Part shown: positions 1 to 64,000 of the stretch, piece after piece | Layout: every line of letters starts with the position of its first letter | Numbering within the stretch: the first letter of the stretch is position 1 | Source: Sphingobium nicotianae | GTDB taxonomy: Bacteria; Pseudomonadota; Alphaproteobacteria; Sphingomonadales; Sphingomonadaceae | Length of the DNA: 64,000 bases | NCBI RefSeq assembly: GCF_018603885.1 | Contig: NZ_JAHGAW010000008.1 | Span: 124,001-188,000, forward strand | Reading direction: 5' to 3' | Made by a program: the position numbers and the translations under genes | The notes under the pieces: generated by a model | What the model saw: the letters and a program-made list of their open reading frames with translations, nothing else | The model's database searches: none | Told to the model about the DNA's origin: nothing

Positions 1-2
1 TG

Positions 3-752
3 CGCACGCCCTCCGGCGAGCTGGCGCGCGTGAGCGACCTCGCCAGCGTCAAGCGAGTGGAAGGCCCGGTGAAGCTCGATCATGAAAATGGCTCGCGCTA
101 CGCCCTCGTGCAGGCCTTCGTCTCCGGACGCGATCTGGTCGGCTATGTCGAGGAGGCCAAGGCCCAGGTGGCGAAGCAGATCAACCTGCCCGCAGGCTAT
201 CGCCTCGTCTGGGGTGGGCAGTTCGAGAACCAGCAGCGCGCGTCGGCCCGCCTCATGCTGGTCATTCCCATCGCGCTCCTGCTCATCTTCTTCGTGCTGC
301 TGGCGACGTTGCGATCGCTGCGCGCCGCCACGCTCATCCTGGTCAACATTCCCTTCGCCATGGTCGGCGGGATCGTCTCGCTCTGGGTCTCGGGCGAGTA
401 TCTGTCCGTGCCTGCGTCGGTCGGCTTCATCGCGCTGCTGGGCATTGCGGTGCTCAACGGCCTCGTGCTGGTGGCCTATTTCCGTCAGCTGCGCGCCGAG
501 GGTATGGCAATGGCGCAGGCCGTCCGGCTGGGCGCCGAGCGGCGGCTGCGGCCGGTGATGATGACCGCGAGCATCACCGCCTTCGGTCTCGTGCCCCTGC
601 TCTTCGCCACCGGCCCCGGCTCGGAGATCCAGCGCCCGCTGGCGATCGTGGTCATCGGCGGCCTCATCACCTCGACGCTGCTGACCCTGGTCCTGCTCCC
701 CATTCTCTTCGAGCGCTTTGGCGAGAGCGGCACGGAGATCGCCGATGCCTGA
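3..752 (+). CDS. Heavy-metal RND efflux permease, CusA/CzcA family (3' end only)
   Basis: This is the C-terminal part of an inner-membrane proton-driven metal-efflux permease; the reading frame is open from the window edge, so the 5' end lies outside. About 250 residues are visible. They begin with a porter-domain tail (TPSGELARVSDLASV) and continue with four to five hydrophobic segments, including the motif-like stretch GIAVLNGLVLVAY and the RLRPVMMTA segment that are typical of HME-RND pumps (CzcA, CusA). The stop overlaps the next gene (ATGCCTGA), and a TolC-type factor follows, so this is the end of an export operon, normally for Cu/Ag or Co/Zn/Cd. The metal cannot be told from this fragment. 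Confidence 0.9.
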   Translation, partial: RTPSGELARVSDLASVKRVEGPVKLDHENGSRYALVQAFVSGRDLVGYVEEAKAQVAKQINLPAGYRLVWGGQFENQQRASARLMLVIPIALLLIFFVLLATLRSLRAATLILVNIPFAMVGGIVSLWVSGEYLSVPASVGFIALLGIAVLNGLVLVAYFRQLRAEGMAMAQAVRLGAERRLRPVMMTASITAFGLVPLLFATGPGSEIQRPLAIVVIGGLITSTLLTLVLLPILFERFGESGTEIADA

Positions 753-1044
753 ACTGCTGCTCACGGTCCATTGCAGCCGGGCCGACGCTGCATCCATTGC
801 CGCCACCCTGCGCGACGTTACCCGTCACCCGGTTCACCAGCGCGACGAGACCGTCCATGGCCTCGACTTCTCGGATGCCACGGCGGCGGAAAGCGTCACG
901 GGCCGCCTCGACCGGGTGTCACTGGATGTGCGCGTCGAGGAATCCGGCGCGTCGGCAATCGTCACGCAGATCGGCGCGCTCAAGCGCTCGGGGCCGGTGC
1001 GTTGGCGCCTCGCTCCCATCATCGCCTCCGGGAGGTTTTCTTGA
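745..1044 (+). CDS. DUF3240-like small protein of the metal-efflux operon
   Basis: A 99-residue protein starting MPELLLTVHCSR. The start overlaps the stop of the permease gene (ATGCCTGA) and its own stop overlaps the TTG start of the next gene, so all three are translationally coupled. The alternation of short hydrophobic strands and helices (LLLTVHC, VSLDVRVEE, ASAIVTQIGAL) fits a small ferredoxin-like or PII-like fold. DUF3240 proteins are commonly encoded beside CzcA/CusA pumps, and that context more than the sequence supports the call. Its exact role, perhaps in metal sensing or pump regulation, is inference. An upstream in-frame start at 718 lies inside the permease gene and is less likely. 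Confidence 0.65.
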   Translation: MPELLLTVHCSRADAASIAATLRDVTRHPVHQRDETVHGLDFSDATAAESVTGRLDRVSLDVRVEESGASAIVTQIGALKRSGPVRWRLAPIIASGRFS

Positions 1045-2288
1045 AACGCCTGATATCAGCCGCATTGCTCGGGGCGGCGTCGCTCACGGCATGGCCGGCC
1101 GCAGCGCAGGACCGGCAGCATGCCGACCTGCCGCCTGTCGAGCTGGTTGCGAGCGCGCTCGACAATCATCCTGCCGTCAAGGCCGCCGAAGCCCGCCTGG
1201 CGGCGGCGCGGGCACAGGCCGGGATGCTGGCCGCGGGCACGCACGAAGTGACGGTGCAGGGCAGCTACATCCGCCGTACCGTAAACAATGAAGGCGGCTT
1301 CAACGAGTTCGACGCCACGATCATGCGGCCCTTCCGCCTGCCCGGAAAGGCCGGCCTTGACCGCCAGGCGGGAGATCTGGGTGTGAAGGCAGCGCAGAAC
1401 AGGATGGAGGATGTCAGGCATCAGACGGCCTTGCTGCTCGCCGGCCTATGGTATGACTGGATGACGGCATCCGCCTTGGCCCGGAATGACGCGGCGATGG
1501 TCGCCAACCTTGAGCGAGCGCTTGCAGCGGTCAAGCGGCGCGCGGAAATGCGTGATGCGTCGGATCTCGACATCGATCAGGCAGCCGCCGCCCTCGCACT
1601 TGCGCAGGGGCAACTCGCCCAGTCGAGGGCACTGGCGGCCGAGGCGCGCGTCAAGCTCGCCGCACAGTTTCCGGACCTGCCGCTTCCCGTCGACGCGCCG
1701 GAAATGGTCAGCCCCCACGACCTGCCGCAGAATTTCGAGGAACTGCGCGCGCTGGTCATCGAGCGTAGCCACGAAATCGGCGCGGCCCGGGCCGAGGCCG
1801 AGCGCCAGTCCGTCACCGCGAGGCGCGTCAAGGCGGACAGGATCGCCGATCCCAGCTTCGGCTTCCGCCTGTTCAGCGAGCGCGGCGGCATTGAAAAAGG
1901 TGTCGGCCTCGTGGCGGCCATGCCGTTGGGCGGCCGCCATCGGTCACGCGCGGCGGACGAGGCGGAAGCCATGGCCAGCTCGGCGCAGCTGGAGCTCGGC
2001 GTCGTGGAGCGCGACGTCCAGGTCATGGCGGATGCGGACCTCTCCAATGCACGGACACGCCTCATCGTCTGGGAGCAGGTGACGGAAGCCCGGATCAGGG
2101 CGGATTCGACGAGCGAGCGGACGCGCAAGGGCTATCAGCTGGGCGCCATCGATCTGTCCGACCTGCTCTATGCCGAGCGGCAGGCCAATGAGACGCGGCG
2201 GGCGGAGATCGCGGCGCGCGCGGATTCAGGGAAGGCGATCATCAAGCTGGAAATCGACTCCCATACCATCTGGGCGCCGGCCGAATAG
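1041..2288 (+). CDS. TolC/CusC-family outer-membrane efflux protein
   Basis: Outer-membrane channel component of the metal efflux system; 415 residues. I choose the TTG at 1041 because GGAGG lies at 1031-1035 and the protein then begins with a clear signal peptide (basic KR, hydrophobic LISAALLGAASLTA, cleavage near AAAQ). The mature part is strongly helical, with two long coiled-coil repeats (roughly residues 40-220 and 240-410), as in TolC-family trimers. The start overlaps the stop of the DUF3240 gene (TTGA). The gene order permease, DUF3240, outer-membrane factor is unusual only in that the outer-membrane gene is last. The adaptor (CusB/CzcB) should lie upstream, outside the window. Confidence 0.85.
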   Translation: MKRLISAALLGAASLTAWPAAAQDRQHADLPPVELVASALDNHPAVKAAEARLAAARAQAGMLAAGTHEVTVQGSYIRRTVNNEGGFNEFDATIMRPFRLPGKAGLDRQAGDLGVKAAQNRMEDVRHQTALLLAGLWYDWMTASALARNDAAMVANLERALAAVKRRAEMRDASDLDIDQAAAALALAQGQLAQSRALAAEARVKLAAQFPDLPLPVDAPEMVSPHDLPQNFEELRALVIERSHEIGAARAEAERQSVTARRVKADRIADPSFGFRLFSERGGIEKGVGLVAAMPLGGRHRSRAADEAEAMASSAQLELGVVERDVQVMADADLSNARTRLIVWEQVTEARIRADSTSERTRKGYQLGAIDLSDLLYAERQANETRRAEIAARADSGKAIIKLEIDSHTIWAPAE

Positions 2289-2420
2289 ACCCTGCCGATG
2301 GTCGAGCATATCCGCTTGTTGGGCTCCGTGCCGCGGATCGCGCCATAGATTTTGGGCGCCAGTCTGCAAAAAAAGAGGCCAGGAATGCTGCGAATTCCTG
2401 GAGCTCGTCCTGCGTAAGCG

Positions 2421-2464
2421 GCATGTGTTCCTGCGCCCGCCTTCGGCTCCGCAGGAACGCATGC
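2421..2464. repeat. 15-bp imperfect inverted repeat between efflux operon and nrdA
   Basis: Arms 2421-2435 and 2450-2464 pair with one mismatch around a 14-nt loop; the inner nine pairs are GTTCCTGCG/CGCAGGAAC. A second small dyad (AGGAAT...ATTCCT) lies at 2381-2399. There is no following T-run on either strand, so a simple intrinsic terminator is not obvious, although it sits where two convergent transcripts end. It could equally be a scar of an integration event. Confidence 0.55.
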
Positions 2465-2537
2465 CGTTCAGTCCAAACGGGACAGACTCCAGCCTTCAAC
2501 TCTTGCTGAAAAGTTTCCGTTCTCGCTGAGTGTCTTC

Positions 2538-4499
2538 CTACTGACAGGCGAGACACTCGTCATAGTCGGTGTTGGGCAGCTCGATCTTCTTGAGCTCGGC
2601 GGTGTTATCCGCCTCGACGCCGCCCGCGAAGCCGGCGCGCTGGATCGACTTGGAGCGCAGATAATAGAGCGACTTCACGCCCAGCTCCCAGGCGCGGAAG
2701 TGGAGCATCAGCAGATCCCACTTCTCGACATCGGCCGGAATGAACAGGTTCAGCGACTGGGCCTGGTCGATATAGGGCGCGCGATCGGCGGCGAGCTCGA
2801 TCAGCCAGCGCTGGTCGATCTCGAAGCTGGTCTTGTAGACGTCCTTCTCTTCCTGGCTCAGGAAATCGAGATGCTGGACCGAGCCGCCCTTCTCGAGGAT
2901 CGAGTTCCAGACGTTGGTCGAGTCCTTGGACTTCGCCTGGAGGATCTTCTCCAGATAGGGGTTCTTCACGATGAAGCTGCCGGACAGCGTCTTGTGCGTG
3001 TAGATATTGGCCGGGATCGGCTCGATGCACGCGGACGTGCCGCCGCAGATGATGCTGATCGACGCGGTCGGCGCGATCGCCATCTTGCAGGAGAAGCGCT
3101 CCATCACGCCCTGGTCGGCAGCATCCGGGCAGGGGCCGCGCTCGACGGCGAGCTGCATCGAGGCCTCGTTGGCCTTCGAGCTGATATGCTTGAAGATCTT
3201 GAGGTTCCAGCTCTTGGCCATCGCCCCCTCGAACGGGATGCCGCGCGACTGCAGGAAGCTGTGGAAGCCCATGATGCCGAGGCCGACCGAGCGCTCGCGG
3301 CTGGCGCTATACTTGGCGCGCGCCATCTCGGGCGGGGCGCGGTCGATATAGTCCTGCAGCACATTGTCGAGGAAGCGCATCACGTCCTCGATGAAATTCT
3401 TGTCGCCGTTCCACTCGTCCCACGTCTCCATGCTGAGCGAGGAGAGGCAGCAGACGGCGGTGCGATCCATGCCGTGATGGTCGCGACCGGTCGGCAGGGT
3501 GATTTCCGAACAGAGGTTCGAGGTCGAGACCTTGAGGCCGACATCGCGATGATGCTTGGGCATCATGCGGTTCACCGTGTCGGAGAAGACGATATAAGGC
3601 TCGCCGGTGGCGAGGCGGGTCTCGACCAGCTTCTGAAAGAGGCTGCGTGCATCGACCGTGGCGCGGATGCTCTGATCCTTGGGCGAGCGAAGATGGAACT
3701 CCTTGCCGTCGCGCACCGCCTGCATGAACTCGTCGGTGATCAGCACGCCATGGTGCAGGTTGAGCGCCTTGCGGTTGAAGTCGCCCGAGGGCTTACGGAT
3801 TTCGAGGAATTCCTCGATCTCGGGATGCGAGATGTCGAGATAGCAGGCGGCCGAACCGCGGCGCAGCGAGCCCTGCGAGATGGCGAGCGTCAGGCTGTCC
3901 ATCACGCGCACGAAGGGGATGATGCCGCTGGTCTTGCCGTTGAGGCCGACCGGCTCGCCAATGCCGCGCACGCTGCCCCAGTAAGTGCCGATGCCGCCGC
4001 CGCGCGAGGCGAGCCAGACATTCTCGTTCCAGGTGTTGACGATGCCTTCGAGGCTGTCGTCCACGCTGTTGAGGTAGCAGCTGATCGGCAGGCCCCGGCC
4101 GGTGCCGCCATTGGAGAGGACGGGCGTGGCGGGCATGAACCACAGCTTGGAGATATAATCGTAGAGCCGCTGGGCATGCGCTTGATCGTCAGCATAGGCC
4201 GAGGCGACGCGGGCGAAGAGATCCTGATAGGATTCGCCGGGCAGCAGATAGCGGTCCTTGAGCGTCTCCTTGCCGAACTCGGTGAGGAGCGCATCACGCG
4301 ACGGATCGGTGACGATGTCGAACCGGCGCGCGTCGACGGTGTTCGACGCGCTCGGCTTGCGCTTCGCCTTGTGGCTGACGGCCTCCTGCGGGGCCTTGGC
4401 GCTCATGGCCTTGGCGTTCGCCGGCGCGCTCTCGCTTGCCGCCTCGACGGCCAGGGTCGCTTCATTGATGCCTTCCGCCTGCAAATCACGAAACTCCAT
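2538..4499 (-). CDS. nrdA: Ribonucleoside-diphosphate reductase, class I alpha subunit
   Basis: Catalytic subunit reducing ribonucleotides to deoxyribonucleotides; 653 residues from the ATG at 4499, chosen over 4556 because GGGGG precedes it at good distance. The active-site pieces are present: PISCYLN (Cys near 141) and VCCLSSL (near 350) as the redox pair, NLCSE (near 328-332) for the thiyl radical and its partners, and the C-terminal CLACQ shuttle. It is shorter than E. coli NrdA (about 760), and I see no clear N-terminal ATP-cone, which would mean altered dATP feedback (inference). The expected radical-generating partner nrdB is not next to it: the metal-efflux operon converges on its 3' end instead. 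Confidence 0.95.
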   Translation of the reverse strand: MEFRDLQAEGINEATLAVEAASESAPANAKAMSAKAPQEAVSHKAKRKPSASNTVDARRFDIVTDPSRDALLTEFGKETLKDRYLLPGESYQDLFARVASAYADDQAHAQRLYDYISKLWFMPATPVLSNGGTGRGLPISCYLNSVDDSLEGIVNTWNENVWLASRGGGIGTYWGSVRGIGEPVGLNGKTSGIIPFVRVMDSLTLAISQGSLRRGSAACYLDISHPEIEEFLEIRKPSGDFNRKALNLHHGVLITDEFMQAVRDGKEFHLRSPKDQSIRATVDARSLFQKLVETRLATGEPYIVFSDTVNRMMPKHHRDVGLKVSTSNLCSEITLPTGRDHHGMDRTAVCCLSSLSMETWDEWNGDKNFIEDVMRFLDNVLQDYIDRAPPEMARAKYSASRERSVGLGIMGFHSFLQSRGIPFEGAMAKSWNLKIFKHISSKANEASMQLAVERGPCPDAADQGVMERFSCKMAIAPTASISIICGGTSACIEPIPANIYTHKTLSGSFIVKNPYLEKILQAKSKDSTNVWNSILEKGGSVQHLDFLSQEEKDVYKTSFEIDQRWLIELAADRAPYIDQAQSLNLFIPADVEKWDLLMLHFRAWELGVKSLYYLRSKSIQRAGFAGGVEADNTAELKKIELPNTDYDECLACQ

Positions 4500-4976
4500 T
4501 CTTCGACCCCCAATGTTCTCTCTTCGTTCGATTCGGTCAAGTCCGCGAACCGGCAATTCCCTCGGGGCGAGACCTCCCTCGCCGCGACTTATGGTCGCGA
4601 CCTGGAACTACAAGTTATTGCGTTGGCCCCCGTTTCGAACCACCAGTGATAGTGCCACAATGGCCAGCTGATGCAAGGGCGTTAAGAAGTTGGTAGCGAT
4701 TCGGTTCGTCGATGAAAAGACTCGCTTCATGGCACCAATTCCCATGCTGCATTGCAGCGACGCGCGACGTTTCCGGTCTTTTCCGGCTCTGCAAGGGAAC
4801 GATCCGCGAACGAAAAATATTTTTCGGTGGACGGACTGGGGACAGCGTCCCTCGACCATTCCGATATAGGATCGATCCGGTGAAATGAAAGGTCGGCATG
4901 ACCCGCTGGTATTGAAATCGGGCGCGCCTTATGGTGGTGCAACGACACGGAAAAGCCGAGGCGGGATAGCTTGATC
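4500..4976. other. Long intergenic region between divergent nrdA and HHH-protein genes
   Basis: A 477-bp stretch with no convincing gene. It must hold the nrdA promoter(s) on the minus strand and that of the gene at 4977 on the plus strand. I looked for NrdR-type boxes and saw none that were convincing. The one striking element is the AT-rich palindrome at 4811-4826. Confidence 0.6.
4811..4826. promoter_or_regulatory. Perfect 16-bp AT-rich palindrome (possible operator)
   Basis: CGAAAAATATTTTTCG is perfectly self-complementary and stands out in GC-rich surroundings. It lies 312 bp upstream of nrdA and 151 bp upstream of the gene at 4977. A protein-binding site is plausible; the regulator is unknown. 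Confidence 0.4.
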
Positions 4977-5564
4977 ATGACCCAGAATGCCCTGTTTCTC
5001 TTCATCGCTGCGGTGGTTGTCGCGGTGGTCCTCATCCTGATCCTGCGCTCGCGGGCGAGCGGCGGGCCGAGCCAGGCCGGGCATCATGTCGACACGTCGG
5101 TGACGGCGGTCGGTGCCGCCGTCGAGGCGGTGCGCAATGTCGCCGAGGAAGTGATCGAGGCGGTCGAGCAGTCGATGGTGGCCGATGTCGCGGCGAGCGG
5201 CGCCAAGCCCGATGACGTGCAGGCCACGATGAGCAATGCGGCGGCGGTGATGACCAGCGGCGGCACGGCGACGGGCGGCGTCGCGCTGACCGATATCGGC
5301 GTGCCGGCTGCGAGCGGCGCGCCCGACAATCTGCGCCAGATCAAGGGACTCGGCCCCAAGCTCAACAGCACGTTGAATGCCCTCGGCATCACCCGCTTCG
5401 ACCAGATCGCGGGCTGGAGCGCGGACGACGTCGCCAAGGTCGACGCGCATCTGGGCACCTTCAAGGGCCGCATCGTGCGTGACAACTGGATCGAGCAGGC
5501 GGATTTCCTCGCCAAGGGCGACGTTGCCGGCTTCGAGGCGAAGTTCGGCAAGCTCGACGGCTGA
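4977..5564 (+). CDS. Membrane-anchored protein with C-terminal helix-hairpin-helix domain
   Basis: About 195 residues. One N-terminal transmembrane helix (residues 4-23, rich in V, A, I and L) is followed by a basic stop-transfer (RSRASGG), a low-complexity Ala/Val/Ser-rich linker (about 30-115), then a helix-hairpin-helix-like domain (LRQIKGLGPKLNSTLNALG, FDQIAGWS) ending with FKGRIVRDNWIEQA. The last part resembles the C-terminal extension found on some alphaproteobacterial NuoE proteins and small 'flap endonuclease-like' HHH proteins. DNA binding at the membrane is a guess from the fold. The start may instead be the TTG at 4971, which has better spacing to GAGG at 4959-4962. Confidence 0.75.
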   Translation: MTQNALFLFIAAVVVAVVLILILRSRASGGPSQAGHHVDTSVTAVGAAVEAVRNVAEEVIEAVEQSMVADVAASGAKPDDVQATMSNAAAVMTSGGTATGGVALTDIGVPAASGAPDNLRQIKGLGPKLNSTLNALGITRFDQIAGWSADDVAKVDAHLGTFKGRIVRDNWIEQADFLAKGDVAGFEAKFGKLDG

Positions 5565-5622
5565 ACCGATTCTGGCGCCGAACGCGTCCGATAGAAGGAA
5601 GACCCTGCTGCCCAATCCTGCT

Positions 5623-6837
5623 TTGTCCCAGCATGCGCCGGCTGTGCCCGCGCAACACCTGCCGCGCGCGCTGCTGCTGCTCGTCGCCGCGCTGACCGCG
5701 ATCCTGCCGCTGTCGATCGAGGGCATGTCGCCGGTGCTGCCCTCGCTCACCAGCGATCTCGCCGTGCCCCGCGCCGATGTCGCGGCGGCGATGAGCGCGT
5801 TCGTCATCGCCTTCGCCGCCGCGCAGCTCTTCTGCGGCATGCTCGCCGACGCAGTTGGCCGCCGGCCGGTCATCTATGCCGGGCTCATCCTCTACATCGC
5901 CGCCAGCCTGATCGGCGCGAGCGCGCATGATTTCGTCGTCGTGGTCACGGCGCGGGTGCTGCAGGGGCTGGGCTGCGCCGCGCTGGCGCTTCTGGCCCGC
6001 ACGATCGTGCGTGACCTGCTGGACCGCGCGGATGCCGCGCGGACGCTGGCGCTTGTCGGCGCCATCTATGGACCGGTGCCGACACTGGCGCCGCTGCTGA
6101 GCGGTGGGCTGGTCATGCTGTTCGGCTGGCGCGCGCCATTGCTCAGCATGGGCGTGATCTGCGCGATCGTCGCGCTCGCGAGCCTGCGTATCCTGCCCGA
6201 GACGCTGAGCCCGGAGCGGCGCCTGCCGCTGAACCCGGGCGGCGTGCTGCGGTCGCTTGGCGGACTGGCGCGGTCGAAAGCGCTGCTGGCCTTCGTGTTC
6301 GGCAATGCCTTTGCCTACAGCGTCCTGTTCATGTTCTCGACCGGCGCGCCGCAGGTCATCGTCGGGCGGCTGGGCGAGACGGCGGGCCACTATTCGATCA
6401 TGCTCGCCATCTCGACCCTGGGCTTCGTCTTCGGCAGCCTGCTTTCGAACCGGATGATCCGCACCCATTCCCTGGAGGCGGCCTTGCGGTTCGGCACGGT
6501 GATCCAGGTGAGCGCCGGCATCGTCATGATCGCCGCGACCGCGCTCTGGCCCGGCGCCTGGGAAGCGCTGGTGGTGCCGGAGATTTTCTACACGTTCGGC
6601 TGGGGCGTGGTGCAGCCGCAGATGCAGGCCGGCGCGCTGTCGCTGCATCCCCGGGCGATCGGTCAGGCGTCGGCCCTGCTCGGCTTCGGCCAGCTCGCCG
6701 TGGCGGGCGTGATCGCGGCGGGCTTCGCGCGGCTGACCACCGGCTCGGCGCTGTCCCTTGCGATCGGCATGGCGTTCTGCGCGGGGATGGCACTGCTCTG
6801 CGCCTGGGTCTTCATCGGGCGGATGCGCGAGGCATGA
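5623..6837 (+). CDS. MFS transporter, Bcr/CflA-like drug-resistance family
   Basis: Twelve-helix major facilitator of about 400 residues. The first helix contains the segment PLSIEGMSPVLPSL, similar to the D/E-M-xxPxLP signature of Bcr/CflA-type multidrug antiporters; the loop GMLADAVGRRPV is the MFS motif A; and RIVLQGLG-like sequence appears as ARVLQGLGCAA. The start is uncertain: the best ribosome site (GAAGGA, 5594-5599) precedes in-frame CTG codons at 5605/5608, while the nearest conventional starts are TTG 5623 and GTG 5644. The stop overlaps the ATG of the next gene (ATGA). The substrate is unknown. Confidence 0.85.
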   Translation: MSQHAPAVPAQHLPRALLLLVAALTAILPLSIEGMSPVLPSLTSDLAVPRADVAAAMSAFVIAFAAAQLFCGMLADAVGRRPVIYAGLILYIAASLIGASAHDFVVVVTARVLQGLGCAALALLARTIVRDLLDRADAARTLALVGAIYGPVPTLAPLLSGGLVMLFGWRAPLLSMGVICAIVALASLRILPETLSPERRLPLNPGGVLRSLGGLARSKALLAFVFGNAFAYSVLFMFSTGAPQVIVGRLGETAGHYSIMLAISTLGFVFGSLLSNRMIRTHSLEAALRFGTVIQVSAGIVMIAATALWPGAWEALVVPEIFYTFGWGVVQPQMQAGALSLHPRAIGQASALLGFGQLAVAGVIAAGFARLTTGSALSLAIGMAFCAGMALLCAWVFIGRMREA

Positions 6838-7549
6838 CGATCGATCATGCGCTGCTCCTCCGAGTGGCCGAGCCGGCGATCGCCTGTGCCAGCGACTTTG
6901 CGCGGCGGCGCGAAGCACTGGCGGTCGAAGAAAAAGCGCGCGGGCAATTCGCCTCCGAGGCGGATCGGGCGGTGGAGGACATCATCCGCGCGAGCCTGCG
7001 CGCTGAGTTGGACGCCGTCGCGCTGCTTGGCGAAGAAGGCGGCGGGGCGCTTGACGAGGGAGGGTCGGGCTGGGCGATCGATCCGATCGACGGCACCACC
7101 AATTTCCTGCGCGGGCTGCCGCTCTGGGGCATTTCGATCGGCTATATTGAACGGGGCGAGGCAGCGGCGGGACTCATCGCGCTGCCCGAGCTTGGTATCG
7201 TATTGAGCGCGGTGCGCGGGGCGGTGTCCAGCGCAACGGCACGCCGTTCGTGCGGCCCGCCCTGCCCGCCATCCGGCTGATCGCGCTCGGCGAGAATGAC
7301 TTTGAACCCGGCCCGGCCAGCGATGAGCGGGCGGAGGGCCTACGCGCGCTCGACTTCGCCGTGGCACGCTATGGATGCGCCAGCTTTTCGCTCGCCGGTG
7401 CGGCGCTCGGCTGGACGGACGGCTATGTCGAGCATGGCTGCGGCCTCTGGGACATCGCTGCCGGCGTGGTCATCTGCCGGGAAGCCGGGCTTTGCGTGAC
7501 GGCCAGCGAAATCGCGCCCGGTCGCTGGAGCATCGACGCACGGCGTTGA
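6834..7549 (+). pseudogene. Inositol-monophosphatase-family phosphatase, frameshifted
   Basis: Read across a single frameshift this is a full-length (about 238-residue) Mg-dependent phosphatase of the IMPase/HisN family. The first frame (6834 to about 7220) carries GEEGG and the metal motif IDPIDGTTNFLRG; the second (about 7217-7549) carries GGVQRNGTPF and the second metal motif GLWDIAAG. The frames join at a run of four G residues at 7218-7221, where a fifth G would restore VRGGGVQRNG. All catalytic motifs survive, so this is either a recent 1-nt deletion or a homopolymer sequencing error. It is coupled to the upstream MFS gene by an ATGA overlap. The substrate could be histidinol-phosphate or another sugar phosphate. 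Confidence 0.85.
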
Positions 7550-7552
7550 CCG

Positions 7553-9064
7553 TCAGCTTGCCTGCGCGAGGACGATCTCGCCCGTCTTGCTTGTCTGATC
7601 CTCATAGGCGAGTTGCATCACGCCCCAGTGATTGCCGCGGATGTGGATGGACGCGATGACCTGCTTGAGCAGCATGATGCCGCCGGTGGCGATCGGGCGG
7701 CGATAGGCCTTGAGGCAGAAGGGCTGCACCATCTTGGCCTGCTCGCGCGTGTCCTGATAATTGAACATCTGGCCGGCGCGCGCATATTCGAGGTTCCAGT
7801 CGGTCTCGCCGGGGCGCTGCGGCAGCGAGCGCTCGGGCATCGCGACGGCGCCGAAGGCGTTGCGATCCGTGCAAGTCATGCCGAAGAAGCCGGGGAGCGC
7901 GCGGGCGCGCTCCTGCCAGGGGCGGGCCGCCCTGGTGATGAGGGACTGGACGGGGTGCGAGAAGAGCGGCGGCTCGCTGCCGCGCACCGGCTGATAGTCG
8001 TCCGAGAACATGGCGGCGAGACCGATCTCGCCGTCGTCGAGCGCCTTCTCAAGCTCGGCGACGATGCCCTGCACCGCCTGCAGGCCGAAGCTGATGTAAG
8101 GCGAATCCGGAATATCGACGCCGCTCTCCGCGAGATATTGGAGCAGCATATTGGTGTCGTCGCTGACCGAGGTCACGCGGGTCGAGAGGCGCTGCAGGCC
8201 GATGGCATTGTCGATGGAGGTATCGGCCAGTTCGCCGAGGCCCGAGCGGATCTCACCGATCGCGCCGAGGATCGAGTGGACATTGCCCGAGACGGCCTCG
8301 CTATTGTCCGACAGGCCAAGGATCAGTTCGCGCAGCCGATCGACCAGCGAGCCGATCTCGCCCGATGCGCGATGCGCGTCATTGGCCTTTTCGGCGCCCC
8401 TTACGATGCGCGAGAGCATGACCTCCGCCTCGCTGGTGAGTTCGCGGATCGAGCCTTCGATCTGCTGGGTGGCAAGCGCGGTTTCCTGCGCCAGCTTCTT
8501 GACCTCGCTGGCGACGACCGCGAAACCGCGGCCGCTGTCGCCGGCGCGCGCCGCCTCAATGGCGGCATTGAGCGCGAGCAGGTTGGTCTGGCTGGCAATG
8601 CCCCCGATCATCTTGCTGGTATGGCCGACGGTGGCGAGTGCCTCGTTGAAACCGTCGAGGCCACGGTGGATGCGGGTGACCTGCTCGATCAGCTCGAGCA
8701 CATTGTGGGATGCGGAGGAGAGCTGCTGGCTGCTGTCGTCGACCACCGAGCGGGCGGTCGCGGCCTGGGCGCGGGCGGCGTCGACCTTCTTCTCGACCTG
8801 ATCGCTGGACTGAGCGAGGCCGATGGCCGCATCCTCGAGCGTTTCGAGCATGGCGGCCTGATCGGTCACGCGGTCGGCCAGCTCGGCGATGTCGGCCTGG
8901 AGATCGAGCGTGCGGATGCCAAGATCGCCAACATTCTCGGCGACGCGGACGATCGTGGTTTCGAGCTTGGTGGTCGGTGGCACGTGTTTGGAATCCAGCA
9001 GGCTTCTCTCGACCTGCTTGGCTAGAGGAAAGCGGTTAACAGGCCCTTGTACATCAGCATGCAT
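7553..9064 (-). CDS. Soluble methyl-accepting chemotaxis protein
   Basis: A 503-residue chemoreceptor without a transmembrane segment or signal peptide, so it acts in the cytoplasm. Residues about 30-330 form the helical signalling domain; the highly conserved hairpin tip is at about 151-195 ([34 protein letters not shown]). The C-terminal portion (about 330-500) carries a sensor-like region with [25 protein letters not shown] and [12 protein letters not shown], which matches the conserved tail seen after MCP signalling domains in Cache-like receptors. No che genes are nearby. It is convergent with the IMPase-family gene, with 3 bp between them. The start could be internal. Confidence 0.9.
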
Positions 9065-9144
9065 AAACTGCAGTTAAAGGCCGGGCTTGTGCGGGATGCA
9101 CAGGTAGCTATGCCGGAAGCAAATGATGAAACGGAGGGGAAACG

Positions 9145-10062
9145 ATGGAATTCGAGACAGTAACGGACAAATTGGGCTTCCCGGAAGGGCCGATCGCTTG
9201 CGCAGATGGCTCGGTGCTTGTCGTCGAAATCGCGCACAAAACGCTGACGCGGGTTCGTCCTGACGGGTCTCTGGAGGTCGTTGCCGAACTGGGTGGCGGC
9301 CCGAACGGTGCGGCGATCGGCCCGGACGGTGCCTGCTATGTGGTCAATAATGGCGGCGCCTTCGACTTCCCGGAAAACTGGAAGGAGGAAGGCAAGCTCG
9401 GCCTGCCGAAAGTCTATGAAGGCGGCTCGATCCAGCGCGTCGACCTGGCCACCGGCGCCGCCACCACGCTTTACGACAATTGCGACGGCAAGCCGCTCAA
9501 CGCGCCCAACGACATTGTGTTCGATGCGCAGGGCGGCATGTGGTTCACCTGCTTCGGCTATTCGGACGGCGAGAACAGGCGGCTCGGCGGTGTCTATTAT
9601 GCCAAGCCGGACGGATCGCAGATCACGCGCTGGCGCTCGGAGCAGATTTCTCCAAACGGCATCGCGCTCTCGGCCGACGAGAAGACGCTCTATTGGGTCG
9701 ACTCGATGCTCCAGCGCGCCTGGAAGCTCGACATTCTCTCGCCGGGCGTGGTGGCGCCGGAAGTGGGCCACACGGCGGGCGAGATATTGGTCAACCTGCC
9801 GGGCATGCAGTGGTTCGACAGCATTGCGCTGGAGGCCTCGGGCCGAATCGCGGCCGCGACGCTCTTTAACGGCGGCATCACCGTGGTCCACCCGGCGACT
9901 GGCACTTATGAGCATGTGCCGGTGCCCGATCCGATCACCACCAACATCTGTTTCGGCGGGCCGGACATGCAGACGGCATGGATCACGGGGTCGGCCAGCG
10001 GCAGCCTGTTCAAATGTCGCTGGCCAAGGCCGGGGCACAGGCTGAACTTCCAGCAGATTTGA
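9145..10062 (+). CDS. SMP-30/gluconolactonase/LRE family protein
   Basis: Six-bladed beta-propeller hydrolase of 305 residues, probably opening a sugar or other lactone in the cytoplasm (no signal peptide). The metal-binding set of the SMP-30 family is recognisable: Glu14 in FPEGP, Asn122 in NAPNDIVFD, Asn171 in SPNGIALS and Asp225 in WFDSIAL. The ribosome site GGAGGGG at 9133-9139 is well placed for the ATG at 9145. It is divergent from the MCP gene and monocistronic. The C-terminal ~20 residues (RWPRPGHRLNFQQI) are somewhat atypical. The actual lactone is not predictable. Confidence 0.9.
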   Translation: MEFETVTDKLGFPEGPIACADGSVLVVEIAHKTLTRVRPDGSLEVVAELGGGPNGAAIGPDGACYVVNNGGAFDFPENWKEEGKLGLPKVYEGGSIQRVDLATGAATTLYDNCDGKPLNAPNDIVFDAQGGMWFTCFGYSDGENRRLGGVYYAKPDGSQITRWRSEQISPNGIALSADEKTLYWVDSMLQRAWKLDILSPGVVAPEVGHTAGEILVNLPGMQWFDSIALEASGRIAAATLFNGGITVVHPATGTYEHVPVPDPITTNICFGGPDMQTAWITGSASGSLFKCRWPRPGHRLNFQQI

Positions 10063-10186
10063 TCTGCCACTATCCACGCGTTTTCAGTGGGTTGATTTGT
10101 GAAACTTCACGAACATCGCGCGTATGACGCATGGAGATTTTGCAAAAGTCCCTGGCGGGTAAGGCGGGGTGCGGATTGTGCGAGGA

Positions 10187-10201
10187 TTTGACAAGGTCAA
10201 A
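10187..10201. promoter_or_regulatory. 15-bp palindrome overlapping a -35-like hexamer
   Basis: TTTGACAAGGTCAAA is symmetrical around AAG and contains TTGACA. It lies about 100 bp upstream of the serine hydrolase gene at 10300 and could be a promoter/operator for it. I see no convincing -10 element at standard spacing, so confidence is low. The rest of 10063-10299 holds nothing else I recognise. Confidence 0.3.
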
Positions 10202-10299
10202 GAGCAAGCGAGCCGGAGCGCGCCTTCCGAGCCTGCCACCGAAATGCACCAGTAGGACAGCGTATTGCGAGCTGTTTGGCGCTCGGGCAGGCTGCGGGC

Positions 10300-11502
10300 A
10301 TGCCGATCCTCCGCGCCTCGACTCTCGCCCTGTTCCTGTTGTTCGATGGCCTGACGGCGACGGTGGCTGACGCGCAGGACACAGATGCCGCCAGCGGTTG
10401 GGCAGCCTTCGACCAGACCCATGTCATCGCGCGGGGGGCGCAGGGTCTCGCGGATCGAGCGAGCGGGCGCAAGGCGCGCGCTAGCAACCCGGTGCGGGTG
10501 GCCTCCATTTCCAAGCTTGCGGTCGCGATGGCGGTCATGCGGCTGGTCGAACGGGGCAGGCTCGATCTGGATCGTGACGTCTCGATCTATCTGGGCTGGC
10601 ACCTGCGGCATCCCGGCTTCCCCGATCAGCCGATCAGCTTGCGACATCTGCTTTCGCACACGGCGGGCGTGCGCGACGGCATCGAATATACCTTGCCGCT
10701 CGATGCCGATCTCGAGGTCGAGATGAAACGGCCCGAAGCCTGGGACATGGCGCACGGGCCGGCCGCCGGCTATTTCACTTATGCCAATCTCAACTTCCCG
10801 ATCGTTGCGGCAGTGCTGGAGTCGGTGACCGGCAAGCGGTTCGACGCCGTGATGGCGAGCGAAGTATTCGGGCCGCTGAAGCTGGACGCCTGCTACAATT
10901 GGACGACCTGCAGCATGCGCGCGGTGCGGCGTGCCGTGGTGCTCTACCGGGCGGACGGCAGCATCGCGCGCGACGATCTCAGGGGCGAGCGGCCGGTCTG
11001 CGTGGCGACGCCGGCGCGCGACGGGAGCTGCGACGTCGCGACCTACCGGCTCGGGCATCAGGGTGCCTTTTTTGGGCCACAAGGCGGCATGCGCATCTCG
11101 CCGCCCGGTCTGGCGCGGCTCGGGCAGGTGCTGATGGGCGCAGTGCCCGGTTTCCTCTCGCCCGCCAGCCTAGCCGAGATGACGCGCCCGCAATGGCGCT
11201 ATGACGGCAGCAATGGCGACACGCTCAAGGGCTATCATTGCGCTTATGGGTTGGCGGTGATGTTCACGGCCTTTCCCGGCGCGCCGGCCGGCTGCCGCGA
11301 CGATCCCTTCGGCGACGGCGTGATGCGCATCGGCCATTCGGGCGAAGCCTATGGGCTGCGCTCGGGCCTGTGGCTGGACCCGAAGACCGGCAAGGGCGTG
11401 TCCTTCTACGTGACCGCCATGCCGGACGACGCGCCGACGGGCCGCTCGGCCTTCACGGCGGCGGAAGAGGCCATGATGGCGCGGGCGGGAGCGACGCGCT
11501 AG
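10300..11502 (+). CDS. Secreted serine hydrolase, class C beta-lactamase/PBP-like fold
   Basis: A 400-residue protein with an N-terminal signal peptide (hydrophobic LALFLLFDGLTATV, cleavage near ADAQ). It has the three motifs of the serine beta-lactamase/DD-peptidase superfamily: SISK (Ser69-Lys72), the Tyr motif in FTYANLNF, and HSGEAYG in place of KTG. This pattern is typical of the large EstB/LpbB-type family of esterases and peptidases, so a resistance role should not be assumed. The ATG at 10300 is preferred to TTG 10276 because it gives the compact signal peptide. The stop overlaps the convergent DMT gene by 4 bp. Confidence 0.85.
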   Translation: MPILRASTLALFLLFDGLTATVADAQDTDAASGWAAFDQTHVIARGAQGLADRASGRKARASNPVRVASISKLAVAMAVMRLVERGRLDLDRDVSIYLGWHLRHPGFPDQPISLRHLLSHTAGVRDGIEYTLPLDADLEVEMKRPEAWDMAHGPAAGYFTYANLNFPIVAAVLESVTGKRFDAVMASEVFGPLKLDACYNWTTCSMRAVRRAVVLYRADGSIARDDLRGERPVCVATPARDGSCDVATYRLGHQGAFFGPQGGMRISPPGLARLGQVLMGAVPGFLSPASLAEMTRPQWRYDGSNGDTLKGYHCAYGLAVMFTAFPGAPAGCRDDPFGDGVMRIGHSGEAYGLRSGLWLDPKTGKGVSFYVTAMPDDAPTGRSAFTAAEEAMMARAGATR

Positions 11503-12428
11503 CCGCCCCGACCGGCGCCGATCAGCGCCAGCAGCACACCGCTCGCGACCAGCAGCAGGCCGGTCACTTCGCTGCGCCTGAGCGGCTCGCGCAGATAATA
11601 ATGAGCAAGGCCGAGGGTGAAGATGATCTCGACCTGGCCGACGATGCGCACCAGCGCGATCGGCGCGCTGGCGAAGCCGGTGAACCAGCAGGCCGAGCCC
11701 AGCGAGGAGAGCAGGCCGACCTGCCCGGAGACGCGCCAGGTGGCGAACACGGCGCGGAGCTGGTCAGGCTCGCGGCAGAGCAGCCAGGCGCCCTGCATCA
11801 GCGTCTGCAGCGCGACGGTGATGGCGAGGATGGTGAGTGCGGCCGATATGGGATCGTCCGTCACGACGCCCATCGACGCGCGGCGGACGCCGATGGCCGT
11901 CAGCGCGAAGAACAAGCCCGAGGCGAGCCCATATCGCGCGGACGGTGCGCCGAGCGCGCGGATGAAATCGCCCAGGCCCATCGGCCGGCCGCCAGTCGAG
12001 AGGATCATCACACCGATGACCCCGGCGCCGATACCGATCCAGGCGAGTGGGCTCAGTTGGTCGCCGAGCAGCACGAGCGAGAGCAGCGCACCCTGCGCCG
12101 CCTCGGTCTTCGCATAGGCCGTTCCTACGATGTAATTGCGCTCGGCGAACGCCATCAGCATGAGATTGGTGGCCACAATCTGAGCAAGGCCGGCGGCGGC
12201 GCAGAAGCCGATAGCGCTGATGTGGAGGACCAGCGCGGGCGCGGGCAGGAAGAGCAGTTGATACCCTGCGAGCAGCGCCAGCGCGAAGGGCAGCCCGTAA
12301 AGATACCGCACGAGGCCCGCGGCATTGACCGACAGCGACTGGCCGACCCGCCGCTGCACGGCCGTGCGCCACGCCTGCAGCCCGCCGGCGATCAGCGTGG
12401 CGGGGAGCCAGATGGGGGAGGTGATCAA
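11499..12428 (-). CDS. DMT-superfamily transporter (EamA-type)
   Basis: A 309-residue inner-membrane protein with about ten hydrophobic segments arranged as two five-helix EamA repeats. The first repeat ends near GAGVIGVMILSTG; the second ends with GLLLVASGVLLALIGAG after the QVEIIFTLGLAHYYLREPL segment, whose position at the penultimate helix is typical of drug/metabolite exporters. It is convergent with the serine hydrolase (4-bp overlap). The substrate is unknown. Its start abuts the repeat-bracketed DUF559 remnant at 12429. Confidence 0.85.
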   Translation of the reverse strand: MITSPIWLPATLIAGGLQAWRTAVQRRVGQSLSVNAAGLVRYLYGLPFALALLAGYQLLFLPAPALVLHISAIGFCAAAGLAQIVATNLMLMAFAERNYIVGTAYAKTEAAQGALLSLVLLGDQLSPLAWIGIGAGVIGVMILSTGGRPMGLGDFIRALGAPSARYGLASGLFFALTAIGVRRASMGVVTDDPISAALTILAITVALQTLMQGAWLLCREPDQLRAVFATWRVSGQVGLLSSLGSACWFTGFASAPIALVRIVGQVEIIFTLGLAHYYLREPLRRSEVTGLLLVASGVLLALIGAGRGG

Positions 12429-12814
12429 CTAATCCTCCCTATTGCAAATGGGGAGGGGGACCGGCGAAGCCGGTGGAGGGGAGATGGCGCAGCGCTGGAG
12501 GATTTGGCGGACGACCGCGTCAAAATCCGCCATGACCTGCCGGGCGGGAATGCGTAGCGTCTCGACGCCTTGTTGGGCGAGCCAGCCGTCGCGCATTCCA
12601 TCCCGCGCGGGATTGTGGCCCATGTCGTGCGCCATACCATCGATTTCGATCGCGAGCTTGGCGGAGGGGCAATAGAAGTCGAGCACATAGGGGCCGATCG
12701 GATGCTGACGGCGGAAGCGGAGGCTGGCGGGCCGAGTGCGCAAATAATTTCCGGTGGCGTGAGGGTGCGACGGAGGTGGCGGGCCTTCGCGACGGTCTTC
12801 CTCGGTGGCGGCAT
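12429..12814 (-). pseudogene. DUF559 endonuclease-like gene, frameshifted, between inverted repeats
   Basis: DUF559 proteins are small restriction-endonuclease-fold (VSR-like) proteins. The N-terminus (MPPPRKTVAKARHLRRTLTPPE) is in one frame and the core (FRRQHPIGPYVLDFYCP, AIEIDGMAHDMG, ETLRIPARQV) in another; a short indel near 12730-12752, where an ILWxRLR-like stretch is expected, breaks it. The predicted catalytic residues (D and E in VLDFYC and IEIDG) remain. The start is 7 bp inside the right-hand repeat, which supplies a GGAGGGG ribosome site, and the last ~17 codons (ending in NRED) are encoded by the left-hand repeat. See the repeat entries. Confidence 0.75.
12433..12482. repeat. 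Left inverted copy of the GGAGGGGGACC...GGTGGAGGGG repeat
   Basis: GC-rich hairpin-forming repeat (CCTCCC...GGGAGG followed by ACCGGC/GCCGGT). It matches, in opposite orientation, 12821-12873, and the two halves of 55569-55696. It encodes the C-terminal tail of the DUF559 remnant. Confidence 0.75.
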
Positions 12815-12820
12815 CGGATT

Positions 12821-12873
12821 TTCCCCTCCACCGCCTCCGGCGGTCCCCCCCCCCCATCGTGATGGGGAGGAAA
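12821..12873. repeat. Right inverted copy of the same repeat, with an 11-nt C tract
   Basis: CCCCTCCACCGCC...GGCGGT followed by 11 consecutive C residues (12845-12855) and CGATGGGGAGGA-like sequence. It is the mirror partner of 12433-12482; on the minus strand it provides the ribosome-binding GGAGGGG in front of the DUF559 start. Confidence 0.75.
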
Positions 12874-12877
12874 GAAA

Positions 12878-14395
12878 TTAGGCCAGCAGTTTCTCCCGCG
12901 CGATCTTCTCTTTCCAGACGAGCGGGGCGAGCTGGTGGACGTTGTTGCCCTCGCTGTCGACCGCGACGGTGACGGGGAAGTCCTGCACCTCGAACTCGTA
13001 GATGGCTTCCATGCCGAGATCCGCGAAGCCGACGACCTTGCTGCCCTTGATGGCGCGCGCGACGAGATAGGCGGCGCCGCCGACGGCCATGAGATAGGCG
13101 CTCCTCGCGTCCTTGATCGCCTCGGTCGCGGCGGGGCCGCGCTCGGCCTTGCCGACGCAGGCGAGCAGGCCCTGGTCCAGCATCATGCGCATGAACTTGT
13201 CCATGCGGGTCGCGGTCGTGGGGCCGGCGGGGCCGACCACTTCCTCGCCGACCGGATCGACCGGGCCGACATAATAGATGACGCGGCCCTTGAACTCGAC
13301 CGGGAGTTCCTCGCCCGCCGCCAGCATGTCCTGGATGCGCTTGTGGGCGGCGTCGCGGCCGGTGAGCATCTTGCCGTTGAGGAGCAGGCGGTCGCCCTGT
13401 TTCCAGCTCCGCACGACGTCGGGCGTCAGCATATCGAGATCGACGCGGATCGCGGCCTTGTCCGGCGCCCAGTTGACGTCCGGCCACTCGTCCAGCTTCG
13501 GCGCTTCCAGATAGGCGGGACCGGACCCATCGAGCGAGAAATGCGCATGGCGGGTGGCGGCGCAATTGGGGATCATCGCGACCGGCTTGCCCGCGGCGTG
13601 GCAGGGCGCGTCGAAGATCTTGACGTCGAGGATGGTCGAGAGGCCGCCGAGGCCCTGCGCGCCGACGCCGAGCGCATTGACCTTGTCGTAAATCTCGATG
13701 CGCAGGGCCTCGATGTCATTCGCCGGCCCGCGTGCTTTGAGCTGGCTCATGTCGATCGGGTCCATCAGCGACTTCTTGGCGAGCAGCGCCGCATGCTCCG
13801 CCGTACCGCCAACGCCGATGCCGAGCATGCCGGGCGGGCACCAGCCCGCGCCCATCTGCGGGATCATCTCCAGCACCCAGTCGACGATGGAGTCGCTCGG
13901 GTTCATCATCTTGAACTTGCTCTTGTTCTCGCTGCCGCCACCCTTGGCCGCGACATCGACATGGACATGATGGCCCGGCACCATTTCGACATGAAGGACG
14001 CTGGGCGTGTTGTCGCGGGTGTTACGGCGAGTGAAGGCGGGGTCAGCAAGCACCGAGGCGCGCAGCTTGTTTTCAGGGTTGAGATAGGCGCGTCGCACAC
14101 CCTCGTCGACGACTTCCTGCAGCGACTTGCTGGTGTCGTCGAGGCGGCAGTCCATGCCCCACTTCACGAACACATTGACGATGCCGGTATCCTGGCAGAT
14201 CGGCCGGTGGCCTTCCGCGCACATGCGGCTGTTGGTCAGGATCTGCGCGATCGCGTCCTTGGCGGCGGGCGACTCCTCGGCGGCATAAGCCTCGCCCAGC
14301 GCGCGGATATAATCCATCGGATGATAGTAGCTGATGAACTGCAGCGCGTCGGCGACGCTCTCGATGAGATCGGCGGTCTTGATGATCGTGGTCAT
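12878..14395 (-). CDS. fumA: Fumarate hydratase, class I (iron-sulfur)
   Basis: Converts fumarate to malate in the TCA cycle; 505 residues, the length of a single-chain FumA/FumB-type enzyme. The three cysteines expected to hold the oxygen-sensitive [4Fe-4S] cluster are visible: Cys67 in HRPICQDTG, one in GAGWCPPGM and one in NCAATRH. The N-terminal half (alpha-type) and C-terminal half (beta-type, from about residue 330 with GPVDPVGEEVVGPAGPTTATRMD) are fused as usual. Monocistronic, 42 bp downstream of the amidase gene on the same strand. Because the cluster is labile, a class II enzyme elsewhere would be expected. Confidence 0.96.
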   Translation of the reverse strand: MTTIIKTADLIESVADALQFISYYHPMDYIRALGEAYAAEESPAAKDAIAQILTNSRMCAEGHRPICQDTGIVNVFVKWGMDCRLDDTSKSLQEVVDEGVRRAYLNPENKLRASVLADPAFTRRNTRDNTPSVLHVEMVPGHHVHVDVAAKGGGSENKSKFKMMNPSDSIVDWVLEMIPQMGAGWCPPGMLGIGVGGTAEHAALLAKKSLMDPIDMSQLKARGPANDIEALRIEIYDKVNALGVGAQGLGGLSTILDVKIFDAPCHAAGKPVAMIPNCAATRHAHFSLDGSGPAYLEAPKLDEWPDVNWAPDKAAIRVDLDMLTPDVVRSWKQGDRLLLNGKMLTGRDAAHKRIQDMLAAGEELPVEFKGRVIYYVGPVDPVGEEVVGPAGPTTATRMDKFMRMMLDQGLLACVGKAERGPAATEAIKDARSAYLMAVGGAAYLVARAIKGSKVVGFADLGMEAIYEFEVQDFPVTVAVDSEGNNVHQLAPLVWKEKIAREKLLA

Positions 14396-14437
14396 GGCTT
14401 GCCCCTTCGACTTGGGGCGCGAATAGGACGGAGCGGC

Positions 14438-16039
14438 TCAGGGTTCAAGCGGCTCCAGCGCATTGCCGACCGGAGCGGTCGGCGCATAGCCGGGCGCCAC
14501 GCGCAGCTTGCCCGCCTGCTCGAAGGCATAGCCGTAGCGCAGCAGGTCGCCGTCGCTGTTGGCATGGCCGATGAAGCTGAGACCGACCGGGAGCCCACCG
14601 GCGAGCCCCATGGGGACGCTGAGGTGCGGATAGCCGGCGACGGCAGGCAACTCGCTGGCCGAGGGGCCGGAGAACTGATCGCCGGCGACCGGATCGCTGA
14701 GCCAGGGCAGGCCGTAGCTCGGCTCGACGATGGCGGCGACCCTGTTGCCGGCGAGCATCGCGTCGATGCCCGCGTCGCGGGCGAGCGCCAGCGACTTGGC
14801 GCGGGCGGCGACATAGTCCGGGCTGTCGAGGCCGCCGAGTTTCTCCGCTTCCTCGAACGTCTCCTGGCCGAAGATGGCCAGCTCGCGGTCGGCATGGGCC
14901 TTGTTGAAGGCGATCACGTCGGCCAGCGAGCGGGTCCTGACCCTGGCCGGATCGGTCGAGGCGAGATAGGCATTGAGATCAGCCTTGAGCTCATAGTGCA
15001 GCACCTCGCCCTCCGCCTCGCCGAGGCCTTCCAGTTTGGGCTGCTTGATCTCGACCAGCTCGGCGCCGGCCTTTTTGAGCACGGCCAGCGCCGCGTCATA
15101 GCGGGTGGCGAGGAGGGCCGGCATCTCGGGGCGCAGCACGCCCAGCCGCACACCCTTGAGCGCGTCGGGTGAGAGGGTGGCGGCATAGTCGCGCGCATAG
15201 GCGTCGGCACCCTTGGTCGCGGCATCGGCGGGGTCGCTGCCGACCATCGACGAGAAGAGCAAGGCGACGTCGCGCACGGTGCGCGCCATCGGGCCGGCCG
15301 TGTCCTGGCTGTGGCTGATCGGCACGATATGGGTGCGGCTGACCAGGCCGATGGTCGGCTTGAGCCCGGCAAGGCCGTTCATCGAGGAGGGGCAGACGAC
15401 CGAACCGTCCGTTTCCGTGCCGATCCCGGCGGCGGCGAAGCTGGCCGCGATCGCCGCGCCGGTGCCGCTCGATGAGCCGCAGGAGGTGCGATCCAGCGCA
15501 TAGGGATTGCGCACAAGGCCGCCGATGCCGCTCCAGCCCGAGCTTGAATTGTTCGAGCGGATGTTCGCCCATTCGGAGAGATTGGTCTTGCCCAGGATGA
15601 GGGCACCCGCCGCGCGCAGTCGCGCGATCATCGGCGCGTCGCGGCCGGTGAGATTGTCCTTGAGGGCGAGGCTGCCCGCCGTGGTCGGCATCCTGTCCAG
15701 CGTCTCGACATTGTCCTTCACCAGGATCGGCAGGCCATGGAGCGGGCCGCGCAGCTTGCCGGCCTTGCGCTCGGCGTCGAGCTTTTTGGCTTCGGCGACC
15801 GCATCGGGGTTCAGCGCGATGATCGATCGCAGCTTCGGCCCGGCGCGATCGAGCTTGGCGATCCGGTCGAGATAGGCGCGGACCAGCGCCTCGCTGGTGG
15901 TCGAGCCATTGGCGAGGCGGGTCAGCAGATCCGTGGCGGAGACTTCCTCGACGGCGGCGCCGCGCGATTGCGCCAGGAGCGGGGCGGCCGCCGTCGCGAG
16001 CGCCAATGTCATGACCGCCGTGATGATCCTGTTGTGCAT
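14438..16039 (-). CDS. Secreted amidase (amidase-signature family)
   Basis: A 533-residue hydrolase of the amidase-signature family with an N-terminal signal peptide (TAVMTLALATAAAPLLA, then QSRG). The Ser-cisSer-Lys triad is recognisable: Lys108 in LVKDN, the Ser/Gly-rich SCGSSSGTGAA segment at 186-196 and the nucleophile Ser213 in TETDGSVVCP. Export suggests it acts on an amide in the periplasm (peptide amides, aryl amides or similar), rather than being the GatA subunit. It lies 42 bp upstream of fumarase on the same strand and may be cotranscribed, with no obvious functional link. Confidence 0.9.
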   Translation of the reverse strand: MHNRIITAVMTLALATAAAPLLAQSRGAAVEEVSATDLLTRLANGSTTSEALVRAYLDRIAKLDRAGPKLRSIIALNPDAVAEAKKLDAERKAGKLRGPLHGLPILVKDNVETLDRMPTTAGSLALKDNLTGRDAPMIARLRAAGALILGKTNLSEWANIRSNNSSSGWSGIGGLVRNPYALDRTSCGSSSGTGAAIAASFAAAGIGTETDGSVVCPSSMNGLAGLKPTIGLVSRTHIVPISHSQDTAGPMARTVRDVALLFSSMVGSDPADAATKGADAYARDYAATLSPDALKGVRLGVLRPEMPALLATRYDAALAVLKKAGAELVEIKQPKLEGLGEAEGEVLHYELKADLNAYLASTDPARVRTRSLADVIAFNKAHADRELAIFGQETFEEAEKLGGLDSPDYVAARAKSLALARDAGIDAMLAGNRVAAIVEPSYGLPWLSDPVAGDQFSGPSASELPAVAGYPHLSVPMGLAGGLPVGLSFIGHANSDGDLLRYGYAFEQAGKLRVAPGYAPTAPVGNALEPLEP

Positions 16040-16201
16040 GGCAACTGTCCCCGTTTCCCCTGATCACCGGACTATGTCTGCCACATGGACCTCATGCAAG
16101 CGCAGGGCATGCAGCCATTGCTTGCCGTCCATTCGGCAAGGATGGATAAAGGGATGACAAGGGAGTCCGCGCAGCATCGCGCACAAGGGAGGAGGCCGGT
16201 C

Positions 16202-16453
16202 ATGGGTCGGGTTATCAGCACGATCATCGTTGGTTTGATCGTCGGCATTCTTGCGCGCTGGTTCTATCCCGGCGTCGTGCCGATGAACTGGATCGCCAGC
16301 ATCGTGCTCGGCATCGTCGGCTCCCTGATCGGCGGGGCAATCCCGCGGGTGTTCAGCAAGAGCCGCGCCATGACACCCTTCCAGCCGGCGGGCCTCATCG
16401 GATCGGTGCTGGGCGCGATGCTGGTGATCTTCATCGTGCGACACCTGAACTGA
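16202..16453 (+). CDS. GlsB/YeaQ/YmgE-family small membrane protein
   Basis: An 83-residue inner-membrane protein with three hydrophobic segments: STIIVGLIVGILARWF, NWIASIVLGIVGSLIGG and GLIGSVLGAMLVIFIV. The pattern ILARWFYPG...GxxxxxxLGIVGSxIGG is that of the GlsB/YeaQ/YmgE 'transglycosylase-associated' family, whose members are often stress-induced. The ATG at 16202 is chosen over 16085 because a strong GGAGG site sits just upstream (about 16189-16195) and family members begin here. The next gene follows after 14 bp, so the two may be cotranscribed. Confidence 0.85.
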   Translation: MGRVISTIIVGLIVGILARWFYPGVVPMNWIASIVLGIVGSLIGGAIPRVFSKSRAMTPFQPAGLIGSVLGAMLVIFIVRHLN

Positions 16454-16467
16454 CGGCCGGCACACAC

Positions 16468-17262
16468 ATGACGGCGCGGCAGGAGGTTGATCGCCCGACC
16501 CTGGCGGGGATGGTGCTGCTGCTCGCGCCCCTGCTGACCATGGCGCACGAGATTGGCGGCCATGGCAGCGCCTGCCTGCTGACCGGCGGCACGATCGAGG
16601 CGATCGGGGCCTATTATGTCGACTGCCATAGCGCGACGGCCCTCGCCGGCCGGATCGTAGCGCTGGCCGGGACGGTCGCGGACCTGATGGTAGGCGCCGT
16701 CGCGTTCCTGCTCTGGCGCTGGGCGCAGTCAGCTTCGCTGCGCATCTTCCTGTGGATGGTCTTCACCTGCAAGCTGCTGGTCGCGGCGGGTTATCCCCTG
16801 TTTTCCGGCGTCACTGGCATTGGTGACTGGGGCGTCGGCATGCAGGGCGGGCTCGGGCCATTGCCCTACCCCTGGGTCTGGCGGGTTGCGTTGGCGCTGC
16901 TTGGCCTTGCCGCTTATTTGGGGGTCATGCGTCTTGCGAGCCGCACGCTGGATGCAATGATTGGGGGCACGGAGGCGTCGGTCCGCTTGCGCCGGCTGAT
17001 CCCGATGACGCTGTATCTGGGCTCGGGCGCGGTGGCGATCATCGTCGGCCTGTTCAATCCGGTCGGCCTCTTCATCCTGCTGGCGTCGGCGATAGCCTCG
17101 ACCTTCGGCGGGATGGCGGGTCTGTTCAACGTGGCTTTCCGCCAGCCGCCGTCCGAACCGGCGCGGGAGGTGGTACTGGCGCGCCAGCCCGTGTTGATCG
17201 GGCTGGGCGTGGCGGCGGTGATCGCCTTTGCCTTGGTCCTGGGGCAGACCCTCGACGTCTAG
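16468..17262 (+). CDS. Polytopic membrane protein with HEXXH zinc motif
   Basis: A 264-residue inner-membrane protein with about six to seven hydrophobic segments. In the first one lies HEIGGHG (His27-Glu28-...-His32), a zinc metallopeptidase signature placed inside a membrane helix, as in M50/site-2-type proteases. I do not see a definite second motif (NPDG or similar); the candidate FNPVGLF (about 193-199) might supply it. A putative intramembrane metalloprotease is therefore plausible but not shown. The stop codon TAG falls inside the left arm of the large inverted repeat 17258-17408, so the C-terminus may have been set by that element. Confidence 0.7.
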   Translation: MTARQEVDRPTLAGMVLLLAPLLTMAHEIGGHGSACLLTGGTIEAIGAYYVDCHSATALAGRIVALAGTVADLMVGAVAFLLWRWAQSASLRIFLWMVFTCKLLVAAGYPLFSGVTGIGDWGVGMQGGLGPLPYPWVWRVALALLGLAAYLGVMRLASRTLDAMIGGTEASVRLRRLIPMTLYLGSGAVAIIVGLFNPVGLFILLASAIASTFGGMAGLFNVAFRQPPSEPAREVVLARQPVLIGLGVAAVIAFALVLGQTLDV

Positions 17263-17408
17263 GGCGGATCGACATTCAGCCCATATCGGCCTGCAAACGG
17301 CACTTTTGCGTGCTTCCGGTGCTCACGTACCATGAGTACGCTGCGCTCCGGGTCACGCAAAAGCACCATTTTCGACTCGATCTGACCTGAATGTCGATCC
17401 GCCCTAGA
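17258..17408. repeat. 151-bp palindromic element supplying both convergent stop codons
   Basis: Perfect 22-bp arms at 17258-17279 and 17387-17408 (ends TCTAGGGCGG / CCGCCCTAGA) enclose an inner dyad (CTTTTGCGTG / CACGCAAAAG with flanking partial matches) and a central CGTAC-CATGA-GTACG hairpin. The outer TAG of each arm is exactly the stop codon of the convergent genes 16468-17262 (+) and 17404-18267 (-). It could work as a bidirectional terminator, or be a small non-autonomous mobile element (MITE-like) whose insertion defined both 3' ends. Confidence 0.75.
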
Positions 17409-18267
17409 GCCGCTCGGGCTGGGTGAGGGGCAAGGCGGCCACTTCCTCCGGGCTGAGGGCGAGGCTGAACAGATCGCTCAGGACCGCCTGATAGTCGCCC
17501 AGATCATCGATCACGCGCACCTCCTTCGCCTGACCGCGATAGACCGTGAGCGTGCTGTCCGTCATCGAGGCGAAGCCGTCTGGCAGCGCGATGCTGACCA
17601 GGTGCATCGACAGGAAGCGCGTGCCGGGCCGGGTCGAGGTCCAGTGGTTGCACTGCTCCAGATCGTCCGCGGCGACGGGGAGCAAATCGAACGCATATTG
17701 GGGCTGCCAATCCGCATCGGGCTTGGCGCGATTGTCGCTGACCAGGCCGGCGCGCTCGAACAGCCATTCGCCGCCGAGATCGCCCGGCGCGCCGATGCGG
17801 CGCAGGCGATGGGAGGCGCCGTCGTCGCTCGTCACCGTGACGCCGTCGATGAGCGGCAGCGGCGGGACATAGCTGGCGCCGAAGCCCGCGTCCGCGATCC
17901 ACGGTTCGCCGTCGAGATCGACGAGGAGCAGCACATGCGTGCGCGGCTGGGCCGGAGCATCAGGTGGCAGGCCGAGCCGCACCCGCGCGAGCAGCGGCCG
18001 GTTGGGCATGCCGAGTGCCGCCAGCATGTCCGAGAAGACGCGATTCTGCTCGAAGCAATAACCGCCGCGCCGGCGTGTCACCAGCTTGTCGAACGCGGCG
18101 TCGCTGTCGATGCGGACGGGATTGCCGAGGCGAAGGTCGAGATTGGCAAAGGCGATCGACTGGCGATGTGCGGCCTGCAGGTCAGCCAGACCCTCCGCAT
18201 CAGGAGAGGGTGGCGCGTCGAGCCCGAGGTGGCGTAGATAGGCGGCGAGGCGATCGGAACCGGTCAT
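17404..18267 (-). CDS. Arylamine N-acetyltransferase (NAT)
   Basis: Cytoplasmic acetyl-CoA-dependent acetyltransferase of 287 residues, the usual NAT length. The cysteine-protease-like catalytic triad is intact: Cys71 in RRGGYCFEQN, His111 in RTHVLLLV and Asp126 in WIADAGFG. The enzyme transfers acetyl groups to arylamines or hydrazines; the physiological substrate in sphingomonads is unknown. The start ATG at 18267 matches the family N-terminus. Its stop codon lies in the right arm of the palindromic element. Confidence 0.92.
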   Translation of the reverse strand: MTGSDRLAAYLRHLGLDAPPSPDAEGLADLQAAHRQSIAFANLDLRLGNPVRIDSDAAFDKLVTRRRGGYCFEQNRVFSDMLAALGMPNRPLLARVRLGLPPDAPAQPRTHVLLLVDLDGEPWIADAGFGASYVPPLPLIDGVTVTSDDGASHRLRRIGAPGDLGGEWLFERAGLVSDNRAKPDADWQPQYAFDLLPVAADDLEQCNHWTSTRPGTRFLSMHLVSIALPDGFASMTDSTLTVYRGQAKEVRVIDDLGDYQAVLSDLFSLALSPEEVAALPLTQPERL

Positions 18268-18405
18268 GGCCTTGCTGTCGCATGATCGGCCGGCTTGCTC
18301 AATCGGCGTGCAACCTCATCGGCTAGAAGCTGGCCTTGTTAGCTGAACGAGGGTGTGCACCGAGCTGGGAAGCCCTCCGCGTTCACGCGGGTCCGCCCGC
18401 GTCGC

Positions 18406-18801
18406 TCAGCCGTCTTCCCCCGGGCCGACGCTGTAGAAGCACAGCTTGTTGCCGTCGAGGTCGCGGACATAGGCGGCATAGAAGGCCTGGCTGCTTTCGG
18501 CGCCGCGGACGCCGGGCGGTCCTTCATCCTTGCCGCCGAGTTCCAGCGCCTTGGCATGGAGCGTACGGACCTTGGCGCGGGTGCGCTGGCCCAGGGCGAT
18601 CATCGTGCCGTTGCCAGGCGTGGCGGGAGAGCCGTCGAAGGGCTTGGCGACGCCGAAGATGGGCTTGTCCCAATTGGAGCCCCACCCGGCGATGTTGGGC
18701 ATCTCGATCAGGCGCGACAGACCGACGCTCCCGAACAGGGCGTCGTAGAAGGCCATGGCCCTCTGCAGGTCATTGGTCCCCACCGTGATGTAGCCGATCA
18801 T
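18406..18801 (-). CDS. VOC (glyoxalase/bleomycin-resistance) family protein
   Basis: A 131-residue single vicinal-oxygen-chelate domain pair, starting MIGYITVGTNDLQRAMAFYDALF and ending AAYVRDLDGNKLCFYSV. Both halves show the beta-alpha-beta-beta-beta pattern; the terminal DLDGNKL is the usual motif preceding the last strand with its metal ligand region. I take the ATG at 18801, not 18906, because homologues begin at MIGY. The substrate is unknown. It is on the same strand as, and downstream of, the 2OG oxygenase gene, but 133 bp separate them. Confidence 0.85.
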   Translation of the reverse strand: MIGYITVGTNDLQRAMAFYDALFGSVGLSRLIEMPNIAGWGSNWDKPIFGVAKPFDGSPATPGNGTMIALGQRTRAKVRTLHAKALELGGKDEGPPGVRGAESSQAFYAAYVRDLDGNKLCFYSVGPGEDG

Positions 18802-18934
18802 CGGTACAGCTCCCGTCCGGCCGGCATGAGGCGCGCGACTCAAATCTTGCCCGGACGGAAATTTTATAAGTGGCTTCCACGAGACGTCATAGGACAGACC
18901 AGACATTGCGACATTATAAAGAGGCGGCGAGTCC

Positions 18935-19774
18935 CTATTTGAAACGATTTAGCCGGGTCGCATAACGATAGAGCCGGGGCGGCACCCAATCCTTGAGGAA
19001 ATGGTCGAACTGGACGCGGCGATCCTCCTTGTCCGCGCTGGTCGGCCGCGCCTTGAACACGGTGGTGCGCTCGGGAAGCTTGGTGATCCCCTCCTCGACC
19101 GCCGTATAATAATAAGTCGCGATCGAGCGGCGTGCGCGGTCGGGCGGACAGCGCACCGGATCGGGCTGGCCATGGAAGCTGTCGAGCGACGTGTTGAAGA
19201 CGACGGCGCGGCCGAGCACCGGCAACACCTTGTGGCAGCAGCGCTCCATCTTGCGGTCCCACAGCTCCAGGTCGCCGCCATAGTCGGCGGGCCAGTCGTC
19301 GTTGAGATAGACCAGCAGATTGAGCCGGCGCTCCAGCTTCATTCCCTTGTGAATGTTGAAATCGGCATGGACGCCCAGATGGCCGCCGCTCTTGGTCTCG
19401 TGCAGGCCGCCGCCGATATAATAAGGATCGGCGATCAGCCCCTTGATGCCGGTCATCGCGGCCAGGAAGCGCAGCACGGCGGGACTATTCAGCTCCGTCA
19501 CCAGATTGCGCAGGCGCCGGCCGGGGATCTCGGCCGGCTGGAACTGGAACTTGAAGCGCTCCTGATCACGGTCGAAGAAGGTCTTGCCGTCGGTCGCGGG
19601 GAATTCCGGCAGGAGGCCGCGCAGGAAATCGAGCGGCAGGAATTCTTCCATCACGATGTGCGGGAAGGGCTCGGCGCTCTGATAGCGCTTCGCCAGCGCC
19701 GCGCCGGCCGCCTTGCTCGCGGCTTCATCGAAATGGATGTAGCCGTCGCTTTCCAATGGGTTGAGAATCGCCAT
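18935..19774 (-). CDS. 2-oxoglutarate/Fe(II) oxygenase (prolyl-hydroxylase-like)
   Basis: A 279-residue cytoplasmic dioxygenase. The iron-binding facial triad is visible as HxD in LGVHADFNIH and the distal His in SLDSFHGQPDPV, followed by the Arg that would hold 2-oxoglutarate (RRSIATYYYT). The arrangement matches the P4H/Tpa1-like branch that hydroxylates proline or other residues, and bacterial relatives linked to nucleotide-sugar or peptide pathways. I use the ATG at 19774 (MAILNPLESDGY); the longer frame to 19927 has no good ribosome site and would start in the FNR-type box. The substrate is unknown. Confidence 0.85.
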   Translation of the reverse strand: MAILNPLESDGYIHFDEAASKAAGAALAKRYQSAEPFPHIVMEEFLPLDFLRGLLPEFPATDGKTFFDRDQERFKFQFQPAEIPGRRLRNLVTELNSPAVLRFLAAMTGIKGLIADPYYIGGGLHETKSGGHLGVHADFNIHKGMKLERRLNLLVYLNDDWPADYGGDLELWDRKMERCCHKVLPVLGRAVVFNTSLDSFHGQPDPVRCPPDRARRSIATYYYTAVEEGITKLPERTTVFKARPTSADKEDRRVQFDHFLKDWVPPRLYRYATRLNRFK

Positions 19775-20116
19775 TACCCGCCCGGTCCCTCGCTCAATCG
19801 CCCACACATAGTAGCAGAGGCGCCATAACCACACAAAAGCGCATCTTTGGTAAACCCGTTCCCAGGCGGTCCGCCGTGAGACGAGACGATGCCACGGCGG
19901 GCCGTCCGCCCGTTTGATGCAGATCAAAGGCCGCCGGATGGCTATTCCGATGTCCGAAGGTCACGAAAGTCACGGTGTGAAGCAAATTCGAAAATTGCCC
20001 CGCCACGCGAGCGCGCGCGCCGAAATGCGATCGGAAAAGGCGGGAGAGGATCATGCCGGCCCCCCTATCATGACCCGGCGCCTGTAGGACAGCCCGCCCC
20101 GCTCGTTCCGTCGCGA
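19775..20116. other. Intergenic region holding an FNR-type box
   Basis: This 342-bp stretch contains no gene I can support. It carries the leader and promoter of the 2OG oxygenase gene and the site at 19914-19927; nothing else stands out. Confidence 0.5.
19914..19927. promoter_or_regulatory. FNR/FixK-type box TTGAT-N4-ATCAA
   Basis: TTGATGCAGATCAA is a perfect match to the CRP/FNR-family anaerobic consensus. It is centred about 147 bp upstream of the 2OG oxygenase start, so an FnrL-like regulator could control that gene with a leader of about 100 nt. The next plus-strand gene is 1 kb away, which argues against the other direction. Confidence 0.5.
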
Positions 20117-20695
20117 TCAGCTCTCGTCGGGTGTGCCGCGGCAGGCGCCGACGCGCTTGGCATCCATGGTCATCTTCATGGACATGCCCATCGGGCTGTT
20201 GCCGCTGGTCCGGGAGGCGATGTCCATATGATAGGCCTGCGGCGAGTAGCTGCCGTTCATCGTCATGGACACCTTCGCGCCGCCGTCATGCGCGCAGCTC
20301 ATCGCCGCATCCAGCTTGCCGCCGGCCAGGGTGAAATGGTCATATTTGCAGCTCTTGTCGTCCAGCCCTTTGAAGAAGCCGTTCTTCGCCTTCACTTCCT
20401 CGGGCGTGACGCAGCTGATGATGGTCTTGGCCTTGCCCATCTGGCTGATCATCTGCGCCCTCGCGGCGGGTGGCATCTTGTCCATGCCGGCGAGCTGGAT
20501 GTCGTGCATCGTCATCGTCCCTTCCCAGCGGCCGGGCTCGACCATCAGCGCGTCGCCCCCGCCGGAGGCCGCGGCGACCTTTTCCTGCACTTCGGCCGTG
20601 CTCGCATTGGTGGCCGAGACAGTCGGGCCGCCCTTGTCGCAGGCGGCGAGCGCGAGGGGCAGGATGAGGGCGGCGGTGAGCGGGACTGGGCGCAT
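20117..20695 (-). CDS. DUF3617 lipoprotein
   Basis: A 192-residue protein exported as a probable lipoprotein: signal PLTAALILPLALAAC with the lipobox LAAC, Cys near residue 19. The rest matches DUF3617 (EPGRWEGTMTMHDIQ, ISCVTPEEV, CKYDHFTLAGGKLDAAMSC), a periplasmic or outer-membrane-attached beta-rich family of unknown function with conserved cysteines, common in sphingomonads. The ATG at 20695 follows AGAGGA at good spacing, so the longer frame to 20869 is rejected. Confidence 0.85.
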   Translation of the reverse strand: MRPVPLTAALILPLALAACDKGGPTVSATNASTAEVQEKVAAASGGGDALMVEPGRWEGTMTMHDIQLAGMDKMPPAARAQMISQMGKAKTIISCVTPEEVKAKNGFFKGLDDKSCKYDHFTLAGGKLDAAMSCAHDGGAKVSMTMNGSYSPQAYHMDIASRTSGNSPMGMSMKMTMDAKRVGACRGTPDES

Positions 20696-20921
20696 GATGG
20701 CAATCCTCTGTTGATCGAACGACGCGACCTTTGCCCGGTTGCCGGGTCTGGGGGAGGGGATGCCGGGTTTGGCGGGGGAGGGCAAGGGGTTGGATGGGCT
20801 GGACCATCGACGCCTGCGCTTGCAGGCAAGCCATGCCGCGCCAAAATAACCAAATTGGTAAAATTTCATTGTAATGTAGGATTTAATATTGGTTTGTCAT
20901 CTCTCTAGCGGAGAGCCGTCA

Positions 20922-21982
20922 ATGACAGATTCGCCTCATCAAAAGGTCCGTAACGCCGCTTTCTCTCTCTATTTGAGGACGGGACGACGGTTGCAGAGCG
21001 TCGCCCAGCCAGGGCAACCGAAACGAAATTCAATCCCTGGCATGATCCCGAGGACGGGCGGTTCACATTCTCCGGGCGCGGCCAATTCTTCGGGGCCGGA
21101 TCTCCTTCCAATCCACGTGCCGTCCGAACGCCGAGGGAGGGGCGCCCCGCCGCGACGCGGTCATCGGAGACCGGTCTCGCGCTGCCCCAGTCCAACTATG
21201 ACATCAGAAAAGAGATGGCCGATTCCCGGTATGCATCCACTTATACTGTCCGGCCCGGCGACAATCTTTCGCGGATCGCCGCAAATCGCAAGGGCCTGTC
21301 AGCCGACAGCCTCGCCTGGGTCAACGGAATTCCGGTCAACGGAACGCTTCGTGTCGGCCAGAAACTACGGGTGCCCACACAAGCCTGGCTCGATGCGAAC
21401 AGAGTCAGGGCTCGGGACACCTTCGGGCGTGTCGGCGGGCTTGGCATGTATTTGGGGACCCATAACGGCGAGCTCCCGATACCAAGGTCGCCCGACGACC
21501 CCAGTTTCCGGGACATCGATACCGCGCATCCGCCAAGCATCTCCGAGCAGCTCTCCGCCAAAGTCCAGACGATCGAGCTGAATGGATATCGCTATTCGAT
21601 CGACAGGATCGGCCGGGTGCAAAATGTTCACGGAGAAATTCCCTCGGAAGCCGAGGAAAAGAGATCGCGCAAGGTCCAGGCGGAGGCAGGCGGCAAGGAC
21701 CGGCTTCGCACAGATGATGGCGGGCACTACATCGCTTCGCGGTTTGGCGGTGCGCCGGTTCCAATCAACCATTTTCCGCAGGATTCCGGTATTAACCGGG
21801 GTCAGTATCGGGTCATTGAAAATCAATGGGACGAAGCGCGAAAGGCCGGGAAGCGAGTTACCGTGGACATCACGCCGCACTATAGCGGGGCGTCACTCAG
21901 GCCGGATAGGCTTGACGTCGTCTGGTATATCGACGGCAAGAAGTATCGACAAATGGTAGGGAATCACCGACGGAGCAAGTGA
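20922..21982 (+). pseudogene. LysM-nuclease toxin (Endonuclease_NS_2-like), frameshifted near the start
   Basis: The ATG at 20922 has a good ribosome site (GGAGAG, 20910-20915) and opens a frame beginning MTDSPHQKVRNAAFSLYLRTGRRL. The rest is in the next frame: FNPWHDPEDGRFTFSGRGQFF, then from 21215 a LysM domain (YTVRPGDNLSRIAANRKG...VGQKLRVP) and a C-terminal nuclease domain (DDGGHYIASRFGG, INRGQYRVIENQWDEA) matching the DNA/RNA non-specific endonuclease family 2 of polymorphic toxins such as B. subtilis YeeF. A 1-nt shift between about 21000 and 21030 would join them. Without repair, translation could begin at ATG 21215 (255 residues), but that start has a poor ribosome site. Immunity-like genes follow. 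Confidence 0.75.
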
Positions 21983-21983
21983 C

Positions 21984-22400
21984 ATGGTCAATGACAAACT
22001 CAAAGAGCTTGGGCCTCTCTACGGTGAAATCGGGGCAGCAGGAGCTGCGATCGTAGGCGGTGATCCGGACGGACTCTTCATCTACATCGAGATACAGGAT
22101 TATTCTGTGTATGGGGCGGTTTTCAAGGATGAAGGTGCGCAAGTTCGGTATTTTGACATGGACGACGCCCTGTACGAGCTGGTGCTCGACGCGTGGGAAG
22201 TCGAACCGGAAGGCAAGCGCTGGCTGGTGATGGAACATGACGTGCGCGGCCGGAAATTCGAGGTGACGCTCCTCTATCCCGAGCAGGTCGATCCAAAGAG
22301 CGATTCGATGGACCGCCGCCAGGCGGCGCTCGACAAGCGCTATGGCGACAAGCCGGTCATCTACCCGCCGATCCCGGATCACTTCCAGGAACTGAAGTAA
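21984..22400 (+). CDS. DUF600/YezG-like probable immunity protein (cytoplasmic)
   Basis: A 138-residue acidic protein, one base after the toxin stop, with GGAG at 21972-21975. Family pattern: LYGEIGAAGAAIVGGDPDGLFIYIEIQD, then KRWLVMEHDVRGRKFEV and a C-terminal RRQAALDKRYGDKPVIYPP. This resembles DUF600/YezG, the antidote of YeeF-type nuclease toxins in Bacillus. No signal peptide. The position directly after a nuclease toxin strongly supports an immunity role; the family assignment is from memory of motifs and not from a search. A paralogue follows at 22579. Confidence 0.7.
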   Translation: MVNDKLKELGPLYGEIGAAGAAIVGGDPDGLFIYIEIQDYSVYGAVFKDEGAQVRYFDMDDALYELVLDAWEVEPEGKRWLVMEHDVRGRKFEVTLLYPEQVDPKSDSMDRRQAALDKRYGDKPVIYPPIPDHFQELK

Positions 22401-22578
22401 CGAGATGATCTTCTCGCGCTTCCCGGCGCAAGTGAGCGGCGTCAGGTCGTCGATCTCGCATTTGGCGTCTCTCAATTCTGGTCCAAATCGGACTCAACCG
22501 CAGGCCGTGCCAATGGATTTTTGACCGTTATGGCGGTAGATCATTTTCCGTAACGGAAGCGAAGCGGGGGCGATGCTG

Positions 22579-23169
22579 ATGTCGTCGATTATGGGAAAGC
22601 GGCTTGTCGTCGTCGGCATTGTTCTTTCGCTGCTCGCGCATGGCGCCGCGGCGCAGCCGTCGGCCGGCGACACGAAAGAGAAGACGGCGCAGACGTCGAC
22701 GAGCCTGCCGGGGGACATGGACAAGGGCGGCCCCGTTATGGCCGAGATCGGACAGGAGGTCGCGGCGCTCGTGGGCGGCGATCCGGACGGCGTGTTTCTC
22801 TATGCGGAGATGGTCGATGGGCGCACATTCCTCATGCTGCATAAGGATGTGGGAAAAGCGATCCGCATGTATCGCGACAGTTCGAAGCTGGAGATGCTGA
22901 TCCAGGAAGCCTGGGCGTTGGCAAATCCGGATCCGCGCAAGCGCTGGATCGCGATGGAATATGATGTGCGTGGACGGGCGTTCGACGTCCATTATCTGTA
23001 TGCGGATCAAATCGACAAGAAAGCCGATGCGGCGCAGCGGATCGGGGCGGCCCTGTCGGCGCGGTTTGCGGGAAAGAGGCTCGTTGCCGATCCCGCCCTG
23101 ATCAAGGAAGCGCCTGAGATGGCGGTCTATTCCGCGCGCCGCCGGCCTGTCTTGATTCCACCTCTCTGA
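22579..23169 (+). CDS. DUF600/YezG-like paralogue with signal peptide
   Basis: About 196 residues. The domain at about 55-180 is clearly paralogous to the preceding gene product: AEIGQEVAALVGGDPDGVFLYAEMVDG matches GEIGAAGAAIVGGDPDGLFIYIEIQD, and KRWIAMEYDVRGRAFDVHYLYADQID matches KRWLVMEHDVRGRKFEVTLLYPEQVD. Unlike its neighbour it has a signal peptide (GKRLVVVGIVLSLLAHGAAAQ), so it is predicted to be periplasmic. In-frame starts at 22573, 22579 and 22591; 22579 has the best spacing to GGGGG at 22566-22570. A periplasmic antidote to the LysM-nuclease or a neofunctionalised paralogue are both possible. Confidence 0.7.
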   Translation: MSSIMGKRLVVVGIVLSLLAHGAAAQPSAGDTKEKTAQTSTSLPGDMDKGGPVMAEIGQEVAALVGGDPDGVFLYAEMVDGRTFLMLHKDVGKAIRMYRDSSKLEMLIQEAWALANPDPRKRWIAMEYDVRGRAFDVHYLYADQIDKKADAAQRIGAALSARFAGKRLVADPALIKEAPEMAVYSARRRPVLIPPL

Positions 23170-23228
23170 CCCCTCTTTGTTCTCATCCCTCCTTGCCCCC
23201 TTGACCCTTCATCGCCATATTCCCGCTT

Positions 23229-25424
<2,196 letters not shown>

Positions 25425-25426
25425 GC

Positions 25427-26422
25427 ATGAGTTTTCGGCTCACGCTCGGCCTTTCAGAAGATGGGGAATATCAGTGGCCGCGCATAACGAACGACGCTTT
25501 CAGTATCGACGGAAAATATCGAGACGCTTTGACGTTGCTCAATGAATTGCTCTCGAGGCGAGCGACGCAATCCGTTTTTGATCTGTATTGGGATCGTTGC
25601 CAGGCGTCCGGCCGAACACTTCCGGCAGCGACTAAGTCGGAAGCGATCATGCGGCTGAGGAGCGACCTATGCTACGTGCTCGTGTGGGAGGCAGAATCGG
25701 CACGAATTTGGTCTGAAGGGCCTCAAGATTATCGTGCGCAAATGCGCGCCTATCAACGAACATCGCAGTCGGACGTGAGGAGGTTCAAGGCAGCGCTCGA
25801 TGTTTTGCGACGCATTGATGGCCGGCATGCTTATTTGCTTCGCCAATCACTTGAGTACGCAATGCAAGATTTTTTGTCGGAAGAGGGTGTTAAAAAGGTC
25901 AAACGAGGAGATCCAAATACGGCAAATGGGTTCACATGGTGCACTATAAGCGGGCCGACTGTTCGAGAGCATGAGTTTCAGTTTCTTTCCAAGCTCTCAC
26001 TCTTCCATTTTGATGACCTGCTCGAAGCTTGGGAGCGAGAGGTCGATCAACTTTTTCGAGCTTGGCCGTCTAACTGGATGGAATTTGGTGCCCTGCGATT
26101 TCAGCAAGCCATTGAACCGCGAGCGGCCGCAAAAATGAACGTGGTTCAGTTGGGTTTGATTGCGCGCCTCTTGATTCGAATGCGTGACTTCACCGCTGGT
26201 CGTGGCATCGGTGCGCATGGGACGGGCTATGCAGTGCCGACAGACGGAAGGCCCTGCTGGGACATTATCGCAGAATTTGTGAACTGCGCTCTTGATGCTG
26301 ATGCGCCATTGACGGGAGATACCGCACGTCGAGTTTGGCAAAAGTTCTCGGATAAATTTGAACCGCGAGTTCAAGGCTGGCCGAGGCCAGCGAAATCGGA
26401 ACCACAAGTTCAAAAAATATAA
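25427..26422 (+). CDS. Orphan protein of unknown function, lower-GC insert
   Basis: A 331-residue predicted cytoplasmic protein that I do not recognise. Start ATG lies two bases after the uvrB stop. No transmembrane helix or signal peptide; mostly helical, with Trp- and Arg-rich stretches (VFDLYWDRCQASGRTLP, LVWEAESARIWSEG, EVDQLFRAWPSNWMEFGALRFQQ). Codon use and base composition look clearly more AT-rich than uvrB before it and the gene at 27314 after it, which suggests recent acquisition. It sits beside a hicAB pair and 2 kb from a toxin/immunity locus, so a defence or conflict role is possible but unproven. Confidence 0.7.
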   Translation: MSFRLTLGLSEDGEYQWPRITNDAFSIDGKYRDALTLLNELLSRRATQSVFDLYWDRCQASGRTLPAATKSEAIMRLRSDLCYVLVWEAESARIWSEGPQDYRAQMRAYQRTSQSDVRRFKAALDVLRRIDGRHAYLLRQSLEYAMQDFLSEEGVKKVKRGDPNTANGFTWCTISGPTVREHEFQFLSKLSLFHFDDLLEAWEREVDQLFRAWPSNWMEFGALRFQQAIEPRAAAKMNVVQLGLIARLLIRMRDFTAGRGIGAHGTGYAVPTDGRPCWDIIAEFVNCALDADAPLTGDTARRVWQKFSDKFEPRVQGWPRPAKSEPQVQKI

Positions 26423-26483
26423 TGTTGTGGTTGCTGTGCTTCTTCCGGCACGCCTTGGATAAGGAGACGGAAAGGTAATATGA

Positions 26484-26558
26484 ATGATCCGCTCCTTCGC
26501 CGACCTCGAAACCGTCGCCGCCACAGCAACTCCCGCGTCGGAGGTCAGCCATGGTTAA
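26484..26558 (+). CDS. 24-codon small ORF overlapping hicA start
   Basis: ATG 26484 opens MIRSFADLETVAATATP and ends at TAA 26556-26558, overlapping the hicA ATG (26551). It follows a usable AAGGAGA site at 26461-26467 and an AAAGG. It may be a leader coupling translation into hicA, or chance. Confidence 0.3.
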   Translation: MIRSFADLETVAATATPASEVSHG

Positions 26559-26805
26559 GCCCTCCAAGCTCTATGCCCAACTTCTCGAAACGACCAATCG
26601 TTCAATCGACTTCCGGGATTTCATCGCGATGGTCGAGGCCTTTGGCTTCATCAATGCCCGCACAAGGGGCAGTCATCGTTCCTATGTCCATACCAAGTGC
26701 CCCAAGTTGCTCGTGCTTCAGCCCAAGGGCAGGGATGCAAAGCGCTATCAGGTTCGCGAATTTCTTGATATGATCGAGGAGTATGGCCTGACTTTGGAAG
26801 AATGA
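26551..26805 (+). CDS. hicA: HicA-family mRNA interferase toxin
   Basis: An 84-residue type II toxin of the dsRBD-like fold that cleaves mRNA. The family pattern is present: DFIAMVEAFGFINARTRGSH, with the catalytic His in RGSHRSYVH, then LLVLQPKGRDAKRYQVREFLDMIEEYG. GTCAG/GGAGG-type ribosome site GGAGG at about 26540. The stop overlaps the antitoxin start (ATGATG), the usual hicA-hicB coupling. Classic HicA is about 60-80 residues; this one is at the long end because of an N-terminal extension (MVKPSKLYAQLLETTN). Confidence 0.85.
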   Translation: MVKPSKLYAQLLETTNRSIDFRDFIAMVEAFGFINARTRGSHRSYVHTKCPKLLVLQPKGRDAKRYQVREFLDMIEEYGLTLEE

Positions 26806-27026
26806 TGCAGCACCGCTATCATATCAATGTCTTCTGGTATCCCGACGACGATTGCTGGATCGCCGACGTTCCTGATTTGCGCCCTTGTTCGGCGCATGGC
26901 GACACACCCTCGGAAGCCATTGCCGAGGCGGAGATCGCGATCGAACTGTGGATCGAGACGGCGCAGGCGAACGGTATAGCTGTGCCCGAGCCACGCTATC
27001 GCCCGGCTATCTACGCCGCTGCCTGA
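26802..27026 (+). CDS. hicB: HicB-family antitoxin
   Basis: A 74-residue partial-RNase-H-fold antitoxin (YHINVFWYPDDDCWIADVPDLRPCSAHGDTPSEAIAEAEIAIELWIETA). The EAIAEAEIAIE helix and ExPD-like core are typical of HicB/UPF0150. The usual C-terminal DNA-binding domain is absent (74 residues only), so autoregulation by HicB itself is not evident. Start overlaps the hicA stop. Tandem ATGs at 26802 and 26805 leave a one-residue uncertainty. Confidence 0.85.
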   Translation: MMQHRYHINVFWYPDDDCWIADVPDLRPCSAHGDTPSEAIAEAEIAIELWIETAQANGIAVPEPRYRPAIYAAA

Positions 27027-27036
27027 GGCCGCGCCC

Positions 27037-27273
27037 ATGTCCCGCAGCCGCCGCAAGACACCGATTTTTGGCAATGCCAGCGCGCCGAGCGAGGCCGCTT
27101 GGAAGGCGAAGGCGGCGCGCAAACTGCGTCACAACGTCAGGCAGGTGCTGGCAACAACGCTCGACGGCGATCGGTTCGCGGGCAAGCGTTGGGACGGCGT
27201 CAATCCCTATGATGGCCCCAAGGACGGCAAGCACTGGTTCGGCAAGGCCGATGCCCGCTGGCTGCGCAAATAA
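27037..27273 (+). CDS. Small basic conserved hypothetical protein
   Basis: A 78-residue, strongly basic protein beginning MSRSRRKTPIFGNASAPSE and ending with Lys-rich helices (KAKAARKLRHNVRQ) and a Trp/Gly-rich tail (KHWFGKADARWLRK). Small proteins with the MSRSR(R/K)KTPI start are widespread and often sit beside toxin-antitoxin genes; function unknown. It starts 10 bp after hicB, so it is probably in the same transcript. Nucleic-acid binding is plausible from charge alone. Confidence 0.65.
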   Translation: MSRSRRKTPIFGNASAPSEAAWKAKAARKLRHNVRQVLATTLDGDRFAGKRWDGVNPYDGPKDGKHWFGKADARWLRK

Positions 27274-27313
27274 TCGTTCGCTCGTTCTTACCTCGTAACC
27301 AGGTGGCGGCCAC

Positions 27314-28363
27314 ATGACGCGCTGGCTCGTCCTCTTCCTCTGTCTCATCCCCAACCCCACCTACGCCTGCTCGCCGGTCAAGGGCTATCGCGTCCCCACC
27401 AATTTCGAGCTGGTGGGCAAGGCCTCGCTGATCGTGCTGGCGCGGGTCAGGTCGGGGCCCGATGATGTGACGGACATGGCGCCGGCCGTCGAGCTGGAGC
27501 CGGTGCGGGTGTTGAAGGGCGTGCTGCCCGGCGATCCGCTGCGGGTCGAGGGCGCGCTCGCATGGAATGGCGACCCGATCGCCGCGATGCCGACGCCGCT
27601 GTCGCTCTCGCACGTTTCGACCGGCATCGGCGCCTGCGTGCGGATGTTCTATCCCAAAGGCGGGCTGGTGGTGGCGATGTTCGTGCCGACGCCGGCCAGG
27701 ATGAAGCGTGATTATCCGGGCAGCATGATGCAGATTTTCGATCCGTTCGCGCGTGTCGTCGAGGATGTGGAGAGCGAGGACGGGATCTGGGTGCGGGCGG
27801 TGGAGGTCTATGTCGCGCTGCAGGCCGGCAGCGGCAAGGCCGGGCTGCGCGCCGCGGTCGAGCGCAAACGTGCGGCGCTGGCTGTACAGCGCGAGGATAT
27901 CGCGGCGCAGGCGATGGCGGCGGACCTGGCTTATTATCTCGACATGACCGGCAGCGGCAAAGACCGGATGGCGGCGCAGACCCATTGGAAATATCTCGAC
28001 CTGCCGGACGAGACGGCGGCCTTCATCGGCAGCGCGAGCCTGAAGGGCGCGATCCTGCGGTGCCGGAAGGGCGGCACGGCACTGGAGGTCTATTGGCCGC
28101 CCGAGGAGGGTGAGGCGAGCGCGCTGCGGATCGGCGGGCAGAATTTTGCGCTGACGCCAGCCTCGCTGGAGCTGTCGCCGGAGATGAAATCGCGCTCGGC
28201 GACCGTCGCTTTCGACGGGGCACTCGATACGGCCCTCCGGACGGGAACAGCGGATGCGGGCATGGTGACGGGCAATGGCGCGATCGTGGCGCCCCCGCTC
28301 GACATCCTCCAGAAATTCGGCCCGCGCTGCGCGGCGCTGCGCAAACCGGCCGAACGGAACTGA
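27314..28363 (+). CDS. Secreted hypothetical protein, TIMP-like N-terminus
   Basis: A 349-residue exported protein. Signal peptide TRWLVLFLCLIPNPTYA, then a mature N-terminal cysteine (CSPVKGYRVPTNFELV). The first ~120 residues (ASLIVLARVRSG...VLKGVLPGDPLRVEG) resemble the OB-fold/TIMP-like domain of bacterial proteins that start with an N-terminal Cys. The central and C-terminal regions (about 150-349) are not recognised. No strict lipobox (the -3 to -1 residues are T-Y-A), so a soluble periplasmic protein is likely. Role unknown; monocistronic. Confidence 0.7.
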   Translation: MTRWLVLFLCLIPNPTYACSPVKGYRVPTNFELVGKASLIVLARVRSGPDDVTDMAPAVELEPVRVLKGVLPGDPLRVEGALAWNGDPIAAMPTPLSLSHVSTGIGACVRMFYPKGGLVVAMFVPTPARMKRDYPGSMMQIFDPFARVVEDVESEDGIWVRAVEVYVALQAGSGKAGLRAAVERKRAALAVQREDIAAQAMAADLAYYLDMTGSGKDRMAAQTHWKYLDLPDETAAFIGSASLKGAILRCRKGGTALEVYWPPEEGEASALRIGGQNFALTPASLELSPEMKSRSATVAFDGALDTALRTGTADAGMVTGNGAIVAPPLDILQKFGPRCAALRKPAERN

Positions 28364-28435
28364 CGCGTTTCGCCTAATTGCGCCTCAACCATCTCCTTGC
28401 GCCCTCGCTTAAGGATGGGCGGCTAGAAGGGCCCA

Positions 28436-28732
28436 ATGAGCACAATCGGCACCTCCCTTTCCGGCATCCATGCAAGCATGGCGCAGATGGCCGCCAGCGC
28501 CTCCAATGTCGCCAATGCGGCGTCGCCTGGCTATCAGCCGGTGCGCGCGGTGCAAAGTGAGACGCCAAGCGGCGGCGTGAGCACGCGTATCGAGGCGTCG
28601 GGCGCGCCTCAGGTCGATCTCACCAACGAGATGGTCAGCGCACTGATCGCCAAGATCAGCTCGCAGGCCAATGTCCACCTGCTCGCAGCATCGCATAATC
28701 TCAGCCGCGGACTGGTCGATCGCTCCGCCTGA
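28436..28732 (+). CDS. Orphan flagellar-rod-like small protein
   Basis: A 98-residue protein whose N-terminus has the signature of flagellar rod/hook proteins: GIHASMAQMAASASNVANAASPGYQPVRA (the ANNxANxxTPGY-type motif, here SNVANAASPGY at about 23-33). The C-terminus (VSALIAKISSQANVHLLAASHNLSRGLVD) resembles the paired amphipathic helix of FlgB/FlgC-type proteins (VxEMTxMIxxxRxYEAN). It is a mini-rod protein containing only the two terminal helices. No other flagellar gene is in the window. A helper of an incomplete or distant flagellar set is possible. Confidence 0.75.
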   Translation: MSTIGTSLSGIHASMAQMAASASNVANAASPGYQPVRAVQSETPSGGVSTRIEASGAPQVDLTNEMVSALIAKISSQANVHLLAASHNLSRGLVDRSA

Positions 28733-29196
28733 GCGTGTGTGGCTGGCGGTGGCAGCCGGCATGATGGCGCATGATCTTGCCATGATCTCGGCCAGACGGC
28801 GCGTTTCACAATCCCGTTCGGAAGTTCGCAGAGCCGCGGTCACGCCTTTGATGCGCGTGCGCAACAGCCCCTGAACGGCTGATCGATCGCACCGAAACGG
28901 CGCCTGAAATCGGTTGACAGCAAGTAGACCAAGTCTACAAGCGCGCACCGTCAGTTCCGCGTAAAATGGCTGTAACCGGCCGCAAATGCGGAAGTTCGGA
29001 CGGCGAGCTTCATGCTCCGTTCATCGCGAATGACGTGACATGACTGGCAGCCTGCGTGGCGCGGCGGTCGAGCGGGGGGCTTGAGAGAAATGTTGCGGCT
29101 GCGAAATTCGATCGAATCCGGCTTGCCGGTGGTGATTTATTCGGATAATACAGCGCCAACGACGAAGGGCGCTCGGGCGCCGGGGCGGCGAAACTC
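28733..29196. other. 464-bp leader/promoter region before the MFP-RND operon
   Basis: No gene is supported here. Frames such as 28671-28874 look like shadows. It holds the promoter/operator at 28914-28941 and an unusually long leader (about 255 nt) before the adaptor gene; I saw no known riboswitch motif in the leader. Confidence 0.55.
28914..28941 (+). promoter_or_regulatory. Sigma-70-like promoter with embedded palindromic operator
   Basis: TTGACA at 28914-28919 is a perfect -35; TACAAG at 28936-28941 with a 16-bp spacer is a fair -10 (4 of 6). Between and overlapping the -10 lies GTAGAC-CAA-GTCTAC (28924-28938), a perfect dyad of the TAGAC...GTCTA type seen at TetR-family operators. A repressor there would block the promoter. 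No regulator gene is adjacent. Confidence 0.55.
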
Positions 29197-30381
29197 ATGA
29201 ACTACGAAACGAACATGAAATACGACAGCGTGATGGCCGATCAGATCGACGAGGAAACCCGGCGGAAGCGGCGGCGTCTGCTCCTGATCGTCGGCGGCAT
29301 CGTCTTGCTCGCGATCATTGCCTTCGGGGTCATTCGCTTCATGAAGGGTGGGTCCGCGACGGATCAGGACACGAACCAGGTGCCGCTGGTGACCGTGGCG
29401 GTTCCCGGTCAGGAGGCCGTCACGCGCATCGCCAACGCGACCGGATCGCTGGCGGCGCGGGTCGACATGCCGGTCGGCGTGGTGGGCGAGGGCGGCCGCG
29501 TCATCGCCGTGCATGTCCAGCCCGGTGACTGGGTCGGCGCCGGCCAGGTGCTCGCCACGATCGAGCGCTCTGTGCAGTCGCAGCAGATCGCCCAGCTCGC
29601 CGCGCAGGTCGAGGTCAATCGCGCCGATGCCAAGCTTGCCCAGAACAATCTCGATCGCGCCAAGGCGCTGGTCGCCGACGGCTTCGTGTCGAAGGCGGAT
29701 ATCGACCAGAAGATCGCGACGCGGGATGCCGCCGTCGCGCGCGTCAACGTCGCCATCGCGCAGCTCAATCAGATGCGCGCGCAGGTCGGCCGGCTCGACA
29801 TTCGCGCGCCCGATCGCGGCCTCGTGCTGACCCGCTCTGTCGAGCCGGGCCAGGTCGTCAGCGGTGGCGCCACGGCGCTGTTCCGCATCGCGCAAGGCGG
29901 CGAGATGGAGATGCGGGCGCTGCTCTCGGAGAATGAGCTGGCCGCGCTGAAGGTCGGCACGGTCGCTCAGGTCACGCCGGTCGGCGTTCCGCAGAGCTTC
30001 GAGGGCCGTGTCTGGCAGATCTCCCCCGTCATCGACGCGACCAATCGTCAGGGTTTCGCGCGCATCGCGCTGTCCCCCAATCCGGCGCTTCGTCCGGGCG
30101 GCTTTGCCAATGCCCAGATCGCGATGGCGAAGGTCAGCGCGGCGGTGCTGCCGGAATCGGCGGTGCAGAACGACGAGAAGGGCAGTTATGTCTACATCGT
30201 CGACAAGAACAACAAGGTGCAGCGTCGCCGGGTGACGACAGGCTCGGTGACGCCGAAGGGGCTTGCGATCTCCAGCGGCCTGTCGGGCGACGAGAAGGTC
30301 GTCCTGTATGCCGGCGGCTTCTTGAACGTCGGCGAGACCGTCAAGACCAAGGTCGTCAACAGCAACGAGCCACGCCGGTAA
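29197..30381 (+). CDS. RND efflux periplasmic adaptor (MFP/HlyD family)
   Basis: A 394-residue membrane-fusion protein linking the inner-membrane pump to an outer-membrane channel. One N-terminal membrane anchor (LLLIVGGIVLLAIIAFGVI, about 30-48) with no lipobox, then barrel-sandwich/lipoyl halves (VGEGGRVIAVHVQPGDWVGAGQVLATI and VLTRSVEPGQVVSGGATALFRI) around an alpha-hairpin (about 125-195), a beta-barrel and a membrane-proximal domain. In-frame Met at 29215 and 29233 are alternative starts. The permease gene follows after 51 bp; no outer-membrane gene follows, so a TolC homologue elsewhere must be shared. Confidence 0.92.
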   Translation: MNYETNMKYDSVMADQIDEETRRKRRRLLLIVGGIVLLAIIAFGVIRFMKGGSATDQDTNQVPLVTVAVPGQEAVTRIANATGSLAARVDMPVGVVGEGGRVIAVHVQPGDWVGAGQVLATIERSVQSQQIAQLAAQVEVNRADAKLAQNNLDRAKALVADGFVSKADIDQKIATRDAAVARVNVAIAQLNQMRAQVGRLDIRAPDRGLVLTRSVEPGQVVSGGATALFRIAQGGEMEMRALLSENELAALKVGTVAQVTPVGVPQSFEGRVWQISPVIDATNRQGFARIALSPNPALRPGGFANAQIAMAKVSAAVLPESAVQNDEKGSYVYIVDKNNKVQRRRVTTGSVTPKGLAISSGLSGDEKVVLYAGGFLNVGETVKTKVVNSNEPRR

Positions 30382-30432
30382 GGCGAAGGCGGCCCCGCCG
30401 CCTCCGCCGCCGGTCGATCAGGACGCAGGGCA

Positions 30433-33400
30433 ATGAGTTTTCGCAATATCTCCGCATGGTGCATCCGCAATCCGGTGGTGCCCATCGTCCTGTTCATCGG
30501 CCTGACCCTGGCCGGTCTCATCTCGTTCAGCCGGATGGCCGTCGTCAACGATCCGGACATCGATTTCCCGGCCGTCAATGTGCTGGTCAGCCAGCCGGGC
30601 GCGGCACCGACCGAGATCGAGAAGCAGATCACCCAGCGCGTCGAAGCGGCGGTGCGCGCGCTCAACGGTGTCGACGAAATCGACTCCCAGGCGCGCGAAG
30701 GCAGCAGCCAGACCACGGTCCAGTTCCAGATCGGCAAGAATCCCGACGTCGCGGTGAATGAAGTCAAGAATGCCATCGACCAGATCCGCAGCGATCTGCC
30801 GGACGGCATTCTCGAGCCCCAGGTCACCAAGATCGAGGTGAACGACAACGAGCTGGCCTTCTTCGCGGTCGGCGCCACCGACATGACGATCGAGCAGTTG
30901 AGCTGGTTCGTGGACGATACGATCGCCAAGCGTCTGCTCAGTGTTCCCGGCATGTCGCAGGTCAGCCGCAACGGCGGCGTGGATCGCGAAATCCGCGTCA
31001 TTCTCGATCCCTACAAGATGCAGTCGCTCGGCGTGACGGCGGCGCAGGTCAACACCGCGCTGCGCCAGATCAATCTCAATGCCGCCGGCGGCAAGACGGA
31101 GATCGCCGGATCACGCCAGTCGGTCCGCGTCGTCGGCAACGCGCAGGATGCCTTCGCGCTCGGCCAGACGGAAATTTCGCTTGGCAACGGGCGCACCATC
31201 CATCTCGCCGACATCGCCTCGGTCACGGATGGCTATGGCGAGCTGACGCGCATCTCCAAGGTGAAGGGCACGCAGGTCGTCACCTTCTCCATCTTCCGCG
31301 CCAAGGGCGCGTCGGACGTGTCTGTCTATGATGACTCGATGAAAGTCATCGCCCAGCTCGAAAAGGAAAATCCTGGGGTCAAGTTCACGCAGCTCTTCAC
31401 CAGCGTCGACTATACCAAGGGGCAGTATAGCAGCTCGATCGACGCGATGGTCGAGGGCGCGGTGCTCGCCGTCATCGTCGTGTTCATCTTCCTGCGGGAC
31501 TGGCGCGCCACGGCGATCAGCGCCGTCGCGATCCCGCTCTCGGCGATCCCGACCTTCTGGTTCCTCGATCTGATCGGCTTCAACCTCAATCAGCTCTCGC
31601 TGCTCGCGCTCAGCCTGGTCGCGGGCGTGCTGGTCGACGACGCGATCGTGGAGATCGAGAATATCGTCCGGCACATGCGCATGGGCAAGAGCGCCTATCA
31701 GGCATCGATCGACGCAGCCGACGAGATCGGCCTTGCGGTCGTCGCCACGACCATGTCGATCGTCGCGGTGTTCTTGCCGGTCGGCCTGATGCCCGGCATT
31801 TCGGGTCAGTTCTTCAAGAATTTCGGCATCACCGTGGTCATCGCGGTCCTCATCAGCCTTGCCGTTGCGCGCATGATCACGCCGATGATCGCGGCCTATT
31901 TCCTCGAGCCGCATGGCGAGGCGAAGCATGGCGAAGGCTGGCTGATGGATCGCTACATGGGCCTGCTCCACTGGTCGATCGACACCAGCCGGTTCCGGGC
32001 CATGCGCGAGCGCATCGGCCGCGTGCCGACGAGCGTCTGGTTCCACGGCGCCGCACTGGCGACGGGCCTCGTCATGTTCGGCATCGTGGCGCTCCTGAAA
32101 ATGCTGACGGGCGGTGCGCAGGCGGGCGCAGCCGCGACCCAGGCGGCGGAGGCGGATCCGACCTCGCCGGCCATGATGGTGATGTCCCTGCTCGGCATGC
32201 TGCTGGGCGCCTACATCCTGGGCGGCATCATCAACTTCATTGTCGGGATGATCTATGGCCGGGTCGTCGGCTATGACACCAATCACTTCACCCGCCGGAC
32301 GCGCTACATCATGGCGCGCTTCCTCGATCATCGCGTGTGGATGATGGGCGTCGCGGCCTTGGCCCTGAGCATCACGGTCATCCTGCTCATGAAGATGCCG
32401 CAGCAGTTCCAGCCGACCTCCGATCGCGACTTCAGCCAGGTGCGCATCAACCTGGTGCCGGGCACCACGATCAAGCAGACCGAGGCTGTTGCCGATCGCG
32501 TCGCGGCGATCGTCAACAAGCAGCCCGAGGTCAATTCGGCGGTCGAGATCGTCACGGAGGGCTTCGCGCGCGTGTTCATCACGCTGAAGCCGGATCGCAA
32601 GCGCACCTCGATCGAGTTCGAGCGGGACCTCACGCCGATCCTGTCACAGGTGCCGGACGCGCGCGTCAGCTTCTCGTCGCAAAATGGCGGCGGCGGCACG
32701 GGCCGCGATATTTCCGTCATGCTGACAGGCAGCGATGCGGACAAGCTGGAGAAGACGGCGTCCATCCTGCTCGAGCAGATCAAGGCCGTGCCCGAGGCGG
32801 TCGCGCCGCGCATCGAGGCGGACCTCAAGCGGCCCGAGCTCGTCATCAAGCCGCATTTCGATCTGGCCGCGCAACTCGGCGTCACGACATCGGCGCTCAG
32901 CCAGACGATCCGCATCGCGACGCTTGGCGAAATCGACCAGAACAGCGCCAAATTCTCGCTGTCCGACCGGCAGATCCCGATCCGCGTGATGCTGCCCGAA
33001 AATTCGCGGCGCGATCTCTCGACGATCGAGAACCTCCCGGTGCAGACCGTCTCGGGCGGGTCGGTGCCGCTCAGCCGCGTGGCGGACATCAGCTTCGGCT
33101 CCGGCCCCACCCAGATCCAGCGCTACAACCAGCAGCGCCGCATCTTCGTCGGCGCCGATCTTGCGCGTGACGCGGTCAAGGGTCCGGTCATGAACAAGAT
33201 CAAGGCCCTGCCGATCATGAAGAACCTCCCCTCGGGCGTCTCCAACGAGGCGGTGGGCAACGACAAATGGCAGCAGGAGCTGATCACCAACTTCATCATC
33301 GCCGTCTTCTCCGGCGTGGCGCTGGTGTTCGCGGTGCTGGTGCTGCTCTACAAGCGCTTCCTCTCGCCGATGGTGAACATGTCCTCGCTCACCCTGGCGC

Positions 33401-33855
33401 CGTTGGGAGGCCTCCTGTTCCTGGTCCTGCTTGGCCAGCCGATCAGCATCTCGGTCTATATCGGCATCCTGATGCTGCTCGGCATAGTCTCCAAGAACTC
33501 GATCCTGCTGATCGACTTCGCCCTGGAGGAGATGCATCGCGGCGTGCCCAAGTTCGAGGCGATCATGGAAGCGGGCCACAAGCGCGCGCAGCCGATCGTC
33601 ATGACCACCGTCGCGATGGTCGCGGGCATGATCCCGACCGCGCTCTCGCTCTCGGGTGACGGCGCCTGGCGCTCGCCGATGGGCGTCACCGTGATTGGCG
33701 GCCTGATCCTCTCGACCATGCTGACGCTGGTCATCGTGCCGGCCGGCTTCAGCCTGGCCGACGGCGCCGAGAAGCGCATCGGCCCCTGGTTGCGCCGCCG
33801 CATCCTCACTTACGATGGCAAGCACGATCAGCCCGTTCCGCAGCCCGCCGAGTAA
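30433..33855 (+). CDS. RND multidrug efflux permease (HAE1 family)
   Basis: A 1140-residue proton-driven exporter of the AcrB-like HAE1 family. Visible features: first helix VPIVLFIGLTLAGLISF, porter region with DPDIDFPAVNVLVSQPGA, the TM4 proton-relay segment LVAGVLVDDAIVEIENI, and the C-terminal half ending with LGIVSKNSILLIDFALE and TVAMVAGMIPTALS. It is about 100 residues longer than AcrB-type pumps: between TM6 and TM7 (residues about 536-632) there is an insert with two additional hydrophobic segments (ALATGLVMFGIVALLKML and VMSLLGMLLGAYILGGIINF). Cotranscribed with the adaptor. Substrate unknown. Confidence 0.93.
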   Translation: MSFRNISAWCIRNPVVPIVLFIGLTLAGLISFSRMAVVNDPDIDFPAVNVLVSQPGAAPTEIEKQITQRVEAAVRALNGVDEIDSQAREGSSQTTVQFQIGKNPDVAVNEVKNAIDQIRSDLPDGILEPQVTKIEVNDNELAFFAVGATDMTIEQLSWFVDDTIAKRLLSVPGMSQVSRNGGVDREIRVILDPYKMQSLGVTAAQVNTALRQINLNAAGGKTEIAGSRQSVRVVGNAQDAFALGQTEISLGNGRTIHLADIASVTDGYGELTRISKVKGTQVVTFSIFRAKGASDVSVYDDSMKVIAQLEKENPGVKFTQLFTSVDYTKGQYSSSIDAMVEGAVLAVIVVFIFLRDWRATAISAVAIPLSAIPTFWFLDLIGFNLNQLSLLALSLVAGVLVDDAIVEIENIVRHMRMGKSAYQASIDAADEIGLAVVATTMSIVAVFLPVGLMPGISGQFFKNFGITVVIAVLISLAVARMITPMIAAYFLEPHGEAKHGEGWLMDRYMGLLHWSIDTSRFRAMRERIGRVPTSVWFHGAALATGLVMFGIVALLKMLTGGAQAGAAATQAAEADPTSPAMMVMSLLGMLLGAYILGGIINFIVGMIYGRVVGYDTNHFTRRTRYIMARFLDHRVWMMGVAALALSITVILLMKMPQQFQPTSDRDFSQVRINLVPGTTIKQTEAVADRVAAIVNKQPEVNSAVEIVTEGFARVFITLKPDRKRTSIEFERDLTPILSQVPDARVSFSSQNGGGGTGRDISVMLTGSDADKLEKTASILLEQIKAVPEAVAPRIEADLKRPELVIKPHFDLAAQLGVTTSALSQTIRIATLGEIDQNSAKFSLSDRQIPIRVMLPENSRRDLSTIENLPVQTVSGGSVPLSRVADISFGSGPTQIQRYNQQRRIFVGADLARDAVKGPVMNKIKALPIMKNLPSGVSNEAVGNDKWQQELITNFIIAVFSGVALVFAVLVLLYKRFLSPMVNMSSLTLAPLGGLLFLVLLGQPISISVYIGILMLLGIVSKNSILLIDFALEEMHRGVPKFEAIMEAGHKRAQPIVMTTVAMVAGMIPTALSLSGDGAWRSPMGVTVIGGLILSTMLTLVIVPAGFSLADGAEKRIGPWLRRRILTYDGKHDQPVPQPAE

Positions 33856-33941
33856 AACCGGGAACCAAAGCGTGCCGACAGGCTTGTCTCCATGCGGCGG
33901 ACGCTGCATGAACGGGTGACGATGCCAGGCGAGAGAGGGTG

Positions 33942-35183
33942 ATGATCCGGATAGCGGCCAACGGCGCGAGGCGGATGCGCATCGTCGCCACCGGCCTGCT
34001 CGTCGTCATGGCCGCGCTCTATATTGCGGCACGCAGCTTCGAGCCGGTCCATCCCGCGATCGGCTTCGTGCGCGCCTTTGCCGAAGCGGCCATGGTCGGC
34101 GGGCTCGCGGACTGGTTCGCGGTGACGGCTTTGTTCCGCCACCCGCTCGGCCTGCCTATCCCGCACACGGCGATCATCCCGCGCAACAAGGACCGGATCG
34201 GCGACACGCTTGCGGCCTTCCTGCGCGACAATTTCCTGACGCCGGCCGTGATCGCGCGGCGCATGGCGCGGCTCGATGTCGCGGGCGCGGCGGGGCGGCT
34301 GCTGGCCGCGCCGGCGGCGGGCGACGACCGGCTGCGACGCGGCGCCTCGCGGCTGCTCGCGGACAGCATCGACGCGCTGGGCGACGAGCGGCTCGGCGGC
34401 ATGATCAAGACCGCGCTTACCCAGCGCATCGGCCAGCTCAAGCTCGCACCCTTGCTCGGGCAGTCGCTGTCGGCGGCGATGAAGGACGGTCGCCATCAAC
34501 CGGTCATGGATGCGTTCATCCGCTGGGCGGCGCGGACGCTGGAAGCGAACAGCGCGCTGATCCACCAGATGGTCCACGAGAAATCCGGCTCGCTGATGCG
34601 CTGGACCGGACTCGACGAGACGCTGGCCACCAAGATCATCGAGGGGCTGGACAATCTGCTGCAGGAAGCGGCGGACGATCCGGCGCACAGCCTGCGCGTG
34701 AAGGTCGAGGAGGGGTTGATGACCCTCGCCTTCGATCTCCAGCACGATCCCGACATGCAGGCGCGGGTCGACCGGATCCGCGACGAGATGATCGCCAATC
34801 CGGCGATGCAGCGCTGGCTGGACGGCCTGTGGCAGGCGGCGCGGGAAGGGCTGCTCAAGGCGGCGCGGGATCCGCAGGCCGTGCTTGCCGGGAAGCTTGG
34901 CGACATCACGCGCCAGATCGGCGAGACGCTGCGGGATGATCCGGCCCTCAAGCATGTCGTCAACCGGTTCGCGCGCCGGATCGCCGCAGGCACGGCAGCG
35001 CGTTACGGCCATGGCATCGTCACCCTGGTTTCCGAGACGGTGCGCGGCTGGGACGCGCAGACGATCACCGACCGGCTGGAAAATGCGGTGGGGCGCGATC
35101 TGCAATATATCCGGATCAACGGTACGCTGGTCGGCGGGCTGGTCGGCGTGGCGCTTCACACGGTGGACGGGCTGCTGCTCTAG
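33942..35183 (+). CDS. DUF445 family membrane protein
   Basis: About 413 residues. N-terminal hydrophobic segment (IVATGLLVVMAALYIAAR), then the DUF445 landmarks FAEAAMVGGLADWFAVTALFRHPLG and IPHTAIIPRNKDRIGDTLAAFLRDNFL, a long helical middle, and a C-terminal hydrophobic segment (INGTLVGGLVGVALHTV). DUF445 (YjiN-like) proteins are inner-membrane proteins of unknown function. Start ATG at 33942, with an adjacent GTG at 33939; the GAGAG site fits the ATG better. It follows the RND operon by 86 bp and may be separate. Confidence 0.9.
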   Translation: MIRIAANGARRMRIVATGLLVVMAALYIAARSFEPVHPAIGFVRAFAEAAMVGGLADWFAVTALFRHPLGLPIPHTAIIPRNKDRIGDTLAAFLRDNFLTPAVIARRMARLDVAGAAGRLLAAPAAGDDRLRRGASRLLADSIDALGDERLGGMIKTALTQRIGQLKLAPLLGQSLSAAMKDGRHQPVMDAFIRWAARTLEANSALIHQMVHEKSGSLMRWTGLDETLATKIIEGLDNLLQEAADDPAHSLRVKVEEGLMTLAFDLQHDPDMQARVDRIRDEMIANPAMQRWLDGLWQAAREGLLKAARDPQAVLAGKLGDITRQIGETLRDDPALKHVVNRFARRIAAGTAARYGHGIVTLVSETVRGWDAQTITDRLENAVGRDLQYIRINGTLVGGLVGVALHTVDGLLL

Positions 35184-35307
35184 CCGCGCTAACGGCAGTC
35201 GCCCCATTTCGGGAAATGAGAGACTGCCCTGGTGGCCCGCATTTCCACCCTCTCACGCATTCACCCTTGTCACGCCGCTGTGGCGGTGGCGCATGTGGGA
35301 GTTTTCT

Positions 35308-36060
35308 ATGACAGTCCAATTCAAAGTCGCGCTGGCCGCGCTCCTGGTTTCGGCGGCGCCGGTGCATGCCACGGTCTATGACCTGAACGGCGATTTCAGC
35401 GACAGCCTCAATCCGAACGGAACCTGGTCCTATGGTTCGGGCCTCGCTCATTATGCACAGCCGACCAGTCCGTTCAATTCGCTCAACGCGGCAGCGGCGA
35501 ACGGTTACTGGGGCAGCGGCAGCGATTTCTTTTCGGCGCCGTTCATCCTCAAGTCGACGGCGGACGGCAGCACGATCGGCTATACCGATGGCGACTTCCT
35601 GACCGGTGACGTGCTCGTCCATGGCCCGAATGACGGCTCGCCGGTAGCGATCGATTGGACGGCGCCGGGCGACGGCACCATCTCCTTCACCAGCGCCTTC
35701 TGGTACGCGCATTCGGTCGTGACACGCTCGCAGGACATCGCGGTGGCGCTCAACGGCAGTCTGCTGAACAGCCTCACCGTCGACAATGGCGACGTGCGCT
35801 CGACCGCGCAGACGATCAGCGCGATCGACCTCGCGGTCCATGCCGGTGACGTGCTCTCGTTCAGCTTCGCCAAGACGGCCGGCCAGTCGTTCGGATCGCT
35901 GAGCGGGATCAGGGCTTCGGTCGACTTCACGGCGACCCCTCCGCCTCCGCCACCCCCGCCGGGTGTGCCCGAGCCGGCGAGCTGGGCGCTGATGATCATG
36001 GGTCTGGCGCTGACGGGCGGGCTGATGCGCCGCCGCGCCGCGACCGTCGCCTTCGCCTGA
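35308..36060 (+). CDS. PEP-CTERM sorting-domain protein
   Basis: A 250-residue exported protein: signal peptide VALAALLVSAAPVHA, an Ala/Gly/Ser/Asp-rich beta-sandwich-like body (about 25-210), a polyproline linker (PPPPPPPPG near 213-220) and the C-terminal tripartite PEP-CTERM tag: VPEPASWALMIMG, a hydrophobic helix, and RRR. Such proteins are anchored or processed by exosortase and often linked to the envelope or exopolysaccharide. The start at 35308 follows GGGAG. Not in an operon with neighbours. No exosortase gene is visible in the window. Confidence 0.9.
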   Translation: MTVQFKVALAALLVSAAPVHATVYDLNGDFSDSLNPNGTWSYGSGLAHYAQPTSPFNSLNAAAANGYWGSGSDFFSAPFILKSTADGSTIGYTDGDFLTGDVLVHGPNDGSPVAIDWTAPGDGTISFTSAFWYAHSVVTRSQDIAVALNGSLLNSLTVDNGDVRSTAQTISAIDLAVHAGDVLSFSFAKTAGQSFGSLSGIRASVDFTATPPPPPPPPGVPEPASWALMIMGLALTGGLMRRRAATVAFA

Positions 36061-36169
36061 CTCCCGCTGGCGGGGATGACGGCCGGCGCTGCCGTCCCCG
36101 CCGGTTTCTCGGCCATTGCCGCAACGGGAGCGGTTGGCATTCCCGGCCGATGAGCGCATGGACGGCGGT

Positions 36170-37018
36170 ATGAGTCCGCCGATCAGCACGATCCTTTCAC
36201 CGATGTCCCGGCTGGCGGGCACGCCCGAAGTGGTCATTGCCGGCACATTGGAGACCGAGGGCGCGCTGGTCGCGACGGCATGGCTGGTGGGCGGAAGCGT
36301 TCGTACCGGGCCCTTGGTCGAGGATGCCGACTTCATCCGCGTCGCCGGGGTCGGCGGCATGGTCTTCGTCTTTCGTTATGGCGTTGTCGTCTCGGTGCAG
36401 GCCAGCGCGCAATCCACCCAGCGTTTCGACGCCGCGCTGGCGCCCTATATCGCGGACGTCGCCGATTTCCGGGAGGCGGAGACGGCCAATCTGGTCATCC
36501 GGACCGGCAGCGAGGATCGCGTCGGCCCCGACGGCCAGATCGTGCTGGCCGATGACAGCCCCGAACGGCTGTTGCTCGTCGCGACCGTCCTGTCGCGCAG
36601 CGTGATTTTGGCGCGCGACGAAACCCTGGTCTCGGAGGCGTTCGAACGGACCGCGCCCGTCGTCTCCGAGCTGCGTCAGAACGGCCGCGCGCCGCTGCCG
36701 ATCCGCCAGGTCATGAAGCTGGTGGGCAATGTGCTTGCCGCGCGTCACCGCGTGATGGGCATGGTGCAGGTCATCGAGCGGCCCGACCTGCTGTGGGACC
36801 ATCCCGGGCTCGACCGGCTCTACACGCGCCTCGAAGCGGAATATGAGCTCAAGGATCGTGCCGAAATCCTCGAGTTGAAATTCGGCGCGCTCGGCGACTT
36901 TGCGGACGTGCTGCTCAACATCGTGCAGGACAAACGCGCGTTTCGCACCGAGGCGGCGATCATCGCGCTGATCGCCTTCGAATTGTTGCTCAACCTGTTC
37001 GAGATGGCGATCCGCTGA
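36170..37018 (+). CDS. RMD1/YagE (DUF155) family protein
   Basis: A 282-residue protein of the DUF155 family, which includes mitochondrial RMND1 and Rmd1. Landmarks: VFVFRYGVVVSVQ near the N-terminus, VLSRSVILARDETLVSEAFERT in the middle, and DLLWDHPGLDRLYTRLEAEYELKDRAEILELKFGAL, then a single C-terminal transmembrane helix (IIALIAFELLLNLFEMAI), the family hallmark. Start ATG at 36170 with GGCGG upstream; 36158 and 36116 are alternatives. Bacterial function is unknown. Confidence 0.85.
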   Translation: MSPPISTILSPMSRLAGTPEVVIAGTLETEGALVATAWLVGGSVRTGPLVEDADFIRVAGVGGMVFVFRYGVVVSVQASAQSTQRFDAALAPYIADVADFREAETANLVIRTGSEDRVGPDGQIVLADDSPERLLLVATVLSRSVILARDETLVSEAFERTAPVVSELRQNGRAPLPIRQVMKLVGNVLAARHRVMGMVQVIERPDLLWDHPGLDRLYTRLEAEYELKDRAEILELKFGALGDFADVLLNIVQDKRAFRTEAAIIALIAFELLLNLFEMAIR

Positions 37019-37027
37019 CGGTGGCGC

Positions 37028-37852
37028 TCACAGGCGCGGCGCCGATCCGAGCATGATCAGCGAGGGCCAGCGGAACGTTTCCGTCTTCTCACCCGCCACG
37101 TCTCCCGAAGCATCAAAGCGTCGCTCGATGATCTGGCCGGCGCCGCCATTCTCGACCGCGACGATGGTGCTGCAGCGCGTGCCATAGACGGGATTGCGGA
37201 TGAAGACCGGCGATTGCAGAGCCTCTTGCGGCATGTCGGACGGCTCGTCGGGCGGCGTGCCCATGGGGGCCAGCTCTTCGTCGCGCAGCGGCGCGAACAG
37301 CGCGGTCGGATCCGCCGAGTCCGCCGCCAGCCAGGCCTGCAGAGCCGCCTTGAGCTGGAGCGTCTTGGGCCAGGGCGCCTCCAGGGCGCCGTTGGAAAGG
37401 CCATAGATGCCGGGCGTCAGCAGCGCAGGCAGGATCCGCCGCGGGCGGAAGAAGCGGCTCAGACCATGGCGCGGATGGCCGGTCAGGAAGTGGGCCTGGA
37501 CTGTATCGGCGACGATCAGGTTGAACGGATTGAACGCGTCGGGGTCCAGCGCCATCGGATTATCGTATGGCCCCCGGCGCGACAGCAGATTGGCGACCAG
37601 TTCCCCGCGCGAGGCCATGCCCGGCCGGGGCGGGCCATAGCCGCGCAGATTGGTGATGACGGCGAAGCGCCCCTCCGTCGAGATGCCAGCCCATGTCCCG
37701 CCCGCCTGCAGATCGCGGCCGGCAATGACATGGTCCGGATCGTCCCAGCGGGCGAGCGGTGCGGCCGGGCGATCATGCAGTTCGTCGCGATTGCCCGCCA
37801 TGACGAGCCGCCAGCGCGGATGGGCCTGCCAGGCGAAGGCAAGGACGCACAT
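37028..37852 (-). CDS. NRDE family protein (TANGO2-like)
   Basis: A 274-residue protein beginning MCVLAFAWQAHPRWRLVMAGNRDELHDRP, which contains the defining NRDE motif (residues 21-24) after an N-terminal Cys2. The Ntn-hydrolase-like core continues with GTWAGISTEGRFAVITNLR. Human TANGO2, the relative, has been linked to heme and lipid handling; the neighbouring hemW gene, three bases upstream of the ATG, makes a heme-related role in this operon attractive (inference). The sequence matches family length. Confidence 0.9.
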   Translation of the reverse strand: MCVLAFAWQAHPRWRLVMAGNRDELHDRPAAPLARWDDPDHVIAGRDLQAGGTWAGISTEGRFAVITNLRGYGPPRPGMASRGELVANLLSRRGPYDNPMALDPDAFNPFNLIVADTVQAHFLTGHPRHGLSRFFRPRRILPALLTPGIYGLSNGALEAPWPKTLQLKAALQAWLAADSADPTALFAPLRDEELAPMGTPPDEPSDMPQEALQSPVFIRNPVYGTRCSTIVAVENGGAGQIIERRFDASGDVAGEKTETFRWPSLIMLGSAPRL

Positions 37853-37855
37853 GGC

Positions 37856-39004
37856 TCAGGCCGCCACGATCTCGGCGAGGATGCCGTCGAGGAGGAGCAT
37901 GCCTTGTGGCGTCACCGTCAGGCGATCGCCGGCGCGGCTGAGCAGTCCGTGACCGGTGAGGCGCGTCACGGCGGCGTCGTCGACCAGTGCATTCGGCGAG
38001 AGCCCGGTCCGTGCGGCGAGAACTCGCAGATCCACGCCCTCGCCTAGTCGCAGGCCCATCATCAGCGCCTCGGCGGCGCGCTCGGCCGGTTCGAGCGCGC
38101 GTTCCTCGCAGAGGCCATGGCCGTTGCGGGCCAAGGCCGTCATCCAGTTTTCCGGTTTCCTGTGGCGCACCGTGGCGAGGCCGCCGCGCCGGCCATGGGC
38201 GCCGGGGCCGATGCCGGCATAATCGCCATAGCGCCAATAAGCGAGATTGTGCCGGCTCTCCTGACCGGGCGCGGCATGGTTCGAGACTTCATAGGCCGGG
38301 CGGTTCGCGGCGGCGGTCATCGCCTGCGTCATCTCGAACAGCTCGGCGGCATGATCGGGATCGGCGGGGATGAAATCGCCCTTGCGCACATCCGTCTCGA
38401 AGCGCGTGCCCGGCTCGATGGTGAGCTGATAGAGCGAGAGATGATCGGTGCCGAAGGCTAGGGCGCGGCGAAGCTCGGATTCCCATTCCGCAAGGCTCTG
38501 GCCGGGGCGGGCATAGATGAGGTCGATGCTGACCCGCTCGACGCTGCGCTGCGCGGCATCGAGCGCGGCCAGTCCCTCCGTCACATCGTGTGCCCGGCCG
38601 AGGAAGCGAAGCGCGGCCTCGTCGAGCGCCTGCAGGCCGAGCGACAGGCGGTTGACCCCGGCATCGGCGACCTGCGCGAAGCGCGCCGCCTCGGCACTGT
38701 TGGGATTGGCCTCCATGCTGATCTCGATGTCGGGCGCGAACGACCAGTGTCCTGCCGCCGCGGCGATCAGGGCGGCGATCGTCTGGGGCGGCATCAGCGA
38801 CGGGGTGCCGCCGCCGAAGAAGATCGAACCGAGCGCGCGGCCGGGCAGCATGGCGGCTTCATGCGCGAGATCGGCGAGCAGCGCCGCCCGCCACGCGGCC
38901 TGGTCGACGCTGTCGCGCACGTGACTGTTGAAGTCGCAATAGGGGCACTTGGCGACGCAGAACGGCCAGTGGATATAGAGGGCGAGCGGCGCCGGGGCGG
39001 TCAT
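37856..39004 (-). CDS. hemW: Radical SAM heme chaperone HemW
   Basis: A 382-residue radical-SAM protein of the HemN/HemW group. The cluster motif C-x3-C-x2-C is in HWPFCVAKCPYCDF (Cys16, 20, 23). Later features: FFGGGTPSLM, EANPNSAE and LSLGLQALDE. HemW, unlike HemN, lacks the N-terminal extension and inserts heme into respiratory enzymes instead of oxidising coproporphyrinogen. The rdgB-hemW order is conserved in alphaproteobacteria. The next gene (NRDE) starts 3 bp after its stop, so they form one operon. Confidence 0.93.
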   Translation of the reverse strand: MTAPAPLALYIHWPFCVAKCPYCDFNSHVRDSVDQAAWRAALLADLAHEAAMLPGRALGSIFFGGGTPSLMPPQTIAALIAAAAGHWSFAPDIEISMEANPNSAEAARFAQVADAGVNRLSLGLQALDEAALRFLGRAHDVTEGLAALDAAQRSVERVSIDLIYARPGQSLAEWESELRRALAFGTDHLSLYQLTIEPGTRFETDVRKGDFIPADPDHAAELFEMTQAMTAAANRPAYEVSNHAAPGQESRHNLAYWRYGDYAGIGPGAHGRRGGLATVRHRKPENWMTALARNGHGLCEERALEPAERAAEALMMGLRLGEGVDLRVLAARTGLSPNALVDDAAVTRLTGHGLLSRAGDRLTVTPQGMLLLDGILAEIVAA

Positions 39005-39034
39005 CGCCCCGCTATAGCGAAACGGGACGAAATG

Positions 39035-39463
39035 TCAGCCAGTGCATCGGTCTGCGCTGAGCAGCCTGAGCGCAGGCCAGTAGAGATAGGCCTCCTCCCG
39101 CTCGATCATCTTGCGCAGATAGTCGATCATGTCGACCAGCGCTGTGGCATAGCCGGCGCGATCCGCCTCGACCGCCGGCAATGTCCAGCGGCGGACATGG
39201 TCGGAGTAGATCCGTTGGCCGTTGCGGATTTCCTCCATGATCCTTTGCGCTTCCGGCAACTCGCCCGCGCGTCCGCTGGTGATGAGCGGCGCAATGATCA
39301 GCTCGTCCTCCGAGCGAAGATGCGTCTTGGCGAGGTTGGAAAGATGCATGCGAAGCTGCGTGATCTGATCGGCACGTGCGGGCGGCTCCCGGCGGGCGAT
39401 CATCAGCAATGCTTCCGCCGCTGCAACGAGCTGGCGATGTTCCTCGAACAGGTCTGCGGCCAT
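39035..39463 (-). CDS. Hemerythrin-like HHE-domain protein
   Basis: A 142-residue four-helix protein whose His/Glu spacing fits hemerythrin-type metal sites: His9 in FEEHRQL, His48 with Glu52/Glu54 in THLRSEDEL, His89 in YSDHVRRW and Glu124 in REEAYLYW. I start at ATG 39463; a longer frame to 39514 lacks support. Similar alphaproteobacterial proteins sense or store oxygen or iron. It lies between rdgB and hemW on the same strand, where most relatives have nothing, so it may be a local addition relevant to heme or redox. Confidence 0.75.
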   Translation of the reverse strand: MAADLFEEHRQLVAAAEALLMIARREPPARADQITQLRMHLSNLAKTHLRSEDELIIAPLITSGRAGELPEAQRIMEEIRNGQRIYSDHVRRWTLPAVEADRAGYATALVDMIDYLRKMIEREEAYLYWPALRLLSADRCTG

Positions 39464-39643
39464 TCGCGACCGGCCCCCCTTTTTGAAAATGACGCAAGCC
39501 ATTAGCGCCCGCAATCACCATAATCTGGTTAACGCGGCGCCGAGCGATGACCGGCCGATGACCGCTGCTGGACGTTCCGCGATGATTGCATCGCGAGCAT
39601 ACGCATCGCCGCTATCGCGCCTCACTCCTGAAGCGGCGGGTGC

Positions 39644-40270
39644 TTACCCGAACGCGTCCGCCACCAGCTTCGCGAAGGCGCGGGCGCGGTGACTGATCGC
39701 CTGCTTGGCGGCTGGCTCCATCTCGCCGAAGGTTTCGCTGTGGCCTTGGGGCAGGAAGACCGGATCATAGCCGAAACCGCGCGACCCGCGCGGCGGCCAG
39801 ACCAGGGTGCCGCCGACACGGCCTTCGAACAGCGCCGTCCCGCCGTCGGGCCAGGCCAGGCAGAGCGTGCAGACGAAGGCGGCGCTGCGGTCGACATCGC
39901 TGCCCTGTTCCGCGAGCAGACCCTCGACCTTGCCCATCGCCATGTACCAGTCGCGGCCCTTCTCGCCTTCGAACCATTGCCGCTCCGCCCAGTCGGCGGT
40001 GTAGACGCCGGGGCGTCCGCCGAGCGCGGCGACGTCGAGGCCGCTGTCATCGGCGAGGGCAGGGAGGCCGGAGGCGGTGGCCGAGGCCAGCGCCTTGAGC
40101 GTGGCATTCTGCGCGAAGGTGGTGCCGGTCTCGTCCGGCTCGGGCAGGCCGAGGTCGCCGGCGGAGACCGGCGCCATGCCATAGGGACCGAGCAGCGCCG
40201 TGATCTCGCGCACCTTGCCGGCATTGTGGCTGGCGATGACGAGGCGGCCGGGGGTGAGCTTGCGGGTCAT
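39644..40270 (-). CDS. rdgB: dITP/XTP pyrophosphatase
   Basis: House-cleaning NTPase of 208 residues hydrolysing dITP/XTP to monophosphates. Features: substrate-binding [13 protein letters not shown] near the start, the catalytic [20 protein letters not shown], and [17 protein letters not shown] towards the end. It is 48 bp downstream of rph on the same strand; the gap contains half of a CCGTTCG-type repeat (40290-40305). Confidence 0.95.
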
Positions 40271-40289
40271 GATTGGGTCACTCCCTAAC

Positions 40290-40305
40290 CGCTCGACACG
40301 AACGG
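40290..40305. repeat. Half-site of the CCGTTCG repeat family between rph and rdgB
   Basis: CGCTCGACACGAACGG matches the right arm of the hairpin at 62530-62603. The left arm is absent here, so this is a decayed or solo half-element. Confidence 0.6.
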
Positions 40306-40318
40306 AGAATTGAAAAGC

Positions 40319-41035
40319 TTACCGCCCCGTGGCCTTGTCCTGCGCCGCGAAGATGTTCGTGCAGCCGATGCGGGCGAGGCGGAGCAGGCGCAGCAGCGCT
40401 TCCTCGTCATAGGTGGCGCCTTCCGCGGTCGCCTGCGCCTCGGCGATGTTGCCGTCGGAGAGCAGGACGAAATTGGCGTCGGCATGGGCATTGCTGTCCT
40501 CGATATAGTCGAGGTCGAGCACCGGCGTGCCTTCATAGATGCCGCAGGAGACGGCGGCGACCTTGGCCTTGATCGGATCGGTGGTGAGCGTGCCGGCGGC
40601 GATCAGCTTGTCGACCGCGATGCGCAGCGCAACCCAGGCGCCGGAGATGCTGGCCGTGCGGGTGCCGCCGTCCGCCTGGATGACGTCGCAATCGAGTGTG
40701 ATCTGGCGTTCGCCGAGCAGCTTCATGTCGACGACCGAGCGCAGCGAGCGGCCGATCAGGCGCTGGATCTCCTGCGTGCGGCCGGATTGCTTGCCCTTCG
40801 CTGCCTCGCGGCTGCCGCGCGTGTGGGTGGCGCGGGGCAGCATGCCATATTCCGCCGTCACCCAGCCTTCGCCCTTGCCGCGCAGGAAGGGGGGGATGCG
40901 CTCCTCGACGCTGGCGGTGCAGAGCACGCGGGTGTCGCCGAAGGAGACGAGGCAGCTTCCCTCGGCATGGACGGTGAAGCCCGGCTCCATCGTGATAAGA
41001 CGCATTTCGTCGGGGGCACGGCCAGAGGGGCGCAT
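40319..41035 (-). CDS. rph: Ribonuclease PH
   Basis: Phosphate-dependent 3' exoribonuclease trimming tRNA 3' ends; 238 residues, typical. Family features: start [45 protein letters not shown], and [12 protein letters not shown] and [20 protein letters not shown], which contains the metal-binding acidic pair. First gene of a minus-strand run rph-rdgB-(HHE)-hemW-NRDE. In many alphaproteobacteria rph is directly divergent from hrcA; here three genes intervene. Confidence 0.96.
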
Positions 41036-41241
41036 GAGTCGGCCTTTCGGGGGAAGAGGGAAGAAGATGTCGGGCGGCCTTTAGGTCACTCGGCACCGAG
41101 GGCGCAAGGAGGATGGCCTTGCGCCATGCGACGAGCCGTTCAAGACGCGGGAAACGCCAGATTAACTCGCACTTGCCATAGAGCGGCCCCACTGGCAGAG
41201 ATTCCGACGCCGGCGATTGGCGAGCATTTGAGGGCCCCTGA

Positions 41242-42768
41242 ATGCAGCAAGGCAGCATGACCGGCGATACGGAGCAGGGCGCGCCGGCAATCCGTCCCCA
41301 GGCGAGCACGGTGGCCGGCGAGGTGCCGCTGTGCGTGGATCTTGACGGCACGCTCGCCCGCACCGATCTGCTGCACGAGGCGGCGGTGCGCTACATCAAG
41401 CAGTCGCCCTTCGCGCTCTTCCACCTGCTGATCTGGCTGCTGCACGGCAAGGCCTATCTCAAGCAGCGCCTTGCCGAGCGCGTCGTGTTGCGCGGCGACC
41501 TGCTGCCATACCGCGCCGACCTCGTCGAATTTCTGCGGGACGAGCGCGCGCGTGGGCGGGAGATTCATCTGGTCACCGCCTCGCCGCAGGCTTGGGCGGA
41601 CATGGTCGCGGCCCATCTCGGCCTGTTCGACGGCGCGACCGGCAGCGGCACGGAGAATTACAAGGGCAGGCGCAAGGCCAGCCTGCTGGTCGAGCGCCAT
41701 GGCGAGGGCGGCTATGACTATATTGGCGATCATGCCGCCGACTTCCCGATCTGGCTGACGGCGCGCACGGCCCACTTCGCGGGTCGGCGCGGGCGCATCC
41801 ATTCGGCGCGGGTGAAGGGTGCGACGGTAGGCCAGCATTTCGACGTGGGCGAGCGCTCCAGGCTGCGCGGCCTCGTCAAGGCGGCGCGGCCGCATCAATG
41901 GTCCAAGAACCTGCTGCTGTTCGTCTCGATCACGGCGGCCCACCAGCTCTTCGATTTCGCGGCACTCGGCCGGGTGGTGCTGGCCTTCGTCAGCTTCTCG
42001 CTGATGGCCTCGGCGACCTACATGATCAACGACATGCTCGATCTCGACACGGATCGCGCCCATCCGCGCAAGAGCCGGCGGCCCTTTGCGAGCGGCGCGG
42101 TGGGCATTGCCGACGGGATCGTGGCGATCGCGCTCCTGTCGGGCATCGCGATCGGCATTGCGGTCGTTCTCGGCGCACCGTTCGTCGTCTCGCTGGGCGT
42201 CTATGTCGCGACGACGCTCGCTTATTCCTTCCGCCTGAAGCGCGCGGCGCTGGTCGACGTGATCACGCTGGCCGGGCTCTACACGCTGCGCATCGTCGCG
42301 GGGACCATCGCCGCGGCCATTCCCATTTCGAGCTGGCTGCTGGCGTTCGCGATGTTCTGCTTCATCACCCTCGCCATCGCCAAGCGCTGTGCCGAGCTCA
42401 CCGGCACGCAGGTCAGCCTCGACAACAAGATCGCCGGGCGCGGCTATTATGGCGCGGATATCGAGGTGCTGGCCGGCATGGGCAGCGCCAGCACCTTCTG
42501 CGCCTCGCTGGTGCTCTGCATCTACACGACCCAGCCTTATGTCGCGACGCGCTATGCCAGCCCGGAAATCCTGTGGCTGCTCTGCCCGATCCTGATCTAC
42601 CTGCTCAGCCGCATCCTCATCCTCGCCCGGCGCGGCCATATGGACGACGATCCCATCGTCTTCTGCGTCAAGGACAAAATCACGCTGAAGCTCGTCGGCA
42701 TCTCCGCTTTGGTGCTGGTCGCCGCCGCCTACATTCACCTGCCCCTCAAGCTGATCGCCGACGTATGA
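41242..42768 (+). CDS. HAD phosphatase fused to UbiA-family prenyltransferase
   Basis: A 508-residue bifunctional protein. Residues about 28-190 are a HAD hydrolase (CVDLDGTLAR with Asp33/Asp35; LVTASPQ; DYIGDHAADFPIW). Residues about 210-508 are a polytopic UbiA domain with the first Asp-rich motif as MINDMLDLDTDRAHPRKSRRP and several hydrophobic segments. The fusion parallels mycobacterial decaprenyl-phosphoribose synthase and its phosphatase, so transfer of a sugar phosphate to polyprenyl phosphate followed by dephosphorylation is a reasonable guess. The SMR-like gene overlaps its stop (ATGA). Confidence 0.88.
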   Translation: MQQGSMTGDTEQGAPAIRPQASTVAGEVPLCVDLDGTLARTDLLHEAAVRYIKQSPFALFHLLIWLLHGKAYLKQRLAERVVLRGDLLPYRADLVEFLRDERARGREIHLVTASPQAWADMVAAHLGLFDGATGSGTENYKGRRKASLLVERHGEGGYDYIGDHAADFPIWLTARTAHFAGRRGRIHSARVKGATVGQHFDVGERSRLRGLVKAARPHQWSKNLLLFVSITAAHQLFDFAALGRVVLAFVSFSLMASATYMINDMLDLDTDRAHPRKSRRPFASGAVGIADGIVAIALLSGIAIGIAVVLGAPFVVSLGVYVATTLAYSFRLKRAALVDVITLAGLYTLRIVAGTIAAAIPISSWLLAFAMFCFITLAIAKRCAELTGTQVSLDNKIAGRGYYGADIEVLAGMGSASTFCASLVLCIYTTQPYVATRYASPEILWLLCPILIYLLSRILILARRGHMDDDPIVFCVKDKITLKLVGISALVLVAAAYIHLPLKLIADV

Positions 42769-43136
42769 CGCTCGCCCTGTTCGCTCTCATTGTCGCGAGC
42801 GTGACGCTCAATGCCTTCGCGCAGATCATCCTGCGCAAGGCGATGCTGGTCGCCGCGCCCTTGCCGCCGCTCAGCGAGCCGTTCGCGCTCGGTCTGCATC
42901 TCCTCGGCAATGCCTGGCTCTGGGCCGGGTTCATCTGTTTCGGCGGCAGCATCCTGCTGTGGCTGGGGGTGCTGTCCCGCGTCCCCGTGTCGATCGCTTA
43001 TCCCATGGCCTCGCTCGGCTATGTCGTGGCGATGGGCGTCGCGATCCTGTTCCTCGGCGAGACGGTGACGCTGGCGCGGGTCGTGGGGCTGGTCCTGATT
43101 TGCGCGGGCGTCTATTTTGTCGCGAACAGCGCCTGA
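42765..43136 (+). CDS. SMR/EamA-like four-helix transporter (ArnE/EmrE type)
   Basis: A 123-residue protein with four hydrophobic segments: LALFALIVASVTLNAFAQIILRKAML, AWLWAGFICFGGSILLWLGVL, SIAYPMASLGYVVAMGVAILFLGETV and RVVGLVLICAGVYFVA. Pro-Met-Ala-Ser in helix 3 and the GE between helices 3 and 4 resemble SMR proteins (SYAxxGxGxxxxxxxGxxxxGE). Start overlaps the UbiA gene stop. In this context a flippase for an undecaprenyl-linked sugar, as ArnE/ArnF, is more likely than a drug exporter. Confidence 0.8.
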   Translation: MTLALFALIVASVTLNAFAQIILRKAMLVAAPLPPLSEPFALGLHLLGNAWLWAGFICFGGSILLWLGVLSRVPVSIAYPMASLGYVVAMGVAILFLGETVTLARVVGLVLICAGVYFVANSA

Positions 43137-43142
43137 AGCGGG

Positions 43143-44230
43143 TCAGCGCTCGTCCGTGGGCCGGCGCAGGTCGATGATCCGATAGCCGCTGGTCGCCATC
43201 GCAGGCATGTCGCGTGCGAGAATGAGGCGGCGACCTCTCCCGAGATCGAAGTTCAGGACATGCGGGGCGACGAGGACGCCGTGAATGCCTTGCCGCTCGA
43301 GGATGAGCTGAAGATGGCGCCAGCCCATGCCGCCGGGCTCGAAGAGATTCTCGCCGCCGAGGAGCAGCAGGCGCGGCGTCGCGCCGGAAGCCAGATCGCG
43401 GGCGAGCGCCTGCGCGCCCGGACGATTGCCGGCTTCCAGCGGGGCGGCGTCCGTCCTGATCATCTGCCAGACATAGCCGCCATAGCCGCGCGCGCCGTCA
43501 TGGGTGCCGACCGGGCGGACCGGTGACAGGCCGGGCAACAGGAAAGGCGCATGGCCGACCAGCGACAGCGAGGCCAGCCAGGGGAGGATCGTGACCGCGA
43601 TCAGCCCGGCCCGCGACAGCGCTTGCCACCGCGCGGCGAACCACGCCATTGCGAGCTCCTGCGCGCGCACGAACAGGAGCAGGAGGAAGGGCACGGCAGG
43701 CAGCAGATATTTGGGGCTGAGAATGTTCAGCACCGGATAGATGGCGGGCAGGGCGGCTATCACCCAGGCAAAGGCGCGCCAGTCGCGGCGGCGCAGCCCA
43801 TCGATAAAGACCAGGCCGCCGCCGGCGAGCAGCAGCCAGCCGGCCGGGCTCAGCGCGATCGACAGGACGCTGATCTTCATGCGCAGATCCCAGCCGGGCA
43901 TGTGCGCCTTGTCGCGGATCTCGGCCGTGCTCATCGCCTGGATGCGCATGGGGCGCTCAGGAATACCGCGTCCGGCGTGCCGAACGTCCGCCAGAGCGCG
44001 GCTGCGGTTTCGTAGGACAGTGGCTGCCAGCCATAGCGATAGATGAGCAGCAGGCCCTGCTTGGCCGCGTCGAGATGCGCCATGGGCAGGATGCTGTTGA
44101 GATCGTCGCCCTCATAGCCGTCGCGATCGGCAAAGCGTAGGAGAAAGGCGAGATTGGCGAGCCAGAACAGCAGGACGAGAGCCGGGTTGATCCTGCGCTG
44201 CGTCCCCGTGCCGATCCCGTTCGTCATCAT
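43143..44230 (-). pseudogene. GT39-like membrane glycosyltransferase, internally deleted
   Basis: The N-terminal fragment (44230 to about 43935) has one TM helix (ALVLLFWLANLAFLLRFA) and the acidic DGYEGDDLNSILP with a following GWQPLSYE, typical of GT39/ArnT-like enzymes. It runs into a stop soon after DAVFLSAP. The C-terminal fragment (about 43970-43143) begins in another frame near RPMRIQAMSTAEIRDKAHMPGWDLR and contains several TM helices (PAGWLLLAGGGLVFI, ALPAIYPVLNILSPKYLLPAVPFLLLLF). The central ~100-200 residues expected for the family are missing. So a sugar transferase that would have used the lipid made by the neighbouring genes seems to be inactivated. Confidence 0.7.
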
Positions 44231-44306
44231 GCCCCCACGCGGCCGCTCACGGCGCAAGCTTTACTTGGCGGTTGAGGAAAGTCCAGCGAGCACCTAGCTT
44301 AGCGGA

Positions 44307-45350
44307 ATGAAGGGCCCGGCCATAGATCTACTCAGCGATCGCGCGCGCGAGATTTTCCGTCTCGTCGTTGAATCCTATCTGGGCGACGGCGCGCCGGTCG
44401 GCTCGCGCACGATCAGCCGGCTGCCCGGCCTCTCGCTCTCGCCGGCCTCGATCCGCAACGTGATGCAGGATCTGGAGGAAGCGGGGCTGCTCGCCGCGCC
44501 GCACACCTCGGCCGGCCGCATGCCGACCGACAGCGGGCTGCGCCTCTTCGTCGACGCGATGATGCAGGCGGCCGAGCCGCATGATGAGGACAAGCGCGCG
44601 ATCGAGCGTCAACTGACCGGCGAGGGGCCGATCGAGGATGCGCTCAATGCCGCCTCGGCCTTGCTCTCGGGCCTCTCGGCCTGCGCCGGGCTGGTTATGG
44701 TCCCGCGCCGCGAGGCGGTGCTCAGGCAGTTCGGCTTTGCCTGGCTCTCCTCCTCGCAGGCGCTCGCCGTGCTGGTCGGTGCCGACGGCAGCGTCGAGAA
44801 CCGCGTCGTCGATCTGCCGCCGGGCACGACGCCCTCGATGCTGATCGAGGCGGCCAATTTCCTGTCCGCCCACGCGACGGGGCGTACGCTGAGCGAGGCG
44901 CAGCAATGGCTGGCGCGGCAGATCTCCGAGGGAGAGCATGAACTGGACGAGGCCTCGCGCGATCTCGTCGCGCGCGGTCTTGCGGCCTGGAGCCGAGACC
45001 CGGCGGACCGGCCGGTGCTGATCGTGCGCGGACAGGCCAATCTCATCGACGATCATGCCGCCGCCGACCTGGAGCGCGTGCGCCAGTTGCTCGAGGAACT
45101 GGAAGGCAAGAGCGAGATTGCCCGCCTGCTCGACAGCGCGCGGGCGGGCGCGGCGACCAAGATCTTCATCGGATCTGAGAACAAGCTCTTTTCCCTGAGC
45201 GGCTCTTCGGTCATAGCCGCGCCTTACCGGGGGCCCGGCGGCCATGTGGTCGGCGTGGTTGGCGTGATCGGCCCGACGAGGTTGAACTATGCCCGCGTCG
45301 TCCCCATGGTGGATTTCACGGCGCAGACGCTCACCAAATTGATGCAATGA
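44307..45350 (+). CDS. hrcA: Heat-inducible transcription repressor HrcA
   Basis: A 347-residue repressor of class I heat-shock genes that binds CIRCE operators. N-terminal winged helix (about 10-80) with GSRTISRLPGLSLSPASIRNVMQDLEEAGLL and PHTSAGRMPTDSGLR, followed by a GAF-like and insert domains (LVMVPRREAVLRQFGFAWL; LLDSARAGAATKIFIGSENKLF; SVIAAPYRGPGGHVVGVVGVIGPTRLNYARVVPMV). No CIRCE sequence is visible upstream in this gap. grpE follows after 9 bp. Confidence 0.95.
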   Translation: MKGPAIDLLSDRAREIFRLVVESYLGDGAPVGSRTISRLPGLSLSPASIRNVMQDLEEAGLLAAPHTSAGRMPTDSGLRLFVDAMMQAAEPHDEDKRAIERQLTGEGPIEDALNAASALLSGLSACAGLVMVPRREAVLRQFGFAWLSSSQALAVLVGADGSVENRVVDLPPGTTPSMLIEAANFLSAHATGRTLSEAQQWLARQISEGEHELDEASRDLVARGLAAWSRDPADRPVLIVRGQANLIDDHAAADLERVRQLLEELEGKSEIARLLDSARAGAATKIFIGSENKLFSLSGSSVIAAPYRGPGGHVVGVVGVIGPTRLNYARVVPMVDFTAQTLTKLMQ

Positions 45351-45359
45351 CAGGTAATC

Positions 45360-45920
45360 ATGACTGACGAGACGAAGAACGAGAACGAGACCCTGGCCGC
45401 CGACATCGCGGAGGGTGCGGAATCGGCTCCGGCCGACGGCGAGACGCTGGCGCAGCGCATCGTCGCGCTCGAGCAAGAGCTGGCGGCCGCCAAGCAGGAA
45501 ACGCTCTATGCCATGGCTGACACGCAGAATGTGCGTCGCCGCATGGAGAAGGAGCTGGGCGACGCGCGCGCTTACGCGGCGACCAACTTCGCGAGGGACG
45601 TGCTGTCGGTCGCCGACAATCTGTCGCGCGCGCTGGATGCGATCCCCGCCGAACTACGCGAGGACGACAAGATGAAGAGCCTGATCATCGGCCTCGAAGC
45701 GACCGGCAAGGAGCTGGAGAGCGTGCTGCGCAAGAACGGGGTGGAGAAATTCGTCTCCGTCGGCGAGGCACTCGATCCCAACAAGCATCAGGCGATGGTC
45801 GAGATGCCGGTCGCCGACACGGCGCCGGGCACGATCGTCCACGAGATGCAGGCCGGCTACATGATCAAGGACCGGCTGCTGCGGCCGGCACTGGTGGGCG
45901 TGGCGAAAGCGGCGGAATAG
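45360..45920 (+). CDS. grpE: GrpE nucleotide exchange factor
   Basis: Cochaperone releasing ADP from DnaK; 186 residues. Acidic N-terminal stretch (about 1-30), long coiled coil (QRIVALEQELAAAKQETLYAMADTQNVRRRMEKEL), and C-terminal beta-domain with GVEKFVSVGEALDPNKHQAMVEMPV and GTIVHEMQAGYMIKDRLLRPALVGV. Cotranscribed with hrcA (9 bp). The usual dnaK-dnaJ pair is not in the window. Confidence 0.96.
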   Translation: MTDETKNENETLAADIAEGAESAPADGETLAQRIVALEQELAAAKQETLYAMADTQNVRRRMEKELGDARAYAATNFARDVLSVADNLSRALDAIPAELREDDKMKSLIIGLEATGKELESVLRKNGVEKFVSVGEALDPNKHQAMVEMPVADTAPGTIVHEMQAGYMIKDRLLRPALVGVAKAAE

Positions 45921-45942
45921 TCCGGGATCTCCCTCAAGAATT

Positions 45943-45975
45943 CCGTTCGCCCTGAGCTTGCCGAAGAGCGAACGG
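45943..45975. repeat. Short CCGTTCG...CGAACGG hairpin repeat
   Basis: CCGTTCGC (45943-45950) and GCGAACGG (45968-45975) flank a GAGCTTGCCGAA-type centre. First of a dispersed family (also 48751, 51758, 53321, 62530). May act as a terminator or transcript-end protector after grpE. Confidence 0.65.
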
Positions 45976-46015
45976 TTTATCTGGGTTCGTGATTCGCTGG
46001 CTTTCGGAGCAACCC

Positions 46016-46996
46016 ATGATTCTGGTCACCGGCAGCGCCGGACATCTCGGCGAAGCGCTGATGCGCAGCTTCCGCGCGGAGGGCGTGCCGGCGCGGGGTA
46101 TGGACATCAAGCCGTCGCCTTATACGGACATCGTCGCCTCGATCACCGATCGCGCGGCGTTGGCCGAGGCGATGATCGGCGTCGGCGACGTGATCAACAG
46201 CGCGACGCTGCACAAGCCGCATGTCGTTACGCACAGCCACCAGATGTTCGTGGACACCAACATCTCCGGCACGCTGGCGCTGCTGGAAGCGGCGATCGCG
46301 GCCGGCGTCCGCGCCTTCGTCCAGACCAGCACGACCAGCACCTTCGGCAGCGCGATGACGCCCGCGTTCGGCGAGCCGGCCGCCTGGGTGACGGAAGACG
46401 TGATGCCGATCCCGCGCAACATCTATGGATCGACCAAGCTCGCCGCCGAGCATCTGTGCGAGATGGTCGGGCGCCGGGGTAAGCTGCCGGTCATCGTCCT
46501 GCGCACCTCGCGCTTCTTCCCGGAGGAGGATGACAATGCCGGGCGGCGCAGCGCCTTCTCGCGCGACAATCTCCAGGCGCTCGAACTGCTCCACCGCCGC
46601 GTCGACATCGCCGACATCGTCAGCGCGCATCGCCTCGCCCTCGCCAAGGCGCCGGCGCTGGGTTTCGGCCGCTTCATCGTTTCGGCAACCTCGCCTTTCA
46701 CGCAGGCGGACCTGCCGCTGCTGAACCGCGATGCCCGCGCCGTTATCGAGCGACATTATCCGCAGGCGGAATCGTTGTTCGAGCGGGCCGGCTGGTCCTT
46801 CCCGCCTGCGCTCGATCGCGTCTATGTGAATGCCCGCGCCCGCGATATGCTCGGTTGGTCCCCGGTCCATGACTTCGCTCATATGCTCGATTGCCTGGCG
46901 CAGGGCTGCGACTTCCGCAGCGACCTCGCCCGCGCCGTCGGCAGCAAGGGCTATCATGACGAGATCTTCGCCGAGGGGCCTTATCCGGTTGATTGA
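46016..46996 (+). CDS. NAD-dependent epimerase/dehydratase family protein
   Basis: A 326-residue extended-SDR protein. The Rossmann nucleotide motif is near the start (ILVTGSAGHLGEALMRSF), with VDTNISGTLALLEAAIAAGV, the catalytic Tyr-x3-Lys in IYGSTKLAAEHLC, and a C-terminal domain ending DYxx-like HDFAHMLDCL. Start 46016 is chosen because GGAG (46006-46009) precedes it; the longer frame from 45989 has no site. It is probably monocistronic; the next gene is convergent. Confidence 0.88.
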   Translation: MILVTGSAGHLGEALMRSFRAEGVPARGMDIKPSPYTDIVASITDRAALAEAMIGVGDVINSATLHKPHVVTHSHQMFVDTNISGTLALLEAAIAAGVRAFVQTSTTSTFGSAMTPAFGEPAAWVTEDVMPIPRNIYGSTKLAAEHLCEMVGRRGKLPVIVLRTSRFFPEEDDNAGRRSAFSRDNLQALELLHRRVDIADIVSAHRLALAKAPALGFGRFIVSATSPFTQADLPLLNRDARAVIERHYPQAESLFERAGWSFPPALDRVYVNARARDMLGWSPVHDFAHMLDCLAQGCDFRSDLARAVGSKGYHDEIFAEGPYPVD

Positions 46997-47012
46997 ACTC
47001 CAGTGATCCGAC

Positions 47013-47714
47013 CTAGGCATATCCCACCCAGCCGCGCCAGGTGAAGGCCGCATAGAACATTGCGACATCGCGAAAGCCGGCTTGTTCAAGGATCGCTGCG
47101 TCCTTCTCGGGGTCGAAGAGATCGAGATTGGCCGCAACGGCGTTTCTGGCACCAAGGGCCTGATCGGGAGCGACACCCGAGGCGATGGCGAATGCGGCGT
47201 AGCGATCGAGCCATTGGGCGCGGGCTGGCTGGGTTTGAGGGAAGCTCGAATGGGCGGCCACGAAGGGCGCCCGGGGCTTCAGCCGGCGGTGCAGTTCCGC
47301 GACCGTGCGTCGTCGCTCCTCGGCGCCGAGGAAGTGGAGCGTCAGCAGGCAGGTCGCGCCGTCGAAGGGCCCCAGCGGCGCATCCTCGATATAGCCCTTG
47401 ACCCATTCGACGCGCCGGGCTGCGTCGCCCATCAGATCCCGCGCGGCGACCAGCATCTGCTCCGCCGGGTCGACGCCCACAAATGTCCAGCCGGGGTGCG
47501 TATCGGCCAGCGCCTTGAGCTCCAGTCCGCCCCCGGCGCCGAGGACGAGAATATGGGCATCGGCCGGCGCCCGCTCGGCGAGCAGGATCGCGGTCATGCG
47601 ATGGAGGTCGGCAAAGCCGGGAACGAAGCGGCGCGGCCCTTCGGCATAGCGGGCGACCGCGGCAGGATCGGAGAAGGCGGCAAGGAAGTCGATGGGTGCT
47701 GGTGTATCGGTCAT
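47013..47714 (-). CDS. Class I SAM-dependent methyltransferase
   Basis: A 233-residue cytoplasmic methyltransferase. SAM-binding motif I HILVLGAGGGLELKAL (about 54-69), motif II acidic VGVDPAEQML and a post-II GYIEDAPLGPFDGATCLLTLHFL. It is divergent from an Rrf2 regulator with an 85-bp intergenic region rich in repeats, so the regulator likely controls it. Small-molecule substrate unknown. Similar gene pairs (Rrf2 next to methyltransferase) are reported in other proteobacteria. Confidence 0.85.
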   Translation of the reverse strand: MTDTPAPIDFLAAFSDPAAVARYAEGPRRFVPGFADLHRMTAILLAERAPADAHILVLGAGGGLELKALADTHPGWTFVGVDPAEQMLVAARDLMGDAARRVEWVKGYIEDAPLGPFDGATCLLTLHFLGAEERRRTVAELHRRLKPRAPFVAAHSSFPQTQPARAQWLDRYAAFAIASGVAPDQALGARNAVAANLDLFDPEKDAAILEQAGFRDVAMFYAAFTWRGWVGYA

Positions 47715-47799
47715 GGGAATCTCTCATGCAACTTATAGAGTTTCATATTCGCCGCTGGGAGTGTTTTGCAACCTCAAATGTTGCGTGATAGAGAGTCTC
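47715..47799. promoter_or_regulatory. Divergent control region between methyltransferase and Rrf2 genes
   Basis: This 85-bp AT-richer region holds two related half-elements in opposite orientation: CTCTCATGCAAC (47721-47732) and GTTGCGTGATAGAGAG (47780-47795). Their arrangement suggests an operator pair for the Rrf2 protein controlling both genes. Confidence 0.45.
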
Positions 47800-48231
47800 A
47801 TGCAATTGGACGCCCGTCTCTCCAGAACGCTGCATCTGCTCATTCATCTGGCGCGCGCGGACGGACCGATCACTTCGGAGGAAGCCGCCCGGATGCTCGG
47901 CACGCACGCGGTCGTCGTCCGTCGCGACATGGCTGGATTGCGCGAGGCGGGGCACGTCCAATCGGTGAAGGGGCATGGCGGAGGCTGGACCCTCAGCCGC
48001 CCGCTCGATCAGATCAGCATGCTGGATATCTACGAGGCGCTCGGCGAACCGCGCCTTTTTTCCCTTGGCCCGGCAACAGTGGCGCCGGATTGTCTCGTCG
48101 AACAGGCCGTCAACGCATCCATGGCCACCGCCCTGGACGATGCCCGCGTGCTACTGCTGACGCATCTTCGAGGCGTGAGCCTCGCCGACATCGCCGCCGA
48201 CTTCGACAAGCGTTTGTGCGAGCGATCCTGA
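47800..48231 (+). CDS. Rrf2-family transcriptional regulator
   Basis: A 143-residue regulator with an N-terminal winged helix (LSRTLHLLIHLARADGPITSEEAARMLGTHAVVVRRDMAGLREAGHVQSVKGHGGGWTLSR). Unlike IscR/NsrR I do not see the three conserved cysteines near residues 90-110; only one Cys (PDCLVEQ) is present, so it is of the YwnA-like, non-cluster group. Start at ATG 47800 with GAGAG just upstream; the longer frame from 47692 is rejected. Divergent from the methyltransferase. Confidence 0.87.
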   Translation: MQLDARLSRTLHLLIHLARADGPITSEEAARMLGTHAVVVRRDMAGLREAGHVQSVKGHGGGWTLSRPLDQISMLDIYEALGEPRLFSLGPATVAPDCLVEQAVNASMATALDDARVLLLTHLRGVSLADIAADFDKRLCERS

Positions 48232-48240
48232 CTGTCGCGA

Positions 48241-48729
48241 CTATAACACCCGCTGCCACCAGCCGACGTCGCGCCAGCCGTCCATCTTCCAGCCGACCTC
48301 GCGATAGATGCCGACCGGCGTGAAACCCATCGCTTCGTGCAGGGCGATGCTGGCGGGGTTGGGGAGGGCGATGCCGGCGAAGACGGCATGGACGCCCTTG
48401 GCCTTCAGCAGCGGAAAAAGCGCGGCATAGAGCGCGCGGCCGATGCCCTGGCGGGCCGCTTGGGGATCGACATAGATGCCGATGTCGGCCGAGGTCTGGT
48501 AGGCGGCGCGGGTGCGGTGCGGGCTGCCATAGGCATAGCCGAGCACCGTCCCGGCCTCATCCTGCGCGACCAGCCAGGCGTGGCTGGCGCCATAGGTGGC
48601 GATGCGCGCGGCCATCTCCGCGGCATCTGGCGGCTCGGTCTCGAAGCTCACCCAATTGTCGGTGACGAAGGGGCGGTAGATGTCCGCGCAGCGCGCGGCA
48701 TCGGTGGGGAGGGCGGGGCAGATCAGCAT
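48241..48729 (-). CDS. GNAT acetyltransferase, phosphinothricin-acetyltransferase-like
   Basis: A 162-residue acetyl-CoA-dependent N-acetyltransferase. The acetyl-CoA loop ARQGIGRALYAALFPLL is at about 94-110, preceded by TSADIGIYVDPQ, and the family ending HEAMGFTPVGIYREVGWKMDGWRDVGWWQ is characteristic of PAT/Bar-type phosphinothricin and methionine-sulfoximine acetyltransferases. The natural substrate is likely an amino-acid analogue. It is convergent with the Rrf2 gene (9 bp apart). Confidence 0.9.
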   Translation of the reverse strand: MLICPALPTDAARCADIYRPFVTDNWVSFETEPPDAAEMAARIATYGASHAWLVAQDEAGTVLGYAYGSPHRTRAAYQTSADIGIYVDPQAARQGIGRALYAALFPLLKAKGVHAVFAGIALPNPASIALHEAMGFTPVGIYREVGWKMDGWRDVGWWQRVL

Positions 48730-48750
48730 GGCCCGGCCTCGAAACCTTTC

Positions 48751-48906
48751 CCCGTTCGCTTCGAGCTGAGGTTCGAGCCCTTCGACTGCCCGCAGGGCGG
48801 GCGCTCAGGATAAACTTCAGCCTTTGGCTGAAGTTGAGAACCGGAGTCGAGAAGACGTTCTCGACAGCCGTCTCGACAAGCTCGACGGCCGCTCGAAGCG
48901 AACGGG
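48751..48906. repeat. Long hairpin repeat of the CCGTTCG family
   Basis: Perfect 16-bp outer arms (48751-48766 and 48891-48906, CCCGTTCGCTTCGAGC and its complement) with inner GTCGAGA/TCTCGAC palindromes and a separate perfect 10-bp hairpin AACTTCAGCC-TTT-GGCTGAAGTT (48813-48835). Lies between convergent-to-tandem minus-strand genes. Confidence 0.8.
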
Positions 48907-48919
48907 GAGGGTTGCGCCG

Positions 48920-49672
48920 TCATCCCCGCCCGACAAACGGCATCTTGCTCGGCATCACCGTCAGTTCGAAGACGTTCGCGTCGATCGGCAGGCTGTCCAT
49001 ATAGGCGATGGCATCGCCGACCAGGCTGGCGCTCATCACCGGCTCGGGCACCATCCTGCCGTCCGCCTGCGGCACGCCCCGGGCGAAGCTGTCGGAAAAG
49101 CCGCTTTGCGCATTGCCGATGTCGATCTGGCCAACCGCGATGTCGTAGCGCCGCCCTTCCAGCGATCCGGCCTTGGTGAGGCCCGAGACGCCATGCTTGC
49201 TGGCGCAATAGGCGACCGTGTCCGGACGCGGGCTATAGGCCGAGATGGAGCCGTTGTTGATGATCCGGCCGCCCTGCGGGCTCTGGTCCTTCATGACGCG
49301 GAAGGCGGCCTGCATGCAGAGGAAGGCGCCGGTCAGATTGACGTCGACCACCTCGCGGAAGGCGGCGATGTCCATGTCCTCGATGTGGAAGCGCCCGCCA
49401 TTGAGCCCGGCATTGTTGAAGAGCAGGTCGACCCGGCCGTGGCTCGCCACCGCCGCATCGAACAATGCCTTGACCGAGCCCGCGTCGGCGACATTGGTCG
49501 GCACGCAGAGCGGCGCCTCGGCCGCGCCGGCGCAGAGCGCCGCCGTCTCGTCGAGCGCATCGGCGCGGCGTCCCGCCAGCACCAGCCTGTAACCCTTGCC
49601 GGCCAGCGTGATGGCGACGGCGCGACCGATGCCGCTCCCCGCGCCGGTGATGACGGCGATCCGTCCGGTCAT
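48920..49672 (-). CDS. SDR-family oxidoreductase
   Basis: A 250-residue classical short-chain dehydrogenase. Cofactor motif TGxxxGIG as [13 protein letters not shown] (residues 8-20), NNAG as [11 protein letters not shown], catalytic Ser in NNGSISAY and Tyr-x3-Lys in [18 protein letters not shown](P)H specificity and substrate cannot be fixed, though AGRRADA after strand 2 suggests NADP. It precedes, on the same strand, no close gene downstream; upstream 15 bp is the YbjQ gene, so the run GST-YbjQ-SDR is probably one operon. Confidence 0.92.
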
Positions 49673-49687
49673 GCAATCTCTCTCCTG

Positions 49688-50053
49688 TCAGACGTAAACG
49701 GCGGTGCCCGTCGCCGAGACCATCAGCATCGAGCCTTTGGAGCCGAGCACTTCATAATCGAGATCGACGCCGATGACGGCATTGGCGCCGAGCGACGCGG
49801 CACGGGTTCGCATCTCGGCGAGGGCCTCCTCGCGGGCGCGGCCGAGCACTTCCTCATAGGAACCGGCGCGTCCTCCGACGATGTCGCGAATGCTGGCGAA
49901 AATGTCGCGGAACAGGTTCGCGCCGACGATCACCTCGCCGGTGACGATACCGTAATAACGCTGTACCGGGCGGCCGTCGACGCCGTTGGTGGTCGTCACG
50001 ATCATCTCGGCGGGCATCTCGGTGGGCGCATTGCCCCAGGGATTGTCAGCCAT
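49688..50053 (-). CDS. YbjQ family (UPF0145) heavy-metal-binding-domain protein
   Basis: A 121-residue protein with the YbjQ signature: [49 protein letters not shown], and [15 protein letters not shown]. The fold (homopentamer in structures) was historically called a putative heavy-metal-binding domain; function unknown. It lies 3 bp after the GST gene and 15 bp before the SDR gene. Confidence 0.9.
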
Positions 50054-50056
50054 GGC

Positions 50057-50728
50057 TCAGCTCGTTGCCGGCTGGGCATTGCGCGCCATGATCGCGGCGA
50101 AGCTCTGCCGCATTTCGCTCGTGGCGCGTGCCAGCACCGGGTCGGCCTGGGCGCGGTCGAGATAGGCGGTGAGGAAGCTGTGTCGCGTCAGCAGATCAGC
50201 GATCTCCGGCACGATGGAGATGATGCTGGCCAGGGTCACGAACGGCACCATCACCGCGTCGGCGATGCTGAGCCTGTCGCCGACGGCATAGGGATCATCG
50301 CCCATCAGCCGGGCGAGCGCCACGCAGCCTTTTTCCGCCTGGGCAAGCGCCGCTGTGACGACCGGCTCGTTCTCCGACATGCGAAAGACGCGATGGACCA
50401 GGAACGGGCGCATGCCGGTGGCGAACTCGACCACGGCGATCGCCTCGATCTCGCGCGCCCGGCCACGCTGGGCGGGCGACGCCGGCAGTAGCGAAGGTCC
50501 GCTCAGCGCCTCGTCCAGATAGGCGACGATGGCGCCCGATTCGCACATATGGCTGCCATCGTCGAGCGCGAGGATCGGGATCCGTCCCATCGGGCTGATC
50601 GCCTGGAATTCGGCGCTCTGCATCGAGCCGCCGGGTGGCGGCGCAACGTCGATCTCATGACCCTTGGCATGGGCCACGATGAGGCAGCGCTGGACGAAGG
50701 GCGAGGCAAGCGAACCGATGAGATGCAT
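50057..50728 (-). CDS. Glutathione S-transferase family protein
   Basis: A 223-residue thioredoxin-fold/alpha-helical GST. The N-terminal active-site region is LIGSLASPFVQRCLIVAHAKG, with Ser/Pro in ASPFVQR; the glutathione-site motif ESGAIVAYLDEAL (Glu-Ser) is at about 62-74; the C-terminal helical domain includes DRLSIADAVMVPFV (N-capping box). Substrate unknown. First gene of a GST-YbjQ-SDR run. Confidence 0.9.
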   Translation of the reverse strand: MHLIGSLASPFVQRCLIVAHAKGHEIDVAPPPGGSMQSAEFQAISPMGRIPILALDDGSHMCESGAIVAYLDEALSGPSLLPASPAQRGRAREIEAIAVVEFATGMRPFLVHRVFRMSENEPVVTAALAQAEKGCVALARLMGDDPYAVGDRLSIADAVMVPFVTLASIISIVPEIADLLTRHSFLTAYLDRAQADPVLARATSEMRQSFAAIMARNAQPATS

Positions 50729-50754
50729 GACCGTATCTCCCTGACGGCCGCGCG

Positions 50755-50994
50755 TCAGTCGAGTCCGAGCGCGGCCTTGTAAGTTTCGAGCAGCATCTCG
50801 GCTTCCTCGCGATGATGCTTTTCCATCTTCCGCAGGCGGACGATCGAACGCATCGTCTTCACGTCGAAGCCGGTTGCCTTGGCCTCACCATAAACGTCCT
50901 TGATGTCGTCCGCGATGCCCTTCTTCTCTTCCTCCAGGCGCTCAATGCGCTCGATGAGAAGGCGGAGCTGGTCGGCGGAGATATTGTCGCTCAT
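50755..50994 (-). CDS. DUF2312 protein
   Basis: A 79-residue coiled-coil protein ([52 protein letters not shown]). DUF2312/GapR is a conserved alphaproteobacterial nucleoid-associated protein that binds overtwisted DNA ahead of replication forks (GapR in Caulobacter). The invariant GFDxKxxRxIIRLRK-like stretch is present. The start ATG at 50994 follows CCGAGC-type sequence; longer frame to 51840 rejected. Confidence 0.93.
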
Positions 50995-51117
50995 GGGAAT
51001 TGGCACTCCAGAAAGTTGGGGATGGGGTTGATCGGCTCGCGGCGATAGCGAGGGGGGAGGGGGCCTGTCCAGAACCGATCGCTTCCCGGTGCACGATCGC
51101 GATGCTATCGGCCGGAC

Positions 51118-51741
51118 ATGATCGACTGGACCCCGCTTTTCCACATCGCCGTCATCTTCGCATTGGGCGTGATCAGCCCGGGGCCGAACTTCCTGGTGGT
51201 CGCGCAGCGCGCCATGCTGCGCGGCCGCACCGAGGCGTTCGCCACGGTGGCCGGCGTGGCGACGGTCAGTATGATGTGGGCGGCGGCCAGCCTGTTCGGC
51301 CTCACCATCATCTTCAAGCTCTTTCCCTGGACGCATCTCGTGCTGCGCATCGCCGGCGCCTCCTATCTGGTCTGGGCCGGCATCAAGCTGTGGCTGGCGG
51401 CGAGCAAGCCGCCGCGCGAGGCGCCGGCCGGGCAGTCGGCGCGGCGCGGCCTGATCGACGCCTATCGCGCCGGCCTCGCCACCAATCTCTCCAATGCCAA
51501 GGCGATCGCCTTCTACAGCTCGGCCTTCTCCGCCGCCGCGCCCGCGCCGGACAAGACCGCGACGCTCTGGGCCGCTCTCGTGCTGGTCTTGATCCTGGTG
51601 CTGAGCTGGTACGGCACGGTCGTCATGATCCTCGCCACCGGCCCGCTGGCGCGCAGCTACCGGCGCGGCCGCAAATGGATCGAGCGGGTGAGCGGCGTGC
51701 TGATGATCGGCTTCGGGGTAAGGTTGGCGGCGAGCGATTAG
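51118..51741 (+). CDS. LysE/RhtB family exporter
   Basis: A 207-residue inner-membrane exporter with about six helices. Family features: [24 protein letters not shown] near the N-terminus, [25 protein letters not shown] and the sequence [16 protein letters not shown]. Exports an amino acid or small amine (lysine, homoserine, threonine types). Divergent from DUF2312. Monocistronic. Confidence 0.92.
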
Positions 51742-51757
51742 GCAGTCCCCTCCAATT

Positions 51758-51875
51758 CCGTTCGTTTCGAGCTGAGGTTCGAGCGAAGTCGAGAACCGGA
51801 GTCGAGAAATCTGCCCTTGGTCGCAGTTCTCGACAACCATCTCGACTTCGCTCGATGGTCGCTCGAACCGAACGG
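51758..51875. repeat. Long hairpin repeat of the CCGTTCG family
   Basis: Outer arms CCGTTCGTTTCGAGC and GCTCGAACCGAACGG pair with one mismatch; inner TCGAGAACCGGAGTCGAGAA-type palindromes as in copies at 48751 and 53321. Follows lysE and precedes the ECF41 promoter. Confidence 0.8.
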
Positions 51876-51898
51876 GGAATGAAAATGATTCGAGCCCA

Positions 51899-51925
51899 TG
51901 TCACACCGGCCGATCTCCGCTCGTC
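51899..51925 (+). promoter_or_regulatory. ECF41-type promoter TGTCACA-N16-CGTC
   Basis: TGTCACA at 51899-51905, 16 bp, then CGTC at 51922-51925. This is exactly the motif and spacing I recall as described for ECF41 sigma factors. It lies 32 bp upstream of the carboxymuconolactone-decarboxylase gene, which is followed by the ECF41 gene, so the operon would be autoregulated. Confidence 0.75.
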
Positions 51926-51956
51926 ATGTCCGTGCAACCTAGCAAAGGACAAAGAC

Positions 51957-52412
51957 ATGACCGCCAAGCTTGACCCCTATGCCGCCTCGCCCTCGCTCAT
52001 GAAGCAGTGGACCGCCGTCTCCATGGCCGTCGAGAAGGGGCTGGAGCCCGACCTCGTCGAGCTGGTCAAGATCCGCTCCTCGCAGATCAACCAGTGCGCC
52101 AACTGCATCAACATGCACAGCGTCGACGCCCGCGCCCATGGCGAGACCGAGCAGCGCATCTATCTCCTCTCGGCCTGGCGCGAGGCGCCATGCTATACCG
52201 ACCGCGAGCGCGCTGCCCTCGCCTGGACGGAGGCGCTGACGACCATTGCGCAGGGCCACAGCCAGGAAGCGGCCCATGCCGCGCTGGCCGCGCATTTCAC
52301 GGCGGAGGAGCAGGTGAACCTCACTCTGATGATCAACATCATCAATGGCTGGAACCGGATCGCGGTCGGCTTCGGCCTCTGGTACGAGACGCCTGCCAAG
52401 GCCGCGGCCTGA
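51957..52412 (+). CDS. Carboxymuconolactone decarboxylase (AhpD-like) protein
   Basis: A 151-residue all-helical protein of the CMD/AhpD superfamily. It has the redox CxxC in QINQCANCINMHSVDARAHG (Cys46, Cys49 with downstream His), typical of AhpD-like peroxidase or disulfide-exchange partners. ECF41 sigma genes are almost always next to a CMD, oxidoreductase or epimerase gene (COE), and this is the CMD type. It overlaps the sigma gene by one base (TGATG). Confidence 0.92.
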   Translation: MTAKLDPYAASPSLMKQWTAVSMAVEKGLEPDLVELVKIRSSQINQCANCINMHSVDARAHGETEQRIYLLSAWREAPCYTDRERAALAWTEALTTIAQGHSQEAAHAALAAHFTAEEQVNLTLMINIINGWNRIAVGFGLWYETPAKAAA

Positions 52413-53281
52413 TGCGGACGGGGACGCAGCCGGGCGCGCCGGACGACGCGGCGGTGAGCTTCGATCCACTGCGTCCCCGGCTGATCCGCGTCGCCTATCG
52501 CATGCTTGGCTCGGTCGCCGATGCCGAGGATGTGGTGCAGGAGGCGTTCATCCGCTGGCTGGGCGTCGATCGCGCAGAGGTGCGCGAGCCGGAGGCCTTT
52601 TTGCGGCGGACGGTGACGCGCCTCTGCCTCGATCAGCTCAAGTCGGCTCGCCACCAGCGTGAGACCTATGTCGGCCCGTGGCTGCCCGATCCGATCGTGG
52701 AGGAGGAGGAAGCGGAGGACGTCACCCTGCCGCTGATGCTGGCGCTGGAGCGGCTCTCCCCGCTGGAGCGCGCCGCCTTCCTGCTGCACGACGTGTTCGG
52801 CGTCGGCTTCGAGGAAGTGGCGGGCACGATCGGGCGCGATCCGGCCGCGACCCGCCAGCTCGCCGCCCGCGCGCGCGATCATGTCCGGGCGGCGCGGCCG
52901 CGTTTTCAGGTCGAACGACAGAAGGGGCTGGAGATCGCCAATGCCTTCTTCGCGGCATCCCGCACCGGCGACATGACCGCGCTCGGCGCGATGCTCGCGG
53001 CGGACGTGAGCATGCACAGCGACGGCGGCGGCAAGCGCAACGCGGCGCTGGAGGTGGTTGCCGGCTTCCGGCGGGTGATGCACCTCAGCAAGGTGCTGAG
53101 CGTGCTGTTCCGCAAGCACGGCTCGACGCTGGTGCGGGCGGGCTTCGTCAATGGCCTGCCCGGCTTCGTCACGATGGAGGCGGACGGCGAGATCCAGACC
53201 ACGGCGCTGGAGATCGAGGACGGCAAGGTCGCGGCGATCTATATCATGCGCAATCCGGACAAGCTGAAGCATCTGCATTGA
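52412..53281 (+). CDS. ECF41-family RNA polymerase sigma factor with C-terminal SnoaL-like domain
   Basis: A 289-residue sigma factor. Region 2 (VAYRMLGSVADAEDVVQEAFIRWL, residues 28-50) and region 4 (LSPLERAAFLLHDVFGVGFEEVAGTIG, 115-141) are present, and the C-terminal extension of about 110 residues is the ECF41 autoregulatory SnoaL-like domain. The three hallmark motifs are visible: WLPDP (90-94), DGGGK (204-208) and NPDKL (281-285). No anti-sigma gene is needed in this group. Start ATG 52412 overlaps the CMD stop. A terminator follows at 53283. Confidence 0.95.
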   Translation: MRTGTQPGAPDDAAVSFDPLRPRLIRVAYRMLGSVADAEDVVQEAFIRWLGVDRAEVREPEAFLRRTVTRLCLDQLKSARHQRETYVGPWLPDPIVEEEEAEDVTLPLMLALERLSPLERAAFLLHDVFGVGFEEVAGTIGRDPAATRQLAARARDHVRAARPRFQVERQKGLEIANAFFAASRTGDMTALGAMLAADVSMHSDGGGKRNAALEVVAGFRRVMHLSKVLSVLFRKHGSTLVRAGFVNGLPGFVTMEADGEIQTTALEIEDGKVAAIYIMRNPDKLKHLH

Positions 53282-53282
53282 A

Positions 53283-53312
53283 AAAGGGCGGGTGCCTGCG
53301 CGCCCGCCCTTT
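53283..53312 (+). terminator. Rho-independent-like terminator after the ECF41 gene
   Basis: Stem AAAGGGCGGG (53283-53292) / CCCGCCCTTT (53303-53312), 10-bp perfect, loop of 10 nt, just after the sigma-gene stop. T-run is short. The symmetrical A/T ends could serve both convergent genes. Confidence 0.75.
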
Positions 53313-53320
53313 GTCTCTGT

Positions 53321-53436
53321 CCGTTCGGTTCGAGCGGCCGTCGAGCTTGTCGAGACGGCTGTCGAGAACGCAACGCCGAGCTGCCTTTCTCGACTCCGGT
53401 TCTCGACAAGCTCGAACCTCAGCTCGAAACGAACGG
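53321..53436. repeat. Long hairpin repeat of the CCGTTCG family
   Basis: CCGTTCGGTTCGAGC-type left arm and GCTCGAAACGAACGG right arm (one mismatch), inner GTCGAGA/TCTCGAC dyads. Sits between the convergent sigma and helicase genes, beside the terminator. Confidence 0.8.
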
Positions 53437-53458
53437 AGAGGGTTTTGACGGTGCTGGC

Positions 53459-55315
53459 TTAGCCCGCGCGGCCGGCACCACTGCGGCGACCACCGCCGTT
53501 GCCGCCTTGCGGACGCCCGCCACCGCCGAAACGGCGCTGGCCCTGCGGCTTGCCTCCACGCGGCGCACCGTCACCGCGCGGATTGCCCTGCGGCTGGACG
53601 CCGTCGCGCATGCGCTTGGGCATCGGCTCGCCGCCCGACGAGGTGGCTGCATCGGAATAGACCTTCAGCGGATCGAAGCCGGGACGGCCCTGACCCTGAT
53701 GACGGCCGTCGCCATTGCGCGATTCGCCGTGCCGCCCACCGGCATTGCGCTGGCCATGATGGCCGCCGCGCTCGTCGCGGGCAACGCGCCCGTCATGGCC
53801 CTGGCGACCCTCCTGCGCGCGATTGACCCAGGCAGGGCGTTGACCGCTGATCTCGATTGCAACGGGGCGACGCTCGCCATTGTGGCGCGGCGCCTCGTCG
53901 CGGACCTGCGCAGTGGCGACACGCGGAGCATGATCGTTGCGGCCGCGCTCGTCGCGACGGGGCTCGCTGTGGCGTGGGGCCTCGTCACGATTCCGGCCGG
54001 GGCCGCCGTGCGTACGCCGTTCGCCGCCGCGTTCGCCGCCACGCTGCTGACCATCGCGCCCGGTGCCGGGGCGACCGCCACCGCGACCCTGACGGCCACG
54101 GCCGGCATCGCCATGTACGGCCTCGTCCACCGCCTTCTTGGAGGGCAGCGGCAGGCGCCGCGCCTCCACGACGAAATCTTCCGGCAGCGGCATCTCGGTC
54201 AGCTTGATGCGGGTCAGCTTCTCGATGTCGCGCAGATAGGGCTTCTCGTCCGGCGCAACGAAGCTCATCGCGATGCCGTCCGCCCCCGCGCGGGCCGTGC
54301 GGCCGATGCGGTGGACATATTGCTCGGCGACGTTCGGCAGCTCGAAGTTGAAGACGTGGGACACGCCCGTCACGTCGATGCCGCGTGCGGCAATGTCGGT
54401 GGCGACCAGCACGCGGATCGCGCCGGTGCGGAAGCCCTGCAGCGCCGCGGTCCGCTGGCCCTGGCTCTTGTTGCCGTGAATGGCAGCCGCGCCGATGCCG
54501 GCGGCGACGAGATGCTTGGTCACGCGGTCTGCGCCATGCTTGGTACGGGTGAAGACCAGCGCGCGGTCAAGCGCTTCGCTGGTCATCGTCTCGCGCAGGC
54601 GCAGGGTCAGCAGGGCCTGCTTCTCCGCCTGATTGACGTAGGTCGCATATTGCTCGACGCGCTCGGCCGTCGTCGACTGCGGGGCGACCGAGACCTTGAC
54701 CGGATCGTTGATGAAGCGCTTGCCCAGCTCGGCGATCGACTGCGGCATGGTCGCCGAGAAGAACAGGCTCTGGCGCTCGGCCGGCAGCATCTTGGCGATC
54801 TGGGTGAGCGGCTTGATGAAGCCGAGGTCCATCATCTGGTCGGCCTCGTCGAGCACGAAGATCTCGACATTGCGCAGCGTCAGCGCGCGCTGCTCGATCA
54901 GGTCGAGCAAGCGGCCGGGCGTCGCGACGAGAATGTCGGCGCCGGGCACCAGCGCACGCGCCTGCTTGCCGACGGGCACGCCGCCGAAGATGCACTGCAC
55001 GTTGAGCGCGAGATATTTGGCATAGCCACGCATATTCTCGGCGATCTGCGCGGCGAGCTCGCGGGTCGGCGAGAGCACCAGCATGCGGCAGGAGGCCGGC
55101 TTGCGCGGCTGGGGATTGAGGGACAGGCGATGCAGCGAGGGCAGCGAGAAGGCCGCCGTCTTGCCGGTGCCGGTCTGCGCGATGCCGAGCAGGTCGCGAC
55201 CCTCCATGAGCGCGGGAATGGCCTGGCTCTGGATCGGCGTGGGGTCGGAATAGCCCTTCGTGCTGAGTGCGCGAAGGATAGGCTCGGCCAGACCGAGCTG
55301 TTCGAAGAATGACAT
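53459..55315 (-). CDS. DEAD-box RNA helicase, RhlE-like
   Basis: A 618-residue ATP-dependent RNA helicase. Motifs: Q-motif TPIQSQAIP, I AQTGTGKTAAF (about 45-55), Ia PTRELAAQI, Ib TPGRLLD, II VLDEADQMMD, III SATMP, IV onwards RALVFTRTKHG, V ATDIAARGIDV and VI HRIGRTARAG. The C-terminal ~200 residues (from about 410) are a low-complexity Arg/Gly/His/Asn-rich tail (RGQG..GGR..NGGRRSG), usual for RhlE/CsdA-type RNA binding. Acts in ribosome assembly or mRNA decay, often cold-induced. The two last residues lie 24 bp from a repeat. Confidence 0.95.
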   Translation of the reverse strand: MSFFEQLGLAEPILRALSTKGYSDPTPIQSQAIPALMEGRDLLGIAQTGTGKTAAFSLPSLHRLSLNPQPRKPASCRMLVLSPTRELAAQIAENMRGYAKYLALNVQCIFGGVPVGKQARALVPGADILVATPGRLLDLIEQRALTLRNVEIFVLDEADQMMDLGFIKPLTQIAKMLPAERQSLFFSATMPQSIAELGKRFINDPVKVSVAPQSTTAERVEQYATYVNQAEKQALLTLRLRETMTSEALDRALVFTRTKHGADRVTKHLVAAGIGAAAIHGNKSQGQRTAALQGFRTGAIRVLVATDIAARGIDVTGVSHVFNFELPNVAEQYVHRIGRTARAGADGIAMSFVAPDEKPYLRDIEKLTRIKLTEMPLPEDFVVEARRLPLPSKKAVDEAVHGDAGRGRQGRGGGRPGTGRDGQQRGGERGGERRTHGGPGRNRDEAPRHSEPRRDERGRNDHAPRVATAQVRDEAPRHNGERRPVAIEISGQRPAWVNRAQEGRQGHDGRVARDERGGHHGQRNAGGRHGESRNGDGRHQGQGRPGFDPLKVYSDAATSSGGEPMPKRMRDGVQPQGNPRGDGAPRGGKPQGQRRFGGGGRPQGGNGGGRRSGAGRAG

Positions 55316-55700
55316 GAAAATCGTCTCAATATGATTTTGCGGCGCGCGCGCATCTATGGCGCGGGCGCGGCAGGGTTCGTTATGGCGACCCTGCGTGAAG
55401 AAGGCTGCTTAAGCGGTTATGCGTCCGTCAGTCCCGGCGGCCCGTATGCGATTACGCGGGGCCTCACGCGGCTCGGGATTGCGCTGACTTTGAGAAGCCA
55501 GGGCCGGACGCTGAGGAGGCAGATAGGGTGCATTGCACAAGAAAGCAAGAAAATTGCGCACTGCCTATTCCTCCCCAAGCGCGCTTGGGGAGGGGGACCG
55601 CCGAAGGCGGTGGAGGGGAGTCGCCGACAGGCGATAGGGAGCGCCATTCCCCTCCACCACTTCGTGGTCCCCCTCCCCATCTGCGATGGGGAGGAACAGG
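55316..55700. other. Helicase leader plus GGAGGGGG repeat pair
   Basis: 385 bp without a supported gene. The first ~250 bp is the helicase promoter and leader. 55569-55696 is an inverted pair of GC-rich repeats. A small dyad GTGCATTGCAC (about 55528) is also present. Confidence 0.5.
55569..55696. repeat. Inverted pair of GGAGGGGGACC...GGTGGAGGGG repeats without a gene inside
   Basis: Left half: CCTCCCCAAGC-GC-GCTTGGGGAGG hairpin, then GGGACCGCC...GGCGGTGGAGGGG. Right half: the inverted copy (CCCCTCCACCACTTCGTGGTC...GATGGGGAGGA) ending at about 55696. The two halves are separated by only ~30 bp. This matches the pair that brackets the DUF559 remnant at 12433-12873. Confidence 0.75.
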
Positions 55701-56780
<1,080 letters not shown>

Positions 56781-56799
56781 TCAGCTTTCGGTGGAAAGT

Positions 56800-56890
56800 G
56801 CCCCGCGCTCTTCGCGGGGCTTGGGTCCGGATCGTCGGGCCCTCAGGCCGCGCGCGCATCCGAAACCGCCCCGCGAGCGCGGGTCGGTTT
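56800..56890 (-). promoter_or_regulatory. Probable transcription attenuator of asd
   Basis: On the minus strand, four segments can pair alternatively: 1 = 56890-56878, 2 = 56875-56863 (1:2 stem of 13 bp with one mismatch, AAACCG...CGGTTT), 3 = 56820-56813 (GCCCCGCG), 4 = 56807-56800 (CGCGGGGC). Segment 3 pairs perfectly with 4 (terminator stem, loop of 5) or with the CGCGGGGC inside segment 2 (antiterminator). The T-run after 4 is weak (ACTTTCC). The leader peptide overlaps segment 1. Confidence 0.6.
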
Positions 56891-56923
56891 AATGCTAATC
56901 GGCTTGGCGATCATCATCGACAT
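56843..56923 (-). CDS. Putative asd leader peptide
   Basis: A 26-codon ORF, starting ATG 56923 and beginning MSMMIAKPISIKPT, stop TGA at 56845-56843. Its first fourteen residues hold 3 Met, 3 Ile, 2 Lys and 1 Thr, the end-products of the aspartate family that asd feeds. The codons AAA CCG ACC CGC are the 5' arm of a hairpin (see attenuator). This is what a ribosome-mediated attenuator peptide looks like. Confidence 0.6.
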   Translation of the reverse strand: MSMMIAKPISIKPTRARGAVSDARAA

Positions 56924-57009
56924 GGGCCGCGCCTCTAAAGGCGAGAGGTTAAGATGTAAACCGGGGGCACGTGATTTTTGTGGGACAGGTACGTTCGCCC
57001 TTGGTCGTC

Positions 57010-57029
57010 ATGCCAGCGAAAGCTGGCAT
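57010..57029. repeat. ATGCCAGC-GAAA-GCTGGCAT hairpin, left copy
   Basis: 8-bp perfect stem with a GAAA loop. An identical copy lies at 57413-57432 and a related hairpin (CCCCAGC-GTTC-GCTGGGG) at 57358-57375. The three surround the GIY-YIG nuclease gene. Confidence 0.8.
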
Positions 57030-57057
57030 CTCATGAGGCAGTGACTAAGATTCCGGC

Positions 57058-57348
57058 ATGGAACGCGGCGGCTGGACCTACATCATGACGAACAAGCCCC
57101 GTGGCGTGCTCTATGTCGGTGTCGCGGCGGATCTGCCGGCGCGGGTTTTCCAGCACCGCAACGGAACCGGATCGTCCTTCTGCCGAAAATACAATCTTAC
57201 CCGGCTCGTCTTCGCCGAACGCCATGACGACATCGTAACGGCAATTGCGCGGGAGAAAGCCCTGAAGGCCTGGCAGCGCGCGTGGAAGATCGAGCTGGTC
57301 GAGAGCATCAATCCAGGTTGGGATAATCTCTTCGACGTCATCCTCTGA
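57058..57348 (+). CDS. GIY-YIG nuclease superfamily protein
   Basis: A 96-residue stand-alone GIY-YIG domain of the UPF0213/YhbQ type. Core: TYIMTNKPRGVLYVGVAADLPARVFQHRNGT (the GIY and YIG strands appear as TYI and YVG), the Arg in LPARVFQH, KYNLTRLVFAERHDD and AIAREKALKAWQRAWKIEL with the catalytic Glu. Located between hairpin repeats on both sides, 29 bp after the left copy and 65 bp before the right. No other domain, so its in-cell role is unknown; it may process branched or hairpin DNA. Confidence 0.88.
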   Translation: MERGGWTYIMTNKPRGVLYVGVAADLPARVFQHRNGTGSSFCRKYNLTRLVFAERHDDIVTAIAREKALKAWQRAWKIELVESINPGWDNLFDVIL

Positions 57349-57357
57349 CGCACGAGA

Positions 57358-57375
57358 CCCCAGCGTTCGCTGGGG
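57358..57375. repeat. CCCCAGC-GTTC-GCTGGGG hairpin downstream of the GIY-YIG gene
   Basis: 7-bp perfect stem, 4-nt loop, 9 bp after the stop codon; variant of the flanking repeat. Confidence 0.75.
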
Positions 57376-57412
57376 TGACGAGACTGACAAAACCACCGAA
57401 TCCCCACTCGTC

Positions 57413-57432
57413 ATGCCAGCGAAAGCTGGCAT
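57413..57432. repeat. ATGCCAGC-GAAA-GCTGGCAT hairpin, right copy
   Basis: Identical in its 20-bp core, and in the CGTC before and CTC after, to the left copy at 57010-57029; same orientation. Confidence 0.8.
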
Positions 57433-57479
57433 CTCGTCCGGTTTTGGACAGGTCTCCCGGCCGGCACTCGCCGCCGCCC

Positions 57480-57803
<324 letters not shown>

Positions 57804-57886
57804 CTATTGTCCGCTTTCGGACAGTTGCTGCTTGGATTTTCCCATTTGGGCAGGCATTGCGCTGACGCAAGAGGGTATCGCCTGAT

Positions 57887-59350
57887 ATGAAGAAGCTCCC
57901 ACCCCGCACCCGCAAGGTTCGCATCCTGGCGACCCTGGGCCCGGCCAGCAGCAGCGAGGCGATGATCCGCAAGCTGTACCTGGCCGGCGCCGATGCCTTC
58001 CGCCTCAACATGAGCCATGGCGGGCATGAGGGACATGCCGCCAACATCGAGATCATCCGGGGTTTCGAGAAGGATTATGGCCGCCCGACCACCATCCTGG
58101 CGGACCTGCAAGGCCCCAAGCTGCGCATCGGCACCTTCGCCAACGGCCCGGTCACGCTGGCCAAGGGCGCACGCTTCCGGCTCGATCGCGATCCGACGCC
58201 TGGCAACCAGAGTCGCGTCGCTTTGCTCCATCCCGAGATTTTTGCCGCGGCGCATGAAGGCACGCGCCTGCTGCTCGATGACGGCAAGCTGGTGCTGCGC
58301 GTCCAGTCGGTCAGCGACGTGGCGATCGACACGCTCGTCGAGGTCGGTGGCACCTTGTCCGAGCGCAAGGGCGTCAATGTGCCCGACGTCGTGCTGCCCA
58401 TGGCGGCGCTGACCGACAAGGACCGGCGCGATCTCGCCTTCGCGGTCGAGGCGGGCTGCGACTGGATCGCGCTCAGCTTCGTGCAGCGCCCGCAGGATCT
58501 GGCCGAGGCGCGGCGGCTGATGGGTGGCCATGGGCAGTTGCTCGCCAAGATCGAGAAGCCGGCGGCGCTCGCCTGCCTGGACGAGATATTGGAGATGTCG
58601 GACGCGGTGATGGTCGCGCGCGGCGATCTCGGCGTCGAGCTGCCGCCTTATGCGGTGCCGCCGCTGCAGAAGCAGATTGTCGAGAGCGCCCGGCGCCTCG
58701 GCAAGCCGGTGGTCGTCGCGACACAGATGCTCGAATCGATGATCAAGGCGCCGACGCCGACCCGTGCCGAAGTGTCGGACGTGGCGACGGCGGTCTATGA
58801 CGGCGCCGACGCGGTGATGCTCTCGGCCGAGACGGCGGCGGGCGACTGGCCCGAGGAGGCCGTGGCGATGATGGACAGCATCGCCCACAGCGTCGAGCAT
58901 GATCCGGGCTATCTCGACCGGCTGCACTTCACCAAGACCATGCCCGATCCGACCACGGCCGACGCGCTGGCCGAGGCCAGCCAACGGATCACCGAGACGG
59001 TGACGGCCAAGGCGATCGTCTGCTTCACCTCCTCGGGCAGCACGGTGCGCCGCGTCGCGCGCGAGCGCCCCTCCGCACCGATCCTCGCGCTGACCCCGCG
59101 CGTCAGCACCGCGCGGCGGCTGGGGCTGATGTGGGGCGTCCACGCCGTGCGCACGCGCGACGTCGGCAGCTTCGAGGAGATGATCGGCAAGTCCAAGCGC
59201 ATGGCCTTGCGCCATGGCGTGGCCGGGGCCGGCGACAAGATCATCATCCTCGCCGGCGTCCCCTTCGGCACGCCGGGCTCGACCAACGTGCTCCACGTCG
59301 CCACGATCCGCGGCGACGAGCTCAAGGCACATGGCGAGGGCGAGGGGTAG
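57887..59350 (+). CDS. pyk: Pyruvate kinase
   Basis: Glycolytic enzyme converting PEP and ADP to pyruvate and ATP; 487 residues, standard bacterial length. Landmarks: KVRILATLGPASSS at the N-terminus, FRLNMSHGG, ILADLQGPKLRIG, the lysine-containing LLAKIEKPAAL with ARGDLGVELP, and the active-site MLESMIKAPTPTRAEVSDVATAV with SAETAAGDWP. The C-terminal allosteric domain (about 350-480) is present. Start ATG 57887; a 113-bp gap separates it from DUF1244. Confidence 0.96.
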   Translation: MKKLPPRTRKVRILATLGPASSSEAMIRKLYLAGADAFRLNMSHGGHEGHAANIEIIRGFEKDYGRPTTILADLQGPKLRIGTFANGPVTLAKGARFRLDRDPTPGNQSRVALLHPEIFAAAHEGTRLLLDDGKLVLRVQSVSDVAIDTLVEVGGTLSERKGVNVPDVVLPMAALTDKDRRDLAFAVEAGCDWIALSFVQRPQDLAEARRLMGGHGQLLAKIEKPAALACLDEILEMSDAVMVARGDLGVELPPYAVPPLQKQIVESARRLGKPVVVATQMLESMIKAPTPTRAEVSDVATAVYDGADAVMLSAETAAGDWPEEAVAMMDSIAHSVEHDPGYLDRLHFTKTMPDPTTADALAEASQRITETVTAKAIVCFTSSGSTVRRVARERPSAPILALTPRVSTARRLGLMWGVHAVRTRDVGSFEEMIGKSKRMALRHGVAGAGDKIIILAGVPFGTPGSTNVLHVATIRGDELKAHGEGEG

Positions 59351-59651
59351 GCGCGCCCCAAACCTTCTCCCGCAAGCGGGAGAAGGATACGCAGCCTTAT
59401 GAGCGAAGCGAATTAGGCGCAGTTGGATGAGGGTCTTGCTTCATCGGCAACGTCCACAAGACCCTCACCCTCCCGCTTCGCGGGTCCCTCCCTCTCCCGC
59501 AAGCGGGAGAGGGGTGCTGCCGCCCCGCGCACCGTTTTGCTTCCGCGCGGGATAAGACCCGCCGTGCCGCTGGTGTAGCCTCGCGCCCATGATCGGTGCC
59601 GGCACGGTCCCGATTCGGCCAACGGGCCAGGGTTCAGGGAGACGGACGGCA
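59351..59651. other. Gap between pyk and VOC gene, filled mostly by a 158-bp repeat
   Basis: 301 bp without a gene. 59358-59515 is a repeat copied in inverse orientation at 63582-63738; the rest holds the VOC promoter, with no recognised motif. Confidence 0.5.
59358..59515. repeat. 158-bp repeat, copy 1
   Basis: Begins with the hairpin CCTTCTCCCGC...GCGGGAGAAGG and ends with CCCTCTCCCGC...GCGGGAGAGGG; the middle contains GAAGCGAATTAGG and GATGAGGGTCTT. The reverse complement of 63582-63738 matches over the whole length with small differences. Confidence 0.8.
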
Positions 59652-60116
59652 ATGGCGAGCGTGGCAATCGACGATGCGCTGAAGATCGAGGCGCTGCGCA
59701 CGCTCAAGTTCGCGGTGTCGGACTGCGACAAATCCCTGGCCTTCTACGAGAAGACCTTCTTCGCGCAGCGCATCGCCGCAGCCGATCATCGCGATGCGGA
59801 TGGGAATATCTACGCCTATATCTGCCAGGTGCCGGGACTGGGCACGGCGCTCGACCTGCGCCTGCTGCCCGCCCATGCCGCCGCCGCCAAGAAGTTCGAC
59901 GTGATCTCGCTTGTCGTGCCGACGCGCGACAATCTCGAAGCCTGGGTCAAGCATCTCGACGCGGTCGGCGCATCGCACAGCGGCATCATCCCCACCCGGC
60001 TCTCCTGGTGCATCGTCGTCGAGGATCCCGACGGCCGCAAGATCAAGATCTTCGCCCGTCAGGGCCACGGCCCGGAAGTCGAGAGCGACATGGAGAATCC
60101 CTGGTTCGACAACTGA
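59652..60116 (+). CDS. VOC (glyoxalase) family protein
   Basis: A 154-residue VOC protein. N-terminal half KIEALRTLKFAVSDCDKSLAFYEKTFF, C-terminal half with SLVVPTRDNLEAWVKHLDAVG and VVEDPDGRKIKIFAR. The usual metal ligands are weaker than in classical glyoxalase I. Start ATG 59652 with AGGGAGA upstream; longer frame from 59589 rejected. Convergent with the SnoaL/Rieske operon, 10 bp apart; the shared locus suggests a role in the same small-molecule metabolism. Confidence 0.82.
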   Translation: MASVAIDDALKIEALRTLKFAVSDCDKSLAFYEKTFFAQRIAAADHRDADGNIYAYICQVPGLGTALDLRLLPAHAAAAKKFDVISLVVPTRDNLEAWVKHLDAVGASHSGIIPTRLSWCIVVEDPDGRKIKIFARQGHGPEVESDMENPWFDN

Positions 60117-60126
60117 GGGGCGGCTC

Positions 60127-60753
60127 CTAGGCCGCCGCCGCTTCCTTCTCATACACCCAGAAATTTTCGCCGAACCGCTCGTGGAGCTCGGCGAGCAGCT
60201 CCTTCTGGATCTCCTTGACGCGCGCCGCCGTGGTCAGCTCGCTCTCGTCCACTTCCTCCCATGTGAGGCTCGTCTTGTCCTCATAGAGATGCTCGCCGGC
60301 GAGGCGGGCATTCTCGTCATAGGGCCAGATGAAAGCCTGCCGGCTCTGCACGTGGTAATATTTGTCCGGATCGGGCACGGCATAGCCGATCGCCTGCATG
60401 ATCGCGCCGAGGCCGAGCAGGTTGAAGGTGAGTTCGTCCGCGACGCCCCAGTCCGCCACGGCGATCCGGTCGTCGCTGTTCCACAGCACGACGTCGCCGA
60501 CACTGTTGTAGAAGGCCATGACGCCTTCGCGCCCCTCGATCACTGCCGGGTTGGCGCCCCAGGTGACCCGATAGACCGGGTTCGCCACCATCATGTCGTC
60601 GCTGCAGATCCGGTCGTAGAGGCCCGCGCCCTCCAGATGCACGTGCCGCCAGAAATTGAGCAGGATCTTCCTGTGCAGCGGATTGCTGGTCTGCTCATAG
60701 AGCCGCTCGGTGGGTTTCATGCAGTCATAGACGGCCTGTTCGAACCGGTTCAT
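60127..60753 (-). CDS. SnoaL/NTF2-like partner of a Rieske oxygenase
   Basis: A 208-residue protein that pairs with the upstream Rieske subunit. It has a cone-like NTF2 fold pattern (VIEGREGVMAFYNSVGDVVLWNSDDRIAVADWG, ADELTFNLLGLGAIM, HVQSRQAFIWPYDENARLAGEHLYED), with Trp/Asp/Glu clusters but no iron motif. It starts 45 bp after the alpha gene, ATG 60753 preferred (GAGAGG upstream). A small subunit or a separate cyclase/isomerase acting on the Rieske product are both possible. Confidence 0.75.
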   Translation of the reverse strand: MNRFEQAVYDCMKPTERLYEQTSNPLHRKILLNFWRHVHLEGAGLYDRICSDDMMVANPVYRVTWGANPAVIEGREGVMAFYNSVGDVVLWNSDDRIAVADWGVADELTFNLLGLGAIMQAIGYAVPDPDKYYHVQSRQAFIWPYDENARLAGEHLYEDKTSLTWEEVDESELTTAARVKEIQKELLAELHERFGENFWVYEKEAAAA

Positions 60754-60798
60754 GTCGTGCCTCTCTCCAGACTTTGTCATCGATGACGAAGCCTGCAC

Positions 60799-61863
60799 TC
60801 AGGCGGTCGCGGCGTCCAGCCCCTCCCGCTCCAACGTTTCACGATCCATCATCGCCTGGAGAATTCGCCGCCCCTGCACGGCCGTCACGTCGCTCTTCAG
60901 CATCAGCTCGGGCGGCAGCTCGTCCATCGTCTGGATGATCTTTTCGATCGCCTCGGTGGCGAAGCTGTCCTCGTCCAGCACCGGCTTCAGCGTGATCTTG
61001 GCCCGGTCGAGCCGCTCCTGCGTGGTGGCGCTCATCGCGAAGAAATAGTTGCAGGTCATGCGCGTCGCCGGGGTCACGGCATGCCACACGCGGCTGGTGT
61101 TGATGATCTGCCCGGCCTGCGGATGGCTGCGCGGATAGCGCTGTTCGCCGATCCCCGAATGGAAGCCGGGAAAGAAGAAATCCATGCCCGAGATGCGATC
61201 GATCGGCCCGCGATAGTCGGTATTCTCCATGTGCAGCGGCGGCTGCGGCGTGTCGAGCATCGTGCGGCGGCTGGAGAGGCGCCGCTCGTTAAGGTCGCGC
61301 ACTTCGGGCGTGGCGGCATCGTCCGGCGTGCCGATCGAGGTGCCATGCAGATAGCCCAGGTGCGTCAGGTCCAGCAGATTGTCGTTGAGCAGCTGGTAGC
61401 GCCCCTTCACATGCATGGCGTAGAAGGCGTTCGGGATCATGCCGGGCAGCGTATAGCCGATCTCGTCCAGCGTCGGGATCAGCGCTTCGTCCGCCCTGGC
61501 CGGGTCACCCGGCCAGATCCAGGCCCACAGACCACGCTCGACGAGCGGATAGCGCTTGATCGAATAGACGCCGGGAATGGTCGTCTGGCTCGGCACGAAG
61601 GTGCATTTGCCCGCCGCATCGAAAGTGATGCCATGATAGCCGCACTGGATCGTGTCGCCGATCCGCTTGCTCTCGCCGAACGGAAAATGCCGATGCGGGC
61701 AGCGCCCCTCCAGCGCCACCGCCGTCCCGTCCGCGGTGCGATACATCACCACCGGCTGATTGAGGATCCAGCGGCTGAGCAAAGCCTCGCCGATCTCCTC
61801 GGCGAAGGCCGCGACATACCAGCCGTTGCGGGGCGCATAGCTGCCCGGGGTGAAGGGATACAT
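60799..61863 (-). CDS. Rieske 2Fe-2S aromatic-ring-hydroxylating oxygenase alpha subunit
   Basis: A 354-residue oxygenase of the VanA/Rieske non-heme type. Rieske cluster Cys55-His57 (RCPHRHF) and Cys74-His77 (CGYHGITF); mononuclear iron site His168/His173 in LLDLTHLGYLHG with a downstream Asp. The C-terminal domain fits VanA-like O-demethylases or dicamba-type monooxygenases more than ring dioxygenases. Needs a reductase supplied from elsewhere. Divergent from a TetR regulator with a palindromic operator. Confidence 0.92.
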   Translation of the reverse strand: MYPFTPGSYAPRNGWYVAAFAEEIGEALLSRWILNQPVVMYRTADGTAVALEGRCPHRHFPFGESKRIGDTIQCGYHGITFDAAGKCTFVPSQTTIPGVYSIKRYPLVERGLWAWIWPGDPARADEALIPTLDEIGYTLPGMIPNAFYAMHVKGRYQLLNDNLLDLTHLGYLHGTSIGTPDDAATPEVRDLNERRLSSRRTMLDTPQPPLHMENTDYRGPIDRISGMDFFFPGFHSGIGEQRYPRSHPQAGQIINTSRVWHAVTPATRMTCNYFFAMSATTQERLDRAKITLKPVLDEDSFATEAIEKIIQTMDELPPELMLKSDVTAVQGRRILQAMMDRETLEREGLDAATA

Positions 61864-61875
61864 GCCTCTCTCCGA

Positions 61876-61902
61876 CTCTAATCGAACAATGTTCGTTTAG
61901 AG
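61876..61902. promoter_or_regulatory. Palindromic TetR operator between Rieske and tetR genes
   Basis: Dyad CGAACA-A-TGTTCG (61883-61895) extended to 27 bp by TCTAA...TTAGA-type flanks (one mismatch). Lies 13 bp from the Rieske start and 40 bp from tetR, so TetR could repress both. Confidence 0.75.
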
Positions 61903-61941
61903 GGTAATGCTTTTCCGCGCCATTGCTGTCAAGGCAGCCCC

Positions 61942-62487
61942 ATGTCCTTTGCAAAGCTGGATCGAGACCAGATCGTGCGTGAAGCCGTCGCGCTCCTGCG
62001 GGAGGAAGGGCTCGGCGCGGTCAGCCTGCGCAAGGTCGCGGCGCGGCTCGGCGTCAGCGTGTCCTCGCTCTATTGGCACGTGGCGGACAAGGACATGCTC
62101 CTTGGCCTCATGTCCGCCTCCATCTTTCGCGCCTGCCTGGATGCTGTGCGGCCGGCGCCGAGCTGGCAGCGCTGGCTGCATGATTTCGGCCTGGCGCTAT
62201 GGGACGCGCAGATTGCCATCCCCGAGGCGCGCCAACTCATCGTCATCGCTCGCCCGCAGGAAGGGCTGGCGGAGGAGTCGCTCACCTTCATCCTGCAATC
62301 GCTCGGCGCGCTGGGCCTGCCGCGCGATCAGGCGATCGTCGCCCAGCGCTCGGTGCAGGCGCTGGTGACCGGCTGGACGACCCTGCGCTCGGCCCGGCCG
62401 GATGCCGTCGGTGCCGATCGCGGCAGTTTCGTGGTGGCGCTCGACGTGCTGATCGGCGGCTGGGAGGCGCGCATCGGACAGTCGTGA
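61942..62487 (+). CDS. TetR-family regulator
   Basis: A 181-residue repressor. N-terminal HTH: IVREAVALLREEGLGAVSLRKVAARLGVSVSSLYWHVADKDML (recognition helix about 33-50). C-terminal ligand domain not diagnostic; ends VVALDVLIGGWEARIG. It is divergent from the Rieske operon with a perfect dyad between, so it is the probable local regulator and may sense the aromatic substrate. Confidence 0.92.
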   Translation: MSFAKLDRDQIVREAVALLREEGLGAVSLRKVAARLGVSVSSLYWHVADKDMLLGLMSASIFRACLDAVRPAPSWQRWLHDFGLALWDAQIAIPEARQLIVIARPQEGLAEESLTFILQSLGALGLPRDQAIVAQRSVQALVTGWTTLRSARPDAVGADRGSFVVALDVLIGGWEARIGQS

Positions 62488-62529
62488 TGTAGGATGGAAT
62501 CGCCCGCGTCCTGTTGAATGGAAACCCAT

Positions 62530-62603
62530 CCGTTCGTGTCGAGCGAAGTCGAGACACGCTCAGCGCTGTGCCAACGTGTCTCGACTTCGCTCGACACGAA
62601 CGG
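62530..62603. repeat. Perfect 29-bp hairpin, CCGTTCG family
   Basis: Arms 62530-62558 and 62575-62603 are exactly complementary (29 bp) around a 16-nt loop; ends CCGTTCGTGTCGAGC and complement. The strongest hairpin in the window. Between tetR and comB 3' ends, it may also act as a terminator for both. Confidence 0.85.
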
Positions 62604-62625
62604 CCGGGTCGGCCGACGTCCACCC

Positions 62626-63345
62626 CTACTGCCGATAGGCCCCGTCGACCAGCAGTGGCGCGCCGTCGCTCACGTCGAGGTCGATCGCCATTTCGACATC
62701 GCCCTCATAGCCGCCCTCGATCAGCTCGCGGCCGGACATGGAAGTGCGGATGAGATGGGCGAAGTCGGCCCGTGCGGCCTCGAAGGAGATGCGCGCCAGC
62801 TCGGCTTCCGGCGCGCAGGGCAGGCCGAGCGCCGAGATGATCGCCCCCGCGCCCAGCCAGTCCTCGATCGCCGGGCGCAGGCTGTCGTCCTGCGGCCAGC
62901 GCTCGCCGGCCGGAATGACGGCGATGTCGCGCCCGCCGGCAAAGGCGCGCACCGAATCGGCCAGCGCCGTCGCGTTGCGCAGGCACCCGGCGAACACCGG
63001 CGTGTCGCCGCAGGCCAGGGTCAGCGTCGATCCGTTGGGGGAGGGGAGCATGATCCGCGCGGCCGGCGCAGCCCCGGCGAGGCTGGCGGGCGAGAGGCTG
63101 TATTGCCCGCCCGCCGCAACCTTCCGGGGTAGAGCGAGCACCGCGCCCACGGCGCGGGCAGCTTCTTCCGCCCGCGCCGCGCCGTCCGCGCTGCGGTCGT
63201 AAGCATGGGGATAGATCAGCGCGCCGCGCGCCGTGGCCACGTCCACCGCCGTCGTGAAGGAGAGCACGTCGACGATCACGATGACGCCCGCCCGGTCGCG
63301 CAGCAGCTCGACGCCCTTGAGGCCCCATTCACAGCGGACGGTCAT
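62626..63345 (-). CDS. 2-phosphosulfolactate phosphatase family protein (ComB-like)
   Basis: A 239-residue Mg-dependent phosphatase of the ComB family. Features: IVIVDVLSFTTAVDVA (about 22-37), LPSPNGSTLTLAC and the acidic IAVIPAGERW. In methanogens ComB acts in coenzyme M synthesis; in bacteria without CoM its role is unclear, perhaps sulfolactate metabolism. Start ATG 63345 after GGAAG; longer frame to 63399 rejected. Probable promoter at 63391-63418. Confidence 0.85.
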   Translation of the reverse strand: MTVRCEWGLKGVELLRDRAGVIVIVDVLSFTTAVDVATARGALIYPHAYDRSADGAARAEEAARAVGAVLALPRKVAAGGQYSLSPASLAGAAPAARIMLPSPNGSTLTLACGDTPVFAGCLRNATALADSVRAFAGGRDIAVIPAGERWPQDDSLRPAIEDWLGAGAIISALGLPCAPEAELARISFEAARADFAHLIRTSMSGRELIEGGYEGDVEMAIDLDVSDGAPLLVDGAYRQ

Positions 63346-63390
63346 CTTCCGGTTTCCTTCCGCATCGTCGACGCGCCGACATGCGACAAG

Positions 63391-63418
63391 TTGATACAAA
63401 TTTTGCGTTTCGCGACAA
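63391..63418 (-). promoter_or_regulatory. Probable comB promoter with GCGACAA direct repeats
   Basis: On the minus strand TTGTCG (63418-63413), a 16-bp spacer and TATCAA (63396-63391). Three direct GCGACAA repeats lie at 63383, 63412 and 63425; the middle one overlaps the -35 region, as at a repeated activator or repressor site. Confidence 0.4.
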
Positions 63419-63581
63419 AGTCTCGCGACAAGTCGGGGCTATACCCCATTTCAGCGCTTCTCCCACGGCGCTGAAGAAAACGGCGTTTCTCCCACGACGC
63501 CAATGAGTGAAGTCTCCCACTGATCCCACTCCGGCCCTCCCCGCTCCCACCGGGGAGGGCCAAGTGATTCGGGACTACACA

Positions 63582-63738
63582 AACCCTCTCCCGCTTGCGG
63601 GAGAGGGAGGGAGTGCCGAAGGCACGGAAGGGTGAGGGTCTTCTGGAGGTTGCCGAAAGTAAGACCCTCATCCAACCGCACCTAATTCGCTTCGCTCAAA
63701 AAGGCTGCGTATCCTTCTCCCGCTTGGGGGAAGGGTTG
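63582..63738. repeat. 158-bp repeat, copy 2 (inverted)
   Basis: Reverse complement of 59358-59515 with small differences; hairpin CCCTCTCCCGC-TT-GCGGGAGAGGG at its left end. The pair encloses 4.1 kb holding the VOC, SnoaL, Rieske, TetR and ComB genes. Confidence 0.8.
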
Positions 63739-63772
63739 GCGGCGGCTCGATCGTCATGAAACAAACGCCAAA

Positions 63773-63799
63773 ACGCCCGGTCAGAGGCTGACCGGGCGT
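63773..63799 (-). terminator. Rho-independent terminator of rpmJ
   Basis: Stem ACGCCCGGTCAG/CTGACCGGGCGT, 12 bp perfect with loop CCT on the minus strand, followed on that strand by TTTTGGCGTTTG. Good terminator for rpmJ. Confidence 0.85.
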
Positions 63800-63848
63800 C
63801 GATTGTCTCGTCAAGCGGACCGAGGCGATCCGCTTCCGGCGCGGAAGC

Positions 63849-63974
63849 TCAGCCCTGGCGGGCCTTGAAGCGGCGCTGGGTCTTGTTGATCACATAGGTG
63901 CGCCCGCGACGACGGATCACGCGGTTGTCCCGGTGGCGGTCCTTGAGCGACTTGAGCGAGTTACGGATCTTCAT
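63849..63974 (-). CDS. rpmJ: 50S ribosomal protein L36
   Basis: A 41-residue ribosomal protein, too short for many gene callers: [18 protein letters not shown]... [21 protein letters not shown]. This is the 41-residue alphaproteobacterial paralogue form (without the CxxC-His zinc set of the 37-residue type). It ends just before a strong terminator and the window ends a few bases upstream of its start. Confidence 0.96.
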
Positions 63975-64000
63975 GATCGGGCTTCCGAATGATTCTGCAG

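Follow-up and report, generated by a model that had tools for sequence, protein, structure and literature searches.

A conserved Thr/Ile/Lys-rich leader upstream of a second asd gene in sphingomonads is a candidate amino-acid-sensing attenuator of translation

The asd gene stands at the branch leading to Lys, Met, Thr and Ile, and a short open reading frame (ORF) lying shortly before one such gene in Sphingobium nicotianae raises the question of whether these amino acids control its expression and, if so, at which step. In the stretch of 64,000 nucleotides analyzed here (the window), an original prediction had placed a 26-codon ORF before asd on the minus strand, together with alternative hairpins. 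The ORF is present among the ORF calls of the window (56923-56843), with 98 nt between its 3' end and the ATG of the downstream gene at 56744 (Table 1). An N-terminal extension of asd is ruled out, given that the leader stop codon precedes the asd start codon in the 56 leaders analyzed, and conservation of the leader rules out a chance ORF. As judged from comparative sequence data, the leader is genuine and conserved and appears to behave like an amino-acid-sensing attenuator, its best-supported output in sphingomonads being translation of the downstream gene.

Table 1. Positions of the asd2 leader elements in the window
Feature	Position	Strand	Pairing or basis
Predicted leader promoter, -35-like TTTACA	56955..56960	minus	word scan over leaders
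-10-like region TTTAGAGG, 8 nt before leader ATG	56932..56939	minus	TA at similar distance, by eye
Leader ORF, 26 codons, MSMMIAKPISIKPTRARGAVSDARAA + TGA	56843..56923	minus	ORF call; 17-leader alignment
Segment 1 (codons 12-16)	56878..56890	minus	pairs with segment 2
Segment 2	56863..56875	minus	pairs with segment 1 or, via CGCGGGGC, with segment 3; 2:3 partner swap
Segment 3, GCCCCGCG	56813..56820	minus	pairs with segment 2 or 4
Segment 4, CGCGGGGC	56800..56807	minus	pairs with segment 3; GCGCGGGG (56808-56801) pairs with segment 5
Inner stem of 4:5 hairpin, CTTTC (56798-56794) / GAAAG (56789-56785)	56785..56798	minus	leader fold and both tail folds
Segment 5, CCCCGCGC (56779-56772) and anti-Shine-Dalgarno CCTTCC (56772-56767)	56767..56779	minus	inverted repeat, partner swap, folds
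Segment 6, Shine-Dalgarno region AGGAAGGAAG and GATC adjoining the asd start codon	56745..56760	minus	folds
asd2, second aspartate-semialdehyde dehydrogenase gene of the genome, asd_B-type	55701..56744	minus	TIGR01296, 422.7 bits (cut-off 324.2)

The original prediction correctly recognized the gene behind the leader as asd, although it missed that this is the second copy in the genome, denoted asd2 hereinafter. The other asd gene (G000:C24:277027-278019) is 50% identical to asd2, and a search with the leader model gave no match there. Copies resembling asd2 are uncommon, being matched in 12 of the 94 genomes searched within the genus (E value of 1e-110 or better), 6 of 99 genomes of a family sample (1e-100 or better) and 20 of 376 genomes of the order (1e-120 or better). 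At the level of the class, 263 of 288 genomes contained an asd_B match (1e-60 or better); besides the window's own genome, 40 of the 263 had two or more, and these were re-examined. Of seven leader-bearing genomes of named records, six also encode another full-length asd with about 50% identity; in the seventh, only pieces of such a gene were found.

Absence of the ORF from relatives would have spoken against the leader, and conservation was observed instead. A leader of the same plan could be read before the asd2-type gene in all 28 sphingomonad genomes found, at the search thresholds used, to carry that asd, as well as in all eight named alphaproteobacterial loci, namely those of Alpha proteobacterium L41A, Novosphingobium, Hyphomonadaceae UBA1933, a Caulobacterales metagenome-assembled genome (MAG), two Caulobacter, Sphingosinicella and Reyranella, the last in a divergent form. 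In total, 56 leaders were analyzed, partly obtained by reading upstream of further asd copies; near copies (L014 of L006, L204 of L203, L215 of L211) and repeated loci (L004, the locus of L213; L219, L221 and L222, those of L124, L122 and L123) were not counted among them. A covariance model built from 17 leaders and searched in 385 alphaproteobacterial genomes matched 12 of these: the window's own, nine with the match directly before asd, and two false ones, G358 (on both strands) and G335, which upon inspection contained no leaders and were set aside. In six of the nine, Asd is only 41-45% identical to that of the window. Because this search scored nine candidates per genome with stricter filters, little weight can be placed on absence elsewhere; in G315, G247, G279, G382 and G185, five genomes whose asd shows 70-74% identity, neither scoring nor inspection by eye revealed such a leader. 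In a broader survey of the class, comprising 129 asd upstream regions hand-picked from the listed matches (35 further and 94 main copies; best ORF of 12-60 codons), an ORF dense in Thr and Lys (at least 8 such residues per 12) was found in 19 regions, compared with 0 of 129 antisense; 8 of these ORFs precede copies labelled as second and 11 precede main copies. Among 70 mostly actinobacterial asd upstream regions, from which two loci with short flanks were excluded, none reaches seven Thr+Lys.

In sphingomonads, the leader peptide follows a common plan, with an N-terminal part rich in T, I and K, and sometimes M, followed by K-[P/T]-T-R-x-R-G-A or a variant thereof. In the alignment of 17 leaders, gaps within the ORF are all multiples of three, whereas those past the stop codon are not. 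We compared residue usage in the control region, defined as codon 2 to the codon preceding the anchoring Lys, that Lys being excluded, across 38 lineage representatives (382 codons). Thr accounts for 28.8%, Ile for 16.0%, Lys for 11.0% and Met for 4.7% of these codons, against 5.3%, 5.6%, 3.1% and 2.8%, respectively, in window ORFs of at least 300 codons; the 29 representatives that had not been found through Thr/Lys scoring yielded nearly the same picture (28.5%, 19.2%, 11.0% and 4.5%). Thus, of the Met/Ile/Lys/Thr enrichment originally proposed, Thr, Ile and Lys stand out, whereas Met is at most slightly enriched, is hardly conspicuous outside the genus of the window and is not supported as a main control residue. 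Codon choice is unusual as well: ATT provides 52 of the 76 Ile codons and AAA 30 of the 49 Lys codons in 26 sphingomonad leaders, compared with 10.9% and 10.7% in the window ORFs, although the leaders are related, so that these counts are not independent. Alternatively, such AT-rich codons could serve to keep this stretch unstructured. The leader therefore has the first hallmark of a ribosome-mediated transcription attenuator, a short ORF with codons for pathway end products.

The second hallmark, a set of mutually exclusive 1:2, 2:3 and 3:4 pairings, is also found in the window, in the form of competing inverted repeats, and so bears out the logic attributed to this locus. The arms of 1:2 (56890-56878 and 56875-56863) are 13 nt long and 92% complementary; because they lie only 2 nt apart, no more than 11 pairs with one mismatch can form, which trims the 13-bp hairpin of the original prediction, and the arm said to consist of early codons is built from codons 12-16. 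The claim that the second arm can pair instead with a segment of a later stem held up, 2:3 (56876-56868 with 56820-56812) being perfect over 9 nt and 3:4 (56820-56813 with 56807-56800) over 8 nt. A further pairing, 4:5, which was absent from that prediction, is likewise perfect over 8 nt. Conserved pairings extend beyond position 56800, the 3' boundary of that prediction, and reach the Shine-Dalgarno (SD) sequence of asd, so that translational output becomes more likely. The region 56745-56945 as a whole folds better than 200 of 200 dinucleotide shuffles (z -3.8). Both partners of 4:5 have changed together in other lineages, namely ATGCGGGG with CCCCGCAT in L010, GAGACGGGG with CCCCGTCTC in L223 and, with one bulged base, GAGCAGGCGGGG with CCCCCGCACTGCTC in L212, and segment 5 or its adjoining bases pair with the SD region there too (CGTCTCT/AGAGACG in L223; GCATCT/AGATGC in L010).

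To compare these pairings across lineages, the hybridization energy of each segment with its own partner was set against that with partners from other lineages (5000 permutations; 54 leaders in 38 clusters, one member per cluster, with hairpins picked by requiring one C-rich and one G-rich arm). Two leaders, L177 and L186, were dropped because a T-run terminator adjoins the SD and leaves little tail. Own partners paired more strongly for 4:5 (-20.35 versus -16.95 kcal/mol; z -6.5), for 2:3 (-16.04 versus -14.65 kcal/mol; z -5.2) and for 5:SD (-12.55 versus -10.69 kcal/mol; z -4.8), in each case with 0 of 5000 permutations as extreme. The controls with reversed partners were not flat for segment 4 with reversed 5 (z -2.9) and segment 3 with reversed 2 (z -2.7), indicating that base composition explains part of the 4:5 and 2:3 signals; the reversed control for 5:SD gave -0.8, and five other control pairs fell between -2.1 and 1.1. 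Among the 15 sphingomonad representatives alone, the 4:5 signal is clear (5/5000) and that of 5:SD modest (124/5000); 2:3 gave no signal in this subset (1665/5000).

We then asked how these pairings bear on the asd start site, using the same 38 representatives for the opening-cost, SD-accessibility and residue-count analyses. The mean cost of opening the start site is 12.90 kcal/mol without segment 4 and 6.85 kcal/mol with it, the former being higher in 37 of 38; in silico, the start site is thus hidden in the OFF state, as in translational attenuation of the erm type. Replacing segment 4 with that of another lineage gave 8.94 kcal/mol (SD 0.32, 40 swaps). In the window, the cost is 14.8 without segment 4 and 8.3 with it. 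The predicted folds of the window tail are consistent with these values: without segment 4, GGAAGG (56759-56754) pairs with CCTTCC, and GATC (56748-56745) pairs with GATC (56782-56779), whereas with segment 4 the 4:5 hairpin forms and the GATC stem is lost. A five-pair stem (CTTCC/GGAAG) on the SD is kept in both predicted states of the window, only the flanking stems changing, and a cruder measure than opening cost, the mean unpaired probability of six SD bases, does not change there (0.32 versus 0.33); this probability rises in 28 of the 38 representatives.

The whole path was followed by masking segments, as a ribosome might. The mean cost is 9.76 kcal/mol for the free leader; masking of segment 1 brings it to 7.41, and masking of segments 1 and 2 together to 10.35 (11.2, 6.5 and 10.6 kcal/mol in the window). 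Masking segment 1 thereby opens the main start site in silico, as expected for an erm-type device, in 33 of 38 representatives when compared with masking of both segments (exceptions L009, L094, L127, L179 and L191), and its cost is below that of the free leader in 31 of 38 (exceptions L009, L126, L127, L179, L211, L213 and L220). When the masked edge was moved along the window leader four positions at a time, the cost fell to a minimum of 7.1 at nucleotide 48, which, given the footprint of a ribosome, fits one held at about codons 11-14. A second low, of 6.5 to 6.6, has the masked edge in segment 3 (nucleotides 104-108) and would correspond to a ribosome beyond the stop codon, a situation that is not expected to arise.

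Taken together, the comparative and modelling data point, with somewhat better than even confidence, to a ribosome-mediated attenuator that senses a shortage of charged tRNAs for Thr, Ile and Lys and mainly controls translation of the second Asd. With ample charged tRNA, the ribosome would pass quickly, 1:2 would re-form behind it and 3:4 would form, leaving segment 5 free to build a stem around the SD, and asd2 would be poorly translated. Under starvation, the ribosome would stall at Ile, Thr or Lys codons just before or within segment 1 and cover that segment; 2 would then pair with 3, the freed segment 4 would pair with 5, and the asd2 start site would become easier to open.

The principal alternative, which we regard as possible though distinctly less probable, is classical transcription attenuation, with 3:4 acting as a weak or Rho-assisted terminator and 4:5 and 5:SD being secondary. 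The 1:2, 2:3, 3:4 logic of the window is what such a device would display, and distant members of this leader family, located at other asd copies (L166, L177, L183 and L186), carry clear T-run terminators, so that a transcriptional output does exist in the family. The terminator-like stem of the original prediction, however, was not recovered: no intrinsic-terminator-like site was called in 56600-57100, the 3:4 stem of the window is followed by ACTTTCC, and the nine bases past this stem contain one to five T (median 3) in 26 sphingomonad leaders, so that neither the window nor these leaders have 3:4 as an intrinsic terminator with a U-tract. Furthermore, 4:5 is matched within lineages, yet it cannot influence a decision that precedes transcription of segment 5. 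Transcription termination hence probably plays a minor role in sphingomonads. In L177 and L186, the T-run stem lies directly before the asd SD, so that hardly any space is left in which a 4:5 and 5:SD relay could form, and these two apparently represent a purely transcriptional form of the same leader family.

The leader promoter bears on another reading. When five words picked after inspection (TTTAC, TTGAC, TTGCC, TTTGC and TTTAT) are allowed, 52 of 56 leaders have a -35-like word at a distance of 30-42 nt upstream of their start codon; with only TTTAC and TTGAC allowed, the number is 44 of 56. A word lies at exactly -37 in 30 of 56, and a TA near -14 is seen by eye in most leaders. A scan for sigma-70 consensus promoters called none at this position. 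The combination of the -35-like word and the TA would place the transcript start at, or a few bases from, the leader ATG, suggesting a leaderless or nearly leaderless transcript. S. meliloti trpL is likewise described as leaderless (PMC10117765), a likeness that would fit a small functional leader peptide or a trans-acting RNA similar to peTrpL/rnTrpL of Sinorhizobium, with cis control being minor. Partial conservation of the KPTRxRGAV stretch would also agree with a functional peptide, but this stretch encodes segments 1 and 2, whereas the N-terminal part drifts between T, I, K and other residues, and the cis pairings are lineage-matched, making this reading improbable. Still more improbable is that the element is a metabolite riboswitch or T-box and the ORF overlaps it by chance: the site, a 5' UTR before an amino-acid gene, would suit one, but the reading frame is conserved, as are the control residues and the use of rare codons, Thr/Lys-dense ORFs recur upstream of asd and not antisense, and a search of the whole window with Rfam covariance models found no family (T-box, SAM, lysine or other riboswitch) at gathering score.

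Amino-acid-sensing attenuation on translation, the reading we favor, has parallels in several known systems. The leader peptide thrL of the E. coli thr operon is rich in Thr and Ile, is accompanied by alternative hairpins and serves the aspartate-family pathway, all of which are features of the asd2 leader too. The target is thrABC for thrL and asd in the window; in the asd2 leader, the control codons precede segment 1, which is itself encoded within the ORF, and the stop codon follows segment 2, and the window leader lacks a U-tract terminator and has the additional 4:5 and 5:SD pairings. In erm-type translational attenuation, stalling of a ribosome on a leader ORF alters the structure in which the SD of the main gene is sequestered, as is predicted for asd2; however, the signal is an antibiotic for erm and would be tRNA charging for asd2, which moreover would employ a six-segment relay with the SD stem of the window partly kept in the prediction.

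Among described leaders, the nearest is SEP5 of Sinorhizobium meliloti, a small ORF (sORF) in a 5' UTR that contains six Thr and three Lys codons in a cluster and was suggested to be a possible leader peptide of a downstream gene named aspartate dehydrogenase by its authors (PMC10117765). Its cluster lies toward the end of the reading frame, close to the 3' end, and SEP5 is described as conserved only in Sinorhizobium; by this description, it is closer to the leaders of main-copy asd genes than to that of the window. Because of the SEP5 suggestion, the idea of a Thr/Lys leader for the alphaproteobacterial aspartate pathway is not wholly new; what is new here is the conservation of the leader as a family, its place before a second asd and the predicted relay to the SD. 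The LEU element of actinobacterial leuA resembles the asd2 leader in combining a leader peptide of control codons with pairing that involves the SD of an amino-acid gene, and differs in that the proposed pairing partner of the SD is the run of control codons itself, with formation of a pseudoknot, and in belonging to another gene and phylum (PMC1262725). Ribosome-mediated attenuators of alphaproteobacteria also include uORFC-8-2, which precedes cysS in Rhodobacterales (PMC8632094), and the leader of the Caulobacter ilv genes (PMC4117421); both concern other genes, use Cys or Ile/Val codons and act through transcription terminators. In the literature consulted on asd, Thr-codon leader peptides and attenuation, including PMC1273637, no described case with the plan of the asd2 leader was found.

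In a phylogeny of 61 Asd proteins (L095 excluded), the main copies form one clade and the leader-bearing proteins two groups, one beside actinobacterial Asd and the other apart. An approximately unbiased (AU) test, performed on a second tree of 50 rows without L126 and ten main rows, rejected holding the leader-bearing proteins together at the borderline (p-AU 0.049), and, given also that the group had been named after the first tree, the existence of two separate groups is only suggestive. All leaders used to train the covariance model precede an Asd with at least 71% identity to that of the window, and the model nevertheless found leaders before Asd of 41-45% identity, in a separate clade; this suggests either that the leader persisted through a replacement of the enzyme gene or that the leader itself spread. 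In the first tree, the second Asd found in sphingomonads and Caulobacter clusters with the actinobacterial proteins and not with the main alphaproteobacterial Asd; it was possibly acquired horizontally. A broader scenario, offered tentatively and with less than even confidence, is an old alphaproteobacterial Thr/Lys/Ile attenuator, built as a six-segment start-site relay, whose output shifted between termination and translation among lineages, which kept its place despite exchange of the enzyme, and which would render a second Asd inducible by starvation beside a housekeeping one. In alphaproteobacteria, leader control of a conserved second asd would add a new control point to the aspartate pathway, and a relay from stalling to start site, together with its terminator-type relatives, would offer a natural series on how attenuator output changes between transcription and translation.

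Leaders of a second kind were observed at main-copy asd genes (L132, L133, L145, L160, L228, L231, L240, L257, L261, L262 and L279). In these, the sORF carries its Thr/Lys cluster at the 3' end, and a GC-rich stem with a T-run follows in 8 of 11 as judged by eye; they are probably classical transcription attenuators resembling the description of SEP5, and their existence speaks in some measure for a transcriptional output at asd2 as well.

A Thr-rich ORF, MPRPIAITTTTITTRTTPGGLGTRATI, was also noted in the genome of the window (L284; G000:C20:172918-173035, minus strand) upstream of thrS (L287), a threonyl-tRNA synthetase gene with Pfam domains TGS, tRNA_SAD and tRNA-synt_2b. The asd leader model matches it at 25.5 bits (E 0.0019), and it is a possible thrS attenuator; two other weak matches of the model in this genome, L285 and L286, were read and rejected. 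No thrS leader was found at 29 other loci searched, 24 of them from members of the genus without an asd2-type gene. Finally, an ORF of 96 codons on the plus strand of the window (57058-57348), divergent from the asd leader, encodes a GIY-YIG catalytic domain (Pfam PF01541, 43.5 bits).
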